Part shown: positions 1 through 64,000 of the stretch, piece after piece | How the letters are laid out: every line of letters begins with the position of its first letter | Position numbering within the stretch: the first letter of the stretch is position 1 | Origin: Candidatus Eisenbacteria bacterium | GTDB lineage: Bacteria; Eisenbacteria; RBG-16-71-46 | DNA: 64,000 nt | Assembly: GCA_020847735.1 (NCBI GenBank) | Contig: JADLBL010000024.1 | Span: forward strand, 1-64,000 | Reading direction: 5' to 3' | Notes under the pieces: model-generated | Told to the model about the DNA's origin: nothing | The model's input: only the letters and a program-made list of their open reading frames with translations | Database searches by the model: none | Made by a program: the position numbers and the translations under genes

Positions 1-400
<400 letters not shown>

Positions 401-456
401 GGTTTTTCTTAGGCGCTTCATGGTGTTCCAGCGTCTCGTTCGATTGTCATCCGTAT

Positions 457-572
<116 letters not shown>

Positions 573-582
573 TTTTTCCTTC

Positions 583-624
583 GTGAAGCCTCACCCCGTA
601 GCGGGGTGGGGCTTCACTTTTTTT
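583..624 (+). terminator. rho-independent terminator of the rRNA operon
   Basis: GTGAAGCC...CACCCCG pairs with CGGGGTG...GGCTTCAC across a very short loop, and a run of seven T residues follows (618-624). It starts about 11 nt after the 5S gene, as expected for the end of an rrn operon. Confidence 0.93.
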
Positions 625-872
625 CGGCCCGGGCCTGGGGCGGTGACGCCGCCCGCGGTGTCCGAAGCCGGTCACCACCCGGGCGCAGGCGTACTTCGCT
701 GGTCAACCGTTCGGGCCTCGCGATGTGCCGGATTTTGTCGCGAGGGCGCAAACTGATGGGCGGCAATGCTCTCCGTCGGCGGCCTGAGCGCCTGATTCCG
801 GGCATGGCGCCTGCTTCCTGACACCGGCAAGATCCCGCTGGAGTTGGCCTCCACGGGAGGCCGGAGGACTCG

Positions 873-1691
873 ATGGTCGTCTCGAGACAACATGGGTTGA
901 GTGTTCTGGTCGCGCTGGTCATGGCCGTCTCGCCGGTTCGCGCCGGCGCGCAGGGCCAGTGGCCTGATCGCGTCCAGGCCGCGCTCGAGACGACCGATCG
1001 GCGCATCGAACAGGCGGAGCGGGTCGTTCTCGATTCTGCGCCCGCACAGGCGAAGAGCGAACTCGCGACCGCCCGACAGCAACAGGATCGCGCGCGCACG
1101 GCATTCGGTGCGGCCCAGTACGGCCTTGCGGAACGCGCGACGCTCGAGTCGCGCTCGCATGCGGATCGGGCGATCGCGATCGTTCGCGGACTGCCGGATC
1201 CGGAGCGGGTGGAAGTCCAGGTGGAGCGCACCGGTGAACTGCTGGACCGCGCCCGCGACCGCCTCGCGGACTGTTCCGATCCGCGGGCGAAGGCGCTGCT
1301 TCGAGTCGCGCAGGAAATGCAGGCTCGCGCCGAGGCGGCGATCGGCGAGAGCCGTTACCTTGCCGGTCTCCAGCTCACGACCAGCGCACGTGAACGCATT
1401 CAGAAGGCGATGAGGCTGTGCAACGTCGTCGAGTCGCTCGCGGACAACGCATCTCGCGCGCTGCAACGCACCGACGATCTGCTCGCCAGGCTTCGCGATC
1501 GCCTTGGGGACGATCCGGACCCGGGGGTTCGCAGCGCGTTCGACCGCGCCCAGTCGCTGCAGGCCGAAGCGCATTCGGAGAATCGCGCCCGGCATTTCGA
1601 GGCGGCGCTCCGCCTGACCCATGTGGCCCGGATCACGGCGCGGCGTGCCGCCCGGTCCGGATCGTCTCCGCCGGGGCGCGGTCGTCGCTGA
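873..1691 (+). CDS. secreted helical-repeat protein of unknown function
   Basis: This is a 272-residue protein. Residues 1-27 form a Sec signal peptide ending in an A-G-A-type cleavage region, so it is probably periplasmic. The rest is alpha-helical and made of three related units at about residues 40-104, 119-181 and 199-259. Each is built on the pattern R-T-x-x-L-L-x-R-(A/L)-R-D-R-L, then a D-P-type turn, then a helix ending A-R. The ATG start follows a GGAGG motif at about 864-868. No catalytic motif is visible. The outer-membrane-like gene at 1723 starts 31 nt downstream, so the two are probably co-transcribed. It may be a structural or adaptor protein of the envelope; the function is not assigned. 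Confidence 0.7.
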   Translation: MVVSRQHGLSVLVALVMAVSPVRAGAQGQWPDRVQAALETTDRRIEQAERVVLDSAPAQAKSELATARQQQDRARTAFGAAQYGLAERATLESRSHADRAIAIVRGLPDPERVEVQVERTGELLDRARDRLADCSDPRAKALLRVAQEMQARAEAAIGESRYLAGLQLTTSARERIQKAMRLCNVVESLADNASRALQRTDDLLARLRDRLGDDPDPGVRSAFDRAQSLQAEAHSENRARHFEAALRLTHVARITARRAARSGSSPPGRGRR

Positions 1692-1722
1692 CGCGAACCC
1701 GGCCGCCGCAACGCCCTCCCTG

Positions 1723-3111
1723 ATGATCCGCTCCGGCGCGCCATCGTGCGAGGCTCGCGCTGCCCACCACGGGGCAGGCCACGCGGGGGGCACGGCCTCG
1801 TCGCCGCAGATCACCGTTGCTGTTCTGGCCGCGGCGCTGCTGCTCGCGACGGGTTCCGCCCGTGGCGCGGACAGTCTCTCGGTCCGCGGCGAGGTTGGGA
1901 CGGCGGCCGAAGTTTCGAATGAGCAGTTCTACGAATCGGCGATCGACGACACGACGTTTCTCGGGCGCAGGCTCCACGATTCTCCGGAGTCACGCGTCGC
2001 GGTGGTCGCCATGGCCGAACTCCTGCGGTCTGCAGGGAGCGGTCGCTGGCAGCTTCGCTTCGTGCCGGAGTTGTCCACGGGCGACGAGGCGACCCGCCTT
2101 GCCGCAACGGCCACGGTTCGTGTGCAGCCTCGCGATCGGCTGCGGCTTGCCCTCGAACCACGCGCCGAGTACAGCCGCGACGACGGGTTTGGAATGCGGC
2201 GCCGGGAATGGAGGGCAGCGCTCACGGGTCGCGCGAGGCTCCTGTCGTTCGACGAGTCTTCGGCGCTGCGCCTCGCGGCCGGCTCCGAAGTCGTGCGTGC
2301 GCTCGCGGGCAGCGACCCGTTCGTACTTTCGGGCACCTCGGCGCGTGTATCCGCCGGATGGGCGCGCACGCCGCTCCTGGGTTCGGAGTGGGACGTGGAG
2401 TACGGTGCGGTGGGGCGCGTGTTCCGCGACTCCACCTCCCGCGACCAGTTCGAGCATCGGTTGGCCGTCACCTGGCGACGGAACTTCGGGATCGCGAGCT
2501 CGCTCGTCCTGGCGGCCGAGGCGGACCGTCGCGTGGCCCTCCGGGACGTGACCAGCAGCCGGGACCGATTCCTGAGGGGCGAGACGACCCTGTCGGGAAC
2601 CTTCGCGCCCGCGCTGTCCTGGGAAATCCGCCCGGAGGTCAGCCTCGAATCCCTCCGCTTCGACGTCCCGGACAGCCTGCTCGACTTCGACTACGACGTC
2701 TGGGACGCACGATTGCTCCTGGGGCGCACGCTGGGTACGGCCTGGCGGGTTGGAATGGGACCGCGGGCCGAGTGGCTCTCGGCGCCGTGGAACGATGCGG
2801 AGTCCTACGACGAACTCGGCTGGACGCTGGAGCTCGAGCGCTTCACCGCCGCCTCCTGGTGGAACGTGGCCCCGGCTTTCGGGCGCAGGCGCTATGCCGG
2901 GACCGTCGCCGCGATGACGGACCTCCTGCTGCCGGCAACCCCGCTTCATTCCGACTTCACCTTCGTGGAGCTGAGCGCCTTCCTGGACCAGAAACTGCCG
3001 GCCCGGATGCGAGTGCGCGCCCTGGCCACGCTGCGCGACGAGCGCCACGACGATCCGGATCAGGATGCCCGGAGCCTTTACTTCTCGCTCGACGTCCGTA
3101 GACTGTTCTGA
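1723..3111 (+). CDS. predicted outer-membrane beta-barrel protein
   Basis: About 462 residues. After an N-terminal segment with a hydrophobic signal-like stretch (V-A-V-L-A-A-A-L-L-L region, ending at S-A-R-G-A) the protein is a series of alternating hydrophobic and charged strands rich in R/E pairs. It ends in the aromatic residue Phe (S-L-D-V-R-R-L-F), the C-terminal signature of beta-barrel proteins inserted by the BAM machinery. The ATG at 1723 is chosen because it clears the upstream stop at 1691; the frame is open further upstream but would overlap that gene. It follows the helical-repeat protein closely. The substrate or role cannot be read from the sequence. Confidence 0.65.
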   Translation: MIRSGAPSCEARAAHHGAGHAGGTASSPQITVAVLAAALLLATGSARGADSLSVRGEVGTAAEVSNEQFYESAIDDTTFLGRRLHDSPESRVAVVAMAELLRSAGSGRWQLRFVPELSTGDEATRLAATATVRVQPRDRLRLALEPRAEYSRDDGFGMRRREWRAALTGRARLLSFDESSALRLAAGSEVVRALAGSDPFVLSGTSARVSAGWARTPLLGSEWDVEYGAVGRVFRDSTSRDQFEHRLAVTWRRNFGIASSLVLAAEADRRVALRDVTSSRDRFLRGETTLSGTFAPALSWEIRPEVSLESLRFDVPDSLLDFDYDVWDARLLLGRTLGTAWRVGMGPRAEWLSAPWNDAESYDELGWTLELERFTAASWWNVAPAFGRRRYAGTVAAMTDLLLPATPLHSDFTFVELSAFLDQKLPARMRVRALATLRDERHDDPDQDARSLYFSLDVRRLF

Positions 3112-3136
3112 AACGCACGTCACCACGGAGGGTTGC

Positions 3137-4873
3137 ATGGGGTCCCGACGCAGGGTTCTGGGGTGGATCATCCTGGTTGTGGTGCTTGGGGCCGTCGCCC
3201 TGGCGGTCGTCAACCGATTCCGCAGCCCCGTACGAGGCCCGACCGAGCACCGAATGCTGGTCTACGACGTGCCCGCCGAGATCGACGAGGCTCCCGCCCC
3301 GTATCTGCCGTTCTCCCTTGCGTCGCTTCGTCGAGACCAGCCCAGCCTGCGCGAAATATGCGCCGGGATCTCGCGCGCGGCCGACGACGACGCGATCGAC
3401 GCCCTGGTTCTTCATGTCGGGGGCGTGAGCTGGGGCTGGGCCCGCATCGCCGAGTTCAGGGACGCGCTCGCCCTGTTCCGGGACGCCGGCAAGCCGGTCT
3501 ACGTGAGCCTTGCCGGGGGCGACGAGCAGTCGTACCTGCTCGCCACAGGGGCCGACCTGGTCTCGATGCCGGAAACGGCGATCCTCCAACTCGATGGTTT
3601 GACGCTGTCGGCGATGTTTCTCCGCGGGACCTACGACAAGCTGGGCATCACCCCGAACTTCGCCAGCGTGGGTGAGTACAAGTCCGCGGTCGAGACCTAT
3701 ACCCGCACGGGTTTCAGCGCGCCGGCGCGCGCGGCGCTGGAATCGCTGCTCGACGAGGAGTACGGCCTGCTCGTGGACTCGCTCGCCTCGGCGCGGGACC
3801 TGGCCCCGGATTCCGTGCGCCGCTTGATCGACGAAGGCCCCTTCACCGCACGGGCCGCGCTGCACGCCGGCCTGCTCGATACGCTGCTCGATGAACCCAG
3901 CCTCGACGCGCTCGCCGGGCAGGCCGATGGGCGAAGCCTCGGTACGACCTCACTCAGCCGTTACGTGCGCGGAACGAAGGACGCGACGTCCCTCGGCGAA
4001 CCGGAGATCGCCCTGATCGTGGCGAGCGGCGCCATCGTACCCGGTCGTTCGAGCTCGAATCCGTGGAGTGGCGAGCAATGCGGCTCCGAAACGATGGTTT
4101 CCGCGCTTCGCGAGGCGCGGAACCGCCGCGCGGTCAAGGCCATCGTGCTGCGCGTGGACAGTCCGGGCGGCTCGGGCCAGGCCTCGGACGACATCTGGCA
4201 GGAGGTGCGCCGTGCCCGCGCCCAGAAGCCGGTGATCGTCAGCATGTCGAACCTCGCCGCGTCGGGAGGCTACTACATCGCCTGCGGCGCCGACCGCATC
4301 GTGGCGGAACCGACGACGCTCACCGGCTCGATCGGCGTCTTCGGTGGCAAGCTCAACCTGCTGGGTCTCTACCAGAAGCTCGGGCTGAACATCGAAACGG
4401 TCTCGCGCGGGCGAAATGCGGAGATGCTCTCGCCGTTCCGGGACTTCACCCCGCAGGAGCGGGATCGCTACCAGGCCCAGCTCGACGACTTCTACCGCGT
4501 GTTTCTCGCGCGAGTGGCGGAGGGCAGGGGCATGAGCGAGGAACGCGCGGACTCGCTCGGCCGCGGCCGCGTCTGGGCCGGCCTGTCGGCCCAACGCTTC
4601 GGCCTGGTGGACACACTGGGGGGCCTGAACACGGCGGTGGCCGTGGCAAGGTCGCGCGCCGGGCTGTCCGAGGACGCGACCGTTCGCCTCGAGCTCTATC
4701 CGCGACCGAAGCACTCGTTCGTGCGGACATTCCTGGAGGGCCTGCTCGGAGTCGAAGACGACGAGTCGGAGGCCTCCGCGCTCTCACCCGTCTTCGCCGC
4801 GTGGCTCGTGGCGGCCCGGTTCCCGGCCGGCGCGACGCTCGCGATGCTGCCCTACACGCTCGATATCCGCTGA
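3137..4873 (+). CDS. sppA: signal peptide peptidase SppA, 67K (double-domain) type
   Basis: This membrane-anchored serine protease clears residual signal peptides in the cytoplasmic membrane. It has 578 residues with one N-terminal transmembrane helix (about residues 10-28) and two tandem SppA domains. The catalytic lysine is K182 in the G-E-Y-K-S-A-V motif of the N-terminal domain. The serine nucleophile is S376 in A-A-S-G-G-Y-Y of the C-terminal domain. This split Lys/Ser dyad is that of the E. coli-type enzyme. The ATG at 3137 is preceded by GGAGGGT at 3127-3133; the frame continues upstream but would run into the previous gene. It ends at a long hairpin shared with the convergent cytochrome gene. 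Confidence 0.93.
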   Translation: MGSRRRVLGWIILVVVLGAVALAVVNRFRSPVRGPTEHRMLVYDVPAEIDEAPAPYLPFSLASLRRDQPSLREICAGISRAADDDAIDALVLHVGGVSWGWARIAEFRDALALFRDAGKPVYVSLAGGDEQSYLLATGADLVSMPETAILQLDGLTLSAMFLRGTYDKLGITPNFASVGEYKSAVETYTRTGFSAPARAALESLLDEEYGLLVDSLASARDLAPDSVRRLIDEGPFTARAALHAGLLDTLLDEPSLDALAGQADGRSLGTTSLSRYVRGTKDATSLGEPEIALIVASGAIVPGRSSSNPWSGEQCGSETMVSALREARNRRAVKAIVLRVDSPGGSGQASDDIWQEVRRARAQKPVIVSMSNLAASGGYYIACGADRIVAEPTTLTGSIGVFGGKLNLLGLYQKLGLNIETVSRGRNAEMLSPFRDFTPQERDRYQAQLDDFYRVFLARVAEGRGMSEERADSLGRGRVWAGLSAQRFGLVDTLGGLNTAVAVARSRAGLSEDATVRLELYPRPKHSFVRTFLEGLLGVEDDESEASALSPVFAAWLVAARFPAGATLAMLPYTLDIR

Positions 4874-4886
4874 CGGGCGAAAGCAG

Positions 4887-4915
4887 CGAGGCGCGGCCCG
4901 TCGGGCCGCGCCTCG
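4887..4915. terminator. 13-bp perfect hairpin between convergent genes
   Basis: CGAGGCGCGGCCC (4887-4899) pairs perfectly with GGGCCGCGCCTCG (4903-4915) over a 3-nt loop. It lies between sppA (ends 4873) and the minus-strand cytochrome gene (ends 4943). There is no T run on either strand, so it may act as a bidirectional transcription barrier or an mRNA 3'-end stabiliser rather than a classical intrinsic terminator. Confidence 0.6.
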
Positions 4916-4942
4916 TCTCGTACGTCTGGTGGCCGAAGGACG

Positions 4943-5335
4943 CTACTTCTTCTTCGCGAGCGTGTGGATGTAGGCGATGAGGTCCTCGATCTGAGCGGGC
5001 TTGAGCTGGCCCGACTTGCCCCACGCAACCATGCCTTCCTTGAGCTTGCCGTTGGTGATGCAGTCGCGCAGGTAGTCGTCACCACCCTTGGCGCGCGCGG
5101 GGTCGGCCCAGGTGCTGGGCAGCTTCCAGTTCGGGGTCGGCTTGCCGGTCAGCTTGACGCCCCCCGTCCCGTCGGCCTTGTGGCAGACGACGCACTTGGA
5201 GGTGTAGATCACCTTGCCCGCGGCGGCGTTGCCCTTGCTGGGGCCGGCCTGGGCGGTGAGCGCGAACATGAAGGCAAAGGCAGCGAGCGCAGCGATCCCG
5301 AGGCTCAGGGCACGCTGGGGCTTCAGAAACGACAT
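4943..5335 (-). CDS. secreted small class I cytochrome c
   Basis: 130 residues. A Sec signal peptide covers residues 1-30 (cleavage after A-L-T-A-Q-A). One haem c site C-V-V-C-H lies at about residues 48-52, and a probable distal Met in K-E-G-M-V-A-W at about residue 101. The mature protein is a ~100-residue periplasmic mono-haem electron carrier. The fold pattern G-K-x-I-Y-x-x-K-C...C-H and the C-terminal helix D-L-I-A-Y-I-H match the cytochrome c family. AGGAGCC lies just upstream of the ATG. It is separate from the two lipoprotein cytochromes of the nos region and not obviously related to them beyond the family. Confidence 0.9.
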   Translation of the reverse strand: MSFLKPQRALSLGIAALAAFAFMFALTAQAGPSKGNAAAGKVIYTSKCVVCHKADGTGGVKLTGKPTPNWKLPSTWADPARAKGGDDYLRDCITNGKLKEGMVAWGKSGQLKPAQIEDLIAYIHTLAKKK

Positions 5336-5364
5336 TCGACGGCTCCTTTCGGGTCCAATGGTGC

Positions 5365-5496
5365 GTGGGCCCGAGGGCCCACAACCGGGAAGATCCAGAG
5401 TGGGCCCGCAGGCCCACGACAGACCATGTGCGTCCCACAGTAGTGTCGTGGGCGGAGGGATTCAATCCGCCCGGGCCCGCCGATGTTCTCGGCGGG
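5365..5496. repeat. cluster of four hairpins in a divergent intergenic region
   Basis: Four inverted repeats lie in 132 nt. GTGGGCC-CGAG-GGCCCAC is at 5365-5382. GTGGGCC-CGCA-GGCCCAC is at 5400-5417; it has the same arms and a related loop. GGGCGGA...TCCGCCC is at 5450-5472. CCCGCCGA-TGTTC-TCGGCGGG is at 5476-5496. In addition CCCACGAC (5413-5420) can pair with GTCGTGGG (5445-5452), giving an alternative fold. The block sits between the minus-strand cytochrome gene and the plus-strand EF-G-like gene, upstream of a promoter-like sequence. Possible roles are mRNA leader structure, a terminator pair or a protein-binding site. Confidence 0.7.
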
Positions 5497-5549
5497 TCAA
5501 TGTTGCGACCGCTGGAACCCGCGCGTCCGGAAGGTCCGTCCCTGAGTTC

Positions 5550-5579
5550 TTGACCCGCTTCGAACAGCGATGCTAGTTT
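5550..5579 (+). promoter_or_regulatory. putative sigma70-type promoter for the EF-G-like gene
   Basis: TTGACC (5550-5555), an 18-nt spacer, then TAGTTT (5574-5579), about 95 nt ahead of the chosen GTG start. The same TTGACC -35 box recurs ahead of the riboflavin leader and the carboxylase gene in this window. Confidence 0.5.
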
Positions 5580-5675
5580 CCGCCTTTGCTTGCAGTTACG
5601 CGATTGATGCTCGCCGGTGTCAAACGCGGGCACGCCGTCCTCGGGTCACTTCGAGCTGCGCACGGGAGGTGTCGG

Positions 5676-7775
5676 GTGAAAGAGTTCCCCACTGCACAGA
5701 TCCGGAACGTCGCCCTGGTCGCACACCACGGAGTCGGCAAGACGTCGCTGGCGGAGGCGATGCTCTTCAACGCGAAGGCGACGACCCGGCTGGGGCGGAT
5801 CTCCGACGGCACCACGCTGCTCGACCACGCCCCCGACGAGATCTCGCGGCAGATCACCATCGACCTGGGACTCGCCCAGTTCGAGTGGGCGGGACACAAG
5901 GTCAACCTGCTCGACACGCCGGGGTATCCGGACTTCGTTGGGGACGTCTACAGCGCCCTGAGGGTGGCGGACGCCGCGATCCTCGTGATCCGCGCCAGCG
6001 CTGGAGTCGAGGTCGGCACCGAGGTCGTCTGGGAGGTGCTCAAGCAGGAGAAGAGCCCGATCCTGGTCGTCGTGAACATGATGGACAAGGAGCACGCCGA
6101 CTTCGCGGCGGCGGTCCGCAGCTGTCACGATCGTCTCGGCCTGAACGCGGTGGCGGTGCAGATCCCGATCGGCGAGGCGGAGCAGTTCTCCGGCATCGTG
6201 GACCTGATCGAGAACCGGGCGTGGCAGTTCACCGGGCGAGGGGTGGAGGAGAAGAGCCAGGAGATCCCGATTCCGGCCGAGCTCGCGGAACGCGCCGCCG
6301 CGGCGCGCGCGACGCTCATGGAGGAGGCCGCGACCGGCGATGAGAGTCTCATGGAGAAGTTCCTCTCGAGCGGCGAGCTGTCGGTCGAGGAGATCCGCAA
6401 GGGACTCTGCGAACGGGTCGTGATGTGCGATCTGGCCCCGGTGTTCTGCTGCTCGGCGTACCACAACCTCGGAGTCAAGGAAGTGCTCGACGAGGTCGCG
6501 GACGTCCTCCCCTCGCCACTCGACGTCCATCCCCAGAAGGGCCCGAGCGGCGGCGACGGGGCCGTGGTTGAGATCCGGCCCGAGGCCACGGCTCCGGTTG
6601 CGGCCACCGTGTTCAAGACGCTGGCCGAAGCACACCTCGGCGAGTTGTCGCTCATTCGTCTCTGGGCCGGGCACCTCGAGCCGGGCAAGGAACTCCTCAA
6701 CACTTCGCGCGCACGCTCCGAGAAGATGGGCACGCTCTACCACCTGACCGGAAAGGAAAGGTCGGACTGCAAGGGCGCCGCCGCCGGCGACATCGTCGCG
6801 GCGGTCAAGCTGCGCGAAACGCACACCGGGGACACGCTGGCCGACAAGGCGCGACCGGTGAAGCTGGCGGCCCCGGACTTTCCCGATCCCGTCACGGCCG
6901 AGTGCATCCGCTCGAAGAACAAGGGGGACGAGGAGAAGATGGCGCAGGGCATCGCGCGCCTGCACGAGGAGGATCCGACGCTCGCGCGCGGATACGAGGA
7001 GAGCACCCGGGAACACCTCGTCTTCGGCATGGGCGACCTGCACCTCGAGATCCTCGTCGAGCGCCTCAAGAAGCGCTTCGGCGTGGACGTGCTGCTCAGC
7101 AAGCCGCACGTTCCGTACCGCGAGACGATCCGCGGCAAGGCGCAGGACGAATACCGCCACAAGAAACAGTCCGGCGGCCGCGGCCAGTTCGGCGAGGTGC
7201 ACCTCAAGGTCGAGCCGCTTCCGCGTGGCGGGAAGTTCCTGTTCGTGGACGAGATCAAGGGCGGGGTGATTCCCGGGCAATACATTCCCGCCGTCGAGAA
7301 GGGCGTCGTCGCCGGCATGGAGAAGGGGCCGCTCGCCGGCTACCCGGTCGTGGACGTGCGGGTCGCGGTGTTCTTCGGCAAGTACCACGACGTGGACTCC
7401 TCGGAAATGGCGTTCAAGATCGCGGCCGAGACCTGCTTCCACCAGGTCGTGCTCAAGGCCTCTCCCGTGCTGCTCGAGCCGTTCAGCGACCTCGAAGTGC
7501 GCGTGCCGGAGGAGTTCCTCGGCGACGTGATGGGGGACATGTCCTCGCGCCGGGGCAAGATTCTCGGCACCGAAGCGAGCGGCCACTACCAGGTCATCAA
7601 GGCCAAGGTTCCCGCCGCCGAGCTCTACAAGTACGCCTCGCACCTGCGCTCGATCACGCAGGGCAGAGGCATGCACCACGCCAAGCTGTCGCACTACGAG
7701 GAAGTGCCGCGCGAAATCGCCGAGAAGGTCATCGCCGCGGCGCGGGCCGAGAAGGAGGCGGGCGCGAACGCCTAG
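5676..7775 (+). CDS. elongation factor G-like translational GTPase (EF-G paralogue)
   Basis: 699 residues with the five-domain layout of EF-G. G1 is A-H-H-G-V-G-K-T (residues 16-23), the G2 threonine is in R-Q-I-T-I-D, and G3 is D-T-P-G (80-83). G4 reads N-M-M-D (134-137) instead of N-K-x-D, so the usual lysine is replaced by methionine. Domain IV carries the H-K-K-Q-S-G-G-R-G-Q-F-G motif. The A-H-H-G...K-T-S-L form of G1 is typical of the EF-G-like (FusA2-type) group, not the main translocase, which is usually in the str operon. The GTG start at 5676 has GGGAGGT at 5664-5670. It probably acts in translation or ribosome recycling; the exact role is unknown. Confidence 0.9.
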   Translation: MKEFPTAQIRNVALVAHHGVGKTSLAEAMLFNAKATTRLGRISDGTTLLDHAPDEISRQITIDLGLAQFEWAGHKVNLLDTPGYPDFVGDVYSALRVADAAILVIRASAGVEVGTEVVWEVLKQEKSPILVVVNMMDKEHADFAAAVRSCHDRLGLNAVAVQIPIGEAEQFSGIVDLIENRAWQFTGRGVEEKSQEIPIPAELAERAAAARATLMEEAATGDESLMEKFLSSGELSVEEIRKGLCERVVMCDLAPVFCCSAYHNLGVKEVLDEVADVLPSPLDVHPQKGPSGGDGAVVEIRPEATAPVAATVFKTLAEAHLGELSLIRLWAGHLEPGKELLNTSRARSEKMGTLYHLTGKERSDCKGAAAGDIVAAVKLRETHTGDTLADKARPVKLAAPDFPDPVTAECIRSKNKGDEEKMAQGIARLHEEDPTLARGYEESTREHLVFGMGDLHLEILVERLKKRFGVDVLLSKPHVPYRETIRGKAQDEYRHKKQSGGRGQFGEVHLKVEPLPRGGKFLFVDEIKGGVIPGQYIPAVEKGVVAGMEKGPLAGYPVVDVRVAVFFGKYHDVDSSEMAFKIAAETCFHQVVLKASPVLLEPFSDLEVRVPEEFLGDVMGDMSSRRGKILGTEASGHYQVIKAKVPAAELYKYASHLRSITQGRGMHHAKLSHYEEVPREIAEKVIAAARAEKEAGANA

Positions 7776-7841
7776 CGGGGACGGCCCGCGGGCCCGCCGC
7801 CGGCGGGTTCGCGGACTCTTCCGGCCGGGCGCCCGGGACGC

Positions 7842-8588
7842 ATGTCGGGCCACTCCAAATGGTCGACGATCAAGCGCAAGAAGGCCGCGACCGACGCCGC
7901 CCGCGGCAAGGCCTTCACCCGGATCATCAAGGAGATCACCCTTGCCGCCCGGGCCGGCGGCGACCCTGACGGGAATCCGCGCCTGCGGACGGCGATCCAG
8001 GCCGCCAAGGCGGTGAACATGCCGGCGGCCAACATCGAGCGGGCGGTCCGAAAGGGTACGGGCGAACTCGACGGCGCGACGATCGAGGAGATGCACTTCG
8101 AAGGATACGGACCTCACGGGGTTGCGATCCTCGTCGAGTGCGCGACCGACAATCGCAATCGTGCCGCGAACGACATTCGCCACCTTTTCACGCGCTTCGG
8201 CGGCAGCCTCGCCGCCGCCGGAGCCGTGTCGTACCTGTTTCGGACGCGAGGCGTGATCGTCGTGGACCGGGCAGCGATCGCCGAGGACGCTCTGCTGGAG
8301 TTGGCCCTGGAGGCGGGCGCGGAGGACGTCGTCGCCGAAGGAGCCACGTTCGAGGTCCTGACGCCGCCGTCGGCGTTCGAGTCGGTGCGCGAGGCGCTGG
8401 CCGCCCGCTCGGTCGCGATGTCCAGCGCGGAGGTGACCCGGCTCGCCTCGATCCACGTGACGCTGACCGAGCAGGGGGCCGGCAGCGTGCTCAGGCTCAT
8501 CGAGCAACTCGAGGAGAATGACGACGTCCAGAAGGTCTACGCGAACTTCCTCCTTCCCGACGAAGTCCTTGCGAAGCTCACGCAATAG
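7842..8588 (+). CDS. yebC: YebC/PmpR family protein
   Basis: 248 residues, the normal length. It starts with the family signature M-S-G-H-S-K-W-S-T-I-K-R-K-K and has the G-T-G-E-L-D-G and Y-E-G-Y-G-P-H-G-type blocks (here F-E-G-Y-G-P-H-G). YebC proteins were annotated as transcriptional regulators, and more recent work links them to translation of difficult motifs such as polyproline. The gene sits immediately upstream of ruvC (7 nt gap), the conserved yebC-ruvCAB order, and 66 nt after the EF-G-like gene. Confidence 0.96.
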   Translation: MSGHSKWSTIKRKKAATDAARGKAFTRIIKEITLAARAGGDPDGNPRLRTAIQAAKAVNMPAANIERAVRKGTGELDGATIEEMHFEGYGPHGVAILVECATDNRNRAANDIRHLFTRFGGSLAAAGAVSYLFRTRGVIVVDRAAIAEDALLELALEAGAEDVVAEGATFEVLTPPSAFESVREALAARSVAMSSAEVTRLASIHVTLTEQGAGSVLRLIEQLEENDDVQKVYANFLLPDEVLAKLTQ

Positions 8589-8595
8589 CCCCAGC

Positions 8596-9141
8596 ATGCG
8601 CGCCATGCGTGTCCTGGGACTGGACCCCGGAAGCCGACGGACCGGCTGGGGCCTCGTGGAAAGGTCCGGCAACGCGTTTCGCTGCGTCGAGTGCGGAACC
8701 CTCTCGCCCGGGGCGGGCCTCGACCTGCCGCGGAGGCTTCACTTCCTGGCTCGAGAGGCCGGGGCGATCCTCGAGCGGTTCTCGCCGGATGCCGTCGTCC
8801 TCGAAGAGGCCTTCTACCACCAGAACGTGCGTTCCACGCTCGTGCTCGGCCACGTCCGCGGCGCACTCATGGTGGCGGCGGTCGAGCGGGGCATCGAGCT
8901 GGCCGAGTACACGCCGCGCGAGGTGAAGCTCGCGGTCACCGGTCGCGGCGGCGCCGCCAAGGAACAGGTGGCGGCGATGGTTCGGCGCATCCTCGGCCTG
9001 GAATCGTCGCCGCAGGCGGACGCCGCCGACGCTCTCGCGGGCGCGCTTTGCCACCTCAACCGCTCGCGCTTCGCCGCGCGCGGGACGGGGGCAAGGCCGG
9101 CACGCGCCTGGGAAGCGCTGCTGGCGAGGGCGGCCCGGTGA
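8596..9141 (+). CDS. ruvC: Holliday junction resolvase RuvC
   Basis: RuvC is the endonuclease that cleaves Holliday junctions symmetrically, working with RuvAB. It has about 181 residues. The catalytic acidic residues are visible: D in L-G-L-D-P-G-S near the N-terminus, E in V-L-E-E-A-F-Y, and D/D in Q-A-D-A-A-D-A-L-A near residue 140. Two in-frame ATGs at 8596 and 8605 are possible starts. The stop overlaps the ruvA start by GTGA, implying translational coupling. Confidence 0.95.
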   Translation: MRAMRVLGLDPGSRRTGWGLVERSGNAFRCVECGTLSPGAGLDLPRRLHFLAREAGAILERFSPDAVVLEEAFYHQNVRSTLVLGHVRGALMVAAVERGIELAEYTPREVKLAVTGRGGAAKEQVAAMVRRILGLESSPQADAADALAGALCHLNRSRFAARGTGARPARAWEALLARAAR

Positions 9142-9770
9142 TCGCCTCGCTGCGCGGCCAGTTGCTGGAGCGGGGCGAGGGCTGGTGCGTCCTCGAGGCC
9201 GGAGGGGTGGGTTACCTCGTTCAGGTCTCCTCGCACACGCTCGCGGCGCTCCCGCCGGCCGGCACTGAAGCGCGCCTGCGCACGCGCCAGATCGTGCGCG
9301 AGGATGCCCTGCTGCTCTTCGGCTTCGCGAACGCGGACGAGCTGAGGCTCTTCGATCTGCTCATCGGGGTGAGCGGCGTGGGCCCGAGGCTCGCGCTCGC
9401 CGCGCTCTCGGGACTCGCCCCGGCGGCGCTCGTGCGTGCGATCCGGGAGGAGCAGATCGGCGCGATCGTCGCGGTGCCGGGCATCGGCCGCAAGACGGCC
9501 GAGCGGCTCGTGGTCGAACTGCGGGACAAGCTCGACTTCCTGCCGGCCGGTTCCGCCACGGCCGGCGCTCGCGGACGGGAGGCGGGAGTCCTGCCGCGTT
9601 CCGAGCGCTTCGACGACGCCGTCGCGGCGCTGGTGACGCTCGGCTATTCTGCGACGCAGGCGCAGGACGCCGTTCGCAAGGCCGGGGGCGAACAGCCCGA
9701 CCTTTCCCTCGAAGACATCGTGAAGCGCGCCCTGCTTCGGCTGGCGAAGCCGGCGGTCGTCTCGCGCTGA
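9138..9770 (+). CDS. ruvA: Holliday junction branch migration protein RuvA
   Basis: RuvA forms the tetramer that binds the four-way junction and loads RuvB. 210 residues from a GTG start that overlaps the ruvC stop by 4 nt. The N-terminal OB-fold begins I-A-S-L-R-G-Q. Two helix-hairpin-helix motifs (V-S-G-V-G-P-R-L-A and [12 protein letters not shown]) occupy the middle. The C-terminal UBA-like domain ([10 protein letters not shown]) contacts RuvB. ruvB starts 17 nt later. Confidence 0.96.
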
Positions 9771-9787
9771 AGGATCCGGATACCGCC

Positions 9788-10870
9788 ATGAGCGACAAGC
9801 CCCGCAGGATCACCGGTGAGCGACCCGGCCGGCTCGCCGACCCCGCGCCGCTCCCCGAGGACGCACGCGAGGAAAAACGCCTGCGGCCCTCGGCGCTGTC
9901 GGAGTTCGTGGGCCAGCCGCAGATCCGTGAGCCGCTCGCCATCTTCCTCGAGGCGGCCCGGCGCCGCGGCGAAGCGCTCGACCACGTGCTGTTCCACGGG
10001 CCGCCCGGGCTCGGCAAGACGACGCTGGCCAGCATCCTGGCGCACGAGCTGGGGGTCGAGATCACGCACACGTCGGGGCCGGTGATCGAGAAGGCCGGCG
10101 ACCTCGCCGGCCTTCTCACCAACCTCGGACCGCGCGGGATCCTTTTCGTGGACGAGATCCATCGCCTCAGCCCGATCGTCGAGGAGTACCTCTACAGCGC
10201 GCTCGAGGACTTCACGCTCGACGTGCTGATCGACCGCGGACCGAGCGCCCGTTCGCTCAAGCTCAATCTCGAGCCGTTCACGCTCGTCGGGGCCACGACG
10301 CGATCCGGCCTGCTCTCGGCGCCGATGCGGGCCCGCTTCGGGGTCACGCTGCGCATGGACTTCTACGCGGTCGAGGACCTGCGGCACATCGTCCGCCGAT
10401 CCGCGGGCATTCTCGAAACGGTGGTGGACGACGACGCGGCCCGCGAGATCGCCCGGCGCTCGCGCGGCACCCCGCGCGTCGCCAATCGGCTGCTCCGCCG
10501 GGTTCGGGACTTCGCGCTCATCAAGTCCGACGGCCGGGTGGAACTCGGCGTCACCCGCGAGGCGCTTCGCCTGCTGGAGGTGGATGAGCGCGGCCTCGAC
10601 GAGATGGACCGGCGCATGCTCGAAGCGCTCATCCAGCGGTACGACGGCGGTCCGGTCGGACTGCAGTCGCTCGCGGTCGTGCTCGGGGAGGACGCCGGAA
10701 CGCTCGAGGACGTCTATGAGCCGTTTCTCGTGCAGGAGGGATTCGTGCGGCGCACCGCGCGTGGCCGGGAGGCGACGCGTCTGGCTTACGAGCACCTGTC
10801 GGTGCCGCTGCCGGCGCGGCTGCGCGACGGCGAGTCGCGGACCGACCAGCCGGAACTGCCACTCGCCTGA
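9788..10870 (+). CDS. ruvB: Holliday junction branch migration ATPase RuvB
   Basis: 360-residue AAA+ motor of branch migration. Walker A is G-P-P-G-L-G-K-T-T and Walker B is F-V-D-E-I-H. Sensor 1 lies in V-G-A-T-T-R and the arginine finger region in R-A-R-F-G. A winged-helix C-terminal domain ([10 protein letters not shown]) follows. The N-terminal conserved block [12 protein letters not shown] is present. Last gene of the ruvCAB set; queA follows after 14 nt and is likely in the same transcript. Confidence 0.97.
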
Positions 10871-10884
10871 GCGCCGGCGTTACC

Positions 10885-11919
10885 GTGCGGCTCGAAGACC
10901 TCGACTACGACCTTCCCGAGGCGTTGATCGCGCAGCACCCGGCGCAGCGGCGCGAGGCGGCCCGCCTGCTGGTCGTCGAGCGCGCCGGGGGCGCGCTGCA
11001 CGACCAGACCGTCGCCGACCTGCCCCGGTGGTTGCGCGCGGGCGATGCGCTGGCGCTGAACGAGACGCGGGTGCGGCCGGCCAGGCTGTTCGCGCACCGC
11101 CCCACCGGCGGCCGCGTCGAGCTGCTGTTCGTCCGCCCCGAAGCCGGGGAGGGGGAGTGCTGGCGTGTGCTGGCGCGGCCCGCGAAGCACGCCGCGGTGG
11201 GCCTGGTGCTCACGGCGGCCGGCGGCGCCCTCGAACTCGCGGTGGTCGCCGAAGGTGAGGCGGGAGAGCGGGTCCTGCGGGTGCAGCGCGGCGACCTCGA
11301 CGCCGTGTTGCGGGTGCACGGCGAGATTCCGCTGCCGCCCTACATTCGCCGCGCCGCGGCGGCTGAGGATCGCGAACGCTACCAGACGGTCTACGCGCGT
11401 GTGGATGGCGCGGTCGCATCGCCGACCGCGGGGCTTCATTTCACGCCCGGGCTGCTCGCGGATCTCGGAGCGCTGGGCGTGGCGCGCGCGAAGCTTCTGC
11501 TGCACGTCGGGCCGGGCACGTTCCGGCCGGTGACCGCGGCCGATCCGGCGAGCCATCGCATGGACGAGGAGTGGTACGAGGTGTCCGCGGAGGCGGCGGC
11601 GACGCTGAACTCCGCGCGCGCCGCGGGAGGCCGGATCGTCGTCGTGGGAACGACGAGCGTTCGCGCGCTCGAGAGCGCCTGCGACGCGTGCGGTGGAACG
11701 CTCGGCGCGGGCTCGGGCTGGACGCGCAAGTTCATTCATCCGCCCTACGCGTTTCAGGCGGCCGACGCGCTCATGACGAACTTCCACCTGCCGCGAACCA
11801 CGCTGCTGTTGCTGGTGGCGGCGTTCGCGGGCGGGGATCTCCTGCGGGCGGCCTACGCGCACGCGGTCCGCGAGCGCTATCGCTTCTACTCCTACGGGGA
11901 CGCCATGCTGGTCGTCTGA
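10885..11919 (+). CDS. queA: S-adenosylmethionine:tRNA ribosyltransferase-isomerase QueA
   Basis: QueA transfers and isomerises the ribose of AdoMet onto 7-aminomethyl-7-deazaguanine in tRNA, giving epoxyqueuosine. 344 residues, full length. The family landmarks are the N-terminal D-Y-D-L-P-E-A-L-I-A-Q-H-P, L-N-E-T-R-V-R-P-A-R, P-T-A-G-L-H-F-T, and the C-terminal T-N-F-H-L-P-R-T-T-L. The start is GTG. The ruv-queA order is common in bacteria. The next gene is convergent; the 192 nt between them hold no clear signal. Confidence 0.96.
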   Translation: MRLEDLDYDLPEALIAQHPAQRREAARLLVVERAGGALHDQTVADLPRWLRAGDALALNETRVRPARLFAHRPTGGRVELLFVRPEAGEGECWRVLARPAKHAAVGLVLTAAGGALELAVVAEGEAGERVLRVQRGDLDAVLRVHGEIPLPPYIRRAAAAEDRERYQTVYARVDGAVASPTAGLHFTPGLLADLGALGVARAKLLLHVGPGTFRPVTAADPASHRMDEEWYEVSAEAAATLNSARAAGGRIVVVGTTSVRALESACDACGGTLGAGSGWTRKFIHPPYAFQAADALMTNFHLPRTTLLLLVAAFAGGDLLRAAYAHAVRERYRFYSYGDAMLVV

Positions 11920-12111
11920 GCCGGGTCAATCCGCGCTCCCGCGGCGAATTCCCCGGCGCACCGCAGGGTGGTTTGCCCCTCGCGACGGCGGAATGACCCT
12001 TTGAACGGGGCATGAACGCATGGTTACGATTTTCGCCGTATTCACCCGCCCTTTGGTCCCGGTCCCGCCCCGGTCCGGGTCACCCGCTCGATGCGACGAC
12101 GCCGCGATGGC

Positions 12112-13662
12112 CTACAGCGGGGGATTGCCGTGCTTCTTCGAAGGCGAGCTCTGGCGCTTGTTCCGCAGCATCTCGAGAGCCGCGATCAGTTTCGGTCGCG
12201 TCTCCTGGGGCTCGATCACGTCGTCCAGGAAGCCCAGCGCGGCGGCGATGTACGGGGAGGCGAACTTGTCGTTGTATTCGGCGATCCGCCGTCGCCGTTC
12301 GGCGGCGGGGTCCGCGGCCTTCGCGATCTCGTCGCGGTAAAGGATGTTGACCGCGCCGTCGGCGCCCATGACCGCCATCTCCGCGCTCGGCCAGGCGACG
12401 TTGTAGTCGCCGCGGATGTGCTTGCTCGACATGACGTCGTAGGCGCCGCCATAGGCCTTGCGAACGACCACCGTCAGCTTCGGGACGGTCGCTTCGCAGT
12501 AGGCGTACAGCAGCTTGGCGCCGTGGCGGATGATGCCGCCCCATTCCTGCCGCGTGCCGGGCAGGAAGCCGGGCACGTCCTCGAACGTCACGAGGGGAAT
12601 GTTGAACGCGTCGCAGAATCGGACGAAGCGCGCGCCCTTGACCGACGAGTCGATGTCGAGCACTCCGGCCAGGACGCTCGGCTGGTTGCCGACGATGCCC
12701 ACCGGACGCCCGTTCAGGCGCGCGAAACCCACGATGATGTTGCCCGCGAAGTGCTCGTGCACCTCGAAGAACTCCCCGTCGTCCACGACGTGGCGGACCA
12801 GTTCCTTCATGTCGTAGGGCCGGTCGGGCGACTCGGGCACCAACGTCGCGAGTTCCGGCGCCCGCCGGTCCACGGGGTCCGTGGCGTTGCGGCGCGGGGC
12901 GTCTTCGGCGTTGTTTCCGGGCAGGAACGAAAGCAGCCGCCGTACATGTCGAATGGCGTCGGCGTCGTCGGCCGCCGCGAAATGGGCGACTCCGCTCTTG
13001 GTGTTGTGCGTCATGGCGCCGCCGAGGTCTTCGAAGGTCACGTCCTCGGCGGTGACGGCCTTGATGACCTCCGGGCCGGTCACGAACATGTGGCTCGTGC
13101 CCTGCACCATGATCGTGAAGTCCGTGATGGCCGGGGAGTAGACGGCGCCGCCGGCGCACGGGCCCATGACGACCGAGATCTGCGGCACGACGCCCGAGGC
13201 GAGCGTGTTGCGCAGGAAGATGTCCGCGTAGGCGCCCAGCGAGAGCACGCCTTCCTGGATGCGCGCACCGCCGGAATCGTTCAGCCCGACGACCGGCGCG
13301 CCGTTGTCCATCGCGAGATCCATGATGGCGCAGATCTTCTTCGCGTTGGCTTCGCTCATCGTTCCGCCGAACACGGTGAAGTCCTGGGCGAACACGTAGA
13401 CGAGACGGCCGTCCACGTGGCCGAATCCGGCCACGACGCCGTCACCGGTGATTCGCCTGTCGGCCATGCCGAAGTCGGCGCAGCGGTGCGTGACGAACGT
13501 TCCCACCTCCGTGAACGAGCCCGGGTCCAGCAGCAGCTCGAGGCGCTCGCGGGCGGTGAGTCGACCCTTGGCGTGGATCTTCGCGACGCGCTCGGCGCCG
13601 CCGCCGGCCAGCGCCTGCTCGCGCCGACGTTGAAGCTCGGCCAGTCGTTGCTCGCGGTTCAA
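12112..13662 (-). CDS. acyl-CoA carboxylase, carboxyltransferase (beta) subunit, propionyl-CoA type
   Basis: This subunit transfers CO2 from carboxybiotin to an acyl-CoA. About 516 residues with two crotonase-type halves. The N half carries the [14 protein letters not shown] and [11 protein letters not shown] blocks. The C half carries [10 protein letters not shown] and [11 protein letters not shown] motifs typical of PccB/MmdA rather than AccD. The start is taken as TTG at 13662 because AGGAGG lies at 13668-13673, 5 nt upstream; the frame is open further but without a ribosome site. No biotin carboxylase subunit lies nearby. It could belong to propionyl-CoA metabolism or to a methylmalonyl-CoA decarboxylase complex. 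Confidence 0.92.
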
Positions 13663-13701
13663 GCGTGCCTCCTGCGTGGGACGGACGTCGGATCGCGCGG
13701 C

Positions 13702-13730
13702 AGCGTAGGGAGCGCTTCGGGCACGGTCAA
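13702..13730 (-). promoter_or_regulatory. putative sigma70-type promoter for the carboxylase gene
   Basis: On the minus strand TTGACC (13730-13725), a 17-nt spacer, then TACGCT (13707-13702). The -10 box lies 40 nt ahead of the TTG start and its AGGAGG site. It overlaps the upstream region of the divergent glycosyltransferase gene. Confidence 0.5.
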
Positions 13731-13760
13731 GCATGCGCGCCGCTCCGGGAGGCACGGCCG

Positions 13761-15005
13761 ATGAACTTCTGGTCGCTTCTGGTTCCGGGCTTCGTCTCGC
13801 CGCTCGACGGCGCTGCGACCTCCGGCGGCTGGCCGGGACACCTGCTGTTCGTGGTGCTGTTCTGCACGCTCGTGGACTTCGTCAAGCTCGTGATCGAGCT
13901 GCTCGGTCGTTCCGAGCCGCGGAGCTTCGAGCAGGACACTTCGCTGGTGAGCGCGGTCATCGCCTGCCGGAACGGTGCCGCGGTGCTGCCGGAGACGATC
14001 GGCGAGCTGGTGAAGCTCATCCCGGCCGAGCGGGTCCACGTCGTGGACGATGGCAGCACCGATGGAACCTCGGAGGTGGCCCGCGGGCTCGGCTGCACGG
14101 TGCACCGGTTCGAGAAATCGAAGGGCAAGGCCTCGGCGATCAACTTCGCGATCCACCGGGTCGGGACGCCGCTCGTGCTGCTGCTGGACGACGACACGCG
14201 GCTGGGCACCTCGCGAATCCCGACTTCGCTGCTCACCGTCGGCGGCAGCGACGCCGTCGCCTTCCAGGTGCTGCCGGACCGGCGCAATCGCGACGGCGCG
14301 CGCGGGAACACCTTCCTCGGCGCCGTGCAGCGCTACGAGTACGCGAAGAGCATGGAGATCGGCAAGCGCTTCCACGACGTCACGCAGTCCGTGAGCTGCG
14401 TCTCGGGCGCGATTGGATTGTTCCGGCGTGACGATCTGCAGGCCCTGCACCACGAGCACACCTGCGTGTTCCAGGGCGAGGACCTGCAGCGGACGATCCT
14501 GCACCTGCTCAACGACCGGCACATCGCCTTCGCGAGCGAACCGGTGTGGACGGTCACGCCCTTCGGCTGGCGCGAGTGGGCGCGACAGCGCCTGTTCGGC
14601 TGGTACCCCGGGACCTACCACCAGGTCTTCAACATGATCAAGCTGGCCGCGAAGCGAAACGTCAGCTGGCGGCTGCGCTACGAGATGGCCTACAACCTGT
14701 TCACCGTGATCACCGATCCGCTCAAGACCTGGTCCATCTTCGTGCTCGCGGTGACACCGGGGTTGCGCTGGTGGGCCCTGGTCCTCTACCTGCTCTACCT
14801 GGCGTTCGAGATGTTCCCGTGGATGGTGATTCGCGAGCCCGGCTCGAATCGCCGCGCTCCGCTCGGCGTCCTGCTCTTCTATCCCGTCTACGGCGCCGTG
14901 AACACGATCCTGCGCACCGCGGCCCTCTTCACCTGGGCGTGGCTGCGCTACGTCAAGCAGACCATGAAGCCGCGGCGCGGGCCGCAGGACCGGATACCGG
15001 CATGA
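13761..15005 (+). CDS. membrane-bound family 2 glycosyltransferase (hyaluronan/cellulose synthase-like)
   Basis: 414 residues. An N-terminal membrane helix (about 26-48) is followed by a GT-A domain with V-D-D-G-S-T-D-G (95-102), the metal-binding D-D-D at 143-145 and the catalytic G-E-D at 239-241. A Q-R-L-F-G-W segment at 276-281 sits where processive enzymes have Q-x-x-R-W. Two or more C-terminal membrane segments (about 310-400) follow. This layout is that of processive polysaccharide synthases. The ATG at 13761 has GGGAGG at about 13747-13752. The next gene, a predicted outer-membrane barrel, overlaps by ATGA, suggesting synthesis and export of one polymer. The product is unknown. Confidence 0.85.
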
Positions 15006-15685
15006 GACGACCGATCTGCCTCGCGATGCTCCTGGCCGCGCTCACCGCCGCGCCCGTCGCGGCCGCGCCGGTGGCCGGGGCGCAGGTGCGCTACTGGGAT
15101 TTCTCCGACGGTGAGGCCATGCGTGACGTCATCGCCTACGTGGCGCCCGGCCCCTTCCACGTCCAGCTCGAGTACTGGGACTTCGAGCGAGGCGAGGACC
15201 AGTTCCGACCCGAACTCGGTCTGACGTTCCGGGACCGCCGCCGCTCGTCGTACGACGTGGCGTGGCGGCACGAACGGCACGCCGAACGCTTCTTCCTCGA
15301 GACCGGGCAGGTGATCGGCCAGCGCTGGGTCGCCCGCGCGGCCGTGAGTCCGATCGTCACCGACGACGAGACGCTGGTCGTCGGCGAGGTCGGGGCCGAC
15401 GTGTACTGGCACTCGTACTCCTTCGCCGGGCTGACCGTGATCCGCGATCCGCGCGAGGAGGGACTCTGGGTCGTGCCGGTGCGCGCGCGTTTCGCGAACG
15501 AGGCAAACGACTGGTTCCAGCTCACCGTCGCGCCGGCCAGCCGAAAGACGATCGGCTGGGCCGCCGACGCGAAGTTCCGCTTCGTGCGGCTCGGCGTCGA
15601 GCGCAACAGCCGCTTCGACTTCACGACGCGCGACAACACGATCTACACGGCGGGAATCGAGGTGCCGCTCTCCGCGAAGCGGTGA
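15002..15685 (+). CDS. predicted outer-membrane beta-barrel protein coupled to the glycosyltransferase
   Basis: 227 residues. A Sec signal peptide (about 1-22, ending A-A-A-P-V-A-A-A) is followed by repeated amphipathic strands rich in W/Y/F (for example Q-V-R-Y-W-D-F, Q-L-E-Y-W-D-F). This is the pattern of a small barrel and recalls YaiO-type outer-membrane proteins found with polysaccharide genes. Its start overlaps the glycosyltransferase stop by ATGA (15002-15005), so the two are translated together. A role as an export pore or envelope accessory is inferred from this coupling; no enzymatic motif is seen. Confidence 0.6.
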   Translation: MRRPICLAMLLAALTAAPVAAAPVAGAQVRYWDFSDGEAMRDVIAYVAPGPFHVQLEYWDFERGEDQFRPELGLTFRDRRRSSYDVAWRHERHAERFFLETGQVIGQRWVARAAVSPIVTDDETLVVGEVGADVYWHSYSFAGLTVIRDPREEGLWVVPVRARFANEANDWFQLTVAPASRKTIGWAADAKFRFVRLGVERNSRFDFTTRDNTIYTAGIEVPLSAKR

Positions 15686-15796
15686 CCCGGGTGAGCAGGT
15701 CCGGAGGGGGTTCTCGCTGCCCCGGATGCCGAATCGTCGAAAGTCCACTAGAGTTCGCGCCGCCCCGGTGCGCGGGGCACAACCCGGAGGAGCCGG

Positions 15797-16267
15797 ATGA
15801 GCGCGAACGACGACGCCACGATCCAGGCGCGCCTGCAGACCGACCTGGTGAGGGCGATGAAGGACAGGGACGCGGAGACCCTGAGCACGCTGCGCATGCT
15901 CAAGGCGGCTCTGATGGAGGCGAAGACGGCGAAGCCCAGGGAGGCGACGCTGAGCGCCGAGGAGGAGATCGAGATCCTCCAGCGCTACGTCAAGAAGCGG
16001 CGGGAGACGATCGAGATCAACGCCCGTCACGGCCGCGCCGACCTGAACGCCGCCGAAGAGCGCGAGATCGCGGTCACGCAGCGCTACCTGCCGGCGGCGC
16101 TTTCCGAGGACGCGCTCGCCGAGATCGTCGGGAAGGCCGTCGCGTCCACGGGCGCGGCGGGCCCGAAGGACATGGGCAAGGTCATCGGGGCCGTCATGGC
16201 CCAGGTGAAGGGCCGCGCCGAGGGCAGTGCGGTCTCGCGTCTGGTGAAGCAGGCGCTGGGCGGCTGA
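15797..16267 (+). CDS. GatB/YqeY domain protein
   Basis: 156 residues, the usual size of stand-alone YqeY proteins. The family blocks are L-R-M-L-K-A-A-L, Y-V-K-K-R-R-E-T-I and the C-terminal D-M-G-K-V-I-G-A-V-M. The domain resembles the tail of GatB that binds tRNA in the Asp/Glu amidotransferase. The role of the free protein is not established. GGAGGAG lies about 8 nt before the ATG. It is convergent with mtgA, with only 9 nt between stops. Confidence 0.92.
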   Translation: MSANDDATIQARLQTDLVRAMKDRDAETLSTLRMLKAALMEAKTAKPREATLSAEEEIEILQRYVKKRRETIEINARHGRADLNAAEEREIAVTQRYLPAALSEDALAEIVGKAVASTGAAGPKDMGKVIGAVMAQVKGRAEGSAVSRLVKQALGG

Positions 16268-16276
16268 ACGCCGCGC

Positions 16277-17110
16277 TCAGGGCAGGCTGTCGGGCGGCGC
16301 CGGCGCCGCGCCACGTTCCGGCGGACCGGGGACCGGCTCTTCGGCCGGCGCCCGGGGAACCCCGGTCGCGGGCGGCTCAAGGCCCAGAACGGCGCGCCAG
16401 TCGGACTCCGACAGCTCGCCGCGACGCCGCATGCGTGAGGCGATCATGCGGACGCGGCGCTCGATGCGCCGGGGAGGCTCGGTCGGCGAATAGCGGCGCG
16501 GGTTGATGATGACCGCCGCGAGCCGGACGGACTGCCGCGCGTCGAGCGCGGCGGCGCTCGTTCCGAACCAGTGCCGCGCCGCCGCCTCGCACCCGTAGAC
16601 GCCGTCACCCCACTCGATGACGTTCAGGTAGAGCTCGAAGATCCGCCGCTTGGTGAGCGCGCGTTCGAGGCGAATGGCCAGCAGGACCTCCTCGAGTTTG
16701 CGCATGGGCGTGCGCGCGGTTCCGAGCCACAGGTTCTTCGCGAGCTGCTGCGTGATCGTGCTGCCGCCGCGGGCGAGCCGCCCGGTCCGCAGGTCGTGCT
16801 TCGCGCTCTCCCGGATCTCGTTCCAGTCGAGGCCGCCGTGCGAGAAGAACGCATCGTCCTCGGCGATGAGCACCGCGCGGCGAAGGTGCGGCGAGATCCG
16901 CGAGTACGGCACCCAGATGCGGTCTTCGCGGGCGCGGCGGCCGGCCGCCGCGGCCTCGCGTTCGCGCTGGCGCATCAGCGCCGTGCGCCCCGGGTCGTGG
17001 CGGGCCAGCGTCCCAACGTCGATCGCCTGCGTACGCACCCAGGCCCACGCGAACAGGCCGAGCATCACCGCGAGGGCGGCGAGTCCCAGCCGGGCGAGCC
17101 AGCCCCGCAA
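16277..17110 (-). CDS. mtgA: monofunctional peptidoglycan transglycosylase MtgA
   Basis: MtgA polymerises lipid II glycan strands at the outer face of the inner membrane. About 277 residues: one N-terminal membrane helix (L-G-L-A-A-L-A-V-M-L region), then a GT51 domain. The catalytic glutamate is in A-E-D-D-A-F-F-S-H-G-G. The blocks G-G-S-T-I-T-Q-Q-L-A-K-N-L-W and E-L-Y-L-N-V-I-E-W-G-D-G-V-Y-G follow. A proline-rich C-terminal tail of about 35 residues is extra. The start is uncertain: TTG at 17110 with GGAG 5 nt upstream is chosen; a CTG near 17140 or an ATG further in are alternatives. The start lies just past the stop of the upstream phosphatase gene. Confidence 0.92.
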   Translation of the reverse strand: MRGWLARLGLAALAVMLGLFAWAWVRTQAIDVGTLARHDPGRTALMRQREREAAAAGRRAREDRIWVPYSRISPHLRRAVLIAEDDAFFSHGGLDWNEIRESAKHDLRTGRLARGGSTITQQLAKNLWLGTARTPMRKLEEVLLAIRLERALTKRRIFELYLNVIEWGDGVYGCEAAARHWFGTSAAALDARQSVRLAAVIINPRRYSPTEPPRRIERRVRMIASRMRRRGELSESDWRAVLGLEPPATGVPRAPAEEPVPGPPERGAAPAPPDSLP

Positions 17111-17136
17111 CCCGGCTCCGCGACGGCGCGGAATGG

Positions 17137-18453
17137 TCAGACTTCCGGGCGCCGGCCGACCACGACGACGGTGATGTCGTCGCTCTGCGCGGCCGCGCCG
17201 CGGAACAACGCGACGTCCGAGATCAGGCGCGCGGTGAACTCGCCGGGGCCGTCGAGTGGATGCGTTTCCCACAGCGCCGCGAGGCGGTCGTCGCCGTATT
17301 CGGCCTGCAGGACGTCCATCGCCTCGGTGATGCCGTCACTGAACAGAAGCAGGCCGTCGCGGTCCCCGAACGGGATCACGCTCTCCTCGTACTGCGCGTC
17401 CTCGAACAGGCCGAGCGGCACGCCGCCCGTCTCCAGCCGCTCGATCTCGCCGCCGGCGCGGCGCAGGAGCGGGTAGTTGTGGCCGGCGTTCACGTAACGC
17501 AGCTCCCACGTTCGCGGATCGAGCTCGGCGTAGAAGAGGGTGACGAAGCGCCCCGAGCCCGCGTGACGCACGACGGCCCGGTTCAGCTCGCGAATCACCT
17601 CGCGCGGCGGGCGCCGCCCGTCGCAGAACGCGCGCAGCGTGCCCTGCACGGTGCTCACCAGCAGCGCCGCCGGGACGCCCTTGCCGGAGACGTCGGCGAG
17701 CGCGACCGCGAAGCGGCCGCCCTCGATGGGGAAGTAATCGTAGTAGTCGCCCCCGACCTGGCGCGCCGGGACGAGCCTTCCGTCGGCGCGCCACGGCCCG
17801 CACTCGAGGAGTTGCTCGGGAACCAGCCGCATCTGGATCTCGCGCGCGAGCAGCAGCTCCTTCTCGATCTTCTCCTTCTCCAGCTGCAGGCGGCGCTTCT
17901 CCTCCGCCTCGGCGCGCAGACGGGCTTTTTCGAGCACCCCGGCGGAGTGACTGGCGACGATCGAGAGCAGCTTGGCGTCGGCGGCGTCCCAGACGTGTCC
18001 GGGCTCGCGCTGGCTGACCGCGAGCATTCCGGTGACGGCGCCGTCCACCCGAAGCGGCACCGCGAGCAGGGCCCGCACCGGCGAGGCGACGTTGCGCAGC
18101 GCCGGAAACCGCGGATCGGAGAGGATGTCGGTCGTGGAGAGCTCGCCCGGACAGATCGTCAGGAATCCCATCACGGCGTTCTTGAGCGGAGGCGGCCACG
18201 AGGAAGTGCCCGCTTCGTGCCCGCCCCGCACCATGTTGACCACGGTCTGGGTCGTGGAGCGGTCGGCGCTCATCAGGCGGATGCTGCACTCGTCGGCGCC
18301 CAGCAGGCCCGCGGTCTTCGGGGCCATCCAGTCGAGGATGGGTTGGAGTTCGGACGAGCCCGCGACGACCGAGCTCAACTCCGAGATGAAGTCGATCTCC
18401 GCCTGGAGCCGGCCGAGGTCGAACGAAGCGGATGGGGTGGTCGGATCTGCCAT
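17137..18453 (-). CDS. GAF domain plus PP2C-type (RsbU/SpoIIE) serine phosphatase
   Basis: 438 residues. A GAF sensory domain covers about residues 15-175, then a coiled-coil linker (about 180-215, rich in E-K-R-R-L-Q-L-E-K-E-K), then a SpoIIE-type PP2C phosphatase domain to the end. Metal-binding motifs are visible: G-G-D-Y-Y-D, A-D-V-S-G-K-G-V-P-A, D-G-I-T-E-A and S-D-D-I-T. Such proteins dephosphorylate anti-anti-sigma factors in partner-switching cascades. No anti-sigma or STAS partner gene is adjacent. The ATG at 18453 has GGGAGC upstream and leaves a tidy 5' end. mtgA follows downstream on the same strand. Confidence 0.9.
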   Translation of the reverse strand: MADPTTPSASFDLGRLQAEIDFISELSSVVAGSSELQPILDWMAPKTAGLLGADECSIRLMSADRSTTQTVVNMVRGGHEAGTSSWPPPLKNAVMGFLTICPGELSTTDILSDPRFPALRNVASPVRALLAVPLRVDGAVTGMLAVSQREPGHVWDAADAKLLSIVASHSAGVLEKARLRAEAEEKRRLQLEKEKIEKELLLAREIQMRLVPEQLLECGPWRADGRLVPARQVGGDYYDYFPIEGGRFAVALADVSGKGVPAALLVSTVQGTLRAFCDGRRPPREVIRELNRAVVRHAGSGRFVTLFYAELDPRTWELRYVNAGHNYPLLRRAGGEIERLETGGVPLGLFEDAQYEESVIPFGDRDGLLLFSDGITEAMDVLQAEYGDDRLAALWETHPLDGPGEFTARLISDVALFRGAAAQSDDITVVVVGRRPEV

Positions 18454-18523
18454 GCGTATGCTCCCGTGAACAGTGAAGGACGAGGCAGTGTATCGCCTGC
18501 CGGTGACGCGGACCACGCCGGAT

Positions 18524-18553
18524 TTGCCGGGCTTTCCCGGGCGCCCCTATACT
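18524..18553 (+). promoter_or_regulatory. putative sigma70-type promoter for enoyl-CoA hydratase
   Basis: TTGCCG (18524-18529), an 18-nt spacer, then TATACT (18548-18553), 44 nt upstream of the ATG at 18598 and inside the divergent intergenic region. This is the closest match to a consensus -10 box seen in the window. Confidence 0.55.
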
Positions 18554-18597
18554 CGCGCGCGCTTTACGGAATCGCCCGCCTTCACAGGGAGAGGAAG

Positions 18598-19395
18598 ATG
18601 AGCACAAGCACGCTCGCCTACGGGAACCTCCTGATCGAGCGCCGCGGGGCGGTGACGGTCCTGACGGTGAACCGACCCGAGAAGCTCAACGCCATCGACC
18701 GCACGACCCTCGGGGAGATCGCCGGGGCGGTGCGCGCGTTCATCGCCGATCCGACGCAGGGCGCGCTCGTCGTGACCGGAGCGGGGCCGAAGGCGTTCAT
18801 CGCCGGCGCCGACATCGCCGAGCTGGCCCCGCTGGGGCCGGCCGGGGCGGAGGATCTCTCGCGCTTCGGGCAGGGCGTCGTGGACCTGCTCGAACGCAGC
18901 CCCAAGCCCGTCATCGCCGCCGTCAACGGCTTCGCGCTCGGCGGGGGCTGCGAGATCGCCCTCGGTTGCCACATCCGCCTCGCCTCGGACAACGCCGTTC
19001 TCGGACTGCCGGAGGTCAAGCTGGGAATCATCCCGGGCTACGGCGGCTCGCAGAGGCTTCCACGGCTCGTCGGCCAGGGCCGGGCGCTCGAACTGATTCT
19101 CTCGGGCCGGAACGTGAAGGCGGAGGAGGCCGAGCGCATCGGGCTCGTGAACCGGGTCGTGCCGCAGGGACAGCTCCTGGAAGAGGCCGTCGCGCTGGCC
19201 GAGACCATCCTCAAGAACGGCCCCGTCGCCGTCGAGAACGCCATCGAGAGCGTGGTGCGCGGCATGAGCCTGCCGCTCGAACAGGGTCTGCGCTTCGAGA
19301 GTTCGCGCTTCGGAATGCTGGCCGCGACCGACGACATGCACGAAGGCATGCGGGCCTTCCTCGAGAAGCGGCCCGCGAAGTTCGAACGCAGGTAA
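18598..19395 (+). CDS. enoyl-CoA hydratase/isomerase (crotonase) family protein
   Basis: 265 residues, the standard size. The oxyanion-hole block A-F-I-A-G-A-D-I-A-E-L is present. The two catalytic glutamates sit in G-G-G-C-E-I-A-L-G and L-P-E-V-K-L-G-I-I-P-G-Y-G-G-S-Q, which favours a true 2-enoyl-CoA hydratase (short-chain, crotonyl-CoA type). AGAGGAAG precedes the ATG. It is not in an operon with the thiolase or dehydrogenase found at 25.7 and 32 kb. The three together could run a beta-oxidation-like or butyryl-CoA/acetoacetyl-CoA pathway. Confidence 0.93.
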   Translation: MSTSTLAYGNLLIERRGAVTVLTVNRPEKLNAIDRTTLGEIAGAVRAFIADPTQGALVVTGAGPKAFIAGADIAELAPLGPAGAEDLSRFGQGVVDLLERSPKPVIAAVNGFALGGGCEIALGCHIRLASDNAVLGLPEVKLGIIPGYGGSQRLPRLVGQGRALELILSGRNVKAEEAERIGLVNRVVPQGQLLEEAVALAETILKNGPVAVENAIESVVRGMSLPLEQGLRFESSRFGMLAATDDMHEGMRAFLEKRPAKFERR

Positions 19396-19479
19396 TGTGG
19401 GCGGTCCGCGGGTGAACGACCCCGGCTCCCCGCGGCCAGGCCTCGCGCGGTGGTCCCGCGCGTCACGCAAGGAGGCGTC

Positions 19480-19923
19480 ATGAGCGAGTACTTCCAGGAC
19501 CTCCTGCCGATGTCCCTGTCGCTCGTCCTGGGCACGCTGGTCGGGCTGGAGCGGCAGATGGGCCGCAAGCCGGCGGGACTGCGCACGCACGTGCTCGTCT
19601 GCCTGGGCTCGACGATGTTCTGCCTGCTGACCTCCTACGCCTATCATGCGTATGGGGGGCAGAGCCTCGACGCCTCGCGCATCGTTCACGGCGTCGTCAC
19701 GGGCGTCGGATTCCTCGGTGCGGGCAGCATCCTGCGCCAGGAGGGCTACGTGGCCGGGCTGACGACCGCCGCGAGCATCTGGATGGTGGCGGCCATCGGC
19801 ACCGCGGTGGGCGTGAAGGCCTACGGGCTGGCGGTCACCGGAACCGTCCTGGCGCTGCTGGTGCTCGAAGGCTATCGCTGGGCCGAGCGCTTCCTGTCGC
19901 CGGCCGTCGAACCCAACGAGTAA
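19480..19923 (+). CDS. MgtC/SapB family inner-membrane protein
   Basis: 147 residues with about four or five membrane segments. The family blocks G-T-L-V-G-L-E-R-Q, G-L-R-T-H-V-L-V-C-L-G and V-T-G-V-G-F-L-G-A-G-S-I are intact, followed by G-L-T-T-A-A-S-I-W. It corresponds to the membrane domain only; the C-terminal ACT-like domain of MgtC is missing, as in many short homologues. A role in magnesium homeostasis or envelope stress is family-level inference. AAGGAGG precedes the ATG by 6 nt. Confidence 0.9.
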   Translation: MSEYFQDLLPMSLSLVLGTLVGLERQMGRKPAGLRTHVLVCLGSTMFCLLTSYAYHAYGGQSLDASRIVHGVVTGVGFLGAGSILRQEGYVAGLTTAASIWMVAAIGTAVGVKAYGLAVTGTVLALLVLEGYRWAERFLSPAVEPNE

Positions 19924-19956
19924 CACGTTCGGTCGCGGCGGGACCGCGCCCGGCGC

Positions 19957-20286
19957 CTACGCGAGCGAGACGACGCGCGAAGTCAGCAGGCTGCCGGCGG
20001 TCTCGAGCCGCAGGATGTATCGGCCAGCCGGGCAGCGCGCGCCCGACTCGTCGAGGCCGTCCCAGACGATCGCGTGTTCGCCCGCCGTCAGCTCGCCGCA
20101 CGCCAGCGTTCGCACGCGCCGGTCGCGCTCGTCCACCACGTGCACGTCGGTCAGCGCGGCGCGAGGCAGCGCGAAGCGCAGGTTCACGACGGCCGCGGCG
20201 GTTCGGACCGCCTGCCTCGGGGAGGAGGCTCCGGCGGCACGAAACGGAATGGGATGACCGAGCGCGCGGGCAATGGGGCGGGCCAT
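19957..20286 (-). CDS. stand-alone FlgD/Por-type Ig-like domain protein
   Basis: 109 residues. From about residue 36 it has the complete pattern of a FlgD-like/type IX sorting Ig domain: V-N-L-R-F-A-L-P, then V-H-V-V-D-E-R-D-R-R-V-R-T-L, L-T-A-G-E-H-A-I-V-W-D-G, and C-P-A-G-R-Y-I-L-R-L-E-T. These domains are normally the last ~80 residues of large secreted proteins. Here the domain is almost alone, with no clear signal peptide in the ~35 N-terminal residues. It may be a remnant of a larger gene or a small free domain. The large secreted protein at 28 kb ends in a related module. Confidence 0.6.
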   Translation of the reverse strand: MARPIARALGHPIPFRAAGASSPRQAVRTAAAVVNLRFALPRAALTDVHVVDERDRRVRTLACGELTAGEHAIVWDGLDESGARCPAGRYILRLETAGSLLTSRVVSLA

Positions 20287-20629
20287 GGATGAACCTTGAA
20301 CGCGCGGCGCGTGCCACACGACGGAAATGGACGACCTGCGTGCCCGGCATAGCGGGGGGGACCCGGGCGTGGCTCACGATCGAACGGCCGTAATGCAGCC
20401 CTGCGGATGTCGAGCTCGATCGCCTGCCTGGACGCAATATGCACGCGGAAGGAAAAGAACCCAAGTAAAGTTTGCGGCCGTTCCAGATAGTTGGAACGCG
20501 CATCCCCGGGCCACGTCCGGTCCCATCTCCCGAGAGGTGATTGGTACCGTTTTCAGCCGTACGATCCCGGGTGCTTCGAGCCCGGAGGGCGCGTTGGGAG
20601 CGCGCCGCGGCCGCCTGCCCGGCGAAACC
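20287..20629. other. intergenic region with a short inverted repeat
   Basis: This is 343 nt between the leuB-like stop (20630, minus) and the start of the FlgD-like gene (20286, minus). It is less GC-rich than its surroundings. GTTCCA (20480-20485) and TGGAAC (20492-20497) form an inverted repeat with a 6-nt spacer, an operator-like arrangement. A TATGCC box on the minus strand near 20346-20351 could be a -10 element for the FlgD-like gene, but no good -35 is seen. No gene is supported here. Confidence 0.4.
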
Positions 20630-21703
20630 TCAGGCGGTGGGCGCGGCCTTCAGTTCGGCGAGCACCAGTTCCCCGACGCGGTCGGTGCCGAAGCCGGAGT
20701 CCATACCCAGGTTCGGAAGGGCGCGCGAGCGCAGCAGCTTCACGACCGCGCCCTCGACGCGGGCGGCCGCGGCGCGCTCCCCGAGATACTCGAGCATCAT
20801 CGAGACGGCCATGATGGTGGCCAGCGGGTTGGCGCGGTTCTGGCCGGCGAACTGCGGGGCCGAGCCATGGATGCTCTCGAACAGGCTGACGCGCCCCGGG
20901 TGGAGGTTCCCGCTCGCGGCGATGCCCAGTCCGCCGACCAGCGCCGCGCCGAGGTCGGTGAAGATGTCGCCGAACATGTTGCTGGTGACGACCGTGTCGT
21001 ACTGCTCCGGCGCGGTCACGACGAACATGCACGCGGCGTCAATGTACTGGTGCTCGCGCTGGATGTCGGGGTACTCGGCGCCGACCTCGGCGAAGGTTCG
21101 CGTCCACAGCTCCATCGCCCGGATCGCGTTCGCCTTGGTGAGCAGCGTGAGCTTGCGCCGCCGGTTCCGAGCGCGGCAGAGTTCGAACGCGTAGCGAAGG
21201 ACGCGCTCGACGCCCTTGCGCGTGAACAGGATCTCCTGCGTCGCCACCTCGTCCGGCGTGCCCTTCTTGAACTGGCCCCACATGCCCGCGTAGGCGTCCT
21301 CGGTGTTCTCGCGCACGACCACGAAGTCGAGCTGCTCGGGCCCCTTGCCCTTGAGCGGGCAGAGGTACTCGTCGTGGAGTTTCACCGGGCGCAGGTTGGC
21401 GTACAGGTCGAGCCCGAAGCGCAGGCGGGCGACGATGCCGAACTCGAGAAAGCCCGGCGCCATGCGCGGATCGCCGATCGCCCCGAGCAGCACCGCGTGC
21501 ATGCCCCGGATCTCCTCGAACGCCGGCTCCGGCAGCACTTCCTGCGTCTTCAGGTAGTGCTCGGCGCCGAAGGGGTAGCGGGTCAGCGAAACGGAGAAGC
21601 CTTCGAGCGCGGCGACGTGTTCGAGCACGCGCAGGCCCTCGCGCACGACTTCGGGCCCGATGCCGTCGCCCGGGATGACGGCGATCCGATGGTTGCGGGA
21701 CAC
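20630..21703 (-). CDS. leuB: 3-isopropylmalate dehydrogenase-like enzyme (isocitrate/isopropylmalate family)
   Basis: 357 residues. The family pattern I-P-G-D-G-I-G-P-E-V is at the N-terminus. A-N-L-R-P-V-K-L follows, then the R-E-N-T-E-D-A-Y loop, the metal-site N-M-F-G-D-I-F-T-D-L and F-E-S-I-H-G-S-A-P near the C-terminus. It oxidises and decarboxylates a 2-alkyl-3-hydroxy-dicarboxylate with NAD. The leuA-like gene lies two genes upstream on the same strand, which supports leucine synthesis. R-E-N-T-E rather than the R-E-L-T of classical LeuB leaves homoisocitrate or tartrate-type substrates possible. leuCD are not in the window. Confidence 0.88.
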   Translation of the reverse strand: MSRNHRIAVIPGDGIGPEVVREGLRVLEHVAALEGFSVSLTRYPFGAEHYLKTQEVLPEPAFEEIRGMHAVLLGAIGDPRMAPGFLEFGIVARLRFGLDLYANLRPVKLHDEYLCPLKGKGPEQLDFVVVRENTEDAYAGMWGQFKKGTPDEVATQEILFTRKGVERVLRYAFELCRARNRRRKLTLLTKANAIRAMELWTRTFAEVGAEYPDIQREHQYIDAACMFVVTAPEQYDTVVTSNMFGDIFTDLGAALVGGLGIAASGNLHPGRVSLFESIHGSAPQFAGQNRANPLATIMAVSMMLEYLGERAAAARVEGAVVKLLRSRALPNLGMDSGFGTDRVGELVLAELKAAPTA

Positions 21704-21737
21704 GTTGGATCCTCTCTCGTCGCGCGGCGGACCGCGC

Positions 21738-22936
21738 TCAGGGGGTCAGCTCGTACTCGACGGTCGCGTAGGAGATGCGGGGCTTGCCGAGCTTGAGCGC
21801 CGGGCGAAAGTGCCAGCGCGCGGCATCGCCGAGCACGGCGGCGAGCATCGGTTCCGGGAAGTGTCCCGGCGGCAGCCAGGGCAGGTCGTCCATCACCACG
21901 CGCCCGGTCTGGTCCACCAGCACCGTCACGTAGAGGCGCAGCGGGCGGGTCAATCCCATCGCCGCCTTGAGGGAATCCGGCACCGCGCGAACCGGCCGGC
22001 CGAACAGAGTCGCGAGCTGGTCGAACTGCACGTACTCCTCGAGCTTGGGCCGCACCCTGGAGGTCAGCTCGCCGGCCCGCCGCAGCCCGGTCAGGAAGCG
22101 CGTCGGCAGCGAGTCGGGCGCCAGGCCCGGCACGAGCAGGCGCGAGAGCGCCAGCGCGGGTGCGCGGAAGGTCGAGTCGCCCTCGCGCGCCGCCTGAAAC
22201 GCCGCCCGCGCCAGCGCGCGATGTCCGGCGCGCCACGCCAGCAGCCCGGAGAGATACCGCGACTCGGGCAGCAGCGGATCGAGCGCGTGCGCTCGCGCCG
22301 CCTCCTCGGCCGCGCCGCGCAGGTCGCCCGCGTGCGCCAGCGACAGCGCGAGCAGCAGGTGCTCCTTGCCCGAGAGCGGGCGGGCGTGCACGGCGATGCG
22401 CGCGGCCGCGACCGCCTCGTCCCAGCGACGCAGGCGCAGCGCCGTTTCGGCGCGCGCGCGCGCGACGTACCAGTACCAGCCGTCGAAGCGGCCGTTCAGC
22501 CAGAACGGCTCGCGCTGGAACGGATAGTCGCGCCAGCGCTCGGGCACTCCGGTATCCGCCAGCGCCGCCGTCAGCAGGGGGGAGTTGAGGCGCACCCAGG
22601 CGCTGTCGAGCAGGTTCGAACGCGCCTCGTCGAGCGCCGTCGCGAGCTCGAGATCGCCGTCGAGGGCCACCATGGGTCGTAGCCGGCGGAGCTGCTCGAG
22701 CGCGAGCCCGTAGGCACCCGCGTCCTCGTGCGTCCTCGCCTCCGAGGCGACCGAGGCCGGCGTCACCTGCCCGGGCTCCCGCTTCGCGCCCGGCGCGGCG
22801 GCACGCCCGGCCGGGTGGGAGCGGGTGGCCGGCTGTCGCACCGCCGTCCCTGGGCTGGTCGCGGCGCCGCAGCGAACGGTCGTGGCGCCGGCCAGCAGCG
22901 TGGCGAGTCCCAGCGCGGATGAGAGCGCCGCGCGAT

Positions 22937-22940
<4 letters not shown>
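21738..22940 (-). CDS. TPR-containing secreted protein with a TonB-like C-terminal domain
   Basis: 400 residues from a GTG start that overlaps the leuA-like stop by 4 nt. A hydrophobic N-terminal segment (1-25) looks like a signal sequence, followed by a ~40-residue low-complexity linker. Helical TPR-like repeats span about 60-270 (A-G-D-L-R-G-A-A-E-E-A-A-R-A-H-A-L-D-P is one unit). The last ~90 residues resemble the C-terminal fold of energy-transducer TonB proteins (L-Y-V-T-V-L-V-D-Q-T-G-R-V, R-W-H-F-R-P-A-L). Probably periplasmic. Its place between two leucine-type biosynthetic genes is unexplained. Confidence 0.65.
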
Positions 22941-24178
<1,238 letters not shown>

Positions 24179-24223
24179 CGGAGGCTCCCGCGTGAGGGAA
24201 GGTTCGGCAGCGAAGCGCCGTTG

Positions 24224-24253
24224 AGTAAACCGTGCCGGGGCCGCGCCGGGCAA
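24224..24253 (-). promoter_or_regulatory. putative promoter for the leuA-like operon
   Basis: On the minus strand TTGCCC (24253-24248), an 18-nt spacer and TTTACT (24229-24224), 46 nt upstream of the ATG at 24178. The spacing fits the other candidate promoters in this window; the -10 box is a partial match. Confidence 0.35.
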
Positions 24254-24315
24254 GTCCGGTGCTAGTCAAGCCGGATGCGCGCGGGGCCCCGTCGCCGCTC
24301 CGCCCCGCGGCTCCG

Positions 24316-25692
24316 CTACGTCGCCTTCGGCCTGCGCGCGTCGGCCGCCCGGGTCACGAGCATGAACACGATCATCGCCACCAGCGAGACCACGCCGACG
24401 CCGGCGAACGCGTACCACAGCCAGTAGGCGTGCGCGTACGCCTCGGGCATCGCCGCCTGTCCCGCGAGCCAGGCCGTGTGCTGCGCCTGCACGGCCGGCG
24501 CGAGCGTCGAGGGGTCGGGACAGAACGCCTTGAGCAGGTAGCCGGCGAAGATGAAGCCGAACAGCCAGGCGAAGAACGTGTTCATGTGCGCGTAACCGAG
24601 GTAGAGCCCCTCGCGCCCGGGCGGAGCCTGCTTCGAGGCGAACTCGAGGTACTTGGGGCTGAGGAAGCACTCGGCGAAGCCCTGGATCGCGATGCCGACG
24701 ACCATCATGAGGGTGATCGGGTGAACGCTCGCCCCGAAGACGTTCACGTGGCCGGCGAACAGGTGCGACATGGCCATGGCGAGTGACGACAGCGGGATCA
24801 GCACCATCGCCACGGTGATCGAGGCCTCGGGAGCCCACGAGCGCACGAGCTGCGTGACCCAGACCACGCACAGCACCACCACCAGCGGGTTCACGTTCGC
24901 GTACCACTCGGGCTTGTAGGTTTCGCCGGCCATGCGGATCACGTAGTCCGGCATGGAGGCGTACAGCTGGCCCTGGATCGCCCAGAAGCCGGCGGTGATC
25001 AGGATGAGCGCGGTGAAGCGCGCGTTGCCCATCACCGTCACCATGCCGCGCAGCGTCTCGGTGATGCTGCGCGGGCGATCGGCCCCGTTTTCCTTCGGGA
25101 AGAACGTGAAGGCGATGATCAGCAGGCCCACCAGCGCGGCCACGGCGGAGAAGTAGGGCACGTTGCCGACGCCCATCTCGATCCGGATCGGCGCGACGAT
25201 GGTCTTGCCCGTGAAGGAGCCGATGTTGACCATCATGTAGAAGATCGAGAACGCGCGCGCCCGGTTCGCGGGATTGGACGACTTGGAGGCCGTTCCGGTG
25301 ATGACCGGCTTGACGAACGCGCCGCCGATCACGACCAGCAGCAGCGCGGCCATCACCTGCCCGAAGTCGTGGAACCGTCCGAGCGAGGCGTAGCCGACGG
25401 TCAGCAGGCCGAACGCCAGCATCAACGAATTGCGGAATCCCAGGCGGTCGGCCAGCGCGCCGGTGAAGAACGGAAACAGGTAGATGAGCGCGCCGAACAG
25501 GCCGGCCACGAACCCCGCCTGCACGTCGTCGAGATGAACGACGCGCAGCAAGTAGGTGCGCAGCGCGATGAACGTGCCGTAGTAGGCGGCGCGTTCGCAG
25601 AGCTCGGAGGCGTTCGCGAACCAGAACGCTCGCGGGAACTTCCACGACGCGTTCGCGGGCGCGCTCGTGGCCGTGTCGGTGGTGGCGGACAT
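24316..25692 (-). CDS. POT/PTR family proton-coupled peptide transporter
   Basis: 458 residues with about 12 or more membrane helices of the major facilitator superfamily. The family signature E-L-C-E-R-A-A-Y-Y-G is in helix 1, and F-T-G-A-L-A-D-R-L-G-F-R-N-S follows in the first cytoplasmic loop. POT proteins import di- and tripeptides with protons. A charged, Ala-rich N-terminus precedes helix 1. The thiolase gene is 18 nt upstream on the same strand, so the two may be co-transcribed. The exact substrate is inferred from the family. Confidence 0.88.
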   Translation of the reverse strand: MSATTDTATSAPANASWKFPRAFWFANASELCERAAYYGTFIALRTYLLRVVHLDDVQAGFVAGLFGALIYLFPFFTGALADRLGFRNSLMLAFGLLTVGYASLGRFHDFGQVMAALLLVVIGGAFVKPVITGTASKSSNPANRARAFSIFYMMVNIGSFTGKTIVAPIRIEMGVGNVPYFSAVAALVGLLIIAFTFFPKENGADRPRSITETLRGMVTVMGNARFTALILITAGFWAIQGQLYASMPDYVIRMAGETYKPEWYANVNPLVVVLCVVWVTQLVRSWAPEASITVAMVLIPLSSLAMAMSHLFAGHVNVFGASVHPITLMMVVGIAIQGFAECFLSPKYLEFASKQAPPGREGLYLGYAHMNTFFAWLFGFIFAGYLLKAFCPDPSTLAPAVQAQHTAWLAGQAAMPEAYAHAYWLWYAFAGVGVVSLVAMIVFMLVTRAADARRPKAT

Positions 25693-25710
25693 GAGGGCTC
25701 CAGGGTGGGG

Positions 25711-26928
25711 CTACGCCTTCTCGATCAGAACGGCCATGCCCTGCCCGCCGCCGATGCAGGCCGCGGCCACGCCGAAGCGCGTGTCGCGCCGCCTCAGCTC
25801 GAGGGCGAGGGTGTGGATCAACCGGGTTCCCGTCGCGCCGAGCGGGTGGCCGAGCCCGATGGCGCCGCCGTTCACGTTCACCTTCTCGCGATCGAGCCCC
25901 AGTTCCTTCTCGACCGCCAGGAACTGGCCGGCGAACGCCTCGTTGATCTCGAACAGGCCGATCGAGTCCAGGGACATCCCCGCGCGCGCGAGCGTCGCGC
26001 GAATCGCCGGAGCCGGACCGATGCCCATGTAGGCGGGATCCACGCCGACCGCGGCCCACGCGCGCACGAACGCGAGCGGCTTAACGCCCGCGGTCGCCGC
26101 GCCGGCCGCGGTCGTCACGACCACGGCGGCGGCGCCGTCCACGACGCCGCTCGCGTTGCCCGCGGTGACGAACGAGTCGGGCCCGAACGCGGCCGGCAGC
26201 GCCGCCAGCTTCTCGGCGCTGGTGCCGGGAAACAGGTGGTCGTCCCTGTCCACGATCACCGTCTTCCTGCCCGCCTTCGCCTCGACCGGCACGACCTCCT
26301 CGGCGAACCGGCCATTGGTGTTCGCGGCGTTCGCCAGCCGGTGCGAGCGCAGGGCGAAGGCGTCCTGGGCCTCGCGGGTGATGCCGTACCTGCGCGCGAG
26401 GTTGTCGCTCGTCTGCGCCATGAACAGGTCGCAGCGCGAATCCTTGAGCGCCACGAACAGCAGGTCCTCGAGCGGAGGGGAGGTGCCGAAGCGAAAGCCG
26501 GAGCGCGCGCCGCGCAGCACGTGCGGGGCCTGGCTCATGTTCTCCATGCCGCCCGCGAGCACCCAGCTCGCCTCGGACAGCTGCAGCATCTGCGCCGCGC
26601 TCGCCACGCTCTGCAGTCCCGAGCCGCACAGCCGGTTCACGGTCAGCGCCGGACACTCGGTTCGCAGGCCCGCCTTGAGCGCGACGTGCCGGGCGCCGTA
26701 GAGCGCGTCGCCCGAGGTCTGGAGCGCGTTCCCCATCACGCAGTGGTCGAAGACTTCCGCGGGAACCCCCGCCCGCTCGATCGCCGCACGCGAGGCCACC
26801 GCACCCAGCTCGAGGGCCGAGACCGAGGCGAGCGCTCCGCCGGGAAGCCCGTCGCCACGCTTGCCGCCGATCCATTCGGCCATCGGCGTGCGCGCGCCGG
26901 CGACGATCACGACATCGGGTAGCGACAT
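25711..26928 (-). CDS. acetyl-CoA C-acyltransferase (thiolase)
   Basis: 405 residues, full length. The acyl-accepting cysteine is C101 in V-N-R-L-C-G-S-G. H361 lies in G-L-G-H-P-L-G and the second catalytic C391 in [14 protein letters not shown] is also present. It carries out acetoacetyl-CoA formation or thiolysis of 3-ketoacyl-CoA. The family does not separate the biosynthetic (PhaA/AtoB) and degradative (FadA) forms with confidence. The 3-hydroxyacyl-CoA dehydrogenase at 32 kb and the crotonase at 18.6 kb could complete the pathway. GGAGG lies upstream of the ATG. Confidence 0.94.
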
Positions 26929-27140
26929 GCGGGGCTCCTCCTCGGCGAGGGACGCGCTGGGGCGCGCGTGCGCGCCCAGGCCGTGCGTTTTGGGTGCGGC
27001 GCAAGGTAGCAGAGGCTTCGAGGGGCGAACAGGTCCCGCGGCGGCGCGCGGCCGGGGCGCCTCGCACGGCCCGTCGCGGACCCGGCGGAGGCTTCCGCCC
27101 CGGGCGCGCCGGCGCGCCGCCGTGCTACCGTCGCCGCGCC

Positions 27141-27560
27141 ATGAAGTCCCGCACCGAATACCTGTGGATGAACGTGCCGCAGCGCCGTGCCTTCCTCAAC
27201 ATCACCCCGGAAGTCGAGCGCTGCGTTCGCGAGTCGGGCGTGCAGGAGGGTCTGGTGCTCGTCAACGCCATGCACATCTCGGCGAGCGTGTTCATCAACG
27301 ACGACGAGCCGGGCCTCCATCACGACTACGACGCGTGGCTGGAGAAGCTCGCCCCGCACGCGCCGACCTCGCAGTACCGCCACAACGACACCGGCGAGGA
27401 CAACGCCGACGCGCATCTCAAGCGCCAGGTGATGGGCCGCGAGGTCGTGGTCGCGATCACGAACGGCCAGCTCGACTTCGGGCCCTGGGAGCGTATCTTC
27501 TACGGCGAGTTCGACGGCCGCCGCAGGAAGCGCGTGCTGGTCAAGGTGATCGGGGAATGA
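27141..27560 (+). CDS. YjbQ/UPF0047 family protein
   Basis: 139 residues, the normal length. Family blocks: [26 protein letters not shown] and [17 protein letters not shown]. The conserved histidines and acidic residues suggest a metal or phosphate site. Members have been reported to have weak thiamine-phosphate synthase activity, but the physiological role is unsettled. The stop overlaps the start of the GNAT gene by ATGA. Confidence 0.93.
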
Positions 27561-28051
27561 CGGACTCCGTCCGCGTCCGCTTCGCCGCGCGCGGGGACCT
27601 GCCCCGCCTGTGGGAACTTCTCCTGGGGCTCGCCGAGTTCGAGCGCTGGACCGAGTACGTGACCGGCACGCAGGAACAACTGGGCGAGCTACTCTTCGGG
27701 CCCCGCCCGGCCGGCGAAGCGCTGGTCGCCGAGCGCGACGGCCGGCTCGTCGGCTACGCGCTGTTCTTCCCGGTCATGTCGTCGTTCCGCACCCGCACGA
27801 TGCTGTGGCTCGAGGACCTCTACGTCGAGGAAGCCGAGCGCGGCCGCGGCACCGGCCGGGCCCTGCTCGTCGCGCTCGTCCGCCACGCGATCGAGCGCGG
27901 GCATGCCCGCATTGACTGGCACGTGCTCGACTGGAACGATCCGGCGATCGGGTTCTACGAACGCCTCGGTGCGCGCCGCTCGGCGACCGACGTGTTCACG
28001 TACTCGCTTCCTGAAGAAGGGCTGAAGCGGCTCGCCGGAGAGCACACCTAG
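27557..28051 (+). CDS. GNAT family N-acetyltransferase
   Basis: 164 residues. The GNAT core is clear: acetyl-CoA-binding [11 protein letters not shown] at about residues 95-105, preceded by the beta-4 strand W-L-E-D-L-Y-V. The C-terminal [14 protein letters not shown] follows. This last block is like diamine acetyltransferases (SSAT-type), so a small amine substrate is possible, but it is not proven. Translationally coupled to the YjbQ gene through ATGA. Confidence 0.9.
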
Positions 28052-28071
28052 CTCGGATCTCGCGGGCCGGG

Positions 28072-28090
28072 GTGTCGGCAGGGGCGACAC
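28072..28090 (+). terminator. weak terminator-like hairpin after the GNAT gene
   Basis: GTGTCG (28072-28077), a 7-nt loop, CGACAC (28085-28090), followed by the pyrimidine tract TTCTTCC. It lies 21 nt after the GNAT stop. The stem is short, so termination is uncertain. Confidence 0.35.
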
Positions 28091-28224
28091 TTCTTCCGGG
28101 AGCGAGCCTCACGCGGAACGCGGCGGACCGCGCCGGCCCGGCGTCTCGCCGCGCCATTCGCGGTCGTGCGAGCCGTTTCCGGGAATGAAGGCCGCTGGCC
28201 CGTCGCTTGCGTGCAACCGCGTTC

Positions 28225-30939
28225 ATGCACTCCCGGAGTCAGCGCCTTCGCCTTCGGGCATCGCGTGTCACGCTGCACCTCGCTCTGTTCACCGCCGGCC
28301 TCCTGCCGCTCCCCACGCCGGCGCGCGCCCAGAACTTCTGGTACGTCACCGCCCCGCCCGAAGTCGTGCTCGGCTGGCAGCCGCGCTCGGCCGAGGAGTT
28401 CGCGCGCGGCCCGGATGCCTCGCGACGCGGCATGTTGCCCACGCTGCTCGAGCGGCCGGCGGCCGCCCCGCACGCCATCACGGATGGCGACTTCGCCGGG
28501 TGGCACGAGCTCGGCCCCCCCGTTCGCGCCTACCACGCACTGGTGTTGGATTCCCGGCGACACCGCTTCCTGCTCGCGGGCGGAAACCACGTGGACGGGA
28601 TCTCGGGATCGCAAGGCCTCGACCCTCAAGGCTCGATCTGGAGCTTCGACCTCGCGTCCCGCGACTGGCGGGAGATCGCCCGCGTGCCATGGCCCATGAG
28701 CGTGGGCGCGGCCGTCACGAACGCCGTCTACGACTCGCTGCGGGACCGGCTGATCGTCGGCGGGACCGCCTCGGGGGAGCTTCGGGTCGATGCCCTCGAT
28801 CTCGCGGGTGTCGGGGGCTGGCGGACCATCTGGCGACATCCGACGGAACGGAACTACTCGGACCACGCCCTGGGTCTCGCGCTCGACACCAATCGGAACG
28901 TGCTGGCGATCACGAGCGCGTGGGACGACATGGCGAGGTTCGTGCGGATTCCGCTCGCGGATCCCGGCAACTGGTCGAGCGCACCCCTGCCGTGCACCGC
29001 GGGCATGGAAGCCGGGGGCGGCTCCATGGTCTTCGACGCGGCACGAGATCGCTTCTACCTCGTTCTCATCACCAGCCAGGGGATACTCTGGTCACTCGAC
29101 CCCGCGACCGCGGAGCTTCTCGAACCGATCGGGTTTCCGGAGCCACACTACCTGCCGATTCGGCTCGTCCTCGATGCCCGGGAGGACCGCCTGATCGGAA
29201 TGAACAACCACGGGATCACCTGGGCCGTGCCTCTTGCCGGGGGCAGTGCGCTCAAACTCGACGACCGGTCCTACCCGGAGGAGTCGTGGCGATACGGTCC
29301 GGCCTTCGCGTTCGACCCGGTCGCCCGGCGGCTCTACCGGAACGGTGGTTACCGATACCACGCGACGCTTCCCTTGATGGAGTCGGTCACGGTGGACTCC
29401 GGACTTGTTGCGACACCCGAGACGCGATACCCGGTGGCGGGCCACTGGCGTGCGGAGGCCCCGCTCGGTATGGGCTCCCGTTGCTGGCCGGCGACGCTGG
29501 TGGACTTGCACACCCGCAGCCTCGTCGTCCTCGGTGGCGCACCGGGCTTCGGCGTCGGCTACACGTCGTACGCGATGTCGCGATCGCTGGACGGTTCCGG
29601 CGGCTGGGAGCCCCTCGGCACCGGCTCCACGGTCGAGCCGGCGTCGGCGCTGGGCGCCATCGCGATTCTCGACCCGATGCGGCACGAGCTGCTCTCGTTC
29701 GGGGGTCAGGCCCTCGACGGGACGGGCCGCATCGTCGCGGATCTCTGGAGGCTTCCGCTCGCAGCCGGCGGCACCTGGCAGCGTGTCGAGTTCGCGGGCC
29801 AGACTCCGGCCCCGCGTCGCTACGCGATGCTGTTCCGTGACGAGCCGAGGGACCGCTTCATCCTGATGGGAGGAGACGACGGCAGTCAGTTCCTCCACGA
29901 TGCGTGGGAGCTGAGACTGGAGCCGAGCCCGACCTGGCGACCGCTCGTGAACGCGACGGGACCCGCGTTCTCGTACGGCGTCGCGTTTCCGGACTCGCTG
30001 CGTGGGGACGCCTGGTGCCTGGCGCGCAATCTCGCGTTCCACCTGGTGATCGGTGACGACGCGATCGCCTCCGACGAGAGCTTCGAGGTCTTTTCAGAAC
30101 CGCACTACGCGGACACCGTGGCCTACCAGTTCGCCGGATTCGATCCCACCGGGCGCCGCTTCCTCCTGCTCGATTCCCCGCCCTGGTTCAGGTACCTGTC
30201 CTTCCTGGATCGCGCCCGGTGGGTCTCGCTCTATCCCGGGCACGCGTGGAGCGAACAGCCGATCGCGGGACCGCACCCGCAGCGGCGCTGGCAGTTCTCG
30301 ACCTGCTTCGATCCCGGGGGCCAGAGCCTGCTGGTCGTCGGCGGATACGACGACGACTTCACGTACTTCGCGGATGCCTGGTCGCTGGTGATGCCGCCCA
30401 TGCTGCCAACGCCCGCGCTGGCGTCGTTGCTCTCGGCGGAGTCCGACGCTCGCGGCGTGCGCATCGTCTGGCGCGTGACCGACGCGGGGGGCGGACGCGC
30501 GCTCATCCAGCGCTCGGCGGACGGCGCCGAGTGGGGCGACGCGGGGGAAGGGCGGTGGTCCGCGGCCGACGAAATCTCGTTCGAGGGCCCGCCGCTCCCG
30601 GGCGGCGGGCGAGCGGCATTCCGTCTCGTCCTCGCACCCGGCGCGAACGAGACGCGGACGGCGCCGGTGTGGGTGAGCGGGCCGGCGCCGCCCGGGCTGG
30701 CGCTCGTGCCGCGTCGCAATCCCGCCGGCCCGGACCTCGCGCTGACGCTCGCGCTCGCGCCGGGCGGGCCCTCGCGCCTGCGCGTGTTCGACGCCGCGGG
30801 GCGCGTAATCGCCAACGCCAACCTGCCGGCGGGCACGCACGAGTGGCGCCTCGCCGCCCCCGCGCCGCCGGGGCTCTACTTCGCCGAGCTGGTCCGGGGC
30901 GGCGAGCGGTGCGTCGCGAAGCTGGCGTCGGTTCGCTGA
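28225..30939 (+). CDS. large secreted kelch/beta-propeller protein with C-terminal sorting domain
   Basis: About 904 residues. A signal peptide (R-L-R-L-R-A-S-R-V-T core, cleavage after A-R-A) is followed by many kelch-like repeats over about residues 60-720. Examples are R-H-R-F-L-L-A-G-G-N, R-S-L-V-V-L-G-G-A, H-E-L-L-S-F-G-G-Q, D-R-F-I-L-M-G-G-D and Q-S-L-L-V-V-G-G-Y; together they probably form two beta-propellers. The last ~80 residues (S-R-L-R-V-F-D-A-A-G-R-V, A-P-P-G-L-Y-F-A-E-L-V-R-G) match FlgD/Por-type sorting domains, suggesting surface delivery. No catalytic residues are recognisable. The start is ATG at 28225; a TTG at 28207 is also in frame. Confidence 0.75.
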   Translation: MHSRSQRLRLRASRVTLHLALFTAGLLPLPTPARAQNFWYVTAPPEVVLGWQPRSAEEFARGPDASRRGMLPTLLERPAAAPHAITDGDFAGWHELGPPVRAYHALVLDSRRHRFLLAGGNHVDGISGSQGLDPQGSIWSFDLASRDWREIARVPWPMSVGAAVTNAVYDSLRDRLIVGGTASGELRVDALDLAGVGGWRTIWRHPTERNYSDHALGLALDTNRNVLAITSAWDDMARFVRIPLADPGNWSSAPLPCTAGMEAGGGSMVFDAARDRFYLVLITSQGILWSLDPATAELLEPIGFPEPHYLPIRLVLDAREDRLIGMNNHGITWAVPLAGGSALKLDDRSYPEESWRYGPAFAFDPVARRLYRNGGYRYHATLPLMESVTVDSGLVATPETRYPVAGHWRAEAPLGMGSRCWPATLVDLHTRSLVVLGGAPGFGVGYTSYAMSRSLDGSGGWEPLGTGSTVEPASALGAIAILDPMRHELLSFGGQALDGTGRIVADLWRLPLAAGGTWQRVEFAGQTPAPRRYAMLFRDEPRDRFILMGGDDGSQFLHDAWELRLEPSPTWRPLVNATGPAFSYGVAFPDSLRGDAWCLARNLAFHLVIGDDAIASDESFEVFSEPHYADTVAYQFAGFDPTGRRFLLLDSPPWFRYLSFLDRARWVSLYPGHAWSEQPIAGPHPQRRWQFSTCFDPGGQSLLVVGGYDDDFTYFADAWSLVMPPMLPTPALASLLSAESDARGVRIVWRVTDAGGGRALIQRSADGAEWGDAGEGRWSAADEISFEGPPLPGGGRAAFRLVLAPGANETRTAPVWVSGPAPPGLALVPRRNPAGPDLALTLALAPGGPSRLRVFDAAGRVIANANLPAGTHEWRLAAPAPPGLYFAELVRGGERCVAKLASVR

Positions 30940-31020
30940 GGCTCGGCCGCGCGCGGCGGCGGCGCGGAACGCGCGGGGACGCAGCGCCCGTCCGTCGCGT
31001 TCCCGCCGGCCGCACGGCGG

Positions 31021-31581
31021 CTACGCCGGCCGTGCGATCGACAGCGCGCCGAGCCGCGCCGCCAGCGCCGGCGGCAGCGGCTGTGCGAGCAGATCGCGCA
31101 CGACCGTGGCTTCGGCACCGTGCTCCTCCAGCCAGCCGAACAGCAGGTCCGCCCGTGCGCGCCGCCGTTCGCGGTGCGCCTCGTCGTCGTACGCGCCCAT
31201 CAGCGCGTAGGCGACGGCCCACGCCTCGGGGCTTCCGACCGGCACGCCGTTCCAGCGGCGCGTGACCCGGGTCGGGATGCGCACGACGCCGCCCCCCACG
31301 AAGAAGGCGAAGCGAGCGATCAGCTCGATCCCGCCGTCGTTCAGGCAGAGCTTGTGGTCGGCGTGGCAGCCGCTGTTGCCGAACGATCGCGACGGCTCGC
31401 CGGCGAACAGCGCCTCGAGCATCGCGAGGTCGGCGTCGCAGGTCACGTCCCAGTCGTTGACCCGGTCCACGAGTCCGAGCGCCGCGCACAGTCCGCTCGC
31501 GCCGAGCGCGTGCGGGATGCCGCCACGCTCGAGTCTCGCGAGCGCCGCGAGCAGCGGCTCGAGCGGGGGGTGGGCGATCAC
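31021..31581 (-). CDS. hypothetical protein, possible nucleotidyltransferase-like fold
   Basis: 186 residues. The pattern G-G-I-P-H-A-L-G-A-S-G-L followed about 13 residues later by N-D-W-D-V-T-C-D recalls the G-S-x(n)-D-x-D start of nucleotidyltransferase-fold proteins. The rest (H-A-D-H-K-L-C-L-N-D-G-G-I-E-L-I) is also compatible with that fold. The match is weak and function is not assigned. The GTG start overlaps the upstream stop (GTGA at 31581-31578), so it is coupled to the next unknown gene and probably to the dehydrogenase upstream. Confidence 0.6.
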   Translation of the reverse strand: MIAHPPLEPLLAALARLERGGIPHALGASGLCAALGLVDRVNDWDVTCDADLAMLEALFAGEPSRSFGNSGCHADHKLCLNDGGIELIARFAFFVGGGVVRIPTRVTRRWNGVPVGSPEAWAVAYALMGAYDDEAHRERRRARADLLFGWLEEHGAEATVVRDLLAQPLPPALAARLGALSIARPA

Positions 31582-32087
31582 GGTCGGGCGTCCGGCTCGC
31601 GCAGCCAGGCGGCGGCGCCCTCGGCGAGCGATTCGTGCATCGCCCCGAAGACCGCCGCGAGCGCCGGCGGCGCCGGCGCCGGTGCGCAGGCGTGCGCGGC
31701 CGCGGCGCCGCCGAGCGAGGACGAAACCCGCGCGGCCCCGGCCGACTCGAGGTTGCGCGCGATCGCGCCGTACTCCTCATAGCGCGCGCGCAGCCGATCG
31801 CGCCGCTCCGCCAGCGCCGCGCCGTCGCCCGCTTCGGACCACGCTTCGAGCAGCGCGGTGTGGAACTCGTCCACGTCCGCGGCGGTGCGGTCGCGGAAAT
31901 CGCCGGCGGCGACGAGCCCCCGCAGGCAGGCGTCGAGCGCCAGGCACTCCCACTCGGCGCGCGCCTGTGCCTCCAGGCCTACGGGCACGGTGCCGGATTC
32001 GGCGAGGTCGCCCCAGAGGCGCGGCTCTGCGGCGAGGAAGAAGGCCGCCAGGCGCGGCCCGCGCGCGGCGCGGTCGGGATCGGTCAC
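31578..32087 (-). CDS. hypothetical helical protein
   Basis: 169 residues from a GTG 19 nt downstream of the dehydrogenase stop. The protein is Ala/Arg-rich and predicted mostly helical (A-L-A-E-R-R-D-R-L-R-A-R-Y-E-E-Y), with no signal peptide and no recognised motif. The frame is open further upstream, but that part lies inside the dehydrogenase gene and was excluded. Coupled by GTGA to the unknown gene at 31021. The function is unknown. Confidence 0.55.
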   Translation of the reverse strand: MTDPDRAARGPRLAAFFLAAEPRLWGDLAESGTVPVGLEAQARAEWECLALDACLRGLVAAGDFRDRTAADVDEFHTALLEAWSEAGDGAALAERRDRLRARYEEYGAIARNLESAGAARVSSSLGGAAAAHACAPAPAPPALAAVFGAMHESLAEGAAAWLREPDARP

Positions 32088-32106
32088 GTCGGGGCCCGCG
32101 CCGGCC

Positions 32107-32973
32107 TCAGCTCGGCGGGTTCGTGCTCCAGTCGTAGAAGCCGCGCCCGGTCTTGCGCCCGTGCCTGCCGGCCAGGACCATGCGCTTGAGCAGCGGTGGC
32201 GCCGCGAAGCGCGGCTCCTTGAACTCGTCGAACATGATCTCGGAGATGTAGTAGGTCGTGTCGAGTCCGACGTAGTCACCCAGCAGCAGCGGCCCCATCG
32301 GGTAGCCGCAGCCGAGCCTCATGGCGTTGTCGATGTCGTCGCGGCTCGCGAGGCCCTGCTCGAAGACGCGCACGGCGTCGAGCATGTAGGGAATGAGCAG
32401 GCGGTTGACGACGAACCCGGTCGAGTCGCCGCAGTTCACCGCCGTTTTGCCGATGGCCGCGACCCACGCGTTCGCGTCCGCGAGCGCCTCGGCGTCGGTG
32501 TTCACCGTCCTCACGACCTCGACCAGCTTCATGAGCGGGACCGGGTTGAAGAAATGCAGACCCACCACCCGCGCCGGGCGCTTCGTGAACGCCGCCATCT
32601 CGGTGATCGAGAGGCTGGAGGTGTTCGAGGCGAGGATCGCCTGCGGCGCGCACAGCGAGTCCAGGGACGAGAACAGCTCGCGCTTCAGCGCCAGGTTCTC
32701 GGTCGCCGCCTCGATCACCAGATCGCAGCCGGCGAGCGCGGACAACTCGGTCGTGCCCGTGAGGTTCGCGAGCGTCTTCTCCATTTCGGGGGCCGCGAGC
32801 TTGCCCTTGTCGACCCCGGCCTGGAGGAAGCGGCGGATCGAGCCGAGCCCCTTTTCCAGCGCGTTCGCCGACACCTCGCGCACCAGGGTCGGGAAGCCCG
32901 CCTGCGCGCTGACCTGCGCGATGCCGCTGCCCATCAGGCCGCAGCCGATCACGCCGACCTTCCGGATCGCCAT
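32107..32973 (-). CDS. 3-hydroxyacyl-CoA (3-hydroxybutyryl-CoA) dehydrogenase
   Basis: 288 residues, the length of the short-chain (Hbd/PaaH) form. The N-terminal Rossmann motif G-C-G-L-M-G-S-G is followed by the catalytic histidine in V-G-L-H-F-F-N-P-V-P and the C-terminal G-C-G-Y-P-M-G-P-L. It interconverts 3-hydroxybutyryl-CoA and acetoacetyl-CoA with NAD(P). With the thiolase and crotonase elsewhere in the window it could serve butyrate-type or PHB-precursor metabolism or amino-acid degradation. Two unknown genes follow on the same strand. Confidence 0.94.
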   Translation of the reverse strand: MAIRKVGVIGCGLMGSGIAQVSAQAGFPTLVREVSANALEKGLGSIRRFLQAGVDKGKLAAPEMEKTLANLTGTTELSALAGCDLVIEAATENLALKRELFSSLDSLCAPQAILASNTSSLSITEMAAFTKRPARVVGLHFFNPVPLMKLVEVVRTVNTDAEALADANAWVAAIGKTAVNCGDSTGFVVNRLLIPYMLDAVRVFEQGLASRDDIDNAMRLGCGYPMGPLLLGDYVGLDTTYYISEIMFDEFKEPRFAAPPLLKRMVLAGRHGRKTGRGFYDWSTNPPS

Positions 32974-33165
32974 GGGATCGAACCTCCGCGTGTGAGTTCG
33001 GGCGGCACGCGCCCGGTCGCGGGCACCATAGACCGGACGATTCGCGCCCCGCCAGCCGGGCGGGACGTCGCGCGCCCGGGAGGGAAGGCGGCGGATTCGG
33101 CGCGCGCACGTCGCGTGCTAACGTGCGGGCCTGCTCCGCCCCGAGGCCAACCGGAGAGCCGTCGC

Positions 33166-33903
33166 ATGAAGAATCCCGTGACCGCCGCCCTGCTTGCCGC
33201 GCTGCTGCTGTCGGGCACGGCCCGTGCGGCCGCCGCCGCCGAAGGGACGAGCCCGCCACCCGAGCGCTATGCCCTCGGCCTCATCTGGAAGGGCTCCGCC
33301 TGGTCGCCCGAACGCTCGGCGCACGGCGACTCGGTGCAGGCCGAGCACCTGCGCAACAACCAGCGCATGTTCGAGGCCGGGCGACTGCTCGCGGCGGGCC
33401 CGTGCTCCGGCAACCCGGACTTGCGCGGAATCTGGGTGTGGCGGGTGGATTCGCTCGCCGAGATCCCGGCTCTGCTCGCGGGCGACCCGGCCGTCCAGGA
33501 GCGCCGCCTGCGCTGCGACGTTTACCGCTGGTTCGCCGACCCCGGCATCGGGGACGAGTACCGGACGGCGCGCGCGCGCGAACCGGGCAGGCCCGACTCG
33601 ATGGTGTCGTTCTCGCTGGTGCTGCTGCGGCGCGGACCGGCGTACACGTCGAACTGGACGCCGAAGGTGAAGAAGGTGCTCGGCGCGCACGCGCGCAACA
33701 CCGCGAAGCTGCGTCGCGAGGGCGCGCTCGTGCTCGCCGGCTCCATCGCGGGCCTCGGGGACGCGCGCGGACTGCTGGTGTTCGCGACCGATTCCAGCCG
33801 CACCGCGAAGCTTCTCGCCGCGGACCCGGCCGTGAAGGCGGGCCGCTTCGTACCCGAAATCTGGAAGTGGTGGACGGCCCTGGGAATCGTGCCCGGCCAC
33901 TGA
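33166..33903 (+). CDS. secreted protein with two YCII-like domains
   Basis: 245 residues. A Sec signal peptide (1-25, A-A-L-L-L-S-G-T-A-R-A) is followed by two related ~100-residue units, each with the YCII layout. The first runs Y-A-L-G-L-I-W-K-G...H-L-R-N-N-Q-R-M-F-E-A-G-R-L-L-A-A-G-P, the second F-S-L-V-L-L-R-R-G...H-A-R-N-T-A-K-L-R-R-E-G-A-L-V-L-A-G. Each has the typical A-G-P/A-G-S turn and a D-P-A-V segment. Cytoplasmic YciI proteins are small and single-domain; an exported tandem form is less common. A TAACGT -10-like box lies at 33119. The function is unknown. Confidence 0.75.
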   Translation: MKNPVTAALLAALLLSGTARAAAAAEGTSPPPERYALGLIWKGSAWSPERSAHGDSVQAEHLRNNQRMFEAGRLLAAGPCSGNPDLRGIWVWRVDSLAEIPALLAGDPAVQERRLRCDVYRWFADPGIGDEYRTARAREPGRPDSMVSFSLVLLRRGPAYTSNWTPKVKKVLGAHARNTAKLRREGALVLAGSIAGLGDARGLLVFATDSSRTAKLLAADPAVKAGRFVPEIWKWWTALGIVPGH

Positions 33904-33965
33904 CGACCGCGACGGCGCCCGCCTCGTTCGCCACACCGCTCGAACGCCGCAAGGAGAGAGATGCC

Positions 33966-35186
33966 GTGAAGCCGTCCGTCCTCGAATCGCTGGTCGTGCC
34001 GAACACGACGAAGATCGTGCTGCTCGTGCTCGACGGGCTCGGCGACCTGCCGAACCCTTCGCACGAGATGCAGACGCCGCTCGAAGCCGCACGAACGCCG
34101 AACCTCGACGTGCTCGCCCCGCAGGCGGCGCTGGGCCGCCTGCTGCCGGTCCAGCCGGGCGTCACGCCCGGCAGCGGCCCGGGACACCTGGGGCTGTTCG
34201 GCTACGACCCGATCGAAACGCAGGTCGGCCGCGGCGTGCTCGAGGCGCTCGGCGCCGGCGTGCCGCTCGAACCCGGCGACGTCGCCGCGCGCGCGAACTT
34301 CTGCACCGTGGACGGCGACGGCATCGTCACCGACCGCAGGGCCGGCCGCATCACGAGCGAGCAGTGCGCGGAGCTGGTCGCGAAGCTCAGGAAGCACGCG
34401 GCGCGCTTCGACGACGTCGAGGTGATCCTGCAATCGGGCAAGGGGCACCGCTTCGTCGCCGTGCTGCGCGGGCCCGGGCTCGGCGGCGAGGTCAGCGACG
34501 CGGACCCGCACAAGGAGGGACACCCGATCCCGCCCGCCCATGTGCTGGCGCCGGGAGCGCCGAACGACAAGACGGTCCGCGTCGTGAACGCGTTCGTGGC
34601 GCGCGCCGCGGAAGTGCTGAAGGGCGAGTCGCCCGCCAATGCCGTGCTCGCGCGAGGCGCGTCGGCCCGACCCCACCTGCCGGGCTATCGGGAGCGTTTC
34701 CATCTGCGGGCGGCGGCGATCGCCGCCTACCCGATGTACCGAGGCGTCGCGCAGCTCGCCGGCATGGATCTGTTCGTCCCCGTGGACGAGACCGCGGGCG
34801 AGGCGTTCGCGGTGGCGAAGCACCAGTGGTCGAACTACGACTTCTTCTTCGTGCACGTCAAAGGCACCGACATGGCGGGGGAGGACGGCGACTTCGACGC
34901 GAAGCGGGCCGTGATCGAGGCGACCGACGCGGCGCTGCCGTCGTTGCTGGAGCTGTCGCCCGACGTGCTGTGCGTGACCGGCGACCACTCGACGCCGGTG
35001 AGCGTGAAGGGCCACTCCTGGCATCCGGTGCCGGCCCTGATCCACGCCCGCTGGTGCTTCGCCGACGGCTTCCCGCGCTTTCACGAGAAGAACTGCCGCG
35101 GCGGAAGCTTCTCGAACCTCACGAGCAGGGACCTCATGGCGGTCCTGCTGGCGAACGCCGCGCGGTTGGACAAGTACGGCGCCTGA
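33966..35186 (+). CDS. apgM: cofactor-independent phosphoglycerate mutase, archaeal type (ApgM)
   Basis: It interconverts 3- and 2-phosphoglycerate in glycolysis. 406 residues. The alkaline-phosphatase-superfamily landmarks are L-L-V-L-D-G-L-G-D-L-P near the N-terminus, the nucleophile region P-G-S-G-P-G-H-L-G-L-F-G-Y-D-P, and the metal-site blocks V-H-V-K-G-T-D-M-A-G-E-D-G and T-G-D-H-S-T-P-V near the C-terminus. This is the ApgM form common in archaea and scattered in bacteria. The GTG start at 33966 has AAGGAG at 33951-33956; an ATG at 33961 is out of frame. Confidence 0.93.
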   Translation: MKPSVLESLVVPNTTKIVLLVLDGLGDLPNPSHEMQTPLEAARTPNLDVLAPQAALGRLLPVQPGVTPGSGPGHLGLFGYDPIETQVGRGVLEALGAGVPLEPGDVAARANFCTVDGDGIVTDRRAGRITSEQCAELVAKLRKHAARFDDVEVILQSGKGHRFVAVLRGPGLGGEVSDADPHKEGHPIPPAHVLAPGAPNDKTVRVVNAFVARAAEVLKGESPANAVLARGASARPHLPGYRERFHLRAAAIAAYPMYRGVAQLAGMDLFVPVDETAGEAFAVAKHQWSNYDFFFVHVKGTDMAGEDGDFDAKRAVIEATDAALPSLLELSPDVLCVTGDHSTPVSVKGHSWHPVPALIHARWCFADGFPRFHEKNCRGGSFSNLTSRDLMAVLLANAARLDKYGA

Positions 35187-35359
35187 GCGCGCGACGTGCC
35201 GTTCTGCAACGCGCCCGCGGCGGCCTTGCCGGGCGGCGGCGCGGCGGGCACGGTGTGCTATGCTGCCGCGCGACTCCGCGCCGGGGGTTCAGGCGTCCAC
35301 AGCCACCCGTCGCCCCCCGGCATTCACCGGTCCTCGCCGGGGAGCGCCGCCATCGCCTT

Positions 35360-35441
35360 GCGAGAGTGGCGGAACTGGCAGACGCGCCGGATTTAGGTTC
35401 CGGTGGGGAAACTCGTGGGGGTTCGAATCCCCCCTCTCGCA
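35360..35441 (+). tRNA. tRNA-Leu (anticodon TAG)
   Basis: Acceptor stem GCGAGAG (35360-35366) pairs with CTCTCGC (35434-35440). The anticodon stem CCGGA/TCCGG encloses a 7-nt loop with TAG at 35394-35396. A variable arm of class II size and the T arm GGGGGTTCGAATCCCCC follow. The CCA end is not encoded. A TATGCT box at 35259-35264 may be its -10 element. The tRNA sits between apgM and the trigger factor gene. Confidence 0.95.
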
Positions 35442-35501
35442 CTCGCACCGGGAGGCCCCGGCCTACCCGTCCAGGGACAACATCCGAGGTCGCAGAAACC
35501 G

Positions 35502-36794
35502 ATGACTCACACCGTTCGCGAAAGCGGCAGCTGGCAGCACACGATCACCGTCGAGATCCCGGTCGAGGAGGTCGAATCCCGGCTTGGCGAGGTCGCCCGC
35601 ACGCTCCAGAAGCGCGTTTCCATGCCGGGCTTCCGCAAGGGCAAGGTGCCGCTCGAGCGCGTGCGCAGCGATTTCGCCTCCTACATCGAGCAGGAGTTCC
35701 TCGAGCACGTGCTGCCCGAGGCGACCGGCCGCGCGATGAGCGAAGCCAGCCTTTCGCCCATCCTTCCGCCGAAGGTGACGAACGTGCGCTTCACGCCGGG
35801 ACAGCCCCTGACCTTCGAGGCGGTCGTGGACGTGACGCCGCAGGTCGAAGTGGGACGCTGGAAGGCGCTGCCGCTCGTGCGGCGCACGCGGGTCGTCGAC
35901 GATGCCGCGGTGGACGCGATGGTCGAGGATCTGCGCGAGCAGTCCGCGGTCTTCGTGGACGTGGACCGGCCCGCCGGCAAGGGCGACGTCGTCCTTCTCG
36001 ACTCCCAGCGGCTCGACGCCAGGGACCGCCGGCTCGCGAACACCCGGGCCAAGAACACCCGGATCCAGCTCGGCGCCCCCGAACTGCTTCCCGACCTCGA
36101 GAACGGCCTGGCGGGCGCCCAGGCGGGCCAGGAGCGCACGCTGACCGTCCAGTACCCGGCCGACTACCGGCAGGCGGAACTGGCCGGCAAGACCATGCGT
36201 TACGTGCTCTCCATCCGCAAAATCCAGGAGAAGAAGCTGCGCGAACCGGACGATAACTTCGCGCGAGAGCTTTTCAAGATGGGCTCCATGGCCGAACTGC
36301 GGGACCGGGTGCGCCAGAACCTCGAGGCGGAGGACGCCGGCCGGGTCCGGCGGGAGCTCGAAAGCCAGGCCAGCGAGGAACTGATCCGGCTGAACCCGTT
36401 CGAACTTTCGCCGCGTCTGGTGGATTACATGCTCCACCAGCTGGTGCACGAGCAGACCGGGGGACGCGAGGTCGGCGAGGAGCTGTCGAAGCAGCTCGAG
36501 GAGCACTACCGTCCCGGCGTGGAACGGTCCCTGCGCCGCGAACTGCTGCTGGCGGGCATCGCGAGGCAGGAGTCGCTCACGGTCTCCGACGAGGAGATCG
36601 CGGCGGACATCGAGAGGATGTGCACGGCGGATCCGCGACAGGCGTCGCGGATCCGGGCGAGGTACCAGTCGGCGGAGCGGCGCCGGTCGCTGGGCGAGAC
36701 GCTGGTCGAGCGAAAGGCGATGGATCGGTTGATCGAAGCGGCGCAGTTGCGCGACGAGCCCCTGGCGGCTCCGGCGCCGGCCGCGGCGAGCTGA
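35502..36794 (+). CDS. tig: trigger factor, ribosome-associated chaperone and prolyl isomerase
   Basis: 430 residues, the normal length. The N-terminal ribosome-binding domain holds the signature G-F-R-K-G-K-V-P (about residue 40). A PPIase-like domain follows (about 150-240; G-D-V-V-L-L-D-S-Q) and a long helical C-terminal chaperone domain. It binds nascent chains at the ribosome exit. The ATG at 35502 is preferred because the family N-terminus begins there. clpP, clpX and lon follow on the same strand, the conserved proteostasis order. Confidence 0.95.
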   Translation: MTHTVRESGSWQHTITVEIPVEEVESRLGEVARTLQKRVSMPGFRKGKVPLERVRSDFASYIEQEFLEHVLPEATGRAMSEASLSPILPPKVTNVRFTPGQPLTFEAVVDVTPQVEVGRWKALPLVRRTRVVDDAAVDAMVEDLREQSAVFVDVDRPAGKGDVVLLDSQRLDARDRRLANTRAKNTRIQLGAPELLPDLENGLAGAQAGQERTLTVQYPADYRQAELAGKTMRYVLSIRKIQEKKLREPDDNFARELFKMGSMAELRDRVRQNLEAEDAGRVRRELESQASEELIRLNPFELSPRLVDYMLHQLVHEQTGGREVGEELSKQLEEHYRPGVERSLRRELLLAGIARQESLTVSDEEIAADIERMCTADPRQASRIRARYQSAERRRSLGETLVERKAMDRLIEAAQLRDEPLAAPAPAAAS

Positions 36795-36868
36795 AGTCGA
36801 AGTGACGAAGGCGGGTCCGCCGAGGCGGCCCGACAGACCAGTGCAGGGAAAGGGAAAGGTCCAAGGGG

Positions 36869-37453
<585 letters not shown>

Positions 37454-37523
37454 ACCGGCTCACGGGCGACCGCCGCCGGGCGGCCGCCGCGCGAATCCCA
37501 GGGCAGGCTCGGGGACGGAACAC

Positions 37524-38783
<1,260 letters not shown>

Positions 38784-38820
38784 CCGCCGCGGGGCACGAC
38801 CCCGCACGCGTGACGACAGG

Positions 38821-38850
38821 TCGGGCCGGCCGCCTTCGCGACCGGCCCGA
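38821..38850 (+). other. 9-bp hairpin between clpX and lon
   Basis: TCGGGCCGG (38821-38829) and CCGGCCCGA (38842-38850) flank a 12-nt loop. It is followed by GTTCATTCG rather than a T run, 21 nt before the lon TTG start. It may act as a processing or partial attenuation signal between the two genes. Confidence 0.5.
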
Positions 38851-38871
38851 GTTCATTCGAGGGAGCCTCAC

Positions 38872-41370
38872 TTGGCCAGACAGGCGAAACCGAAGCCGCC
38901 GACGAGGCGCGCCGCCGGCGCGAAGAAGCGCGGCCGGACCTCCTCCGCGCCCAGCGAGCGCGCCACCACCCTGACCGTGGACCGCGGCGACGAGAAGCTG
39001 ACGTTCTCCTCGCACCTGCCGCTGCTGCCGCTGCGGGACGTGGTCGTGTTCCCGTTCATGACCATCCCGCTGCTGGTCGGGCGGCTGCCTTCGATCAACG
39101 CGATCGAGAAGGCGGCGGCGCGCGACCGGATCCTGTTCGTGACCGCCCAGCGCCGCAGCGAGGTCGCCGACCCGCAGCAGGACGAGCTCCATCGCGTGGG
39201 CACGGTGGTGCGCATCCTGCAGCTCTTCAGGCTTCCCGACGGGAGCATGCGCGTGCTGGTCGAGGGCCTTGCGCGCGCGCAGATCGGGCAGTTCCTGTGG
39301 GCGAACGACTTCTACACGGTGGACATCGCGCTGCTCGACGACGCCGTGCCGCCGGGGCCCGAGGTCGAGGCGCTGCAGCGCAACGCGCTCCAGCTCTTCC
39401 AGGACTACGTGCACCTCAATCGCCGCATTCCCGACGAGGTGCTGACGACGACGGCCGCGCTGGTGGATCCGGTCCAGCTCGCGCTGACGATCGCCTCGCA
39501 CCTGCTCGTCAAGGTCCCCGCCAAGCAGCAGCTGCTCGAGGCCGGCGGCACCGTGGCCCGCCTGCGCATGCTGTCGGAAACGCTGGCCAGCGAGCTCGAA
39601 ATCGTGCGCCTCGAGCGCAAGCTCGAGGGACAGGTGCGTTCGCAGGTGCACAAGAACCAGAAGGAGTTCTATCTCAACGAGCAGCTCAAGGCGATCCGCA
39701 AGGAGCTCGGGCACCAGAACGAGTTCGCGAGCGAGATGGACGAGCTGGGCGAGGCCATTCGCAAGGCGAAGATGCCGCGCGAGGTGCGGGCGCGCGCCGT
39801 CAAGGAGCTCGAACGCCTGACGCGCATGAGCTTCATGTCGCCCGAGGCCACCGTCGTGCGCGGCTACATCGACTGGCTCGTCGGCCTGCCGTGGCGGCGC
39901 GCGACGAAGGACAACCTCGACATCGCGAACGCGGAGCAGGTGCTGGACCAGGACCACTTCGGACTCAAGAAGGTCAAGGAACGGATCGTCGAGTACCTGT
40001 CGGTGCTCAAGCTCACCCGGCAGAACAAGGCGCCGATCCTGTGCTTCGTGGGCCCACCGGGCGTGGGCAAGACTTCGCTCGGCAAGTCCATCGCGCGCGC
40101 TCTCGGCCGGCGCTTCGTGCGCGTGGCGCTCGGCGGTGTGCGTGACGAGGCCGAGATTCGCGGCCATCGGCGCACGTACATCGGCTCCATGCCCGGCCGG
40201 ATCCTGCAGAGCCTGCGCCGGGCGGAGACCCGCAATCCCGTCTTCCTGCTCGACGAGATCGACAAGCTCGGCGCGGACTGGCGCGGCGATCCGGCGGCGG
40301 CGCTGCTCGAGGTGCTCGACCCGGAGCAGAACCACACGTTCCAGGATCACTACCTCGAAGTGGACTTCGACCTCTCGCAGGTCATGTTCATCTGCACCGC
40401 CAACTCGCTCTACTCGATTCCGCCCGCGCTCGTGGACCGCATGGAGGTCATTCGCCTGCCCGGCTATCTCGAGACCGAGAAGGTCGAGATCGCCCGGCGC
40501 TTCCTCGTGCCCAAGCAGCGCGCCGCGGCGGGCCTCGTCGAGAGCGATCTCGAGATCGAGGACGGGGCGCTGGCCGAGCTGGTGAGCGGCTACACGCGCG
40601 AGGCGGGCGTGCGGAACCTGGAGCGCGAGATTTCGTCGCTGTGCCGCAAGGTCGCCAAGAAGAAGGCCGAGGGCGGGCTGAAGAAGCGCGTGCGGATCGG
40701 CGCGGATCAGCTCGCGAAGCTGCTCGGACCGCGCCGCTGGGTGGACACCTCGGTGGAGCGGGCGTCTCGTGTCGGCGTCGCGAACGGCCTCGCCTGGACC
40801 GAGACCGGCGGGGACCTGCTGACGATCGAGGCCAGCATCCTGCCCGGCAAGGGCGACCTGCTGCTGACCGGCAAGCTCGGCGACGTCATGCGCGAATCCG
40901 GGCAGGCGGCGATGAGCTACGCGCGCGCGCGCGCGGCGCAGCTTGGCCTCGACCGCTGGTTCCACAAGGACATCGACGTGCACGTGCACGTGCCCGAGGG
41001 AGCGATGCCGAAGGACGGTCCGTCGGCGGGCATCACGATCGCCACGGCGCTCATCTCGGCCCTGACCGGCGCTCCGACCCGGGCCGACGTCGCGATGACC
41101 GGAGAAATCACGCTGCGCGGCACCGTCCTGCCGATCGGCGGACTCAACGAGAAGGTCGTCGCCGCGCGGCGCGCCGGAATCAGGACCGTGCTGGTGCCGA
41201 AGGCGAACGAGAAGGACTTCTCCGAGATCCCCGAGGAAGTGCGCGCCGACCTGTCGTTCGTGTTCGTCGAGACGATGGACCAGGTGCTCGAGCACGCGCT
41301 CGAGCGCACGACGCCCTCCGCTGACGCTCCCCCCGCGGACGCCGACCCGGCCGCGAACTACGCCCACTGA
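38872..41370 (+). CDS. lon: ATP-dependent protease Lon
   Basis: 832 residues. The N-terminal substrate domain (L-P-L-L-P-L-R-D-V-V-V-F-P) is followed by an AAA+ module with Walker A G-P-P-G-V-G-K-T-S and Walker B F-L-L-D-E-I-D-K. The C-terminal protease domain has the Ser-Lys dyad S718 (P-K-D-G-P-S-A-G) and K761 (G-G-L-N-E-K-V). It degrades damaged and regulatory proteins in the cytoplasm. The start is TTG at 38872 with GGGAG 6 nt upstream; the ~35 residues before the Lon domain are basic and unconserved. Confidence 0.97.
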   Translation: MARQAKPKPPTRRAAGAKKRGRTSSAPSERATTLTVDRGDEKLTFSSHLPLLPLRDVVVFPFMTIPLLVGRLPSINAIEKAAARDRILFVTAQRRSEVADPQQDELHRVGTVVRILQLFRLPDGSMRVLVEGLARAQIGQFLWANDFYTVDIALLDDAVPPGPEVEALQRNALQLFQDYVHLNRRIPDEVLTTTAALVDPVQLALTIASHLLVKVPAKQQLLEAGGTVARLRMLSETLASELEIVRLERKLEGQVRSQVHKNQKEFYLNEQLKAIRKELGHQNEFASEMDELGEAIRKAKMPREVRARAVKELERLTRMSFMSPEATVVRGYIDWLVGLPWRRATKDNLDIANAEQVLDQDHFGLKKVKERIVEYLSVLKLTRQNKAPILCFVGPPGVGKTSLGKSIARALGRRFVRVALGGVRDEAEIRGHRRTYIGSMPGRILQSLRRAETRNPVFLLDEIDKLGADWRGDPAAALLEVLDPEQNHTFQDHYLEVDFDLSQVMFICTANSLYSIPPALVDRMEVIRLPGYLETEKVEIARRFLVPKQRAAAGLVESDLEIEDGALAELVSGYTREAGVRNLEREISSLCRKVAKKKAEGGLKKRVRIGADQLAKLLGPRRWVDTSVERASRVGVANGLAWTETGGDLLTIEASILPGKGDLLLTGKLGDVMRESGQAAMSYARARAAQLGLDRWFHKDIDVHVHVPEGAMPKDGPSAGITIATALISALTGAPTRADVAMTGEITLRGTVLPIGGLNEKVVAARRAGIRTVLVPKANEKDFSEIPEEVRADLSFVFVETMDQVLEHALERTTPSADAPPADADPAANYAH

Positions 41371-41390
41371 GACGAGAGGACCGACGCTCC

Positions 41391-42557
41391 ATGACCGCCA
41401 CGCCCACCGCCGCGACGACCCGGACCCATACGCGCGCGCGCCTGTTCACGCCCGGCCCGGTCGAGATTCCCGCGCGCATCCTGCGCGCCCTCTCGCAGGT
41501 GCCGCCGCACCATCGCACGGACGCCTTCCGCGCGACCTTCAAGAAGGTCAGCGAGGATCTGAAGTGGCTGCACCAGACCGCGGGCGAGGTGCTGATGCTG
41601 GCGGCCTCGGGCACCGGGGCGATGGAGGCGTGCGTCGTCAACCTGCTCGGCCCGAAGGACCGCGCGCTGGTCATCGTCGGCGGCAAGTTCGGCGAGCGCT
41701 GGGCGAACCTGTGCAAGGCCTACGGCGTCGGCTGCGACGTGGTGGAGGTGCCCTGGGGACACGCCGTGGACCCGGCCGAGGTCGCCCGGCGCCTCGACGC
41801 CGACGCGGCGATCACGACGGTGTTCGGCACGCAGAGCGAGACCTCGACCGCGACGCTCAACGACGTGGAGGCGCTCGCGAAGGTCACGCGCGCACGCGGC
41901 CGGCGACTGGTCGTGGACGCGATCACCGGCGTCGGCGTGCACCCGCTGCCGCAGGACGCCTGGGGTGTGGACGTGATCGTGACGGGGTCGCAGAAGGGCC
42001 TGATGTCGCCCCCCGGCATCGCGACCGTGAGCCTCGCCCCATGGGCGCTCGACGCGATCGAGGGCGAACGCCTGCCGCGCTTCTACTGGGATCTGCGCAA
42101 GGCGCGCAAGAACCTGCCCGCCGGCGAGACGCCGTTCACGCCCGCGGTGAGCCTGACCTTCGCCGTCGGCGAGGCGATCACGATGATGAAGGAGGAGGGG
42201 CTCGACGCCGTGCACCGGCGCCACGCGCGACTGGCGGCGGCGACGCAGGCCGGAGCGCGCGCGCTCGGCTGCACGCTCTTCTCGAAGAGCCCGGCGCACG
42301 GCGTGACCGCGATCGAGCCGCCGGCGGGCGTGGACGCCTCCGGGATCGTCAAGAGGCTGCGCGAGGTTCACGGCATCACCGTCGCCGGCGGGCAGGATCA
42401 CATGAAGGGCAAGATGCTCCGCATCGGTCACATGGGCGCCTACGACCTCTCCGACATCTACGTGGTGCTGGGCGCCCTCGAGGAGTGCGTGAACGCGGCG
42501 GGCCACAGGGCCGGTGGCGCCATCGAGGCGGCACGACGCGGCTGGGAGAACGCGTGA
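41391..42557 (+). CDS. class V aminotransferase (alanine-glyoxylate / serine-glyoxylate type)
   Basis: 388 residues. Family features: R-L-F-T-P-G-P-V-E-I-P near the N-terminus, A-A-S-G-T-G-A-M-E-A, the cofactor aspartate in V-V-D-A-I-T-G-V-G, and the PLP-binding lysine in T-G-S-Q-K-G-L-M. The SerA-like dehydrogenase gene overlaps its stop by GTGA, so the pair probably works together. In several lineages such a class V enzyme provides the transamination step next to a phosphoglycerate or hydroxypyruvate dehydrogenase for serine. The donor and acceptor are not proven. Confidence 0.9.
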   Translation: MTATPTAATTRTHTRARLFTPGPVEIPARILRALSQVPPHHRTDAFRATFKKVSEDLKWLHQTAGEVLMLAASGTGAMEACVVNLLGPKDRALVIVGGKFGERWANLCKAYGVGCDVVEVPWGHAVDPAEVARRLDADAAITTVFGTQSETSTATLNDVEALAKVTRARGRRLVVDAITGVGVHPLPQDAWGVDVIVTGSQKGLMSPPGIATVSLAPWALDAIEGERLPRFYWDLRKARKNLPAGETPFTPAVSLTFAVGEAITMMKEEGLDAVHRRHARLAAATQAGARALGCTLFSKSPAHGVTAIEPPAGVDASGIVKRLREVHGITVAGGQDHMKGKMLRIGHMGAYDLSDIYVVLGALEECVNAAGHRAGGAIEAARRGWENA

Positions 42558-43474
42558 AGGTCCTGGCCTGCGACCGGGTGGACCCGGCCGCGATCGCCAT
42601 GCTCCGCGCCGCCGGCCACGAGGTGGCCGAGGCCAGCGCCCTGAAGGGCGAGGCCCTCGTCGCCGCGCTCGCGGGCGTCAGCGGCCTGATCGTGCGCGGC
42701 GCGACCAAGGTGACGGGCGACGTCCTGCGCGCCAGCCCGGGCCTGCGCGTGGTGGTGCGTGCGGGCTCCGGCCTCGACAACGTGGACCGCGCCGCGGCGG
42801 AGGCGTGCGGGGTGCGGGTCTTCAACACGCCGAACGCCAACTCCGTCTCGGTGGCCGAGCTGGTGTTCGGCCTGCTGCTCGCGCTTGAGCGTCATCTCGT
42901 GCCGGCGGCGGGCGACCTGCGGCGCGGCGTGTGGGAAAAGTCGAAGTACCAGGGCCGCGAGCTGTCGGGACGCACGCTCGGCATTCTCGGCTTCGGCCGG
43001 ATCGGCCGCGAAGTCGCGACGCGCGCGCGCGCCTTCGACCTCACGGTCGTCTCGCACGATCCCAAGCACGGAACCACGTCCGAAGGCTTCGGCTGGGTGC
43101 GCGAGCTTCAGCGCGACGAGGTCTTCCGATCCGCCGACATCGTGACGCTGCACGTGCCGCTCATGGAGGGCACGCGCGACTCGATCGGGGCGCGCGAGTT
43201 CGCGCTCATGAAGAAGGACGCGGTGCTCGTCAACTGCGCGCGCGGCGGGGTCGTGAACGAACCCGACCTGCACGCGGCGCTCGTCGCGGGCACGATCCGC
43301 GCGGCCGCCTCCGACGTGTTCGCCACCGAGCCCCCGCCCGCCGAGCACCCGCTGCTGGCGCTGCCGAACTTCCTGCCGCTGCCGCACCTGGGGGCCTCCA
43401 CGGCCGAAGCCCAGCGGCGCGCCGGCACGGACGCCGCGCAGATCGTGATCGAGGCGCTGGCGGGCGGGAGGTAG
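42554..43474 (+). CDS. serA: D-isomer 2-hydroxyacid dehydrogenase, 3-phosphoglycerate dehydrogenase-like
   Basis: 306 residues. The NAD-binding motif G-F-G-R-I-G-R-E-V, the substrate arginine in N-C-A-R-G-G-V-V, and the catalytic His in P-H-L-G-A-S-T are present. The N-terminal V-R-G-A-T-K-V-T block is that of SerA-type enzymes. It lacks the C-terminal ACT or intervening domains that mediate serine inhibition, the short unregulated form. Start GTG overlaps the aminotransferase stop by 4 nt. Hydroxypyruvate or another hydroxyacid remains an alternative substrate. Confidence 0.87.
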   Translation: MKVLACDRVDPAAIAMLRAAGHEVAEASALKGEALVAALAGVSGLIVRGATKVTGDVLRASPGLRVVVRAGSGLDNVDRAAAEACGVRVFNTPNANSVSVAELVFGLLLALERHLVPAAGDLRRGVWEKSKYQGRELSGRTLGILGFGRIGREVATRARAFDLTVVSHDPKHGTTSEGFGWVRELQRDEVFRSADIVTLHVPLMEGTRDSIGAREFALMKKDAVLVNCARGGVVNEPDLHAALVAGTIRAAASDVFATEPPPAEHPLLALPNFLPLPHLGASTAEAQRRAGTDAAQIVIEALAGGR

Positions 43475-43499
43475 CCCGGCGCCCGCGCGGGCGGCGCGC

Positions 43500-44459
43500 T
43501 CAGGCTCGCGCGGCCGCGATGAGGCGGCGCAGGCCCTCGTCGAGTTTCGTGCGCGCGGACCATTCCAGCAGCCGCGCGGCGCGGCGTGAGTCCATCCACC
43601 GGTGGGAGGCCTCGCCCGCCCGCTCGGGCCTCGCGCCGAAGAGCAGCCGGGCGCGCGAGCCCGACAGGGCCCGCACGCGTTCGGCGAGGTCGCGGAGCGT
43701 GATCTCGCGTCCCGAGCCCGCGTTGAGGATTTCCCCCTCGACGCCGTCACGCGTGGCGCTCGCGATCAGCGCTTCGACGACGTCGTCCACGAACACGAAA
43801 TCCACGGCCTGCTCGCCCGAGGTCATCGCGAAGTCCCGACCCTCGACGCACGCGCGCACGAGCGAGGGCAGAAAGAAGCTCTCGTCCTGCCCGGGGCCGT
43901 ACACGAGGGCCGGACGCAGCGTGACCAGCGGCAGGTTCCACTGGGCCGCGAGCGCATGCGCGACCTGGGTCGCCGCGACCTGGCTGGCGGAGTAGGGGGA
44001 GACCGCGTGCTCCCGCTGCTCCTCCCGGAACGGAGCCGGTCCCGCGCCGTACTCCTCCATGCCGCCGGTTCGCACGATGCGCTTCGGCCGGGTGCGGCCC
44101 GCCGCCAGCGACACGAGCAGGTTGAGCGTGCCTTCCAGGTTGACGCGCAGGCTGAGTCGCCAGGCCCCGGGGTCGTCCGGACGGCTTCGCCCGCCCGTCC
44201 ATGCCGCGAGGTGGAAGACGACTTCGGGCGCGAGGAGCCCGATCGCCTGCTCGAGCGAGGCCGACTCGACGAGATCGCCCTCCACCAGCGTGACCCGGCC
44301 GGCCACTTCGGCGAGCGCTGCGATCGGCGCTCCCGGCTGGGTCAGCACGGTGACGCGGGCGCCGTCGCGCACCAGGCGGCGCACCAGGTGCGAGCCGACG
44401 AAGCCAGCCCCGCCGGTGACGAGGATCTCCCGGCCGCCGAGCGCGGCGTCGCCGCTCAT
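43500..44459 (-). CDS. NAD(P)-dependent epimerase/dehydratase-like protein of the CDP-sugar cassette, with altered active site
   Basis: 319 residues, extended SDR. The cofactor loop T-G-G-A-G-F-V-G-S-H is intact (15-24). The catalytic motif, normally Y-x-x-x-K, reads Y156-S-A-S-Q160, so the lysine is replaced by glutamine. The upstream serine region is T-G-G-M-E-E-Y-G rather than S-S-x-x-x-Y-G. It follows the CDP-glucose 4,6-dehydratase gene by 4 nt, so it may reduce or epimerise the CDP-4-keto-6-deoxyhexose. The missing lysine means a changed mechanism or lost activity. GTs for the sugar are not obvious in the cassette. Confidence 0.8.
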   Translation of the reverse strand: MSGDAALGGREILVTGGAGFVGSHLVRRLVRDGARVTVLTQPGAPIAALAEVAGRVTLVEGDLVESASLEQAIGLLAPEVVFHLAAWTGGRSRPDDPGAWRLSLRVNLEGTLNLLVSLAAGRTRPKRIVRTGGMEEYGAGPAPFREEQREHAVSPYSASQVAATQVAHALAAQWNLPLVTLRPALVYGPGQDESFFLPSLVRACVEGRDFAMTSGEQAVDFVFVDDVVEALIASATRDGVEGEILNAGSGREITLRDLAERVRALSGSRARLLFGARPERAGEASHRWMDSRRAARLLEWSARTKLDEGLRRLIAAARA

Positions 44460-44463
44460 CCGC

Positions 44464-45459
44464 TCACTTCCCGAGAAAATCCCTGTACCAGCGGATGGTC
44501 TCGAGCAGGCCCGCCTCGAGCGTCCACGCAGGGGTCCAGCCGAGGCGCTCGCGCGCCTTGGCGGCCGAGAGGTGCTGGTCCTTGATCTCGCCCCGGGCCG
44601 TGTTACGGATCTCGGGCTCGAGATCCTCGCGGCCCATGAGCCGGCGGAGGGTGGCGACCAGTTCCAGCACCGAAGTCGGCTTCTCGCCGCTGAAGTTGAA
44701 CGCCTCGCCGCGCACGTCCGGCCGGTCCATGCATTCGGCCATGCGCAGGTAGGCGCGCGCCACGTCCTTCACGTAGACGTAGTCACGGATGAAGGTGCCG
44801 TCGCTGCGCAGCACCGGTCGCCGGCCTTCCAGCAGCGCGCGGACCGTTTCGGGAACGATGCGACTCCAATTGAGGTCGCCTCCGCCGTAGACGTTTCCGA
44901 ACCGGGCGATGGTGACGGGCAGCCCGTACGTTTGGGCGTAGGTCTGCGCGAGCAGGTCGGTGCAGGTCTTCGAGACCTCGTAGGGGTGATGGCCCGCCAG
45001 CGGCATGTCCTCCCGGTAGGGCAGGTCGGGCCGCGCGCCGTACGCCTTGTCGCTCGAGGCGACGACGACGCGGCGCACCAGCCCCGAATGCAGCCGGCAG
45101 ACCTCCAGCAGGTTGTACGTCCCGCGGAGGTTCGACTCGAACGTCGCCAGCGGCCAGCGATGCGCGACCTCCACGAGCGTCTGCGCGCCGAGGTGAAACA
45201 CCGTGTCCGCGTCGTGCAGGTTGACCCCGCGCTCGAGCGCCGCGAAATCCGCGAGATCCCCGTTCACGACGTGACAGCGCGAGAGGTCGCCGCTGCGCAG
45301 CAGTTCGGAATGCGGGTCCGCATCCAGCACGAACACGACGACACGCGCTCCCTGCGCCAGCAGGTCCTTCACGAGCCACGAGCCGATGAGTCCGGTCGCG
45401 CCCGTGACGAGGACCGTGCGGTCCTTCCACGCGGTCGAATCCCCCGGGACGCCGCTCAT
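44464..45459 (-). CDS. rfbG: CDP-glucose 4,6-dehydratase
   Basis: 331 residues. The Rossmann loop T-G-A-T-G-L-I-G-S-W is followed by the S-D-K-A-Y-G block and the complete Y-E-V-S-K catalytic motif. W-S-R-I-V-P-E-T and the C-terminal G-E-I-K-D-Q-H-L-S region match the RfbG/DdhB family. It converts CDP-glucose to CDP-4-keto-6-deoxyglucose. The ATG at 45459 overlaps the stop of the cytidylyltransferase gene (ATGA), an arrangement that supports the assignment. Longer in-frame starts would overlap more. Confidence 0.9.
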   Translation of the reverse strand: MSGVPGDSTAWKDRTVLVTGATGLIGSWLVKDLLAQGARVVVFVLDADPHSELLRSGDLSRCHVVNGDLADFAALERGVNLHDADTVFHLGAQTLVEVAHRWPLATFESNLRGTYNLLEVCRLHSGLVRRVVVASSDKAYGARPDLPYREDMPLAGHHPYEVSKTCTDLLAQTYAQTYGLPVTIARFGNVYGGGDLNWSRIVPETVRALLEGRRPVLRSDGTFIRDYVYVKDVARAYLRMAECMDRPDVRGEAFNFSGEKPTSVLELVATLRRLMGREDLEPEIRNTARGEIKDQHLSAAKARERLGWTPAWTLEAGLLETIRWYRDFLGK

Positions 45460-46226
45460 TTCCACACGGCCCATGGCGCATTCCCCTCGGCCCACAACTG
45501 GTTGAGCGTGCGCTTGTCGCGCAGCGTGTCCATGCACTGCCAGAACTCCTCGCAGCGGTAGGCCATCAGCTGGCCATCGGCCGCGAGCCGCTCCAGCGGG
45601 GCGCGCTCCCAGACCGTGTCGTCGCCCTCGAGGTAATCGAACACGCCGGGCTCGAGCACGAAGAACCCGCCGTTGATCCAGCCTTCGCCGATCTGTGGCT
45701 TCTCGTCGAAGCGGGCGATCGCGTCACCCTCGAACTCGAGCCGCCCGAAACGGGCCGGCGGCCGCACCGCTGTGAGCGTGGCGAGCTTGCCGTGCCGCCG
45801 GTGAAACTCGAGCAGGCGGCGGATGTCGAGGCCCGAGACGCCGTCCCCATAGGTCATCATGAACGTGCCGTCGCGCAGCAGCGGCGCGAGCCGCAGCAAA
45901 CGACCTCCGGTCATCGTCTCGGGGCCCGTGTCCATCAGGTGGACGGTGAAGTCGTCGCGGGTCGCCGAGTACTCGGTGACCTGTCCGCGGGACAGGTCGA
46001 TCCGGAAATCGCTCTCGAGGCGCGCGTGATCGAGGAACCAGCGCTTGATCACGTCGCCGCGGTAGCCGAGCGCGACGACGAACTCGCTGTGCCCGAAGTG
46101 GGCGTAGATCTTCATGATGTGCCACAGGATCGGGCGGCCGCCGATCTCGATCATCGGCTTGGGCAGGATGTCCGTTTCTTCCGCGAAACGGGTGCCGAGG
46201 CCGCCCGCGAGAATCACCGTCTTCAT
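45456..46226 (-). CDS. rfbF: glucose-1-phosphate cytidylyltransferase
   Basis: 256 residues, the family length. The nucleotidyltransferase signature G-G-L-G-T-R-F-A-E-E-T is at the N-terminus, with P-K-P-M-I-E-I-G-G, Y-G-D-G-V-S and W-I-N-G-G-F-F-V-L-E following. It makes CDP-glucose from CTP and glucose-1-phosphate, the first step for CDP-linked deoxysugars. First gene of the minus-strand cassette; a TAGAAT box on the minus strand at about 46255-46260 may be its -10 element. Confidence 0.95.
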   Translation of the reverse strand: MKTVILAGGLGTRFAEETDILPKPMIEIGGRPILWHIMKIYAHFGHSEFVVALGYRGDVIKRWFLDHARLESDFRIDLSRGQVTEYSATRDDFTVHLMDTGPETMTGGRLLRLAPLLRDGTFMMTYGDGVSGLDIRRLLEFHRRHGKLATLTAVRPPARFGRLEFEGDAIARFDEKPQIGEGWINGGFFVLEPGVFDYLEGDDTVWERAPLERLAADGQLMAYRCEEFWQCMDTLRDKRTLNQLWAEGNAPWAVWK

Positions 46227-46389
46227 GGACGCTCCGGGTCAGGGACCGCCGAAGATTCTACCCTCATCGCGCAAGCGTGGGGAATGGTCCTGTCGCCGCG
46301 CTCGACCCGGCGCGCCGTGGCCGGGCGGGGCGATCGTGCAATCTGCAACTCTTGACGCTCCCGCGAAGCACCGGCCATCATGGTGCGGC

Positions 46390-47622
46390 ATGCGCACGGC
46401 CTCCGCCCCCCCCATTCAGCCCTCCGACCTCGAACTCACGTTCCTATTTCCATGCCTGAACGAGGCGGAGACGGTGGCGGCCTGTATCGGCGAAGTGACG
46501 CGGCAGTTCGCCGAGCACGGCCTCGAAGGAGAGGTGCTGGTCGCCGACAACGGCAGCACGGATGGCTCGCCGGAACTGGCGAGGGCCGCGGGGGCGCGCG
46601 TGATCCACGTGGTGGACTGGTTTCCGGACGTGCCGCGGCGTGGTTACGGCACCGGGCTGACCGCCGGGCTCATGGCCGCGCGCGGCCGGTTCGTCGTGCT
46701 CGCGGACTCCGACGGGAGCTACGACGTGTCGAGCCTGCCGGCGTTCGTCGCGAAGCTTCGCGAGGGTTTCGACCTGGTGATGGGCAACCGCTTCCGTGGC
46801 GGCATCCGTCCGGGAGCCATGCCGCCGCTTCATCGTTTTCCCGGCAATCCGATGATGACGCTGCTCGGACGCACGTTCTTCGCCGCGCCCATCGGCGACG
46901 TCAACTGCGGCATCCGCGGCTGCCGACGGGACGCGGTCCTGGGGCTGGGCCTCAGTTCGATGGGCATGGAGTTCGCGATCGAAATGGTCGCGAAAGCCAG
47001 CCTCGAGGGACTGCGCATCACGGAGGTCCCGACGATCCTTCGCCCGGACGGACGCAGCCGCCGCCCGCACCTGCGCACGTTTCATGACGGCTGGCGGCAG
47101 CTGCGTTTCATGCTGCTGTACAGTCCCCGCTGGCTGTTCCTCTACCCCGGACTGGCGTTGCTCATCCTCGGCGGACTGCTCATGAGCCTGATCGTCTGGC
47201 ACCCGGTGCGCGTTCTCGGTGTCCGCCTGGACGTCCACTCGCTGATCCTGGCCGGAGCGTTGATCACCATCGGCAGCCAGACCGTGCTGTCGTTCCTGCT
47301 CGCGAACCAGCACGCGACCGCGCAGGGCGTGCTGCCGTCGAGCGAGCGATTCGAGCGCTTCCTGAAGGCGAAGTCGCTGGAACGGGCGGTCCTGCTCGGG
47401 GGAGTGCTGGTCGTATTGGGACTCGCGGGGGTCGCGGTTTCGGCCTACGTCTGGGCCCGGCGTGCCTTCGGCGATCTCGACATCGCCGTCATGATGCGCG
47501 TCATCGTGCCGAGCGCGACCGCTCTGGTCGTCGGCGTCCAGCTGATCGCGGCCGGTTTCCTCTCGAGCGTGCTCGAGCTTCGGGGCAATCCGGTCGTCGT
47601 GCCCGGCGTCGAGGAGCGCTGA
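46390..47622 (+). CDS. membrane-anchored GT2 (dolichyl-phosphate mannose synthase-like) glycosyltransferase
   Basis: 410 residues. The GT-A domain has F-P-C-L-N-E-A-E-T-V, V-A-D-N-G-S-T-D-G-S and the metal site A-D-S-D-G-S-Y-D. Y-G-T-G-L-T-A-G-L is the typical DPM-like block. Four or so membrane helices fill the C-terminal half (about 260-400). Such enzymes usually charge a polyprenyl phosphate with a sugar. It is divergent from the CDP-sugar cassette (163 nt between starts), so a shared glycan pathway is plausible but not shown. Confidence 0.87.
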   Translation: MRTASAPPIQPSDLELTFLFPCLNEAETVAACIGEVTRQFAEHGLEGEVLVADNGSTDGSPELARAAGARVIHVVDWFPDVPRRGYGTGLTAGLMAARGRFVVLADSDGSYDVSSLPAFVAKLREGFDLVMGNRFRGGIRPGAMPPLHRFPGNPMMTLLGRTFFAAPIGDVNCGIRGCRRDAVLGLGLSSMGMEFAIEMVAKASLEGLRITEVPTILRPDGRSRRPHLRTFHDGWRQLRFMLLYSPRWLFLYPGLALLILGGLLMSLIVWHPVRVLGVRLDVHSLILAGALITIGSQTVLSFLLANQHATAQGVLPSSERFERFLKAKSLERAVLLGGVLVVLGLAGVAVSAYVWARRAFGDLDIAVMMRVIVPSATALVVGVQLIAAGFLSSVLELRGNPVVVPGVEER

Positions 47623-47636
47623 GCGCGCGTCCCGCG

Positions 47637-47666
47637 TTGGACACCCCACCCACGCTCCGCTACCTT
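47637..47666 (+). promoter_or_regulatory. putative sigma70-type promoter for purA
   Basis: TTGGAC (47637-47642), an 18-nt spacer and TACCTT (47661-47666), 32 nt upstream of the purA ATG. It starts 14 nt after the stop of the upstream glycosyltransferase gene. Confidence 0.5.
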
Positions 47667-47698
47667 GCCGCGTCGCTCCGGACTCCGGGAGGGTCTCG

Positions 47699-48973
47699 AT
47701 GCCGTGCACGGTGGTGGTGGGCGCCCAGTGGGGCGACGAAGGCAAGGGCAAGATCGTCGATGCGCTGAGCGCCCGCGCGGACATCGTGGCCCGCTACCAG
47801 GGCGGCCCCAACGCGGGGCACAGCGTCATCCATCACGGCGAGACGCTGGTGCTGCACCTGGTCCCCTCGGGCATCCTCAACCCGGGCCGGCGCTGCCTGA
47901 TCGGCAACGGCGTCGTGATCGACCCGGACCGGCTGTTCGAGGAAGTGACCCGGCTCGAGTCGCTCGGTATTCCGGCGCGCGCGCAGCTCGGCGTCTCGGG
48001 CTCGGCGCACCTCATCCTGCCCTACCATCGCGCCGCCGAAGCGGTGGCCGAGCAGGGGCCGGGAGCGATCGGGACCACCGGCCGCGGTATCGGCTTCGCC
48101 TATCGCGACAAGGCGGGGCGGACCGGCCTGCGGGTCGCCGACCTGTACGACCGCGCGACGTTCGTCGGCCGGGTGGACGGCAACCTCGCGCGGCTTCGCC
48201 GTGAGTTCCCGGAGGCCGCGACCGAACTTTCCGCGATGAGCGGCGCGGCGCTGCACGACGGCCTTCGGGAGGTCGCCGCGTGGCTGGAGCCGCTGGTCTG
48301 CGACGTCCCGGCCGAGCTGCACGCGGCGCTTCGCGCCGGCCGGCGCGTACTGCTCGAGGGAGCGCAGGGCACGCTGCTCGACGTGGACCACGGCACCTAC
48401 CCGTACGTGACCTCGTCGTCCGCGAGCGCCGCCGGCGCCCCGCTCGGCGTCGGGCTCGGGCCGACCGCGGTGGACGAGGTCGTGGGCGTGAGCAAGGCCT
48501 ACGCGACGCGCGTCGGACTGGGTCCGTTCCCGAGCGAGATGCCCGCGGAGGAAGCCGCCCGCCTGCGGGAGGCGGGCGAGGAGTACGGCGCCACGACCGG
48601 CAGGCCCCGCCGATGCGGCTGGCTCGACCTGCCGGCGCTGCGCTACGCGGCGCGGATCAACGGCCTCACCTCGCTCGTCGTGACCAAGCTCGACGTTCTC
48701 GACCACTTCGACGAGATCCTCGTCGCCACGGCCTACGAGTGCGAGGGGCGCGAACTCGCGGAGTATCCGGCCTCGGCGCGCACGCTGGCCGGCTGCCGGC
48801 CGGTCTGGAAGCGTTTCGCGGGCTGGAAGCGCAGCACCGAATCGGCCCGTCGCTGGGCCGACCTGCCGGCCGCGGCTCGCGCCTACCTCGAAGCGATCGA
48901 GGCGGAGGTCGGCGTGCCGATCTCGAGCGTCTCCGTCGGCGCCGCCCGCGAGGCCGAAGTCTCCCGCGGCTGA
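47699..48973 (+). CDS. purA: adenylosuccinate synthetase
   Basis: 424 residues, the normal size. PurA joins IMP and aspartate with GTP, the first committed step to AMP. Motifs: G-A-Q-W-G-D-E-G-K-G-K at the N-terminus, G-G-P-N-A-G-H, G-T-T-G-R-G-I-G, E-G-A-Q-G-T-L-L-D-V-D-H-G-T-Y-P and G-R-P-R-R-C-G-W-L-D. All catalytic blocks are intact. A purine repressor site was not recognised upstream. Confidence 0.97.
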   Translation: MPCTVVVGAQWGDEGKGKIVDALSARADIVARYQGGPNAGHSVIHHGETLVLHLVPSGILNPGRRCLIGNGVVIDPDRLFEEVTRLESLGIPARAQLGVSGSAHLILPYHRAAEAVAEQGPGAIGTTGRGIGFAYRDKAGRTGLRVADLYDRATFVGRVDGNLARLRREFPEAATELSAMSGAALHDGLREVAAWLEPLVCDVPAELHAALRAGRRVLLEGAQGTLLDVDHGTYPYVTSSSASAAGAPLGVGLGPTAVDEVVGVSKAYATRVGLGPFPSEMPAEEAARLREAGEEYGATTGRPRRCGWLDLPALRYAARINGLTSLVVTKLDVLDHFDEILVATAYECEGRELAEYPASARTLAGCRPVWKRFAGWKRSTESARRWADLPAAARAYLEAIEAEVGVPISSVSVGAAREAEVSRG

Positions 48974-49025
48974 GCAGGCGCGTTCGGCCCGCCCGGCTGC
49001 GTGCCGCGGCGCCGGCCGGGGCGGG

Positions 49026-49721
49026 TTACTCCTCGCCGCGGCCTTCGGCGATCGAGCGGAGTCGCTCCAGGGACGGCACCAGGAACCGCCGCTCGCCGGT
49101 GACGAGCACTCCCTCGCGGTTCCAGCGCGAAAGCGTGCGGATCGCCGACTCGACGGTGGTGCCGACCAGTTCGGCCACCTCCTGGCGCGAGAGCGGCACC
49201 GGGATCTCGGTGCCCGCCGCGGTCGCCCTGCCGGAACGCTCGGCAAGCCCGAGGAAGAGTTGCGCGATGCGCACCTCGACGCGCTGCCCGCGCATTTCCT
49301 CGACCTTTCGCGCCAGCATCATGTTGAGACGGGTGAGATGGAGGATCAGGCGGCGCGACAGGTCGGGGTGACGCTCGAGCAGATCGAACCAGTGCGCGGC
49401 GGGCACGCACAGGATCGCCGTCGGCTCCATGACGATCGCCGATGCCGGGTAGGGCATGCGGTTGTAGACCGCGACCGCCCCGACGGACTCACCGCGGCCG
49501 AAGATCTCGAGGATGACGTCTCCGCCGGTTCCGTGGCGCACGACCTTGACGCGGCCGCTCACGATCAGCGTCAGGGTCTCGGCCGGATCTCCCGCGGTCC
49601 ACAGCACGTCGCCCTTGTGCAGGTCGCGCAGGGTCGCCATCGTCTCGATCCGCTGCTGGTCCTCCGACGGCAGGCCGCGAAACATCGGCTGCGAGCGAAC
49701 GGCCGCTTGAATGCGCTCCAT
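49026..49721 (-). CDS. Crp/Fnr family transcriptional regulator
   Basis: 231 residues. A cyclic-nucleotide-binding-type beta-roll (about 15-130) is followed by a long dimer helix and a winged helix-turn-helix (S-R-Q-E-V-A-E-L-V-G-T-T-V-E-S-A-I-R near residue 180). The recognition helix keeps E and R at the positions that read TGA-type half-sites in FNR-like proteins. It has only one cysteine (L-C-V-P), so it cannot hold an FNR-type Fe-S cluster. A DNR/NNR-like haem sensor of nitric oxide or another ligand is possible. It is divergent from the hemerythrin-nos cluster and is the obvious candidate regulator. An in-frame TTG at 49736 with GGAG upstream is an alternative start. Confidence 0.9.
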   Translation of the reverse strand: MERIQAAVRSQPMFRGLPSEDQQRIETMATLRDLHKGDVLWTAGDPAETLTLIVSGRVKVVRHGTGGDVILEIFGRGESVGAVAVYNRMPYPASAIVMEPTAILCVPAAHWFDLLERHPDLSRRLILHLTRLNMMLARKVEEMRGQRVEVRIAQLFLGLAERSGRATAAGTEIPVPLSRQEVAELVGTTVESAIRTLSRWNREGVLVTGERRFLVPSLERLRSIAEGRGEE

Positions 49722-50045
49722 GCGCGGGTCGGACAAGGAGATTCTCCGGAAGCGGCTGAGCGGGAGGGCGGGCCCGCGGCCGGTGCCTGGCGTGCAGGAG
49801 TGGGTGGTTTCGGGTGACGACCGGACTGTGGCTCCCGGATCGGTCCGCCAGGTGGAGCCGTGGAGCGGACTTCGGCCCCCGGGACCCGGTCCGGGCTCTC
49901 GCTCGCGCAGCATCGCCCACGCCCGTCCGGCGGCGCAACCGCCCGCCGCGGTGCAGGCCCGTCCCGGAGCCGCCGAACCGGAGAATCCACGGCCGGCATG
50001 ACGGGCGTCATACGCGCAGTGGCGCGGACGGGCGATGTTGTCCGC
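49722..50045. other. divergent control region between the Crp/Fnr gene and the hemerythrin-nos cluster
   Basis: About 324 nt without a supported gene. It is mostly GC-rich and unstructured. Its clearest signal is the 14-bp palindrome at 49998-50011, listed separately. A GATGTT box at 50032-50037 could be a -10 element placed about 20 nt after the palindrome. No clear promoter was found reading toward the regulator gene. Confidence 0.6.
49998..50011. promoter_or_regulatory. FNR/DNR-like operator, TGAC-N4-GTCA
   Basis: ATGACG-GG-CGTCAT forms a palindrome with perfect 6-bp arms. The core TGAC-N4-GTCA has the half-site spacing of FNR/FixK/DNR boxes (consensus TTGAT-N4-ATCAA, with TTGAC-N4-GTCAA variants). 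It is centred about 41 nt ahead of the hemerythrin ATG, next to a Crp/Fnr gene whose recognition helix keeps E and R. If the start site is near 50044-50046 this would be a class II activator position and the transcript nearly leaderless. Binding is inferred. Confidence 0.6.
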
Positions 50046-50567
50046 ATGAGACCGGACGATCGCTGCTCCGACGACCCGTTCGCGGTCTTTCGTCGAGACC
50101 ATGATCGCGTGCTGGGGCGCCTCGCGCGGCTCGAGACGGAGTTCCGCTCGGGCCGGGTCCCGCTCGACGACGGGCTGCTGAACGAACTGGTCGCGCACCT
50201 CGAGCGGCAGTTCGCCACGCACATGGCGGCCGAGGACTCGGTGCTCTACCCCGCGCTGCGCGCGGCCTTTCCGGGGGCGGCGAGCACGATCGATCCGCTG
50301 CTGGCCGATCACGCGGAGTTGCGGGCGATGCTGTCCGCGCTCGCCGAACAACTTTCCCGACCCCGGGAACGCGCCCGCGACGAACAGGTCGAGGTGCTCG
50401 TCCGGGATCTCTCCGACCTGCTCCGACTCCACATCCACCGGGAGGAGTCGGTCGTCTTCGACGTGGCCGCCCGCGTGCTCTCGCGCGCGGAGATCGCGGC
50501 GTTGACGGTCGGCCTCGACACGCTCATGCGTGAACCTCCGGACTCACGTGCCCCGCAGGGACACTGA
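50046..50567 (+). CDS. hemerythrin (HHE) domain protein
   Basis: 173 residues. A four-helix hemerythrin-like domain with the di-iron ligands in place: H19 (R-R-D-H-D), H59 and E63 (T-H-M-A-A-E), H89 (A-D-H-A-E-L) and H129/E133 (L-H-I-H-R-E-E). Such proteins bind oxygen or nitric oxide or help repair iron centres. It is first in the row ahead of the cytochrome and nosZ (13 nt before the cytochrome gene). This fits protection or sensing of NO/O2 during N2O respiration. A 41-codon remnant of a second copy lies at 57359. Confidence 0.9.
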   Translation: MRPDDRCSDDPFAVFRRDHDRVLGRLARLETEFRSGRVPLDDGLLNELVAHLERQFATHMAAEDSVLYPALRAAFPGAASTIDPLLADHAELRAMLSALAEQLSRPRERARDEQVEVLVRDLSDLLRLHIHREESVVFDVAARVLSRAEIAALTVGLDTLMREPPDSRAPQGH

Positions 50568-51095
50568 AAGGATTCCATTCATGAACCGGTACGCAACCTG
50601 CCTGCTTGTTTCCGCCCTCGTCGTGCTCGCCGGCTGCGGCGGCAAGGCCGAGGACCAGGGTTCCTCCTCCGCCTCGGCCAGCCCGGCGCCCGCCGCGGGC
50701 AAGCTGCTCGCGAAGTCGCTCTACGACGACGGCCCGCGGGCGGCCGACTCGCCGGTGGACGCCGCCGCGGCCGCCGCCGGAGAGAAGCTCTTCTCGACCA
50801 AGGGCTGCACGGCCTGCCACGCATGGGGCAGGAAGCTGACCGGGCCGGATCTCAAGGACGTGACGAAGCAGCGCACCGCCACCTGGATGGAGAATCAGAT
50901 TCTGCACCCCGACGTGATGGTCAAGACGGACCCCATCGCGCGCGCGCTGTTCGCGCAATTCGCGCTGCAGATGCCCAAGCAGGGGCTGACCGAAACGGAA
51001 GCGAAGCAGGTGGTCGAGTACCTGAAGAAGCGCGACAAGGACGGCAAGTAGTTCCCGGCCGACAGGGAAGGCCTGGGCCCGTCCGGGCCCCGGCT
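50442..51095 (+). repeat. segmental duplication, copy A (intact hemerythrin 3' end plus cytochrome)
   Basis: The last 41 codons of hemerythrin, the 13-nt spacer, the entire cytochrome c gene and about 40 nt downstream are repeated at 57359-58022. The stretch from 50442 to the cytochrome start aligns without gaps at an offset of 6917. The homology includes the stop codon and the AAAGGAT ribosome-binding region. Both copies carry a GGGCCC-centred hairpin about 25 nt after the cytochrome stop. Confidence 0.85.
50581..51051 (+). CDS. lipoprotein mono-haem cytochrome c of the nos cluster (copy 1)
   Basis: 156 residues. A lipobox L-A-G-C (C19) makes it a membrane-anchored lipoprotein. A Ser/Ala-rich linker follows. 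The haem site is C-T-A-C-H (about residues 80-84), with a likely axial Met in D-V-M-V-K or L-Q-M-P. It is the probable electron donor to NosZ, as c-type cytochromes (nosC) are in clade II nos clusters. A close paralogue (about four-fifths identical by eye) lies after nosY at 57498. AAAGGATT precedes the ATG. Confidence 0.92.
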   Translation: MNRYATCLLVSALVVLAGCGGKAEDQGSSSASASPAPAAGKLLAKSLYDDGPRAADSPVDAAAAAAGEKLFSTKGCTACHAWGRKLTGPDLKDVTKQRTATWMENQILHPDVMVKTDPIARALFAQFALQMPKQGLTETEAKQVVEYLKKRDKDGK

Positions 51096-51124
51096 CCTGC
51101 CGGATCCCGACAAGGGGGGAGGCC

Positions 51125-53029
51125 ATGAAGCAACGTTGGAAGCTGGCGCTGGCGGTCGCGAGCATTCTCGCGGCGACCGCGGGTTGCATGGCGGCGAACC
51201 GCGGGGGCGGCGCCTCCGGCGACGCCGCCCGCAGGACCTACGTGAAGCCCGGTGAGCACGACGCGTACTACGCATTCCTCTCCGGCGGGCATCACGGCAA
51301 CGTCTACGTCTATGGAATGCCGTCGTGCCGGCACATCACGACCATTCCCGTCTTCACTCCCGAGCCCGCGGTGGGCTACGGATACGACGAGGAGTCGAAG
51401 GCGATGCTCGGCGGGCGGACATGGGGCGACGCGCATCACCCCGGGCTGTCGGAAACCGACGGCAACTACGACGGCCGCTGGCTGTTCATCAACGACATGG
51501 TCAGCGCCCGGATCGCCCGGATCGACCTCGGCGACTTCAAGACGAAGCAGATCTACGGTCCGATCCCCAACCTCTCGGCCGCCCACGCCTGTCCGTTCCC
51601 GACCCCGAACACCGAGTACGTGTTCGCGGCATCGCGCTTCTCGGTTCCGGTGCCGAACCGCCCGGCCCGAGTGCAGGACTACGGCAAGGACTTCCGGGGC
51701 ATCATCGCCGGGATCAAGGTGGATCCGAAGGACGGCACGATGTCCATGGGCTTCGAGATCCTCATGCCGCCGTTCGACTGGGATCTCGCGGACGCCGGCA
51801 AGGGGCCGAGCCACGGCTGGGCCTTCTTCACCTGCTACAACAGCGAGATGGCGTACGACTCGCTCGAGATCAAGGCTTCGCAGAACGAGATGGACTTCTT
51901 CGCCGCCGTGGACTGGCGCGCGGCGCAGAAGGCCGTGGACGAGGGCAAGGCGACGACGATCAACGGCGCGCCCGTGCTCGACCCGGCGAAGGTGCCGGGC
52001 ATCGTCTACCTGGTGCCGGTGCCCAAGAGTCCGCACGGCGTGGACGTGAATCCGACCGGCGAGTACGTCTGCTGCTCGGGCAAGCTGCAGGCGGAGGTCA
52101 GCGTCTACAGCTTCGCGAAGATGATGAAGGCGATCGAGAAGAAGGAGTTCGACGGCGAGCGCATGGGCGTGCCCGTCCTCGAGTTCGACGACTGCCTCGA
52201 GGCGAAGGTTCCGGTCGGGCTCGGTCCGCTGCACACGCAGTTCGACGACAAGGGCAACGCGTACACGTCGCTGTTCCTCGATTCGCAGATCGCGAAGTGG
52301 AAGGTCGGTCCGCCGTGGGACGTGACGGACAAAATCGACGTGTACTACTCGATCGGCCATCTGATGGCCTCCGAAGGCGACACGCGCAACCCCACCGGCG
52401 AGTACGTCGTGGCGCTCGACAAGCTGTCGAAGGACCGCTATCTGAGCGTCGGCCCGACGCATCCCGAGGCGGCCCAGCTCATTGACCTGCGCGGGCCGAA
52501 GATGGAGTTGCTCTACGACTTCCCGACCTATCTCGAGCCGCACTACGCGCAGATGATCCGGGCCGAGAAGCTCAAGCCCTTCACCATCTATCCGCTCGAG
52601 AAGAACAGTCATCCGGACGCCATCAAGCGCGCCGAGGACGCGCGCATCGAGCGCAAGGGCAATCGCGTGGACGTGTACATGCTCGCGGTGCGCACGCACT
52701 TCACCCCCGACATCGTCGTGGCGAACGAGGGCGACGACGTGTACTTCCACGTCACCAACCTCGAGCAGGACGACGACATCGCCCACGGCTTCGGCATCCT
52801 CTGGTCGAACTGCAACATGCAGGTCGAGCCGGGCGAGACGAAGACCATGCACTGGAAGGCCGAGAAGCCGGGGATCGTCCCGTTCTACTGCTCGAACTTC
52901 TGCAGCGCGCTCCACCAGGAGATGCAGGGGCTCATCGAGGTGCGTCCGCGCGGCTCCTCCATCGCGAGCGTGCAGCGGCCCGACCCGGCGAAGACCGCGC
53001 AGATCGCGGCCGAGCTGGGACGGAAGTAG
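51125..53029 (+). CDS. nosZ: nitrous oxide reductase, clade II (Sec-dependent)
   Basis: 634 residues. It reduces N2O to N2 in the periplasm. The N-terminus is a Sec signal with a lipobox A-T-A-G-C (C21) rather than a twin-arginine motif, marking clade II; it may be lipid-anchored. The seven-bladed propeller carries the CuZ ligand block D-A-H-H-P (102-106). The cupredoxin domain near the C-terminus holds the CuA site C589-x3-C593-x3-H597-x2-M600. GGGGGGAGG lies just before the ATG. It is flanked by an upstream cytochrome lipoprotein and the nosB-like, nosD, nosF and nosY genes. Confidence 0.97.
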   Translation: MKQRWKLALAVASILAATAGCMAANRGGGASGDAARRTYVKPGEHDAYYAFLSGGHHGNVYVYGMPSCRHITTIPVFTPEPAVGYGYDEESKAMLGGRTWGDAHHPGLSETDGNYDGRWLFINDMVSARIARIDLGDFKTKQIYGPIPNLSAAHACPFPTPNTEYVFAASRFSVPVPNRPARVQDYGKDFRGIIAGIKVDPKDGTMSMGFEILMPPFDWDLADAGKGPSHGWAFFTCYNSEMAYDSLEIKASQNEMDFFAAVDWRAAQKAVDEGKATTINGAPVLDPAKVPGIVYLVPVPKSPHGVDVNPTGEYVCCSGKLQAEVSVYSFAKMMKAIEKKEFDGERMGVPVLEFDDCLEAKVPVGLGPLHTQFDDKGNAYTSLFLDSQIAKWKVGPPWDVTDKIDVYYSIGHLMASEGDTRNPTGEYVVALDKLSKDRYLSVGPTHPEAAQLIDLRGPKMELLYDFPTYLEPHYAQMIRAEKLKPFTIYPLEKNSHPDAIKRAEDARIERKGNRVDVYMLAVRTHFTPDIVVANEGDDVYFHVTNLEQDDDIAHGFGILWSNCNMQVEPGETKTMHWKAEKPGIVPFYCSNFCSALHQEMQGLIEVRPRGSSIASVQRPDPAKTAQIAAELGRK

Positions 53030-53042
53030 TCGAAACCCGCGC

Positions 53043-53069
53043 GCGGCCGGGGGACCGTCCCCCGGCCGC
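53043..53069 (+). other. 12-bp perfect hairpin between nosZ and the nosB-like gene
   Basis: GCGGCCGGGGGA (53043-53054) pairs perfectly with TCCCCCGGCCGC (53058-53069) around a 3-nt loop. It lies 13 nt after the nosZ stop and 25 nt before the next start. No T run follows. It could protect the nosZ mRNA 3' end and give differential expression within the operon, as hairpins do in other operons. Confidence 0.65.
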
Positions 53070-53094
53070 CGTGGGAATGCTTGGGAGTCGAATC

Positions 53095-53712
53095 GTGAAC
53101 GAGTACCTGACCGGCAAGTTCCGGCCCACGGAGCGCCGCTACATCTTCCTCGCGGCGCTCGTGCTCCTGCCGGTCTTCTTCTTTCCGGTGCTGCATATCT
53201 GGGAGATGCGGATGTGGGCTCCGCAGTACCGCGAAGGGCTGACCCTGCGGATCTACACCAACGAGATTCGCGGTGACGTCGACAAGATCAACACGCTGAA
53301 CCACTACGTGGGCATGAAGGCGCTCCGCAACGAGGACTTCCGGGAGTTCCGCTTCCTGCCGCAGGCACTGACGGGCTTCGGCGTGCTGGCGCTGCTGGCC
53401 GGACTCTTCAACCGCCGCTGGCTCGCGGTGCTCGGCTGGCTCGCGTTCACCGCCTTCGCGGTCGTGATGTTCAAGGACTACGCCACCTGGCTGTACAAGT
53501 ACGGCCACGAGCTCGACCCGCGTGCCGCGATCAAGCTCGAAGCGTTCACGCCGCCGTTCATCGGCTACAACCGGATGGCGAACTTCAAGGTCCTCAGCAT
53601 GCCCGGACCCGGCACCGTGCTGCTCGGGATCGCCTGGCTGCTCGGGCCGCTGACCGTCTGGTTCGAACGCCGGGCCGCGCGCTCGGCGGGGCGTTCCAGC
53701 AGGCGGCAATGA
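53095..53712 (+). CDS. NosB-like inner-membrane protein of the nos cluster
   Basis: 205 residues with about four membrane segments: A-A-L-V-L-L-P-V-F-F-F-P near residue 20, then G-V-L-A-L-L-A-G-L near 95, L-G-W-L-A-F-T-A-F near 115, and L-G-I-A-W-L-L-G-P-L near 180. It sits directly after nosZ and overlaps nosD by ATGA. This is the place of the NosB membrane protein in clade II clusters, whose role is still unclear (electron transfer or maturation). The GTG at 53095 has GGGAG 7 nt upstream. Confidence 0.75.
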   Translation: MNEYLTGKFRPTERRYIFLAALVLLPVFFFPVLHIWEMRMWAPQYREGLTLRIYTNEIRGDVDKINTLNHYVGMKALRNEDFREFRFLPQALTGFGVLALLAGLFNRRWLAVLGWLAFTAFAVVMFKDYATWLYKYGHELDPRAAIKLEAFTPPFIGYNRMANFKVLSMPGPGTVLLGIAWLLGPLTVWFERRAARSAGRSSRRQ

Positions 53713-55097
53713 CCCTGCGCGCCGGAGGGCTGGCGGCGCTTCTCCTGCTCGCGGCGGCATCCGCGGCCGGAGCGCGCGAGACCCTCGTGCCGCCCGGCCG
53801 GGCCGCGGACGCCCTCGCGGCCGCCGCGCCCGGCGACACCATCGTGCTCGCGCGCGGCGTGCACTCGGGCCCGCTCGTCGTCGCGAAGGCGATCGTGCTG
53901 CGGGGGGAGGCGGGCGCGGTGGTGGACGGCGGAGGAAGGGGGTCGGTGCTCACCGTCGGCGTCTCGGGCGCCGTCGTGGAGGATCTCGTCCTCCGGGGCA
54001 GCGGGCGCTCGGTCATGGACGTCGACGCCGGCGTGCGGGTCCTGCTCGGCGCGCACGTCCGCCTCTCGCGACTCGTGCTCACCGACGTGCTCTACGGCGT
54101 CTACGGCGAACGGGCCGACGACCTGCGGATCGAGCAGGTGGACCTCACGGGTCGTTGCCGGCCGCGCGCCGGGCGCGGCGAAGGCAACGGTGTGCATCTG
54201 TGGTACTGCGCTCGGGCCGTCGTGCGCGAGTGTCGCGTCGACCGCTTCATGGACGCCCTCTACCTGTCGTTCGCGCACGGCGCGACGATCGAGGACAACC
54301 TGCTCTACGACAGCGGGCGCTACGGTTTTCACTCGATGTACTGTCAGAATGGCCGATTGGCGCGCAACCGGTTCACTCGAAACATCGCGGGCTGCGCGCT
54401 CATGTTCTCGAACCACCTGGTGATCGAGCGCAACGCGTTCGTCCGCAATCAGGGTCCCCGCACGTACGGGCTCCTGCTTCGCGACTGCTCCGACGGCCGC
54501 TTCGAAGAGAACCGGATCGCGGAGAACACCGTCGGCGTGTTCCTCGACGGCTCGAACCGCAACCAGTTCCGCGGGAACCTCGTCCAGGACAACGGCTGGG
54601 GCGTGTTGATGTTCGCCTCGTGCGCGAAGAACGTCTTCACCGCGAACGACTTCGTGCAGAACGACTACCCGGTCGCGCTCGACATGCGCCGCACCGACAA
54701 CCGCTTCGACGACGGCCGCATGGGCAACTGGTGGAGTGCCCACGCGGCCTACGACCTCGACGACGACGGCGCGGGCGACACCGAGTACGCGCCGGTCGGG
54801 GCGTTCGCGTTCCTGTCGAAGCGGTCGCCCGATCTCACGCTGCTCGCGCACAGCCCCGCGGTCGCGGCGCTGGGCGTCGCGGAGCAGGTGTTCCCGGCGC
54901 TGCGGCCGAGCGAGGCCGTGGATCGATTCCCGCGAGTGCGGCCCGTGCCTCTGGCTCCCGACTCGACCCCGGCGCTGCCCGGTGGCGAGGATGCGCCGCG
55001 ACGCGGAAATAGGAACTGGGCCGGGATGATCGCCTTCGGGACCCTTGCCGCCATTGGAGCGGCGGCACTCGCTTCGAGCGGGGCGTGGCGCGCATGA
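53709..55097 (+). CDS. nosD: NosD, periplasmic copper-site maturation protein
   Basis: 462 residues. A signal peptide (1-22) is followed by a right-handed parallel beta-helix (about 30-360) with repeated N-R-F / N-x-F turns such as L-A-R-N-R-F-T-R-N, F-E-E-N-R-I-A-E-N and F-R-G-N-L-V-Q-D-N. The NosD motif G-N-W-W-S-A-H-A-A-Y-D-L-D-D-D-G is complete. A C-terminal hydrophobic helix (about 440-458) may anchor it. With NosF and NosY it supplies sulfur or copper for CuZ assembly. Overlaps the neighbours by ATGA on both sides. Confidence 0.94.
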   Translation: MTLRAGGLAALLLLAAASAAGARETLVPPGRAADALAAAAPGDTIVLARGVHSGPLVVAKAIVLRGEAGAVVDGGGRGSVLTVGVSGAVVEDLVLRGSGRSVMDVDAGVRVLLGAHVRLSRLVLTDVLYGVYGERADDLRIEQVDLTGRCRPRAGRGEGNGVHLWYCARAVVRECRVDRFMDALYLSFAHGATIEDNLLYDSGRYGFHSMYCQNGRLARNRFTRNIAGCALMFSNHLVIERNAFVRNQGPRTYGLLLRDCSDGRFEENRIAENTVGVFLDGSNRNQFRGNLVQDNGWGVLMFASCAKNVFTANDFVQNDYPVALDMRRTDNRFDDGRMGNWWSAHAAYDLDDDGAGDTEYAPVGAFAFLSKRSPDLTLLAHSPAVAALGVAEQVFPALRPSEAVDRFPRVRPVPLAPDSTPALPGGEDAPRRGNRNWAGMIAFGTLAAIGAAALASSGAWRA

Positions 55098-56008
55098 TCC
55101 GGGTCGAGGGACTCCACAAGCGCTGGGGCGCCGTGCGGGCGGTGGACGGCCTGTCGTTCGAGATCCGGGAGGGCGAGACCTTCGCGCTCATCGGACCGAA
55201 CGGTGCGGGCAAGACGACGACGCTCAAGTGCCTGCTCGGACTCGTGCGCCCGGACTCGGGCAGCATCGAGATCGGACCGGACCGGCTCCCGCCCCACGAT
55301 CCGCGCGCGCGCGCGTCGATCGGCTGGGTGCCGCAGCGCGTCGAGTTCGCCCCCGGCCGGACGGCGTCCGAGGTGCTGACCTTCTTCGCCGAACTGCGCG
55401 GACTGGGTGCGGATGCGGTGGGGGCGGCGATCGAGCGCGTGGGGCTCGGCTCGCACGCCGGGCGCCGGGCGACCGAGCTTTCGGGTGGCTACGCGCAGCG
55501 GCTTTCGCTCGCGCAGGCGCTGCTCGGCGACCCGTCGCTGCTCGTGCTCGATGAGCCGACCGCAAGCCTCGATCCTCAGGCGACGTGGGAGTTCCGCTCG
55601 CTCGTCCTCGAACTGAAGGCGCAGGGCAGGACGATTCTGCTGTGCTCGCACCTGCTCGACGAGGTCGAAAGGGTCTCCGACCGCGTGCTCATCCTGGTCG
55701 GAGGACGCGCCGCCGCGTTGGAAAGCATGTCGGACCTGCGCGCCCGGCAGGTCGGAGCGACGCGGCTGGTGATCGGGCTCGACGACCCCCCCGCGCGAGC
55801 GCTCGCGGTGCTCGAGTCGCGCGGGCTCGACCGGGTCGTCGTCGTCGGCGCCTCCATCGCGGTCGAGGCGCGTGAAGGCCGGTTCCTCGAGGCGCTCGAG
55901 GCTCTGCGTGCCGCGGGCGTGGGGATGAACTCGGTCGAAACGCAGCGCCCTACGCTGGAAGAGGTCTTTCTGGCCGCGGTGCGCGAGCGCGACGGGGTCC
56001 GGGCGTGA
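55094..56008 (+). CDS. nosF: NosF, ABC transporter ATP-binding subunit
   Basis: 304 residues. Walker A is G-P-N-G-A-G-K-T-T (about 38-46). The signature is L-S-G-G-Y-A-Q-R-L and Walker B is L-L-V-L-D-E-P-T-A-S-L-D, followed by the H-loop C-S-H-L-L-D-E. It pairs with NosY to energise NosD-dependent maturation of nitrous oxide reductase. ATG at 55094 overlaps the nosD stop; GTG at 55085 is an alternative. Confidence 0.94.
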   Translation: MIRVEGLHKRWGAVRAVDGLSFEIREGETFALIGPNGAGKTTTLKCLLGLVRPDSGSIEIGPDRLPPHDPRARASIGWVPQRVEFAPGRTASEVLTFFAELRGLGADAVGAAIERVGLGSHAGRRATELSGGYAQRLSLAQALLGDPSLLVLDEPTASLDPQATWEFRSLVLELKAQGRTILLCSHLLDEVERVSDRVLILVGGRAAALESMSDLRARQVGATRLVIGLDDPPARALAVLESRGLDRVVVVGASIAVEAREGRFLEALEALRAAGVGMNSVETQRPTLEEVFLAAVRERDGVRA

Positions 56009-56418
56009 CGCGCCGCTGGCTCGCGCTGGTGCTGCTCGTGTTCGCCGGGGCGGCCGCATTCACGATCGCCGGCCGCCTGCCGCGTCGTGCCGCAGCGCCG
56101 GAATCGCCACCGCCGCCGCCGCCCGTCGAGGCCGACACGCTGGTCGTGGCCGGCGACGAGGCACACCCGCCGCGCATCAGCGCCGTGCTGGGGCACCGGC
56201 TCGCGATCACCGTCATCAACCGGGGTGTCGCCGCCGCGCATCTCGCGCTCTCGGGCTACGAGCACGCGTTCGCCCCACGGTCGCTGGCGCCCGGGGAGGC
56301 GCGGACCGACACGCTGCTGCTCGACCTGCCCGGCGAGGACTTCGCGTGGATGCTCGACGGTCGTCCGGCGGCGCAGCTGCACGTCGCCGGCTCCCACCTC
56401 GCCGAGGGACACCGCTGA
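56005..56418 (+). CDS. small exported cupredoxin-like protein embedded between nosF and nosY
   Basis: 137 residues. The N-terminus is a signal/anchor helix (L-A-L-V-L-L-V-F-A-G), then a proline run (P36-P40). The remaining ~90 residues have a cupredoxin-like strand order: P-P-R-I-S-A-V-L-G-H-R-L-A-I-T-V-I-N-R-G, then A-A-H-L-A-L, then P-G-E-A-R-T-D-T-L-L-L-D-L-P-G. It has no cysteine, so no type 1 copper site. H79, H87, M116 and H126 could bind copper in another way. The GTG start overlaps nosF (GTGA) and the stop overlaps nosY (TGATG), so it is made with the NosFY transporter. Its place suggests a nos accessory role; no nosL is present nearby. Confidence 0.65.
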   Translation: MTRRWLALVLLVFAGAAAFTIAGRLPRRAAAPESPPPPPPVEADTLVVAGDEAHPPRISAVLGHRLAITVINRGVAAAHLALSGYEHAFAPRSLAPGEARTDTLLLDLPGEDFAWMLDGRPAAQLHVAGSHLAEGHR

Positions 56419-57263
56419 TGCCCGCACCCGCCCGGTTTCGAGCCCTCCGCGCGTTCGTCGTCGCGCGGGAGGAATACCGGCGCGCTCTCGAGAGCAAGTG
56501 GCTGTTCGGCTTCGCCGCGCTGTTCGCGCTGCTCGTGCTCGGACTGTCGTTCTTCGGCCTCGCGCAGAGTGGCGAAGTGGGTTTCACGGGCTTCGCGCGG
56601 GTGACCCTGTCCCTGCTCAACCTCGTGCTCTTCGTCGTGCCGCTGGTCGGCCTGATGCTCGGCGTGACGAGCGTGACCGGTGGCGCCGAATCCCTCTCGC
56701 TGCTCCTGGCTCAGCCGGTGTCGCGCACCGAAGTGCTGGCCGGCAAGTTCGTCGGCGTCTCCGCCGCCGTTTCGGTCGCCCAGCTGCTGGGGCTCGGGGG
56801 AGGAGGCCTGGTCGTGGCTCTCAACGCCGGACCCGACCAGCTCGGCGGCTTCGCGGTCCTGTGCGGGGTCTCGCTGGGACTCGCCGTGCTGAGCGTGGCG
56901 TCCGCGCTCGCGATCGCTTCGCTCTGGCCCGATCGCCTGCGGGCGACCGGCGCGGCGCTCGCGCTCTGGTTGCTGATGGTCGTGGCCTACGACCTCGCGG
57001 TGCTGGGCGCGACGACGACCTTTCGCGGCGTCGGTCTGCAGGCGATCCTGCTGCCCGCGCTGCTGCTCAACCCGGTGGATCTGGCGCGCGTGCTCGTGAC
57101 GATGGCCGTGGGCCGGGGCGCGCTCTTTGGTCCGACCGCGGCCACGCTCGTGCGGACGCTGGGCACCGTGCCGGGCATCATCGCCGTGCTGCTCGCGATG
57201 CTCGTGCAGGTGGCCGTGCCGCTCGCGTTGGCGCAGCGCGTCTTCCGCCGCCGCGACTGGTAG
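56418..57263 (+). CDS. nosY: NosY, ABC transporter permease
   Basis: 281 residues with six predicted membrane helices. The N-terminal E-E-Y-R-R-A-L-E-S-K-W-L-F-G-F-A-A-L-F-A is the typical ABC-2 start, and G-A-E-S-L-S-L-L-L-A-Q-P-V-S-R-T-E follows as in NosY proteins. Partner of NosF. The start overlaps the stop of the cupredoxin-like gene by one base. The cluster then ends at the duplicated cytochrome segment. Confidence 0.92.
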   Translation: MPAPARFRALRAFVVAREEYRRALESKWLFGFAALFALLVLGLSFFGLAQSGEVGFTGFARVTLSLLNLVLFVVPLVGLMLGVTSVTGGAESLSLLLAQPVSRTEVLAGKFVGVSAAVSVAQLLGLGGGGLVVALNAGPDQLGGFAVLCGVSLGLAVLSVASALAIASLWPDRLRATGAALALWLLMVVAYDLAVLGATTTFRGVGLQAILLPALLLNPVDLARVLVTMAVGRGALFGPTAATLVRTLGTVPGIIAVLLAMLVQVAVPLALAQRVFRRRDW

Positions 57264-57320
57264 CCGGCGCCCGCCCGGGCCGGTGGCCCGTGCCGCCGGA
57301 CAGGGGCGCACAGGGCGGGT

Positions 57321-57349
57321 TTGCTTCCCCCGGGACGAGCCGATATAAC
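57321..57349 (+). promoter_or_regulatory. putative promoter of the second cytochrome gene
   Basis: TTGCTT (57321-57326), a 17-nt spacer and TATAAC (57344-57349), just before the hemerythrin remnant and about 150 nt ahead of the cytochrome ATG. It would give the second cytochrome copy expression independent of the hemerythrin promoter. Confidence 0.5.
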
Positions 57350-57358
57350 GACTCGCGC

Positions 57359-57484
57359 GAGGAGTCCGTCGTCATCGACGTGGCCGCCCGCGCGCTCTCG
57401 CGCGCGGAGACCGCGGCGTTGACGGCCGGCCTCGACACGCTCATGCGTGCGTCTCCAGAACCACCCGCCCCTCAAGGGCACTGA
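57359..57484 (+). pseudogene. 3' remnant of a hemerythrin gene
   Basis: 126 nt align without gaps to 50442-50567, the last 41 codons and stop of the intact hemerythrin gene. The frame is still open (E-E-S-V-V-I-D-V-A-A-R-A-L-S-R-A-E-T) with about nine amino-acid differences. The start codon and the iron-binding helices 1-3 are absent. Homology stops abruptly at 57359, marking one breakpoint of the duplication. Confidence 0.85.
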
Positions 57485-57497
57485 AAGGATCCAATCC

Positions 57498-57980
57498 ATG
57501 AACCGACGAGTTGTCGTGCTTCTGGCGTCCGCCCTCGTTGTGCTCGCCGGCTGCGGTGGCAAGGCCGAGGACCAGGGAGCCTCCACTTCGGCCAGCCCGG
57601 CGCCCGCGGCGCCCGCTCCCGCCGCGAGCAAGGTGCTTGCGAAGTCGCTGTATGACGATGGCCCGCGGGCGGCCGACTCCCCGGTGGACGCCGCGGCGGC
57701 CGCGGCGGGGGAGAAGCTCTTCACGAAGAAGGGTTGCACCGCCTGCCACGGTTGGGGGAAGAAGCTCACCGGGCCGGACCTGAAGGACGTGACCCGGCAG
57801 CGCACCGCGGTCTGGATGGAGCACCAGATTCTGCACCCGGACGTGATGGTCAAGACCGACCCGATCGCGGACTCGCTCTTCAAGGTCTACAAGCTGCAGA
57901 TGACCAATCAGGGCCTGACGGAGTCGGAAGCGAAGCAGGTGGTCGAGTATCTGAAGAAGCGCGACAAGGACGGCAAGTAG
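57498..57980 (+). CDS. lipoprotein mono-haem cytochrome c of the nos cluster (copy 2)
   Basis: 160 residues. Lipobox L-A-G-C (C19), a longer Ala/Pro linker than copy 1, and haem site C-T-A-C-H. The body K-L-T-G-P-D-L-K-D-V-T and Q-I-L-H-P-D-V-M-V-K-T-D-P are shared with copy 1, and the C-terminal E-A-K-Q-V-V-E-Y-L-K-K-R-D-K is identical. Differences cluster in the linker and at A-D-S-L-F-K-V-Y-K versus A-R-A-L-F-A-Q-F-A. Both copies are intact, so both may act, perhaps with different partners. Confidence 0.92.
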   Translation: MNRRVVVLLASALVVLAGCGGKAEDQGASTSASPAPAAPAPAASKVLAKSLYDDGPRAADSPVDAAAAAAGEKLFTKKGCTACHGWGKKLTGPDLKDVTRQRTAVWMEHQILHPDVMVKTDPIADSLFKVYKLQMTNQGLTESEAKQVVEYLKKRDKDGK

Positions 57981-58130
57981 CCGCCGGTCGAACGAAGCGC
58001 CGGGGCCCGCCCGGACCCCGGTCGCTTCCCGAAGGCGATGAAGCCCCAAAGCCCCCCGAGCCCCACGCTGGTGATTCGCCACGTGATCACGGCGTTCACT
58101 CGCGGCTCGCGGCCCGCGCCGAAATCAATT

Positions 58131-58206
58131 GACCCGTTAGCTCAGTCGGTAGAGCACCTGACTTTTAATCAGGGTGTCGCTGGTTCGATCCCAGCACGGG
58201 TCACCA
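58131..58206 (+). tRNA. tRNA-Lys (anticodon TTT)
   Basis: Acceptor stem GACCCGT (58131-58137) pairs with ACGGGTC (58196-58202). The anticodon stem CCTGA/TCAGG encloses CTTTTAA with anticodon TTT. The T arm GCTGGTTCGATCCCAGC is normal, and CCA (58204-58206) is encoded, unlike in the tRNA-Leu of this window. Confidence 0.97.
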
Positions 58207-58468
58207 TCTCGAAAGCACCTTCAGTTATCCGGACAACGTGATGGGCGGTATTGGGTTTCGTCGGTGGGCGCCGGACCGGGAAAGGCGGGCGGCAAGGCTC
58301 GGCCGCATCCGCTGGAAGCCGCGCACCGCGGGGCCGGGCGTCGTCGCGCCGGATGCGGCCACGCAGAACTTCACGAAAACCGCCACACGTCCCCCGCATC
58401 GAAGTGTGCGTTCCGTGACAGGTCGGGCGAGCGTCGCGACGTGCACGGGGCGGGCGCGGAGGAGCGAC
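58207..58468. other. region after tRNA-Lys without a supported gene
   Basis: This stretch separates tRNA-Lys from a very short ORF and the anti-sigma-like gene. An open frame from 58238 (Arg/Ala/Thr-rich, no recognised domain) runs through it, but its only good ribosome site is at the internal ATG 58469, so the upstream part is not called. A sigma factor gene, often placed before such anti-sigma genes, is absent. Confidence 0.5.
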
Positions 58469-58513
58469 ATGAGACGGACGGAAACGGTGCCGGCCCGGGG
58501 TGCGGCGTCGTGA
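58469..58513 (+). CDS. possible 14-codon leader ORF coupled to the anti-sigma-like gene
   Basis: ATG at 58469 is preceded by a very strong GGAGGAG (58458-58464). It encodes M-R-R-T-E-T-V-P-A-R-G-A-A-S and its stop overlaps the next GTG start as GTGA. The next gene has no ribosome site of its own other than this sequence. It may be a translational-coupling leader; it could also be fortuitous. Confidence 0.4.
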   Translation: MRRTETVPARGAAS

Positions 58514-58770
58514 GGAAGCTGAACTGCCAGGAAGTGCTGGACCAGCTGTCCGTATTTCTCGAAGAGGAACTCGCCGCCGAGTTGCGGGCGGAGATCGAGA
58601 CTCACCTGAACGGTTGCCGCCACTGCCATCTCGAGGTGGACACCATCCGCACCACCATCCAGCTCTACCGCGTGGACGACCCCGTGGGGGTTCCGATTCA
58701 CCTGAGCGACCGGATTCGAGCGGCGCTCGCGAGCGCCTACCGCGAGCGTGACCGCCTCACGTCGGATTGA
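58510..58770 (+). CDS. small zinc-finger anti-sigma-like protein
   Basis: 86 residues. The N-terminal half holds C6 and the H32-x3-C36-x2-C39 pattern of the zf-HC2 anti-sigma domain (T-H-L-N-G-C-R-H-C). It has no transmembrane segment, so it would be a soluble redox- or zinc-dependent anti-sigma or a stand-alone regulator. No sigma factor gene is adjacent. A GTG start overlaps a short upstream ORF. A strong hairpin follows the gene. Confidence 0.75.
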   Translation: MRKLNCQEVLDQLSVFLEEELAAELRAEIETHLNGCRHCHLEVDTIRTTIQLYRVDDPVGVPIHLSDRIRAALASAYRERDRLTSD

Positions 58771-58813
58771 CGCCGTTCCGGGGCGCCCGTAGGGTTGCGC
58801 CCGATTTCCGTCC

Positions 58814-58838
58814 CGCCCGCGGAGTGACTCCGCGGGCG
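58814..58838 (+). terminator. intrinsic terminator-like hairpin after the anti-sigma-like gene
   Basis: CGCCCGCGGAG (58814-58824) pairs perfectly with CTCCGCGGGCG (58828-58838) over TGA, followed by TTTCG. The 11-bp GC-rich stem with a short T run lies 43 nt after the stop codon and before ychF. Confidence 0.65.
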
Positions 58839-58882
58839 TTTCGCTGATGGCGTCACTCCACCTTCCTTCCGCGATCGAGACC

Positions 58883-59932
58883 ATGAAGCGAGTCGGCATC
58901 CTCGGGCTGCCTCAGTCGGGCAAGACGACCCTGTTCGAGATCCTCATGCAGGGCGCCGGGGCCGCGCCGGCTCCGGGCGTCTCGGCGAAGGACCGCGTCG
59001 GGGTGCTCAAGGTGCCCGACGCGCGCGTGGACCGCCTGAGCGGGATGTTCCAGCCGAAGAAGACGACGTACGCGCAGATCCAGTTCGTGGACAGCGCCTC
59101 CGCGGGCAAGGGAAAGCCGGGCAAGGGCGCCGACCTGTTCGCCGGCGTGCGTCAGTGCGACGCGCTGGTCGCGGTCGTGCGCGACTTCGAGAACGCGGCC
59201 GTGCCGGCGGCGGGCGGCGTGGACGCGGCACGCGACCTTCGCGAGCTCGAGGCGGAACTCGTCCTGAACGACCTCGCGATCGTCGAGACGCGGCTGGACC
59301 GCATCGAGAAGGAAATGAGGATCGGCCGGAAGGAGGCAGCCGCCGAGGGCGAGGCGCTGCGCCGCTGCCGGCAGGCGCTCGAGGCCGAGACGCCGCTGCG
59401 CGAGGTGGATTTCACCCCCGAGGAGTTCCGCCTGCTGCGCGGCTTCCAATTCCTGACGCTCAAGCCGCTGGTCGTGGTGCTCAACCAGGACGACGACTCG
59501 ACGCGCACGCCGCCGGCCCTCGGCCGCGGGGCGATCGGTGTCGCGCTGCGCGCGCACACCGAGCGCGAGATCGTCGCGCTGCCCGCCGAGGAGCGGGCCG
59601 CCTTCCGCGAGGAGCTCGGCGTGCGCGAGGACGGGCTTTCGCTCGTCATCCGCGCCTGCCACGAACTGCTCGGCCTGATCTCGTTCTTCACCGTCGGGCC
59701 CGACGAGGTGCGCGCCTGGGAGATCCGGCGCGGCGACACCGCGGTGGACGCCGCGGGCGAGATCCACTCCGACCTCGCCCGCGGTTTCATCCGCGCCGAG
59801 GTCGTCGCCTACGACCGGCTCGTCGAGCTCGGCGGGTACGCGAAGGCGCGCGAGAAGGGGGTGCTGCGCCTGGAGGGTCGTGACTACGGGGTGCAGGACG
59901 GCGACTGCCTCGAAATCCGGCACAACGCCTGA
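58883..59932 (+). CDS. ychF: YchF/Ola1-type P-loop NTPase
   Basis: 349 residues. The Obg-family G domain begins V-G-I-L-G-L-P-Q-S-G-K-T-T-L-F, followed by an inserted helical domain (about 120-190). The C-terminal TGS-like domain ends A-R-E-K-G-V-L-R-L-E-G-R-D-Y-G-V-Q-D-G-D. YchF prefers ATP and binds ribosomes; the protein affects stress responses. The nucleotide-specificity motif reads L-N-Q-D-D, close to the relaxed motif of this family. ATG at 58883 is chosen over 58847 because the conserved N-terminus starts there. Confidence 0.92.
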   Translation: MKRVGILGLPQSGKTTLFEILMQGAGAAPAPGVSAKDRVGVLKVPDARVDRLSGMFQPKKTTYAQIQFVDSASAGKGKPGKGADLFAGVRQCDALVAVVRDFENAAVPAAGGVDAARDLRELEAELVLNDLAIVETRLDRIEKEMRIGRKEAAAEGEALRRCRQALEAETPLREVDFTPEEFRLLRGFQFLTLKPLVVVLNQDDDSTRTPPALGRGAIGVALRAHTEREIVALPAEERAAFREELGVREDGLSLVIRACHELLGLISFFTVGPDEVRAWEIRRGDTAVDAAGEIHSDLARGFIRAEVVAYDRLVELGGYAKAREKGVLRLEGRDYGVQDGDCLEIRHNA

Positions 59933-59972
59933 GGCCGTGGGGTAGAACTCGCAGCGAAGGAGGGTCCGGGGC

Positions 59973-60560
59973 ATGAACCGATGGATCGTGCGCGCGGCCG
60001 GCTTGCTGGCCCTGACGCTGGCGGCCGCGTGCGCGGCTGAGCCGGCGGCCGCGGGCATGCGCCTCGACGCGTGGAAGGGACACCTGTCGGTCGGCTACGG
60101 CCGGGTCTGGTCCGATTCGCTCGCGCCCGCCGGTTCGATCTCGGCGGCCGGCGGACTCGAATACCCGGTCGCGCCGCGCTGGCGGGTCGGCGCGACCGCG
60201 GCCTTCAACCTTCTGGGCTCGAGCACCGTGACCCGCGGCAGCGTGACCGCCGCGCTGGATTACAGCCTGTTCGACGTCGCTCTGCTGGCGACCTACCTGC
60301 CGCCCCGCGGACCGGTCACGCGCGTATCGATCGGCCCCGGCCTGGCGAGCGCGCGGGCCGAACTGTCCGTGGCGGGAGGCGGAGCGCTGTTTCGCGACCT
60401 GCCGGTCGGCGAGGTGAAGCCGGAGTTCGCCCTCGAGGCGGCCTTCCTGCCGCGCCGGCAGACGATCGTCGCGGTTGGAGCCGAGCTGGGCCTGCGCGTC
60501 ATTCCGGTCGAGCAGTGCACGTGGACCCTGCTCACCGCGCGGCTCACCGTGCACTTCTAG
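59973..60560 (+). CDS. small predicted outer-membrane beta-barrel protein
   Basis: 195 residues. A signal peptide (1-29, A-A-A-C-A-A-E-P-A-A-A-G) is followed by alternating strands with repeated G-x-G/G-A turns and a C-terminal R-L-T-V-H-F, ending in Phe as barrel proteins do. A cysteine in L-A-A-A-C could be a lipobox, giving a lipoprotein instead. AAGGAGGG lies about 10 nt before the ATG. The function is unknown. Confidence 0.6.
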   Translation: MNRWIVRAAGLLALTLAAACAAEPAAAGMRLDAWKGHLSVGYGRVWSDSLAPAGSISAAGGLEYPVAPRWRVGATAAFNLLGSSTVTRGSVTAALDYSLFDVALLATYLPPRGPVTRVSIGPGLASARAELSVAGGGALFRDLPVGEVKPEFALEAAFLPRRQTIVAVGAELGLRVIPVEQCTWTLLTARLTVHF

Positions 60561-60578
60561 AAGCGCGCGCCGGAGGCT

Positions 60579-60608
60579 TTGACCCCGTCGGCGGCACCCC
60601 GCTATGCT
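60579..60608 (+). promoter_or_regulatory. putative sigma70-type promoter of the riboflavin operon
   Basis: TTGACC (60579-60584), an 18-nt spacer and TATGCT (60603-60608). The predicted transcription start falls near 60615, just ahead of the riboswitch P1 stem. Confidence 0.6.
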
Positions 60609-60619
60609 CCCTGCCGCTT

Positions 60620-60747
60620 TTCTCCTTCGGGGCGGGGCGGAAGTCCCCACCGGCGGTAGAGCCCGCGAGCGGACGACGTCGCCTGTCGCCCGCAGACCCG
60701 GCGAGATTCCGGGGCCGACCGTCAGAGTCGGGATGGAAGAAGGAGGG
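60620..60747 (+). promoter_or_regulatory. FMN riboswitch (RFN element)
   Basis: The conserved core blocks of the FMN aptamer are in order: TTCGGGGCGGGGCGGAA (60627-60642), CCCCACCGGCGGTA, AGCCCGCGAGC, then the CCGGCG...CCGGGG arm, GCCGAC, GTCAGAGTC and GGATGGAAGAAGGA. The closing P1 stem pairs CTCCTT (60622-60627) with AAGGAG (60740-60745). It precedes ribD and controls the rib operon by sensing FMN. Confidence 0.95.
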
Positions 60748-60819
60748 AATCGCGTCCGTTCCCGGACCGCCCGCGCGCGCGGGCGGCCGCGATGCCGCGT
60801 TGCCCTCGGAATCCGTCAC

Positions 60820-60849
60820 CCCGCAGCCGCCCGCCGCGGGTTTTTTTTT
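60820..60849 (+). terminator. intrinsic terminator forming the riboswitch expression platform
   Basis: CCCGC (60820-60824) and GCGGG (60836-60840) form a stem followed directly by nine T residues (60841-60849), 20 nt before the ribD start. Its position after the RFN element marks it as the off-state terminator. The stem may be extended by neighbouring GC pairs in the folded leader. Confidence 0.75.
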
Positions 60850-60868
60850 CGTCCAGTCCGGGAGTTCG

Positions 60869-61969
60869 ATGTCGTTCAGCCCACAAGACCGGCAGTACAT
60901 GCTTCGCGCGTTGCGGCTGGCGGAGCGCGGGCGCGGGCGCACCGCCCCGAACCCGGTGGTCGGCGCGCTCGTGGTGCGCCGCGGCCGGGTCGTGGGCCAG
61001 GGCTGGCACGGCACGCTCGGCGGGCCGCACGCGGAGGTCGAGGCGCTGTCGCGGGCCGGGCGCCGCGCGCAGGGCGCGACCCTTTACGTGACGCTCGAGC
61101 CGTGCGCGCATCACGGGCGCACCCCGCCGTGCACCGAGGCCATCCTGTCGGCGGGGATCGCGCGCTGCGTCGTCGCCGTTCGCGATCCGCACGCGATCGT
61201 CAACGGCCGCGGGCTGCGCCGCCTGCGCGCCGGCGGCATCGCGGTCGAGACCGGCCTGTGCGCGGCCGAGGCGCGCGAGCAGCTCGCGGGCTACCGGATG
61301 GCGCACGGCGAAGGCCGCCCGCGCGTCACCTGGAAGGTGGCCGCCTCGCTGGACGGCCGCATCACCGACCGGCTCGGCCGCTCGCGCTGGATCACCGACG
61401 CGCAAGCCCGCCGCCGGGGTCACGCGCTGCGCGCCGCGGCGGATGCGATCGTCGTCGGCGCCGGCACGGCGCGCGCCGACGACCCGCGCCTGACGGCGAG
61501 GATCGGCGCCGGAGCGGCCCAGCCGCTGCGCGTCGTCTGCGACACGCGCCTCTCGCTCCCGACGCGTCTGCGGCTGTTCTCGCCGCCGCTGGCCCGCGGC
61601 ACCGTCGTGGCCTGTTCGTCGCGCGCGAGCGCGGCGCGCGTTCGCGCCCTCGAGGAGCGCGGCGTCACCGTCTGGCGATTGCCGGTGCTCCGCGGGGGCG
61701 TCTCGCCGGGGGCGCTCGCCGAGCGCCTCGTCGCGGCGGGCCGCCACGAGGTCCTGCTCGAAGGGGGCGCGACGCTGGGCGGGGCGTGGCTGCGCGCCGG
61801 GCTGGTGGACCGCGTCGCGCTGTTCGCGGCGCCGCTGCTGCTGGGCGAAGGGCTGTCGTGGCTGGGTGGGCCCGGACGTGCGCTCGCGAAGGCGCCGCGC
61901 GGACGGCTGGCCCGTCTCGAGCGGGCCGGCGACGGCGCGCTGTTGATCGTGGAATGGGGGAAGGCGTAG
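60869..61969 (+). CDS. ribD: bifunctional deaminase/reductase RibD
   Basis: 366 residues. The N-terminal cytidine-deaminase-type domain has the zinc site H-A-E-V-E-A-L and P-C-A-H-H-G-R-T-P-P-C. The C-terminal reductase domain begins W-K-V-A-A-S-L-D-G-R and has V-G-A-G-T-A-R-A-D-D-P-R-L-T and E-G-G-A-T-L-G-G. It catalyses the two steps from the GTP cyclohydrolase II product to the ribitylamino-pyrimidine phosphate. ATG at 60869 with CGGGAG upstream. Confidence 0.96.
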   Translation: MSFSPQDRQYMLRALRLAERGRGRTAPNPVVGALVVRRGRVVGQGWHGTLGGPHAEVEALSRAGRRAQGATLYVTLEPCAHHGRTPPCTEAILSAGIARCVVAVRDPHAIVNGRGLRRLRAGGIAVETGLCAAEAREQLAGYRMAHGEGRPRVTWKVAASLDGRITDRLGRSRWITDAQARRRGHALRAAADAIVVGAGTARADDPRLTARIGAGAAQPLRVVCDTRLSLPTRLRLFSPPLARGTVVACSSRASAARVRALEERGVTVWRLPVLRGGVSPGALAERLVAAGRHEVLLEGGATLGGAWLRAGLVDRVALFAAPLLLGEGLSWLGGPGRALAKAPRGRLARLERAGDGALLIVEWGKA

Positions 61970-62581
61970 ATGTTCACCGGCATCGTCGAGGAGCAGGGCC
62001 GCGTCGCGGCGATCGAGCCGCGCACCGGAGCCCGGCGCCTGTGGATCGAGGCGCGGGCCGTGCGCGAGGACGCCGCCGTCGGCGACAGCATCGCGCACGC
62101 CGGCTGCTGCCTGACGGTGGTCGAGCTGGCGGAGGGCCGCTACGCGGTCGAGGCGGTGCCCGAGACGCTGCGGCTCACGACCCTCGGCGGGTGGAGCGAA
62201 GGCGACGCGGTCAACCTCGAGCGATCGCTGCGGCTCGATCAGCGACTCGGCGGCCACCTCGTTCAGGGGCACGTGGACGGCGTCGGCGAGGTGCTCGAGG
62301 TGCGCCCCGAGGGCGACGGCCGGCGGGTGACCCTGTCGGTGCCCGCACCGCTGCGTCGCTTCGTCGCGCGCAAGGGCTCGCTCGCCGTGGACGGCGTGAG
62401 CCTGACGGTCGCGGCGCTCACGGACACGGGCTGCGAAATCGCCTACATTCCCCACACGCTCGCCCTCACCTCGGCCGGTGCGTACCGGCCCGGGCATCGG
62501 GTGAATCTCGAAGTTGACCTGCTGTCGCGCTACCTGGCGAGGTTGCTGGAGGGAGCCGGCACGCAGGGGAGGGAGTCATGA
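61970..62581 (+). CDS. ribE: riboflavin synthase, alpha chain
   Basis: 203 residues with two tandem lumazine-binding domains: [10 protein letters not shown] at the start, and [13 protein letters not shown] opening the second half, with G-x-S-L-T-V. It dismutates two 6,7-dimethyl-8-ribityllumazine molecules to riboflavin. The ATG follows the ribD stop immediately and the stop overlaps ribBA (ATGA). Confidence 0.96.
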
Positions 62582-63858
62582 ACGCCGTTCGCCCCCGCCG
62601 CGCAACCGCCTCCTCCTCCGCCCGCCGCCGGGCGCGCGGAGAGGGCGTGATGCTGACCGTCGAGGAGGCTCTCGCGCGCATCAAGGCGGGCCGCGGGCTT
62701 GTCGTCGTGGACGACGAGGACCGCGAGAACGAAGGCGACTTCGTGTTCGCAGCCCAGAAGGCCAGCCCCGCCCTGGTCAACTTCGCGGTGCGGCACGCAC
62801 GCGGCATCCTGTGCGCGCCGATGCTGCCCGAAATCGCCGACCGGCTCGAGCTCAAGCTGCAGGTCGTGAGCAACACCTCGCGCTTCGGCACGCCGTTCAC
62901 CGAGTCGGTGGACGCGCGCGTCGGGACCACGACGGGTGTCTCCGCCTTCGACCGGACGCGCACGCTGCGCACGCTCGCCCGGCCGGGCGCGAAGGCCGGG
63001 GACTTCACGCGCCCGGGCCACATCTTTCCGCTGCGCGCCGTGCCCGGAGGGGTGTTGCGCCGCGCCGGGCATTCCGAAGCGGTCCCGGACCTGTGCCGGC
63101 TCGCGGGCCTGCGCCCGGTGGGCGCGCTGTGCGAGATCCTCGCCGACGACGGGCGCATGATGCGCATGCCGGAGCTGCGCCGATTCGCGAAGACGCACGG
63201 GCTCGGCATCCTCACGATCCGCGACCTCATCGAGTGGCGCCGCCAGCGCGAACGCCTGGTGCGCCGGCTCGTGAACGTGACGCTGCCGACGCCGGAGGGC
63301 GAGTTCCAGCTGCACCTGTACGAAAGCGTGCTCGAGGGCGACCACCACGTCGCGCTCGTCAAGGGCCGGCCGACGCCGGGGCGCGCCACGCTCGTCCGCG
63401 TCCATTCGCAGTGCCTGACGGGGGACGTGTTCGGCTCGCAGCGCTGCGACTGCGGCGAGCAGTTGCGCGCGGCGCTGCGCGCCATCGCCCGGCACGGCTC
63501 GGGCGTCCTGCTCTACCTGCGCCAGGAGGGGCGGGGCATCGGCCTGGCGAACAAGCTGCGCGCCTACGCGCTGCAGGAGCGCGGGCTCGACACCGTCGAG
63601 GCGAACCTGCAGCTGGGATTTCCCGCCGACCTGCGCGATTACGGCATCGGCGCGCAGATCCTGGTGGATCTGGGCGTGCGGCGCATCGAACTGCTGACGA
63701 ACAATCCGCGCAAGATCGTCGGGCTCGAGGCCTACGGGCTCCAGATCGTCCGCCGCGTGCCGGTCGCGGTGAAGCCGAACCGCCACAACCGCCGCTACCT
63801 GGCCACCAAGCGCGACAAGCTCGGGCACCTGCTCGACCTGAGACTGGGGGAGACGTGA
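62578..63858 (+). CDS. ribBA: bifunctional 3,4-dihydroxy-2-butanone-4-phosphate synthase / GTP cyclohydrolase II
   Basis: 426 residues. A basic 24-residue extension precedes the RibB domain ([19 protein letters not shown]). The C-terminal RibA domain has the zinc cysteines in [14 protein letters not shown] and R-Q-E-G-R-G-I-G-L. It supplies both precursors of riboflavin. Start overlaps the ribE stop and the stop overlaps ribH, so the operon is tightly coupled. Confidence 0.96.
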
Positions 63859-64000
63859 GCGTGCGCCACGTCCGGCCCGGGACGGATGCCGCGGGCTACC
63901 GCTTCTGCATCGTCGCGGCCCGCTGGAACGAAGCCTTCGTCTCGCGGCTCGTGGACGGGGCGCTCGAGGTGCTCGTGCGCCGCGGCGCGGCCGAGTCCGA
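63855..64000 (+). CDS. ribH: 6,7-dimethyl-8-ribityllumazine synthase, 5' part (runs off the window)
   Basis: A GTG start overlaps the ribBA stop (GTGA). The 48 visible codons include [18 protein letters not shown] and G-A-L-E-V-L, matching the N-terminal strand and first helix of lumazine synthase, with the substrate-binding W-N-E. The rest lies beyond the window. The order ribD-ribE-ribBA-ribH is a classical riboflavin operon. Confidence 0.9.

Follow-up and report, generated by a model that had tools for sequence, protein, structure and literature searches.

Positions 49,026 to 57,980 of the window, i.e. the 64,000 nucleotides of contig JADLBL010000024.1 (Candidatus Eisenbacteria bacterium, GCA_020847735.1) that were analyzed, are on sequence grounds an intact clade II nos cluster, the gene set predicted for conversion of N2O to N2 (Table 1). 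Among the known biological sinks for N2O, NosZ is the main one. All ten genes listed by an earlier sequence-only reading of this DNA were found in the order it gave and with intact reading frames, as judged from Pfam, NCBIfam and the loci of relatives, and its assignment of the cluster to clade II was borne out by the Sec-type NosZ, nosB and nosDFY. The open reading frame listed for the Crp/Fnr regulator (to 50438) is too long, the actual gene covering about 49026–49736. The nosB product matched no Pfam or NCBIfam family, and nosD scored 352 bits against a cut-off of 300 (TIGR04247). As overlaps of a few bases join nosB to nosD, nosD to nosF, nosF to X and X to nosY, these five genes very likely form a single transcript; hemerythrin and the first cytochrome are spaced by 13 bases.

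Table 1. Features of the nos locus, with positions in the window and the evidence for each.
Feature	Positions	Strand	Evidence and remarks
Crp/Fnr-family regulator	49026..49736	-	PF00027, PF13545; divergent
Candidate operator palindrome ATGACGGGCGTCAT	49998..50011		Before hemerythrin, in the crp-hemerythrin gap
Hemerythrin HHE-domain protein	50046..50567	+	PF01814, E 3e-21; first gene of the operon
Lipoprotein cytochrome c, ancestral copy	50581..51051	+	PF00034; lipobox LAGC, haem site CTACH
nosZ, clade II Sec-dependent N2O reductase, probable lipoprotein	51125..53029	+	TIGR04246; CuA/CuZ ligands
nosB-like membrane protein	53071..53712	+	ORF directly 3' of nosZ in other clade II loci, 35–76% identical
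nosD	53709..55097	+	TIGR04247 above cut-off
nosF, ABC ATPase	55085..56008	+	PF00005; place in relatives
X, TM helix and cupredoxin-like domain	56005..56418	+	AlphaFold2, Foldseek; restricted to nosZ genomes
nosY, ABC-2 permease	56418..57263	+	PF12679; overlaps stop codon of X
Segmental duplicate of 50439–51131	57356..58044		Local alignment
Second lipoprotein cytochrome c	57498..57980	+	PF00034; sister of first copy

NosZ reached 864 bits with the Sec-dependent model TIGR04246 (cut-off 625) and stayed under the Tat-type model TIGR04244's own cut-off. When aligned with the 1qni and 9f8x chains, its CuA ligands (H, CxxxC, H, M) and seven CuZ histidines matched the solved structures. The Sec signal and the complete CuA and CuZ motifs proposed earlier therefore stand, while the proposed lipobox is not a canonical one, as the signal peptide ends in T-A-G-C; a Cys near the end of the signal peptide was also present in all eight related NosZ proteins inspected. 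The nearest NosZ loci from named genomes are those of Eisenbacteria, with 79–80% identity. The enzyme would be exported in unfolded form via Sec and then be lipid-anchored, and NosD, NosF and NosY would assemble its copper-sulfur CuZ site.

The locus shares with Sec-type clade II clusters, e.g. those of Wolinella and Desulfosporosinus, a Sec-exported NosZ, nosB directly after nosZ, nosDFY and c-type cytochromes. In contrast to these, it is led by hemerythrin and crp, has X between nosF and nosY, has lost nosL, ends in a duplicated cytochrome, and lies in a genome without a NosH-type protein. The presence of nosL varies within clade II (PMC13274427), and its absence hence does not bar membership of this class.

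Conservation of the cluster and loss of nosL

A true NosZ is encoded by 10 of the 47 genomes of the phylum, the window genome included; the phylum is known here from metagenome-assembled genomes. The gene-by-gene reading covered the loci of the other nine (two on partial contigs) as well as L003, an outside locus. Wherever the contig permitted reading, the order was crp (minus strand), hemerythrin, cytochrome, nosZ, nosB, nosD, nosF, nosL where present, X and nosY, the exceptions being G012 and L003, which show no hemerythrin, and G034, where the part of the locus that was read shows no crp. This comparison, set beforehand as a test, returned the same arrangement as in the window, hemerythrin and first cytochrome included. 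Orthologs at the same place were found for crp in relatives (57–66% identical) and for hemerythrin in seven of them, and the cytochrome directly upstream of nosZ is likewise conserved, both in the loci of Eisenbacteria and in L003.

When the 80 closest NosZ loci of named genomes were compared, a strong hemerythrin match was confined to Eisenbacteria, and a cytochrome directly before nosZ was common in Bacteroidota, Leptospirota and others. The suggestion that hemerythrin is an unusual leading gene is thus correct for nos clusters in general, as represented by these 80 loci, but not within the phylum, where hemerythrin and the divergent crp go together and nirK, too, is preceded by hemerythrin. 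Since the order is conserved in relatives, the hemerythrin lead is best described as a lineage feature. The cluster is flanked by purA and tRNA-Lys both here and in G028, and these common flanks leave a recent-island origin unsupported. In genus mates, a cbb3-oxidase-like cluster is found downstream of purA.

None of the four other genomes of the genus encodes nosZ. Three of these genus mates (G020–G022) carry close nirK homologs and no nosZ, and the same search found nosZ and no nirK in the window genome. In the family (20 genomes), seven genomes have a strong nirK and five have nosZ without any overlap, an avoidance expected by chance with a probability of about 0.08 and therefore not significant. 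Though suggestive only, the pattern would fit a division in which some sister species produce N2O and others consume it.

In G024, G034, G028, G045, G012 and L003, nosF and X are separated by a NosL gene that encodes the CxxCxM motif of clade II NosL (PMC6530538). In the window, G025, G038 and G039, nosF passes straight into X. PF05573 alone under-detects NosL, with true copies such as those in L112 and L118 falling below its cut-off, so its negative result was not relied upon and an Eisenbacteria profile (A1) was used, built from the five known copies of the phylum and recovering all five, including the divergent one of G012. With profile A1, NosL was absent genome-wide from all four nosL-free genomes (completeness 94–100%). 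The window genome (99.56% complete) lacked a match to either profile, which extends to the rest of the genome the earlier remark that nosL was not seen. The same applies to nosH, which belongs to the Wolinella-type electron module: the genome encodes no full-length NapH/NosH-type protein, TIGR02163 giving just a 64-residue piece below cut-off in a whole-genome search. For nosG and nosR, which the earlier reading likewise did not see, the extent covered is the window. The nosL-free loci do not form one clade on the nos-protein tree, in which several nodes are weak, and at least two losses of nosL are therefore indicated. Losing NosL alone is not new, as three of the four nos clusters of a Schinkia isolate are without it (PMC13274427).

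The duplicated cytochrome

Local alignment of 50439–51131 with 57356–58044 gave 575 identities and 92 mismatches (86% identical) and a score of 761, compared to at most 33 for shuffled sequences. The copied segment begins inside the hemerythrin gene, leaving a 3' fragment of it at 57356–57484, spans the cytochrome and stops at the start codon of nosZ. In G028, no such copy is found between nosY and tRNA-Lys. The two cytochromes share 83% amino acid identity over aligned residues and are the only copies in the genome; as they group together with 100% support, being each other's closest relatives, and have a dN/dS of 0.22, the second is, judged from sequence, a lineage-specific duplication kept under purifying selection. 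The cluster is indeed bracketed by paralogous lipoprotein cytochromes, as first read, but the second copy is a segmental duplicate and not an ancestral member. An additional cytochrome of G038, located next to crp, perhaps reflects a parallel event.

The duplicate has no copy of the operator palindrome and therefore needs read-through or a new promoter. Neither a terminator nor a sigma-70 promoter was found downstream of nosY and ahead of the second cytochrome, and the sole Rfam match was tRNA-Lys. At the end of the operon, the duplicate would raise the cytochrome dose or add a variant donor. Electrons would pass from the quinone pool through a putative bc-type complex and the anchored cytochrome c to CuA, without a NosGH module.

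The candidate operator and the N-oxide genes it precedes

The palindrome before hemerythrin, ATGAC-N4-GTCAT, occurs once in the window (0.01 expected) and twice as an exact match in the whole genome, with no occurrence of the reversed control. It is present in the crp-hemerythrin gaps of relatives, as an exact copy in L109, L110 and L113 and slightly altered in L112, L114 and L115. The other exact match in the genome lies upstream of an operon (on C20) encoding a CuA subunit II, a heme-copper subunit I and a cytochrome b-ferredoxin protein. Subunit I has Gln at the position of the cross-linked Tyr237 of ba3 (GHSSQQ vs GHPIVY), a diagnostic of eNOR NO reductases (PMC8756737), with which the operon also shares a CuA subunit II upstream of the Gln-bearing subunit I. 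On this one diagnostic residue and the gene order, it was assigned as an eNOR-like NO reductase.

In 14 relatives the box was found 36 times, compared to six for the reversed control, its places including those before nos, eNOR and nirK (the latter two in G020 and G021), crp-hemerythrin-nirK (G022, G026) and an nnrS-like gene (G028); about 22 of the 36 adjoin genes not recognized as N-oxide genes. Because the palindrome precedes the eNOR-like operon here and crp-hemerythrin-nirK, eNOR, nirK and nnrS in relatives, the head of the operon looks like an N-oxide regulon module. That crp and hemerythrin head nirK as well as nos operons fits a role in NO handling or N-oxide signaling rather than one specific to nos.

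The regulator has a single Cys and no FNR-type four-cysteine Fe-S motif, and NCBIfam names no specific type for it; its targets and the missing motif lead us to infer NO sensing of the DNR/NnrR kind. It would bind TGAC-N4-GTCA before hemerythrin and switch on hemerythrin-cytochrome-nosZBDFXY together with the distant eNOR-like operon, the most likely trigger being NO or low oxygen. Hemerythrin would probably bind NO or O2, shielding iron or copper sites.

Protein X and the reading of the cluster

AlphaFold2 (pLDDT 88) predicted X to comprise one N-terminal TM helix and a cupredoxin sandwich. The best Foldseek matches were EfeO, FtrB and Cupredoxin_1 domains (PDB 7wgu, 8vuk and 4hcf; query TM about 0.55), which share the overall fold with X but only 11–22% identity, X being set apart by its TM anchor and its conserved C-terminal GSHLxEGH motif. 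No Pfam or NCBIfam family matched X above threshold. X was found in 9 of the 47 genomes of the phylum, all of them with nosZ, and in none without; in the tenth nosZ genome (G046) the contig stops before its place. All readable loci have retained it, nosL-free ones included. Two Bacteroidetes genomes have one ORF for both proteins between nosF and nosY, with NosL first and X after it (L024, 15610–16395; L020, 8805–9626), a fusion observed in a single lineage and not found on plasmids.

The genes for X and NosL, the copper chaperone for CuZ (PMC6530538), are neighbors in L003 and in five genomes of Eisenbacteria, and L020 and L024 encode the two as one fused protein; unlike NosL, X is a cupredoxin-like domain without a PF05573 match or a CxxCxM motif, and not a homolog. 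Based on the fusion and the co-location, X is probably a partner of NosL, or a stand-in for it, in NosZ copper maturation, and its retention after loss of NosL suggests that it can act alone. Ancestrally the partner of NosL, X would now do without it, working alongside NosDFY in copper delivery or in docking. Copper binding by X is putative, as the protein has few invariant residues and no Cys. The cupredoxin fold and a weak profile similarity to the CuA domain of NosZ could also point to an electron-transfer cupredoxin feeding NosZ instead of a maturation factor. We regard this as very improbable and rejected it on the motif, since the absence of Cys from every X sequence makes type 1 and CuA sites impossible, and the fusion to a copper chaperone likewise speaks against it.

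Alternatively, the locus could be a clade II nos cluster of the ordinary kind, with hemerythrin, X and the cytochrome duplicate as incidental neighbors and nosL dispensable at sufficient copper. In favor of this, the phenotype of a Paracoccus nosL deletion mutant is confined to copper limitation, none being seen when copper suffices (PMC6530538), other nos clusters are known to lack nosL (PMC13274427), and in clade II nosZ is often preceded by a gene for a c-type cytochrome. This is nevertheless unlikely, given that hemerythrin, cytochrome and X hold their places across families of the phylum, that X is confined to nosZ genomes and fused to NosL elsewhere, and that the box ties crp-hemerythrin to other N-oxide genes. 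Intact ORFs throughout the rest of the cluster, conserved ligands, the cytochrome dN/dS of 0.22 and the occurrence of nosL loss in intact clusters of other genera make it highly improbable that the locus is decaying and non-functional, marked by nosL loss and a partial duplication, despite the missing nosL, the hemerythrin fragment and the absence of nosZ from the other four genomes of the genus.

Taking together what the sequence holds, namely gene content and order, their conservation, the duplication, the absence of nosL, the predicted fold of X and the distribution of the box, we infer the functional steps of what is probably a working clade II operon for N2O respiration, which would be Crp-driven along with eNOR, NosL-free with X, fed by cytochromes and protected by hemerythrin. 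More tentatively, and with some doubt, X may represent an undescribed NosZ copper-maturation family, a cupredoxin-fold partner of NosL that took over its job and let several lineages of Eisenbacteria assemble CuZ without NosL, as part of a regulon under Crp/hemerythrin control that pairs NosZ with eNOR. Since other clade II clusters, those of Schinkia, are also reported to have lost nosL (PMC13274427), X need not compensate for it.

The common candidate operator points to a testable regulon comprising nos, eNOR, nirK, nnrS and hemerythrin. To our knowledge, little is known about how the copper sites of NosZ are filled in clade II organisms, and a protein that stays with nosZ where the known copper chaperone has disappeared, and that elsewhere forms a fusion with this chaperone, would offer a direct, testable lead on this process.

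Genes downstream of purA

In the window and the relative G028, the slot after purA is taken up by the nos cluster; in the nosZ-free genus mates G021 and G022, cbb3 cytochrome oxidase-like genes, by a resemblance judged by eye, stand directly downstream of purA.

Heme-copper subunit I genes of the window's genome

The eNOR-like operon encodes a CuA subunit II, a subunit I with Gln at the position of ba3 oxidase Tyr237, and a cytochrome b whose end resembles a ferredoxin. In C7, a gene for a second divergent subunit I of the heme-copper oxidase type (478 aa) is followed by one for an SCO-like protein.

Hemerythrin, cupredoxin and cytochrome genes

The C-terminal part of the NirK at L173 weakly matches the ccoP cytochrome. 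In a Limnochordaceae genome, two stand-alone cupredoxin ORFs that resemble the NosZ CuA domain lie upstream of nosZ. In G038, a relative with a nos cluster, an additional lipoprotein cytochrome c gene adjoins crp, tail to tail, and is possibly a parallel duplication.

Features with their coordinates in the loci read
Feature	Locus, coordinates	Genome	Basis
crp-box-hemerythrin-nirK	L173 2201-5105	nosZ-free relative	
crp-box-hemerythrin-nirK	L175 1086-3970	nosZ-free relative	
eNOR-like operon	L141 1743-7064	window's genome, C20	gene order, Gln at Tyr237 position
478-aa subunit I	L138 1456-2892	window's genome, C7	
cbb3-like cluster	L132 2731-7716	G022	by eye
cbb3-like cluster	L133 1760-6469	G021	by eye
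Cupredoxin ORFs	L010 7775-8299, 9749-10240	Limnochordaceae	
Additional cytochrome c	L113 2102-2614	G038
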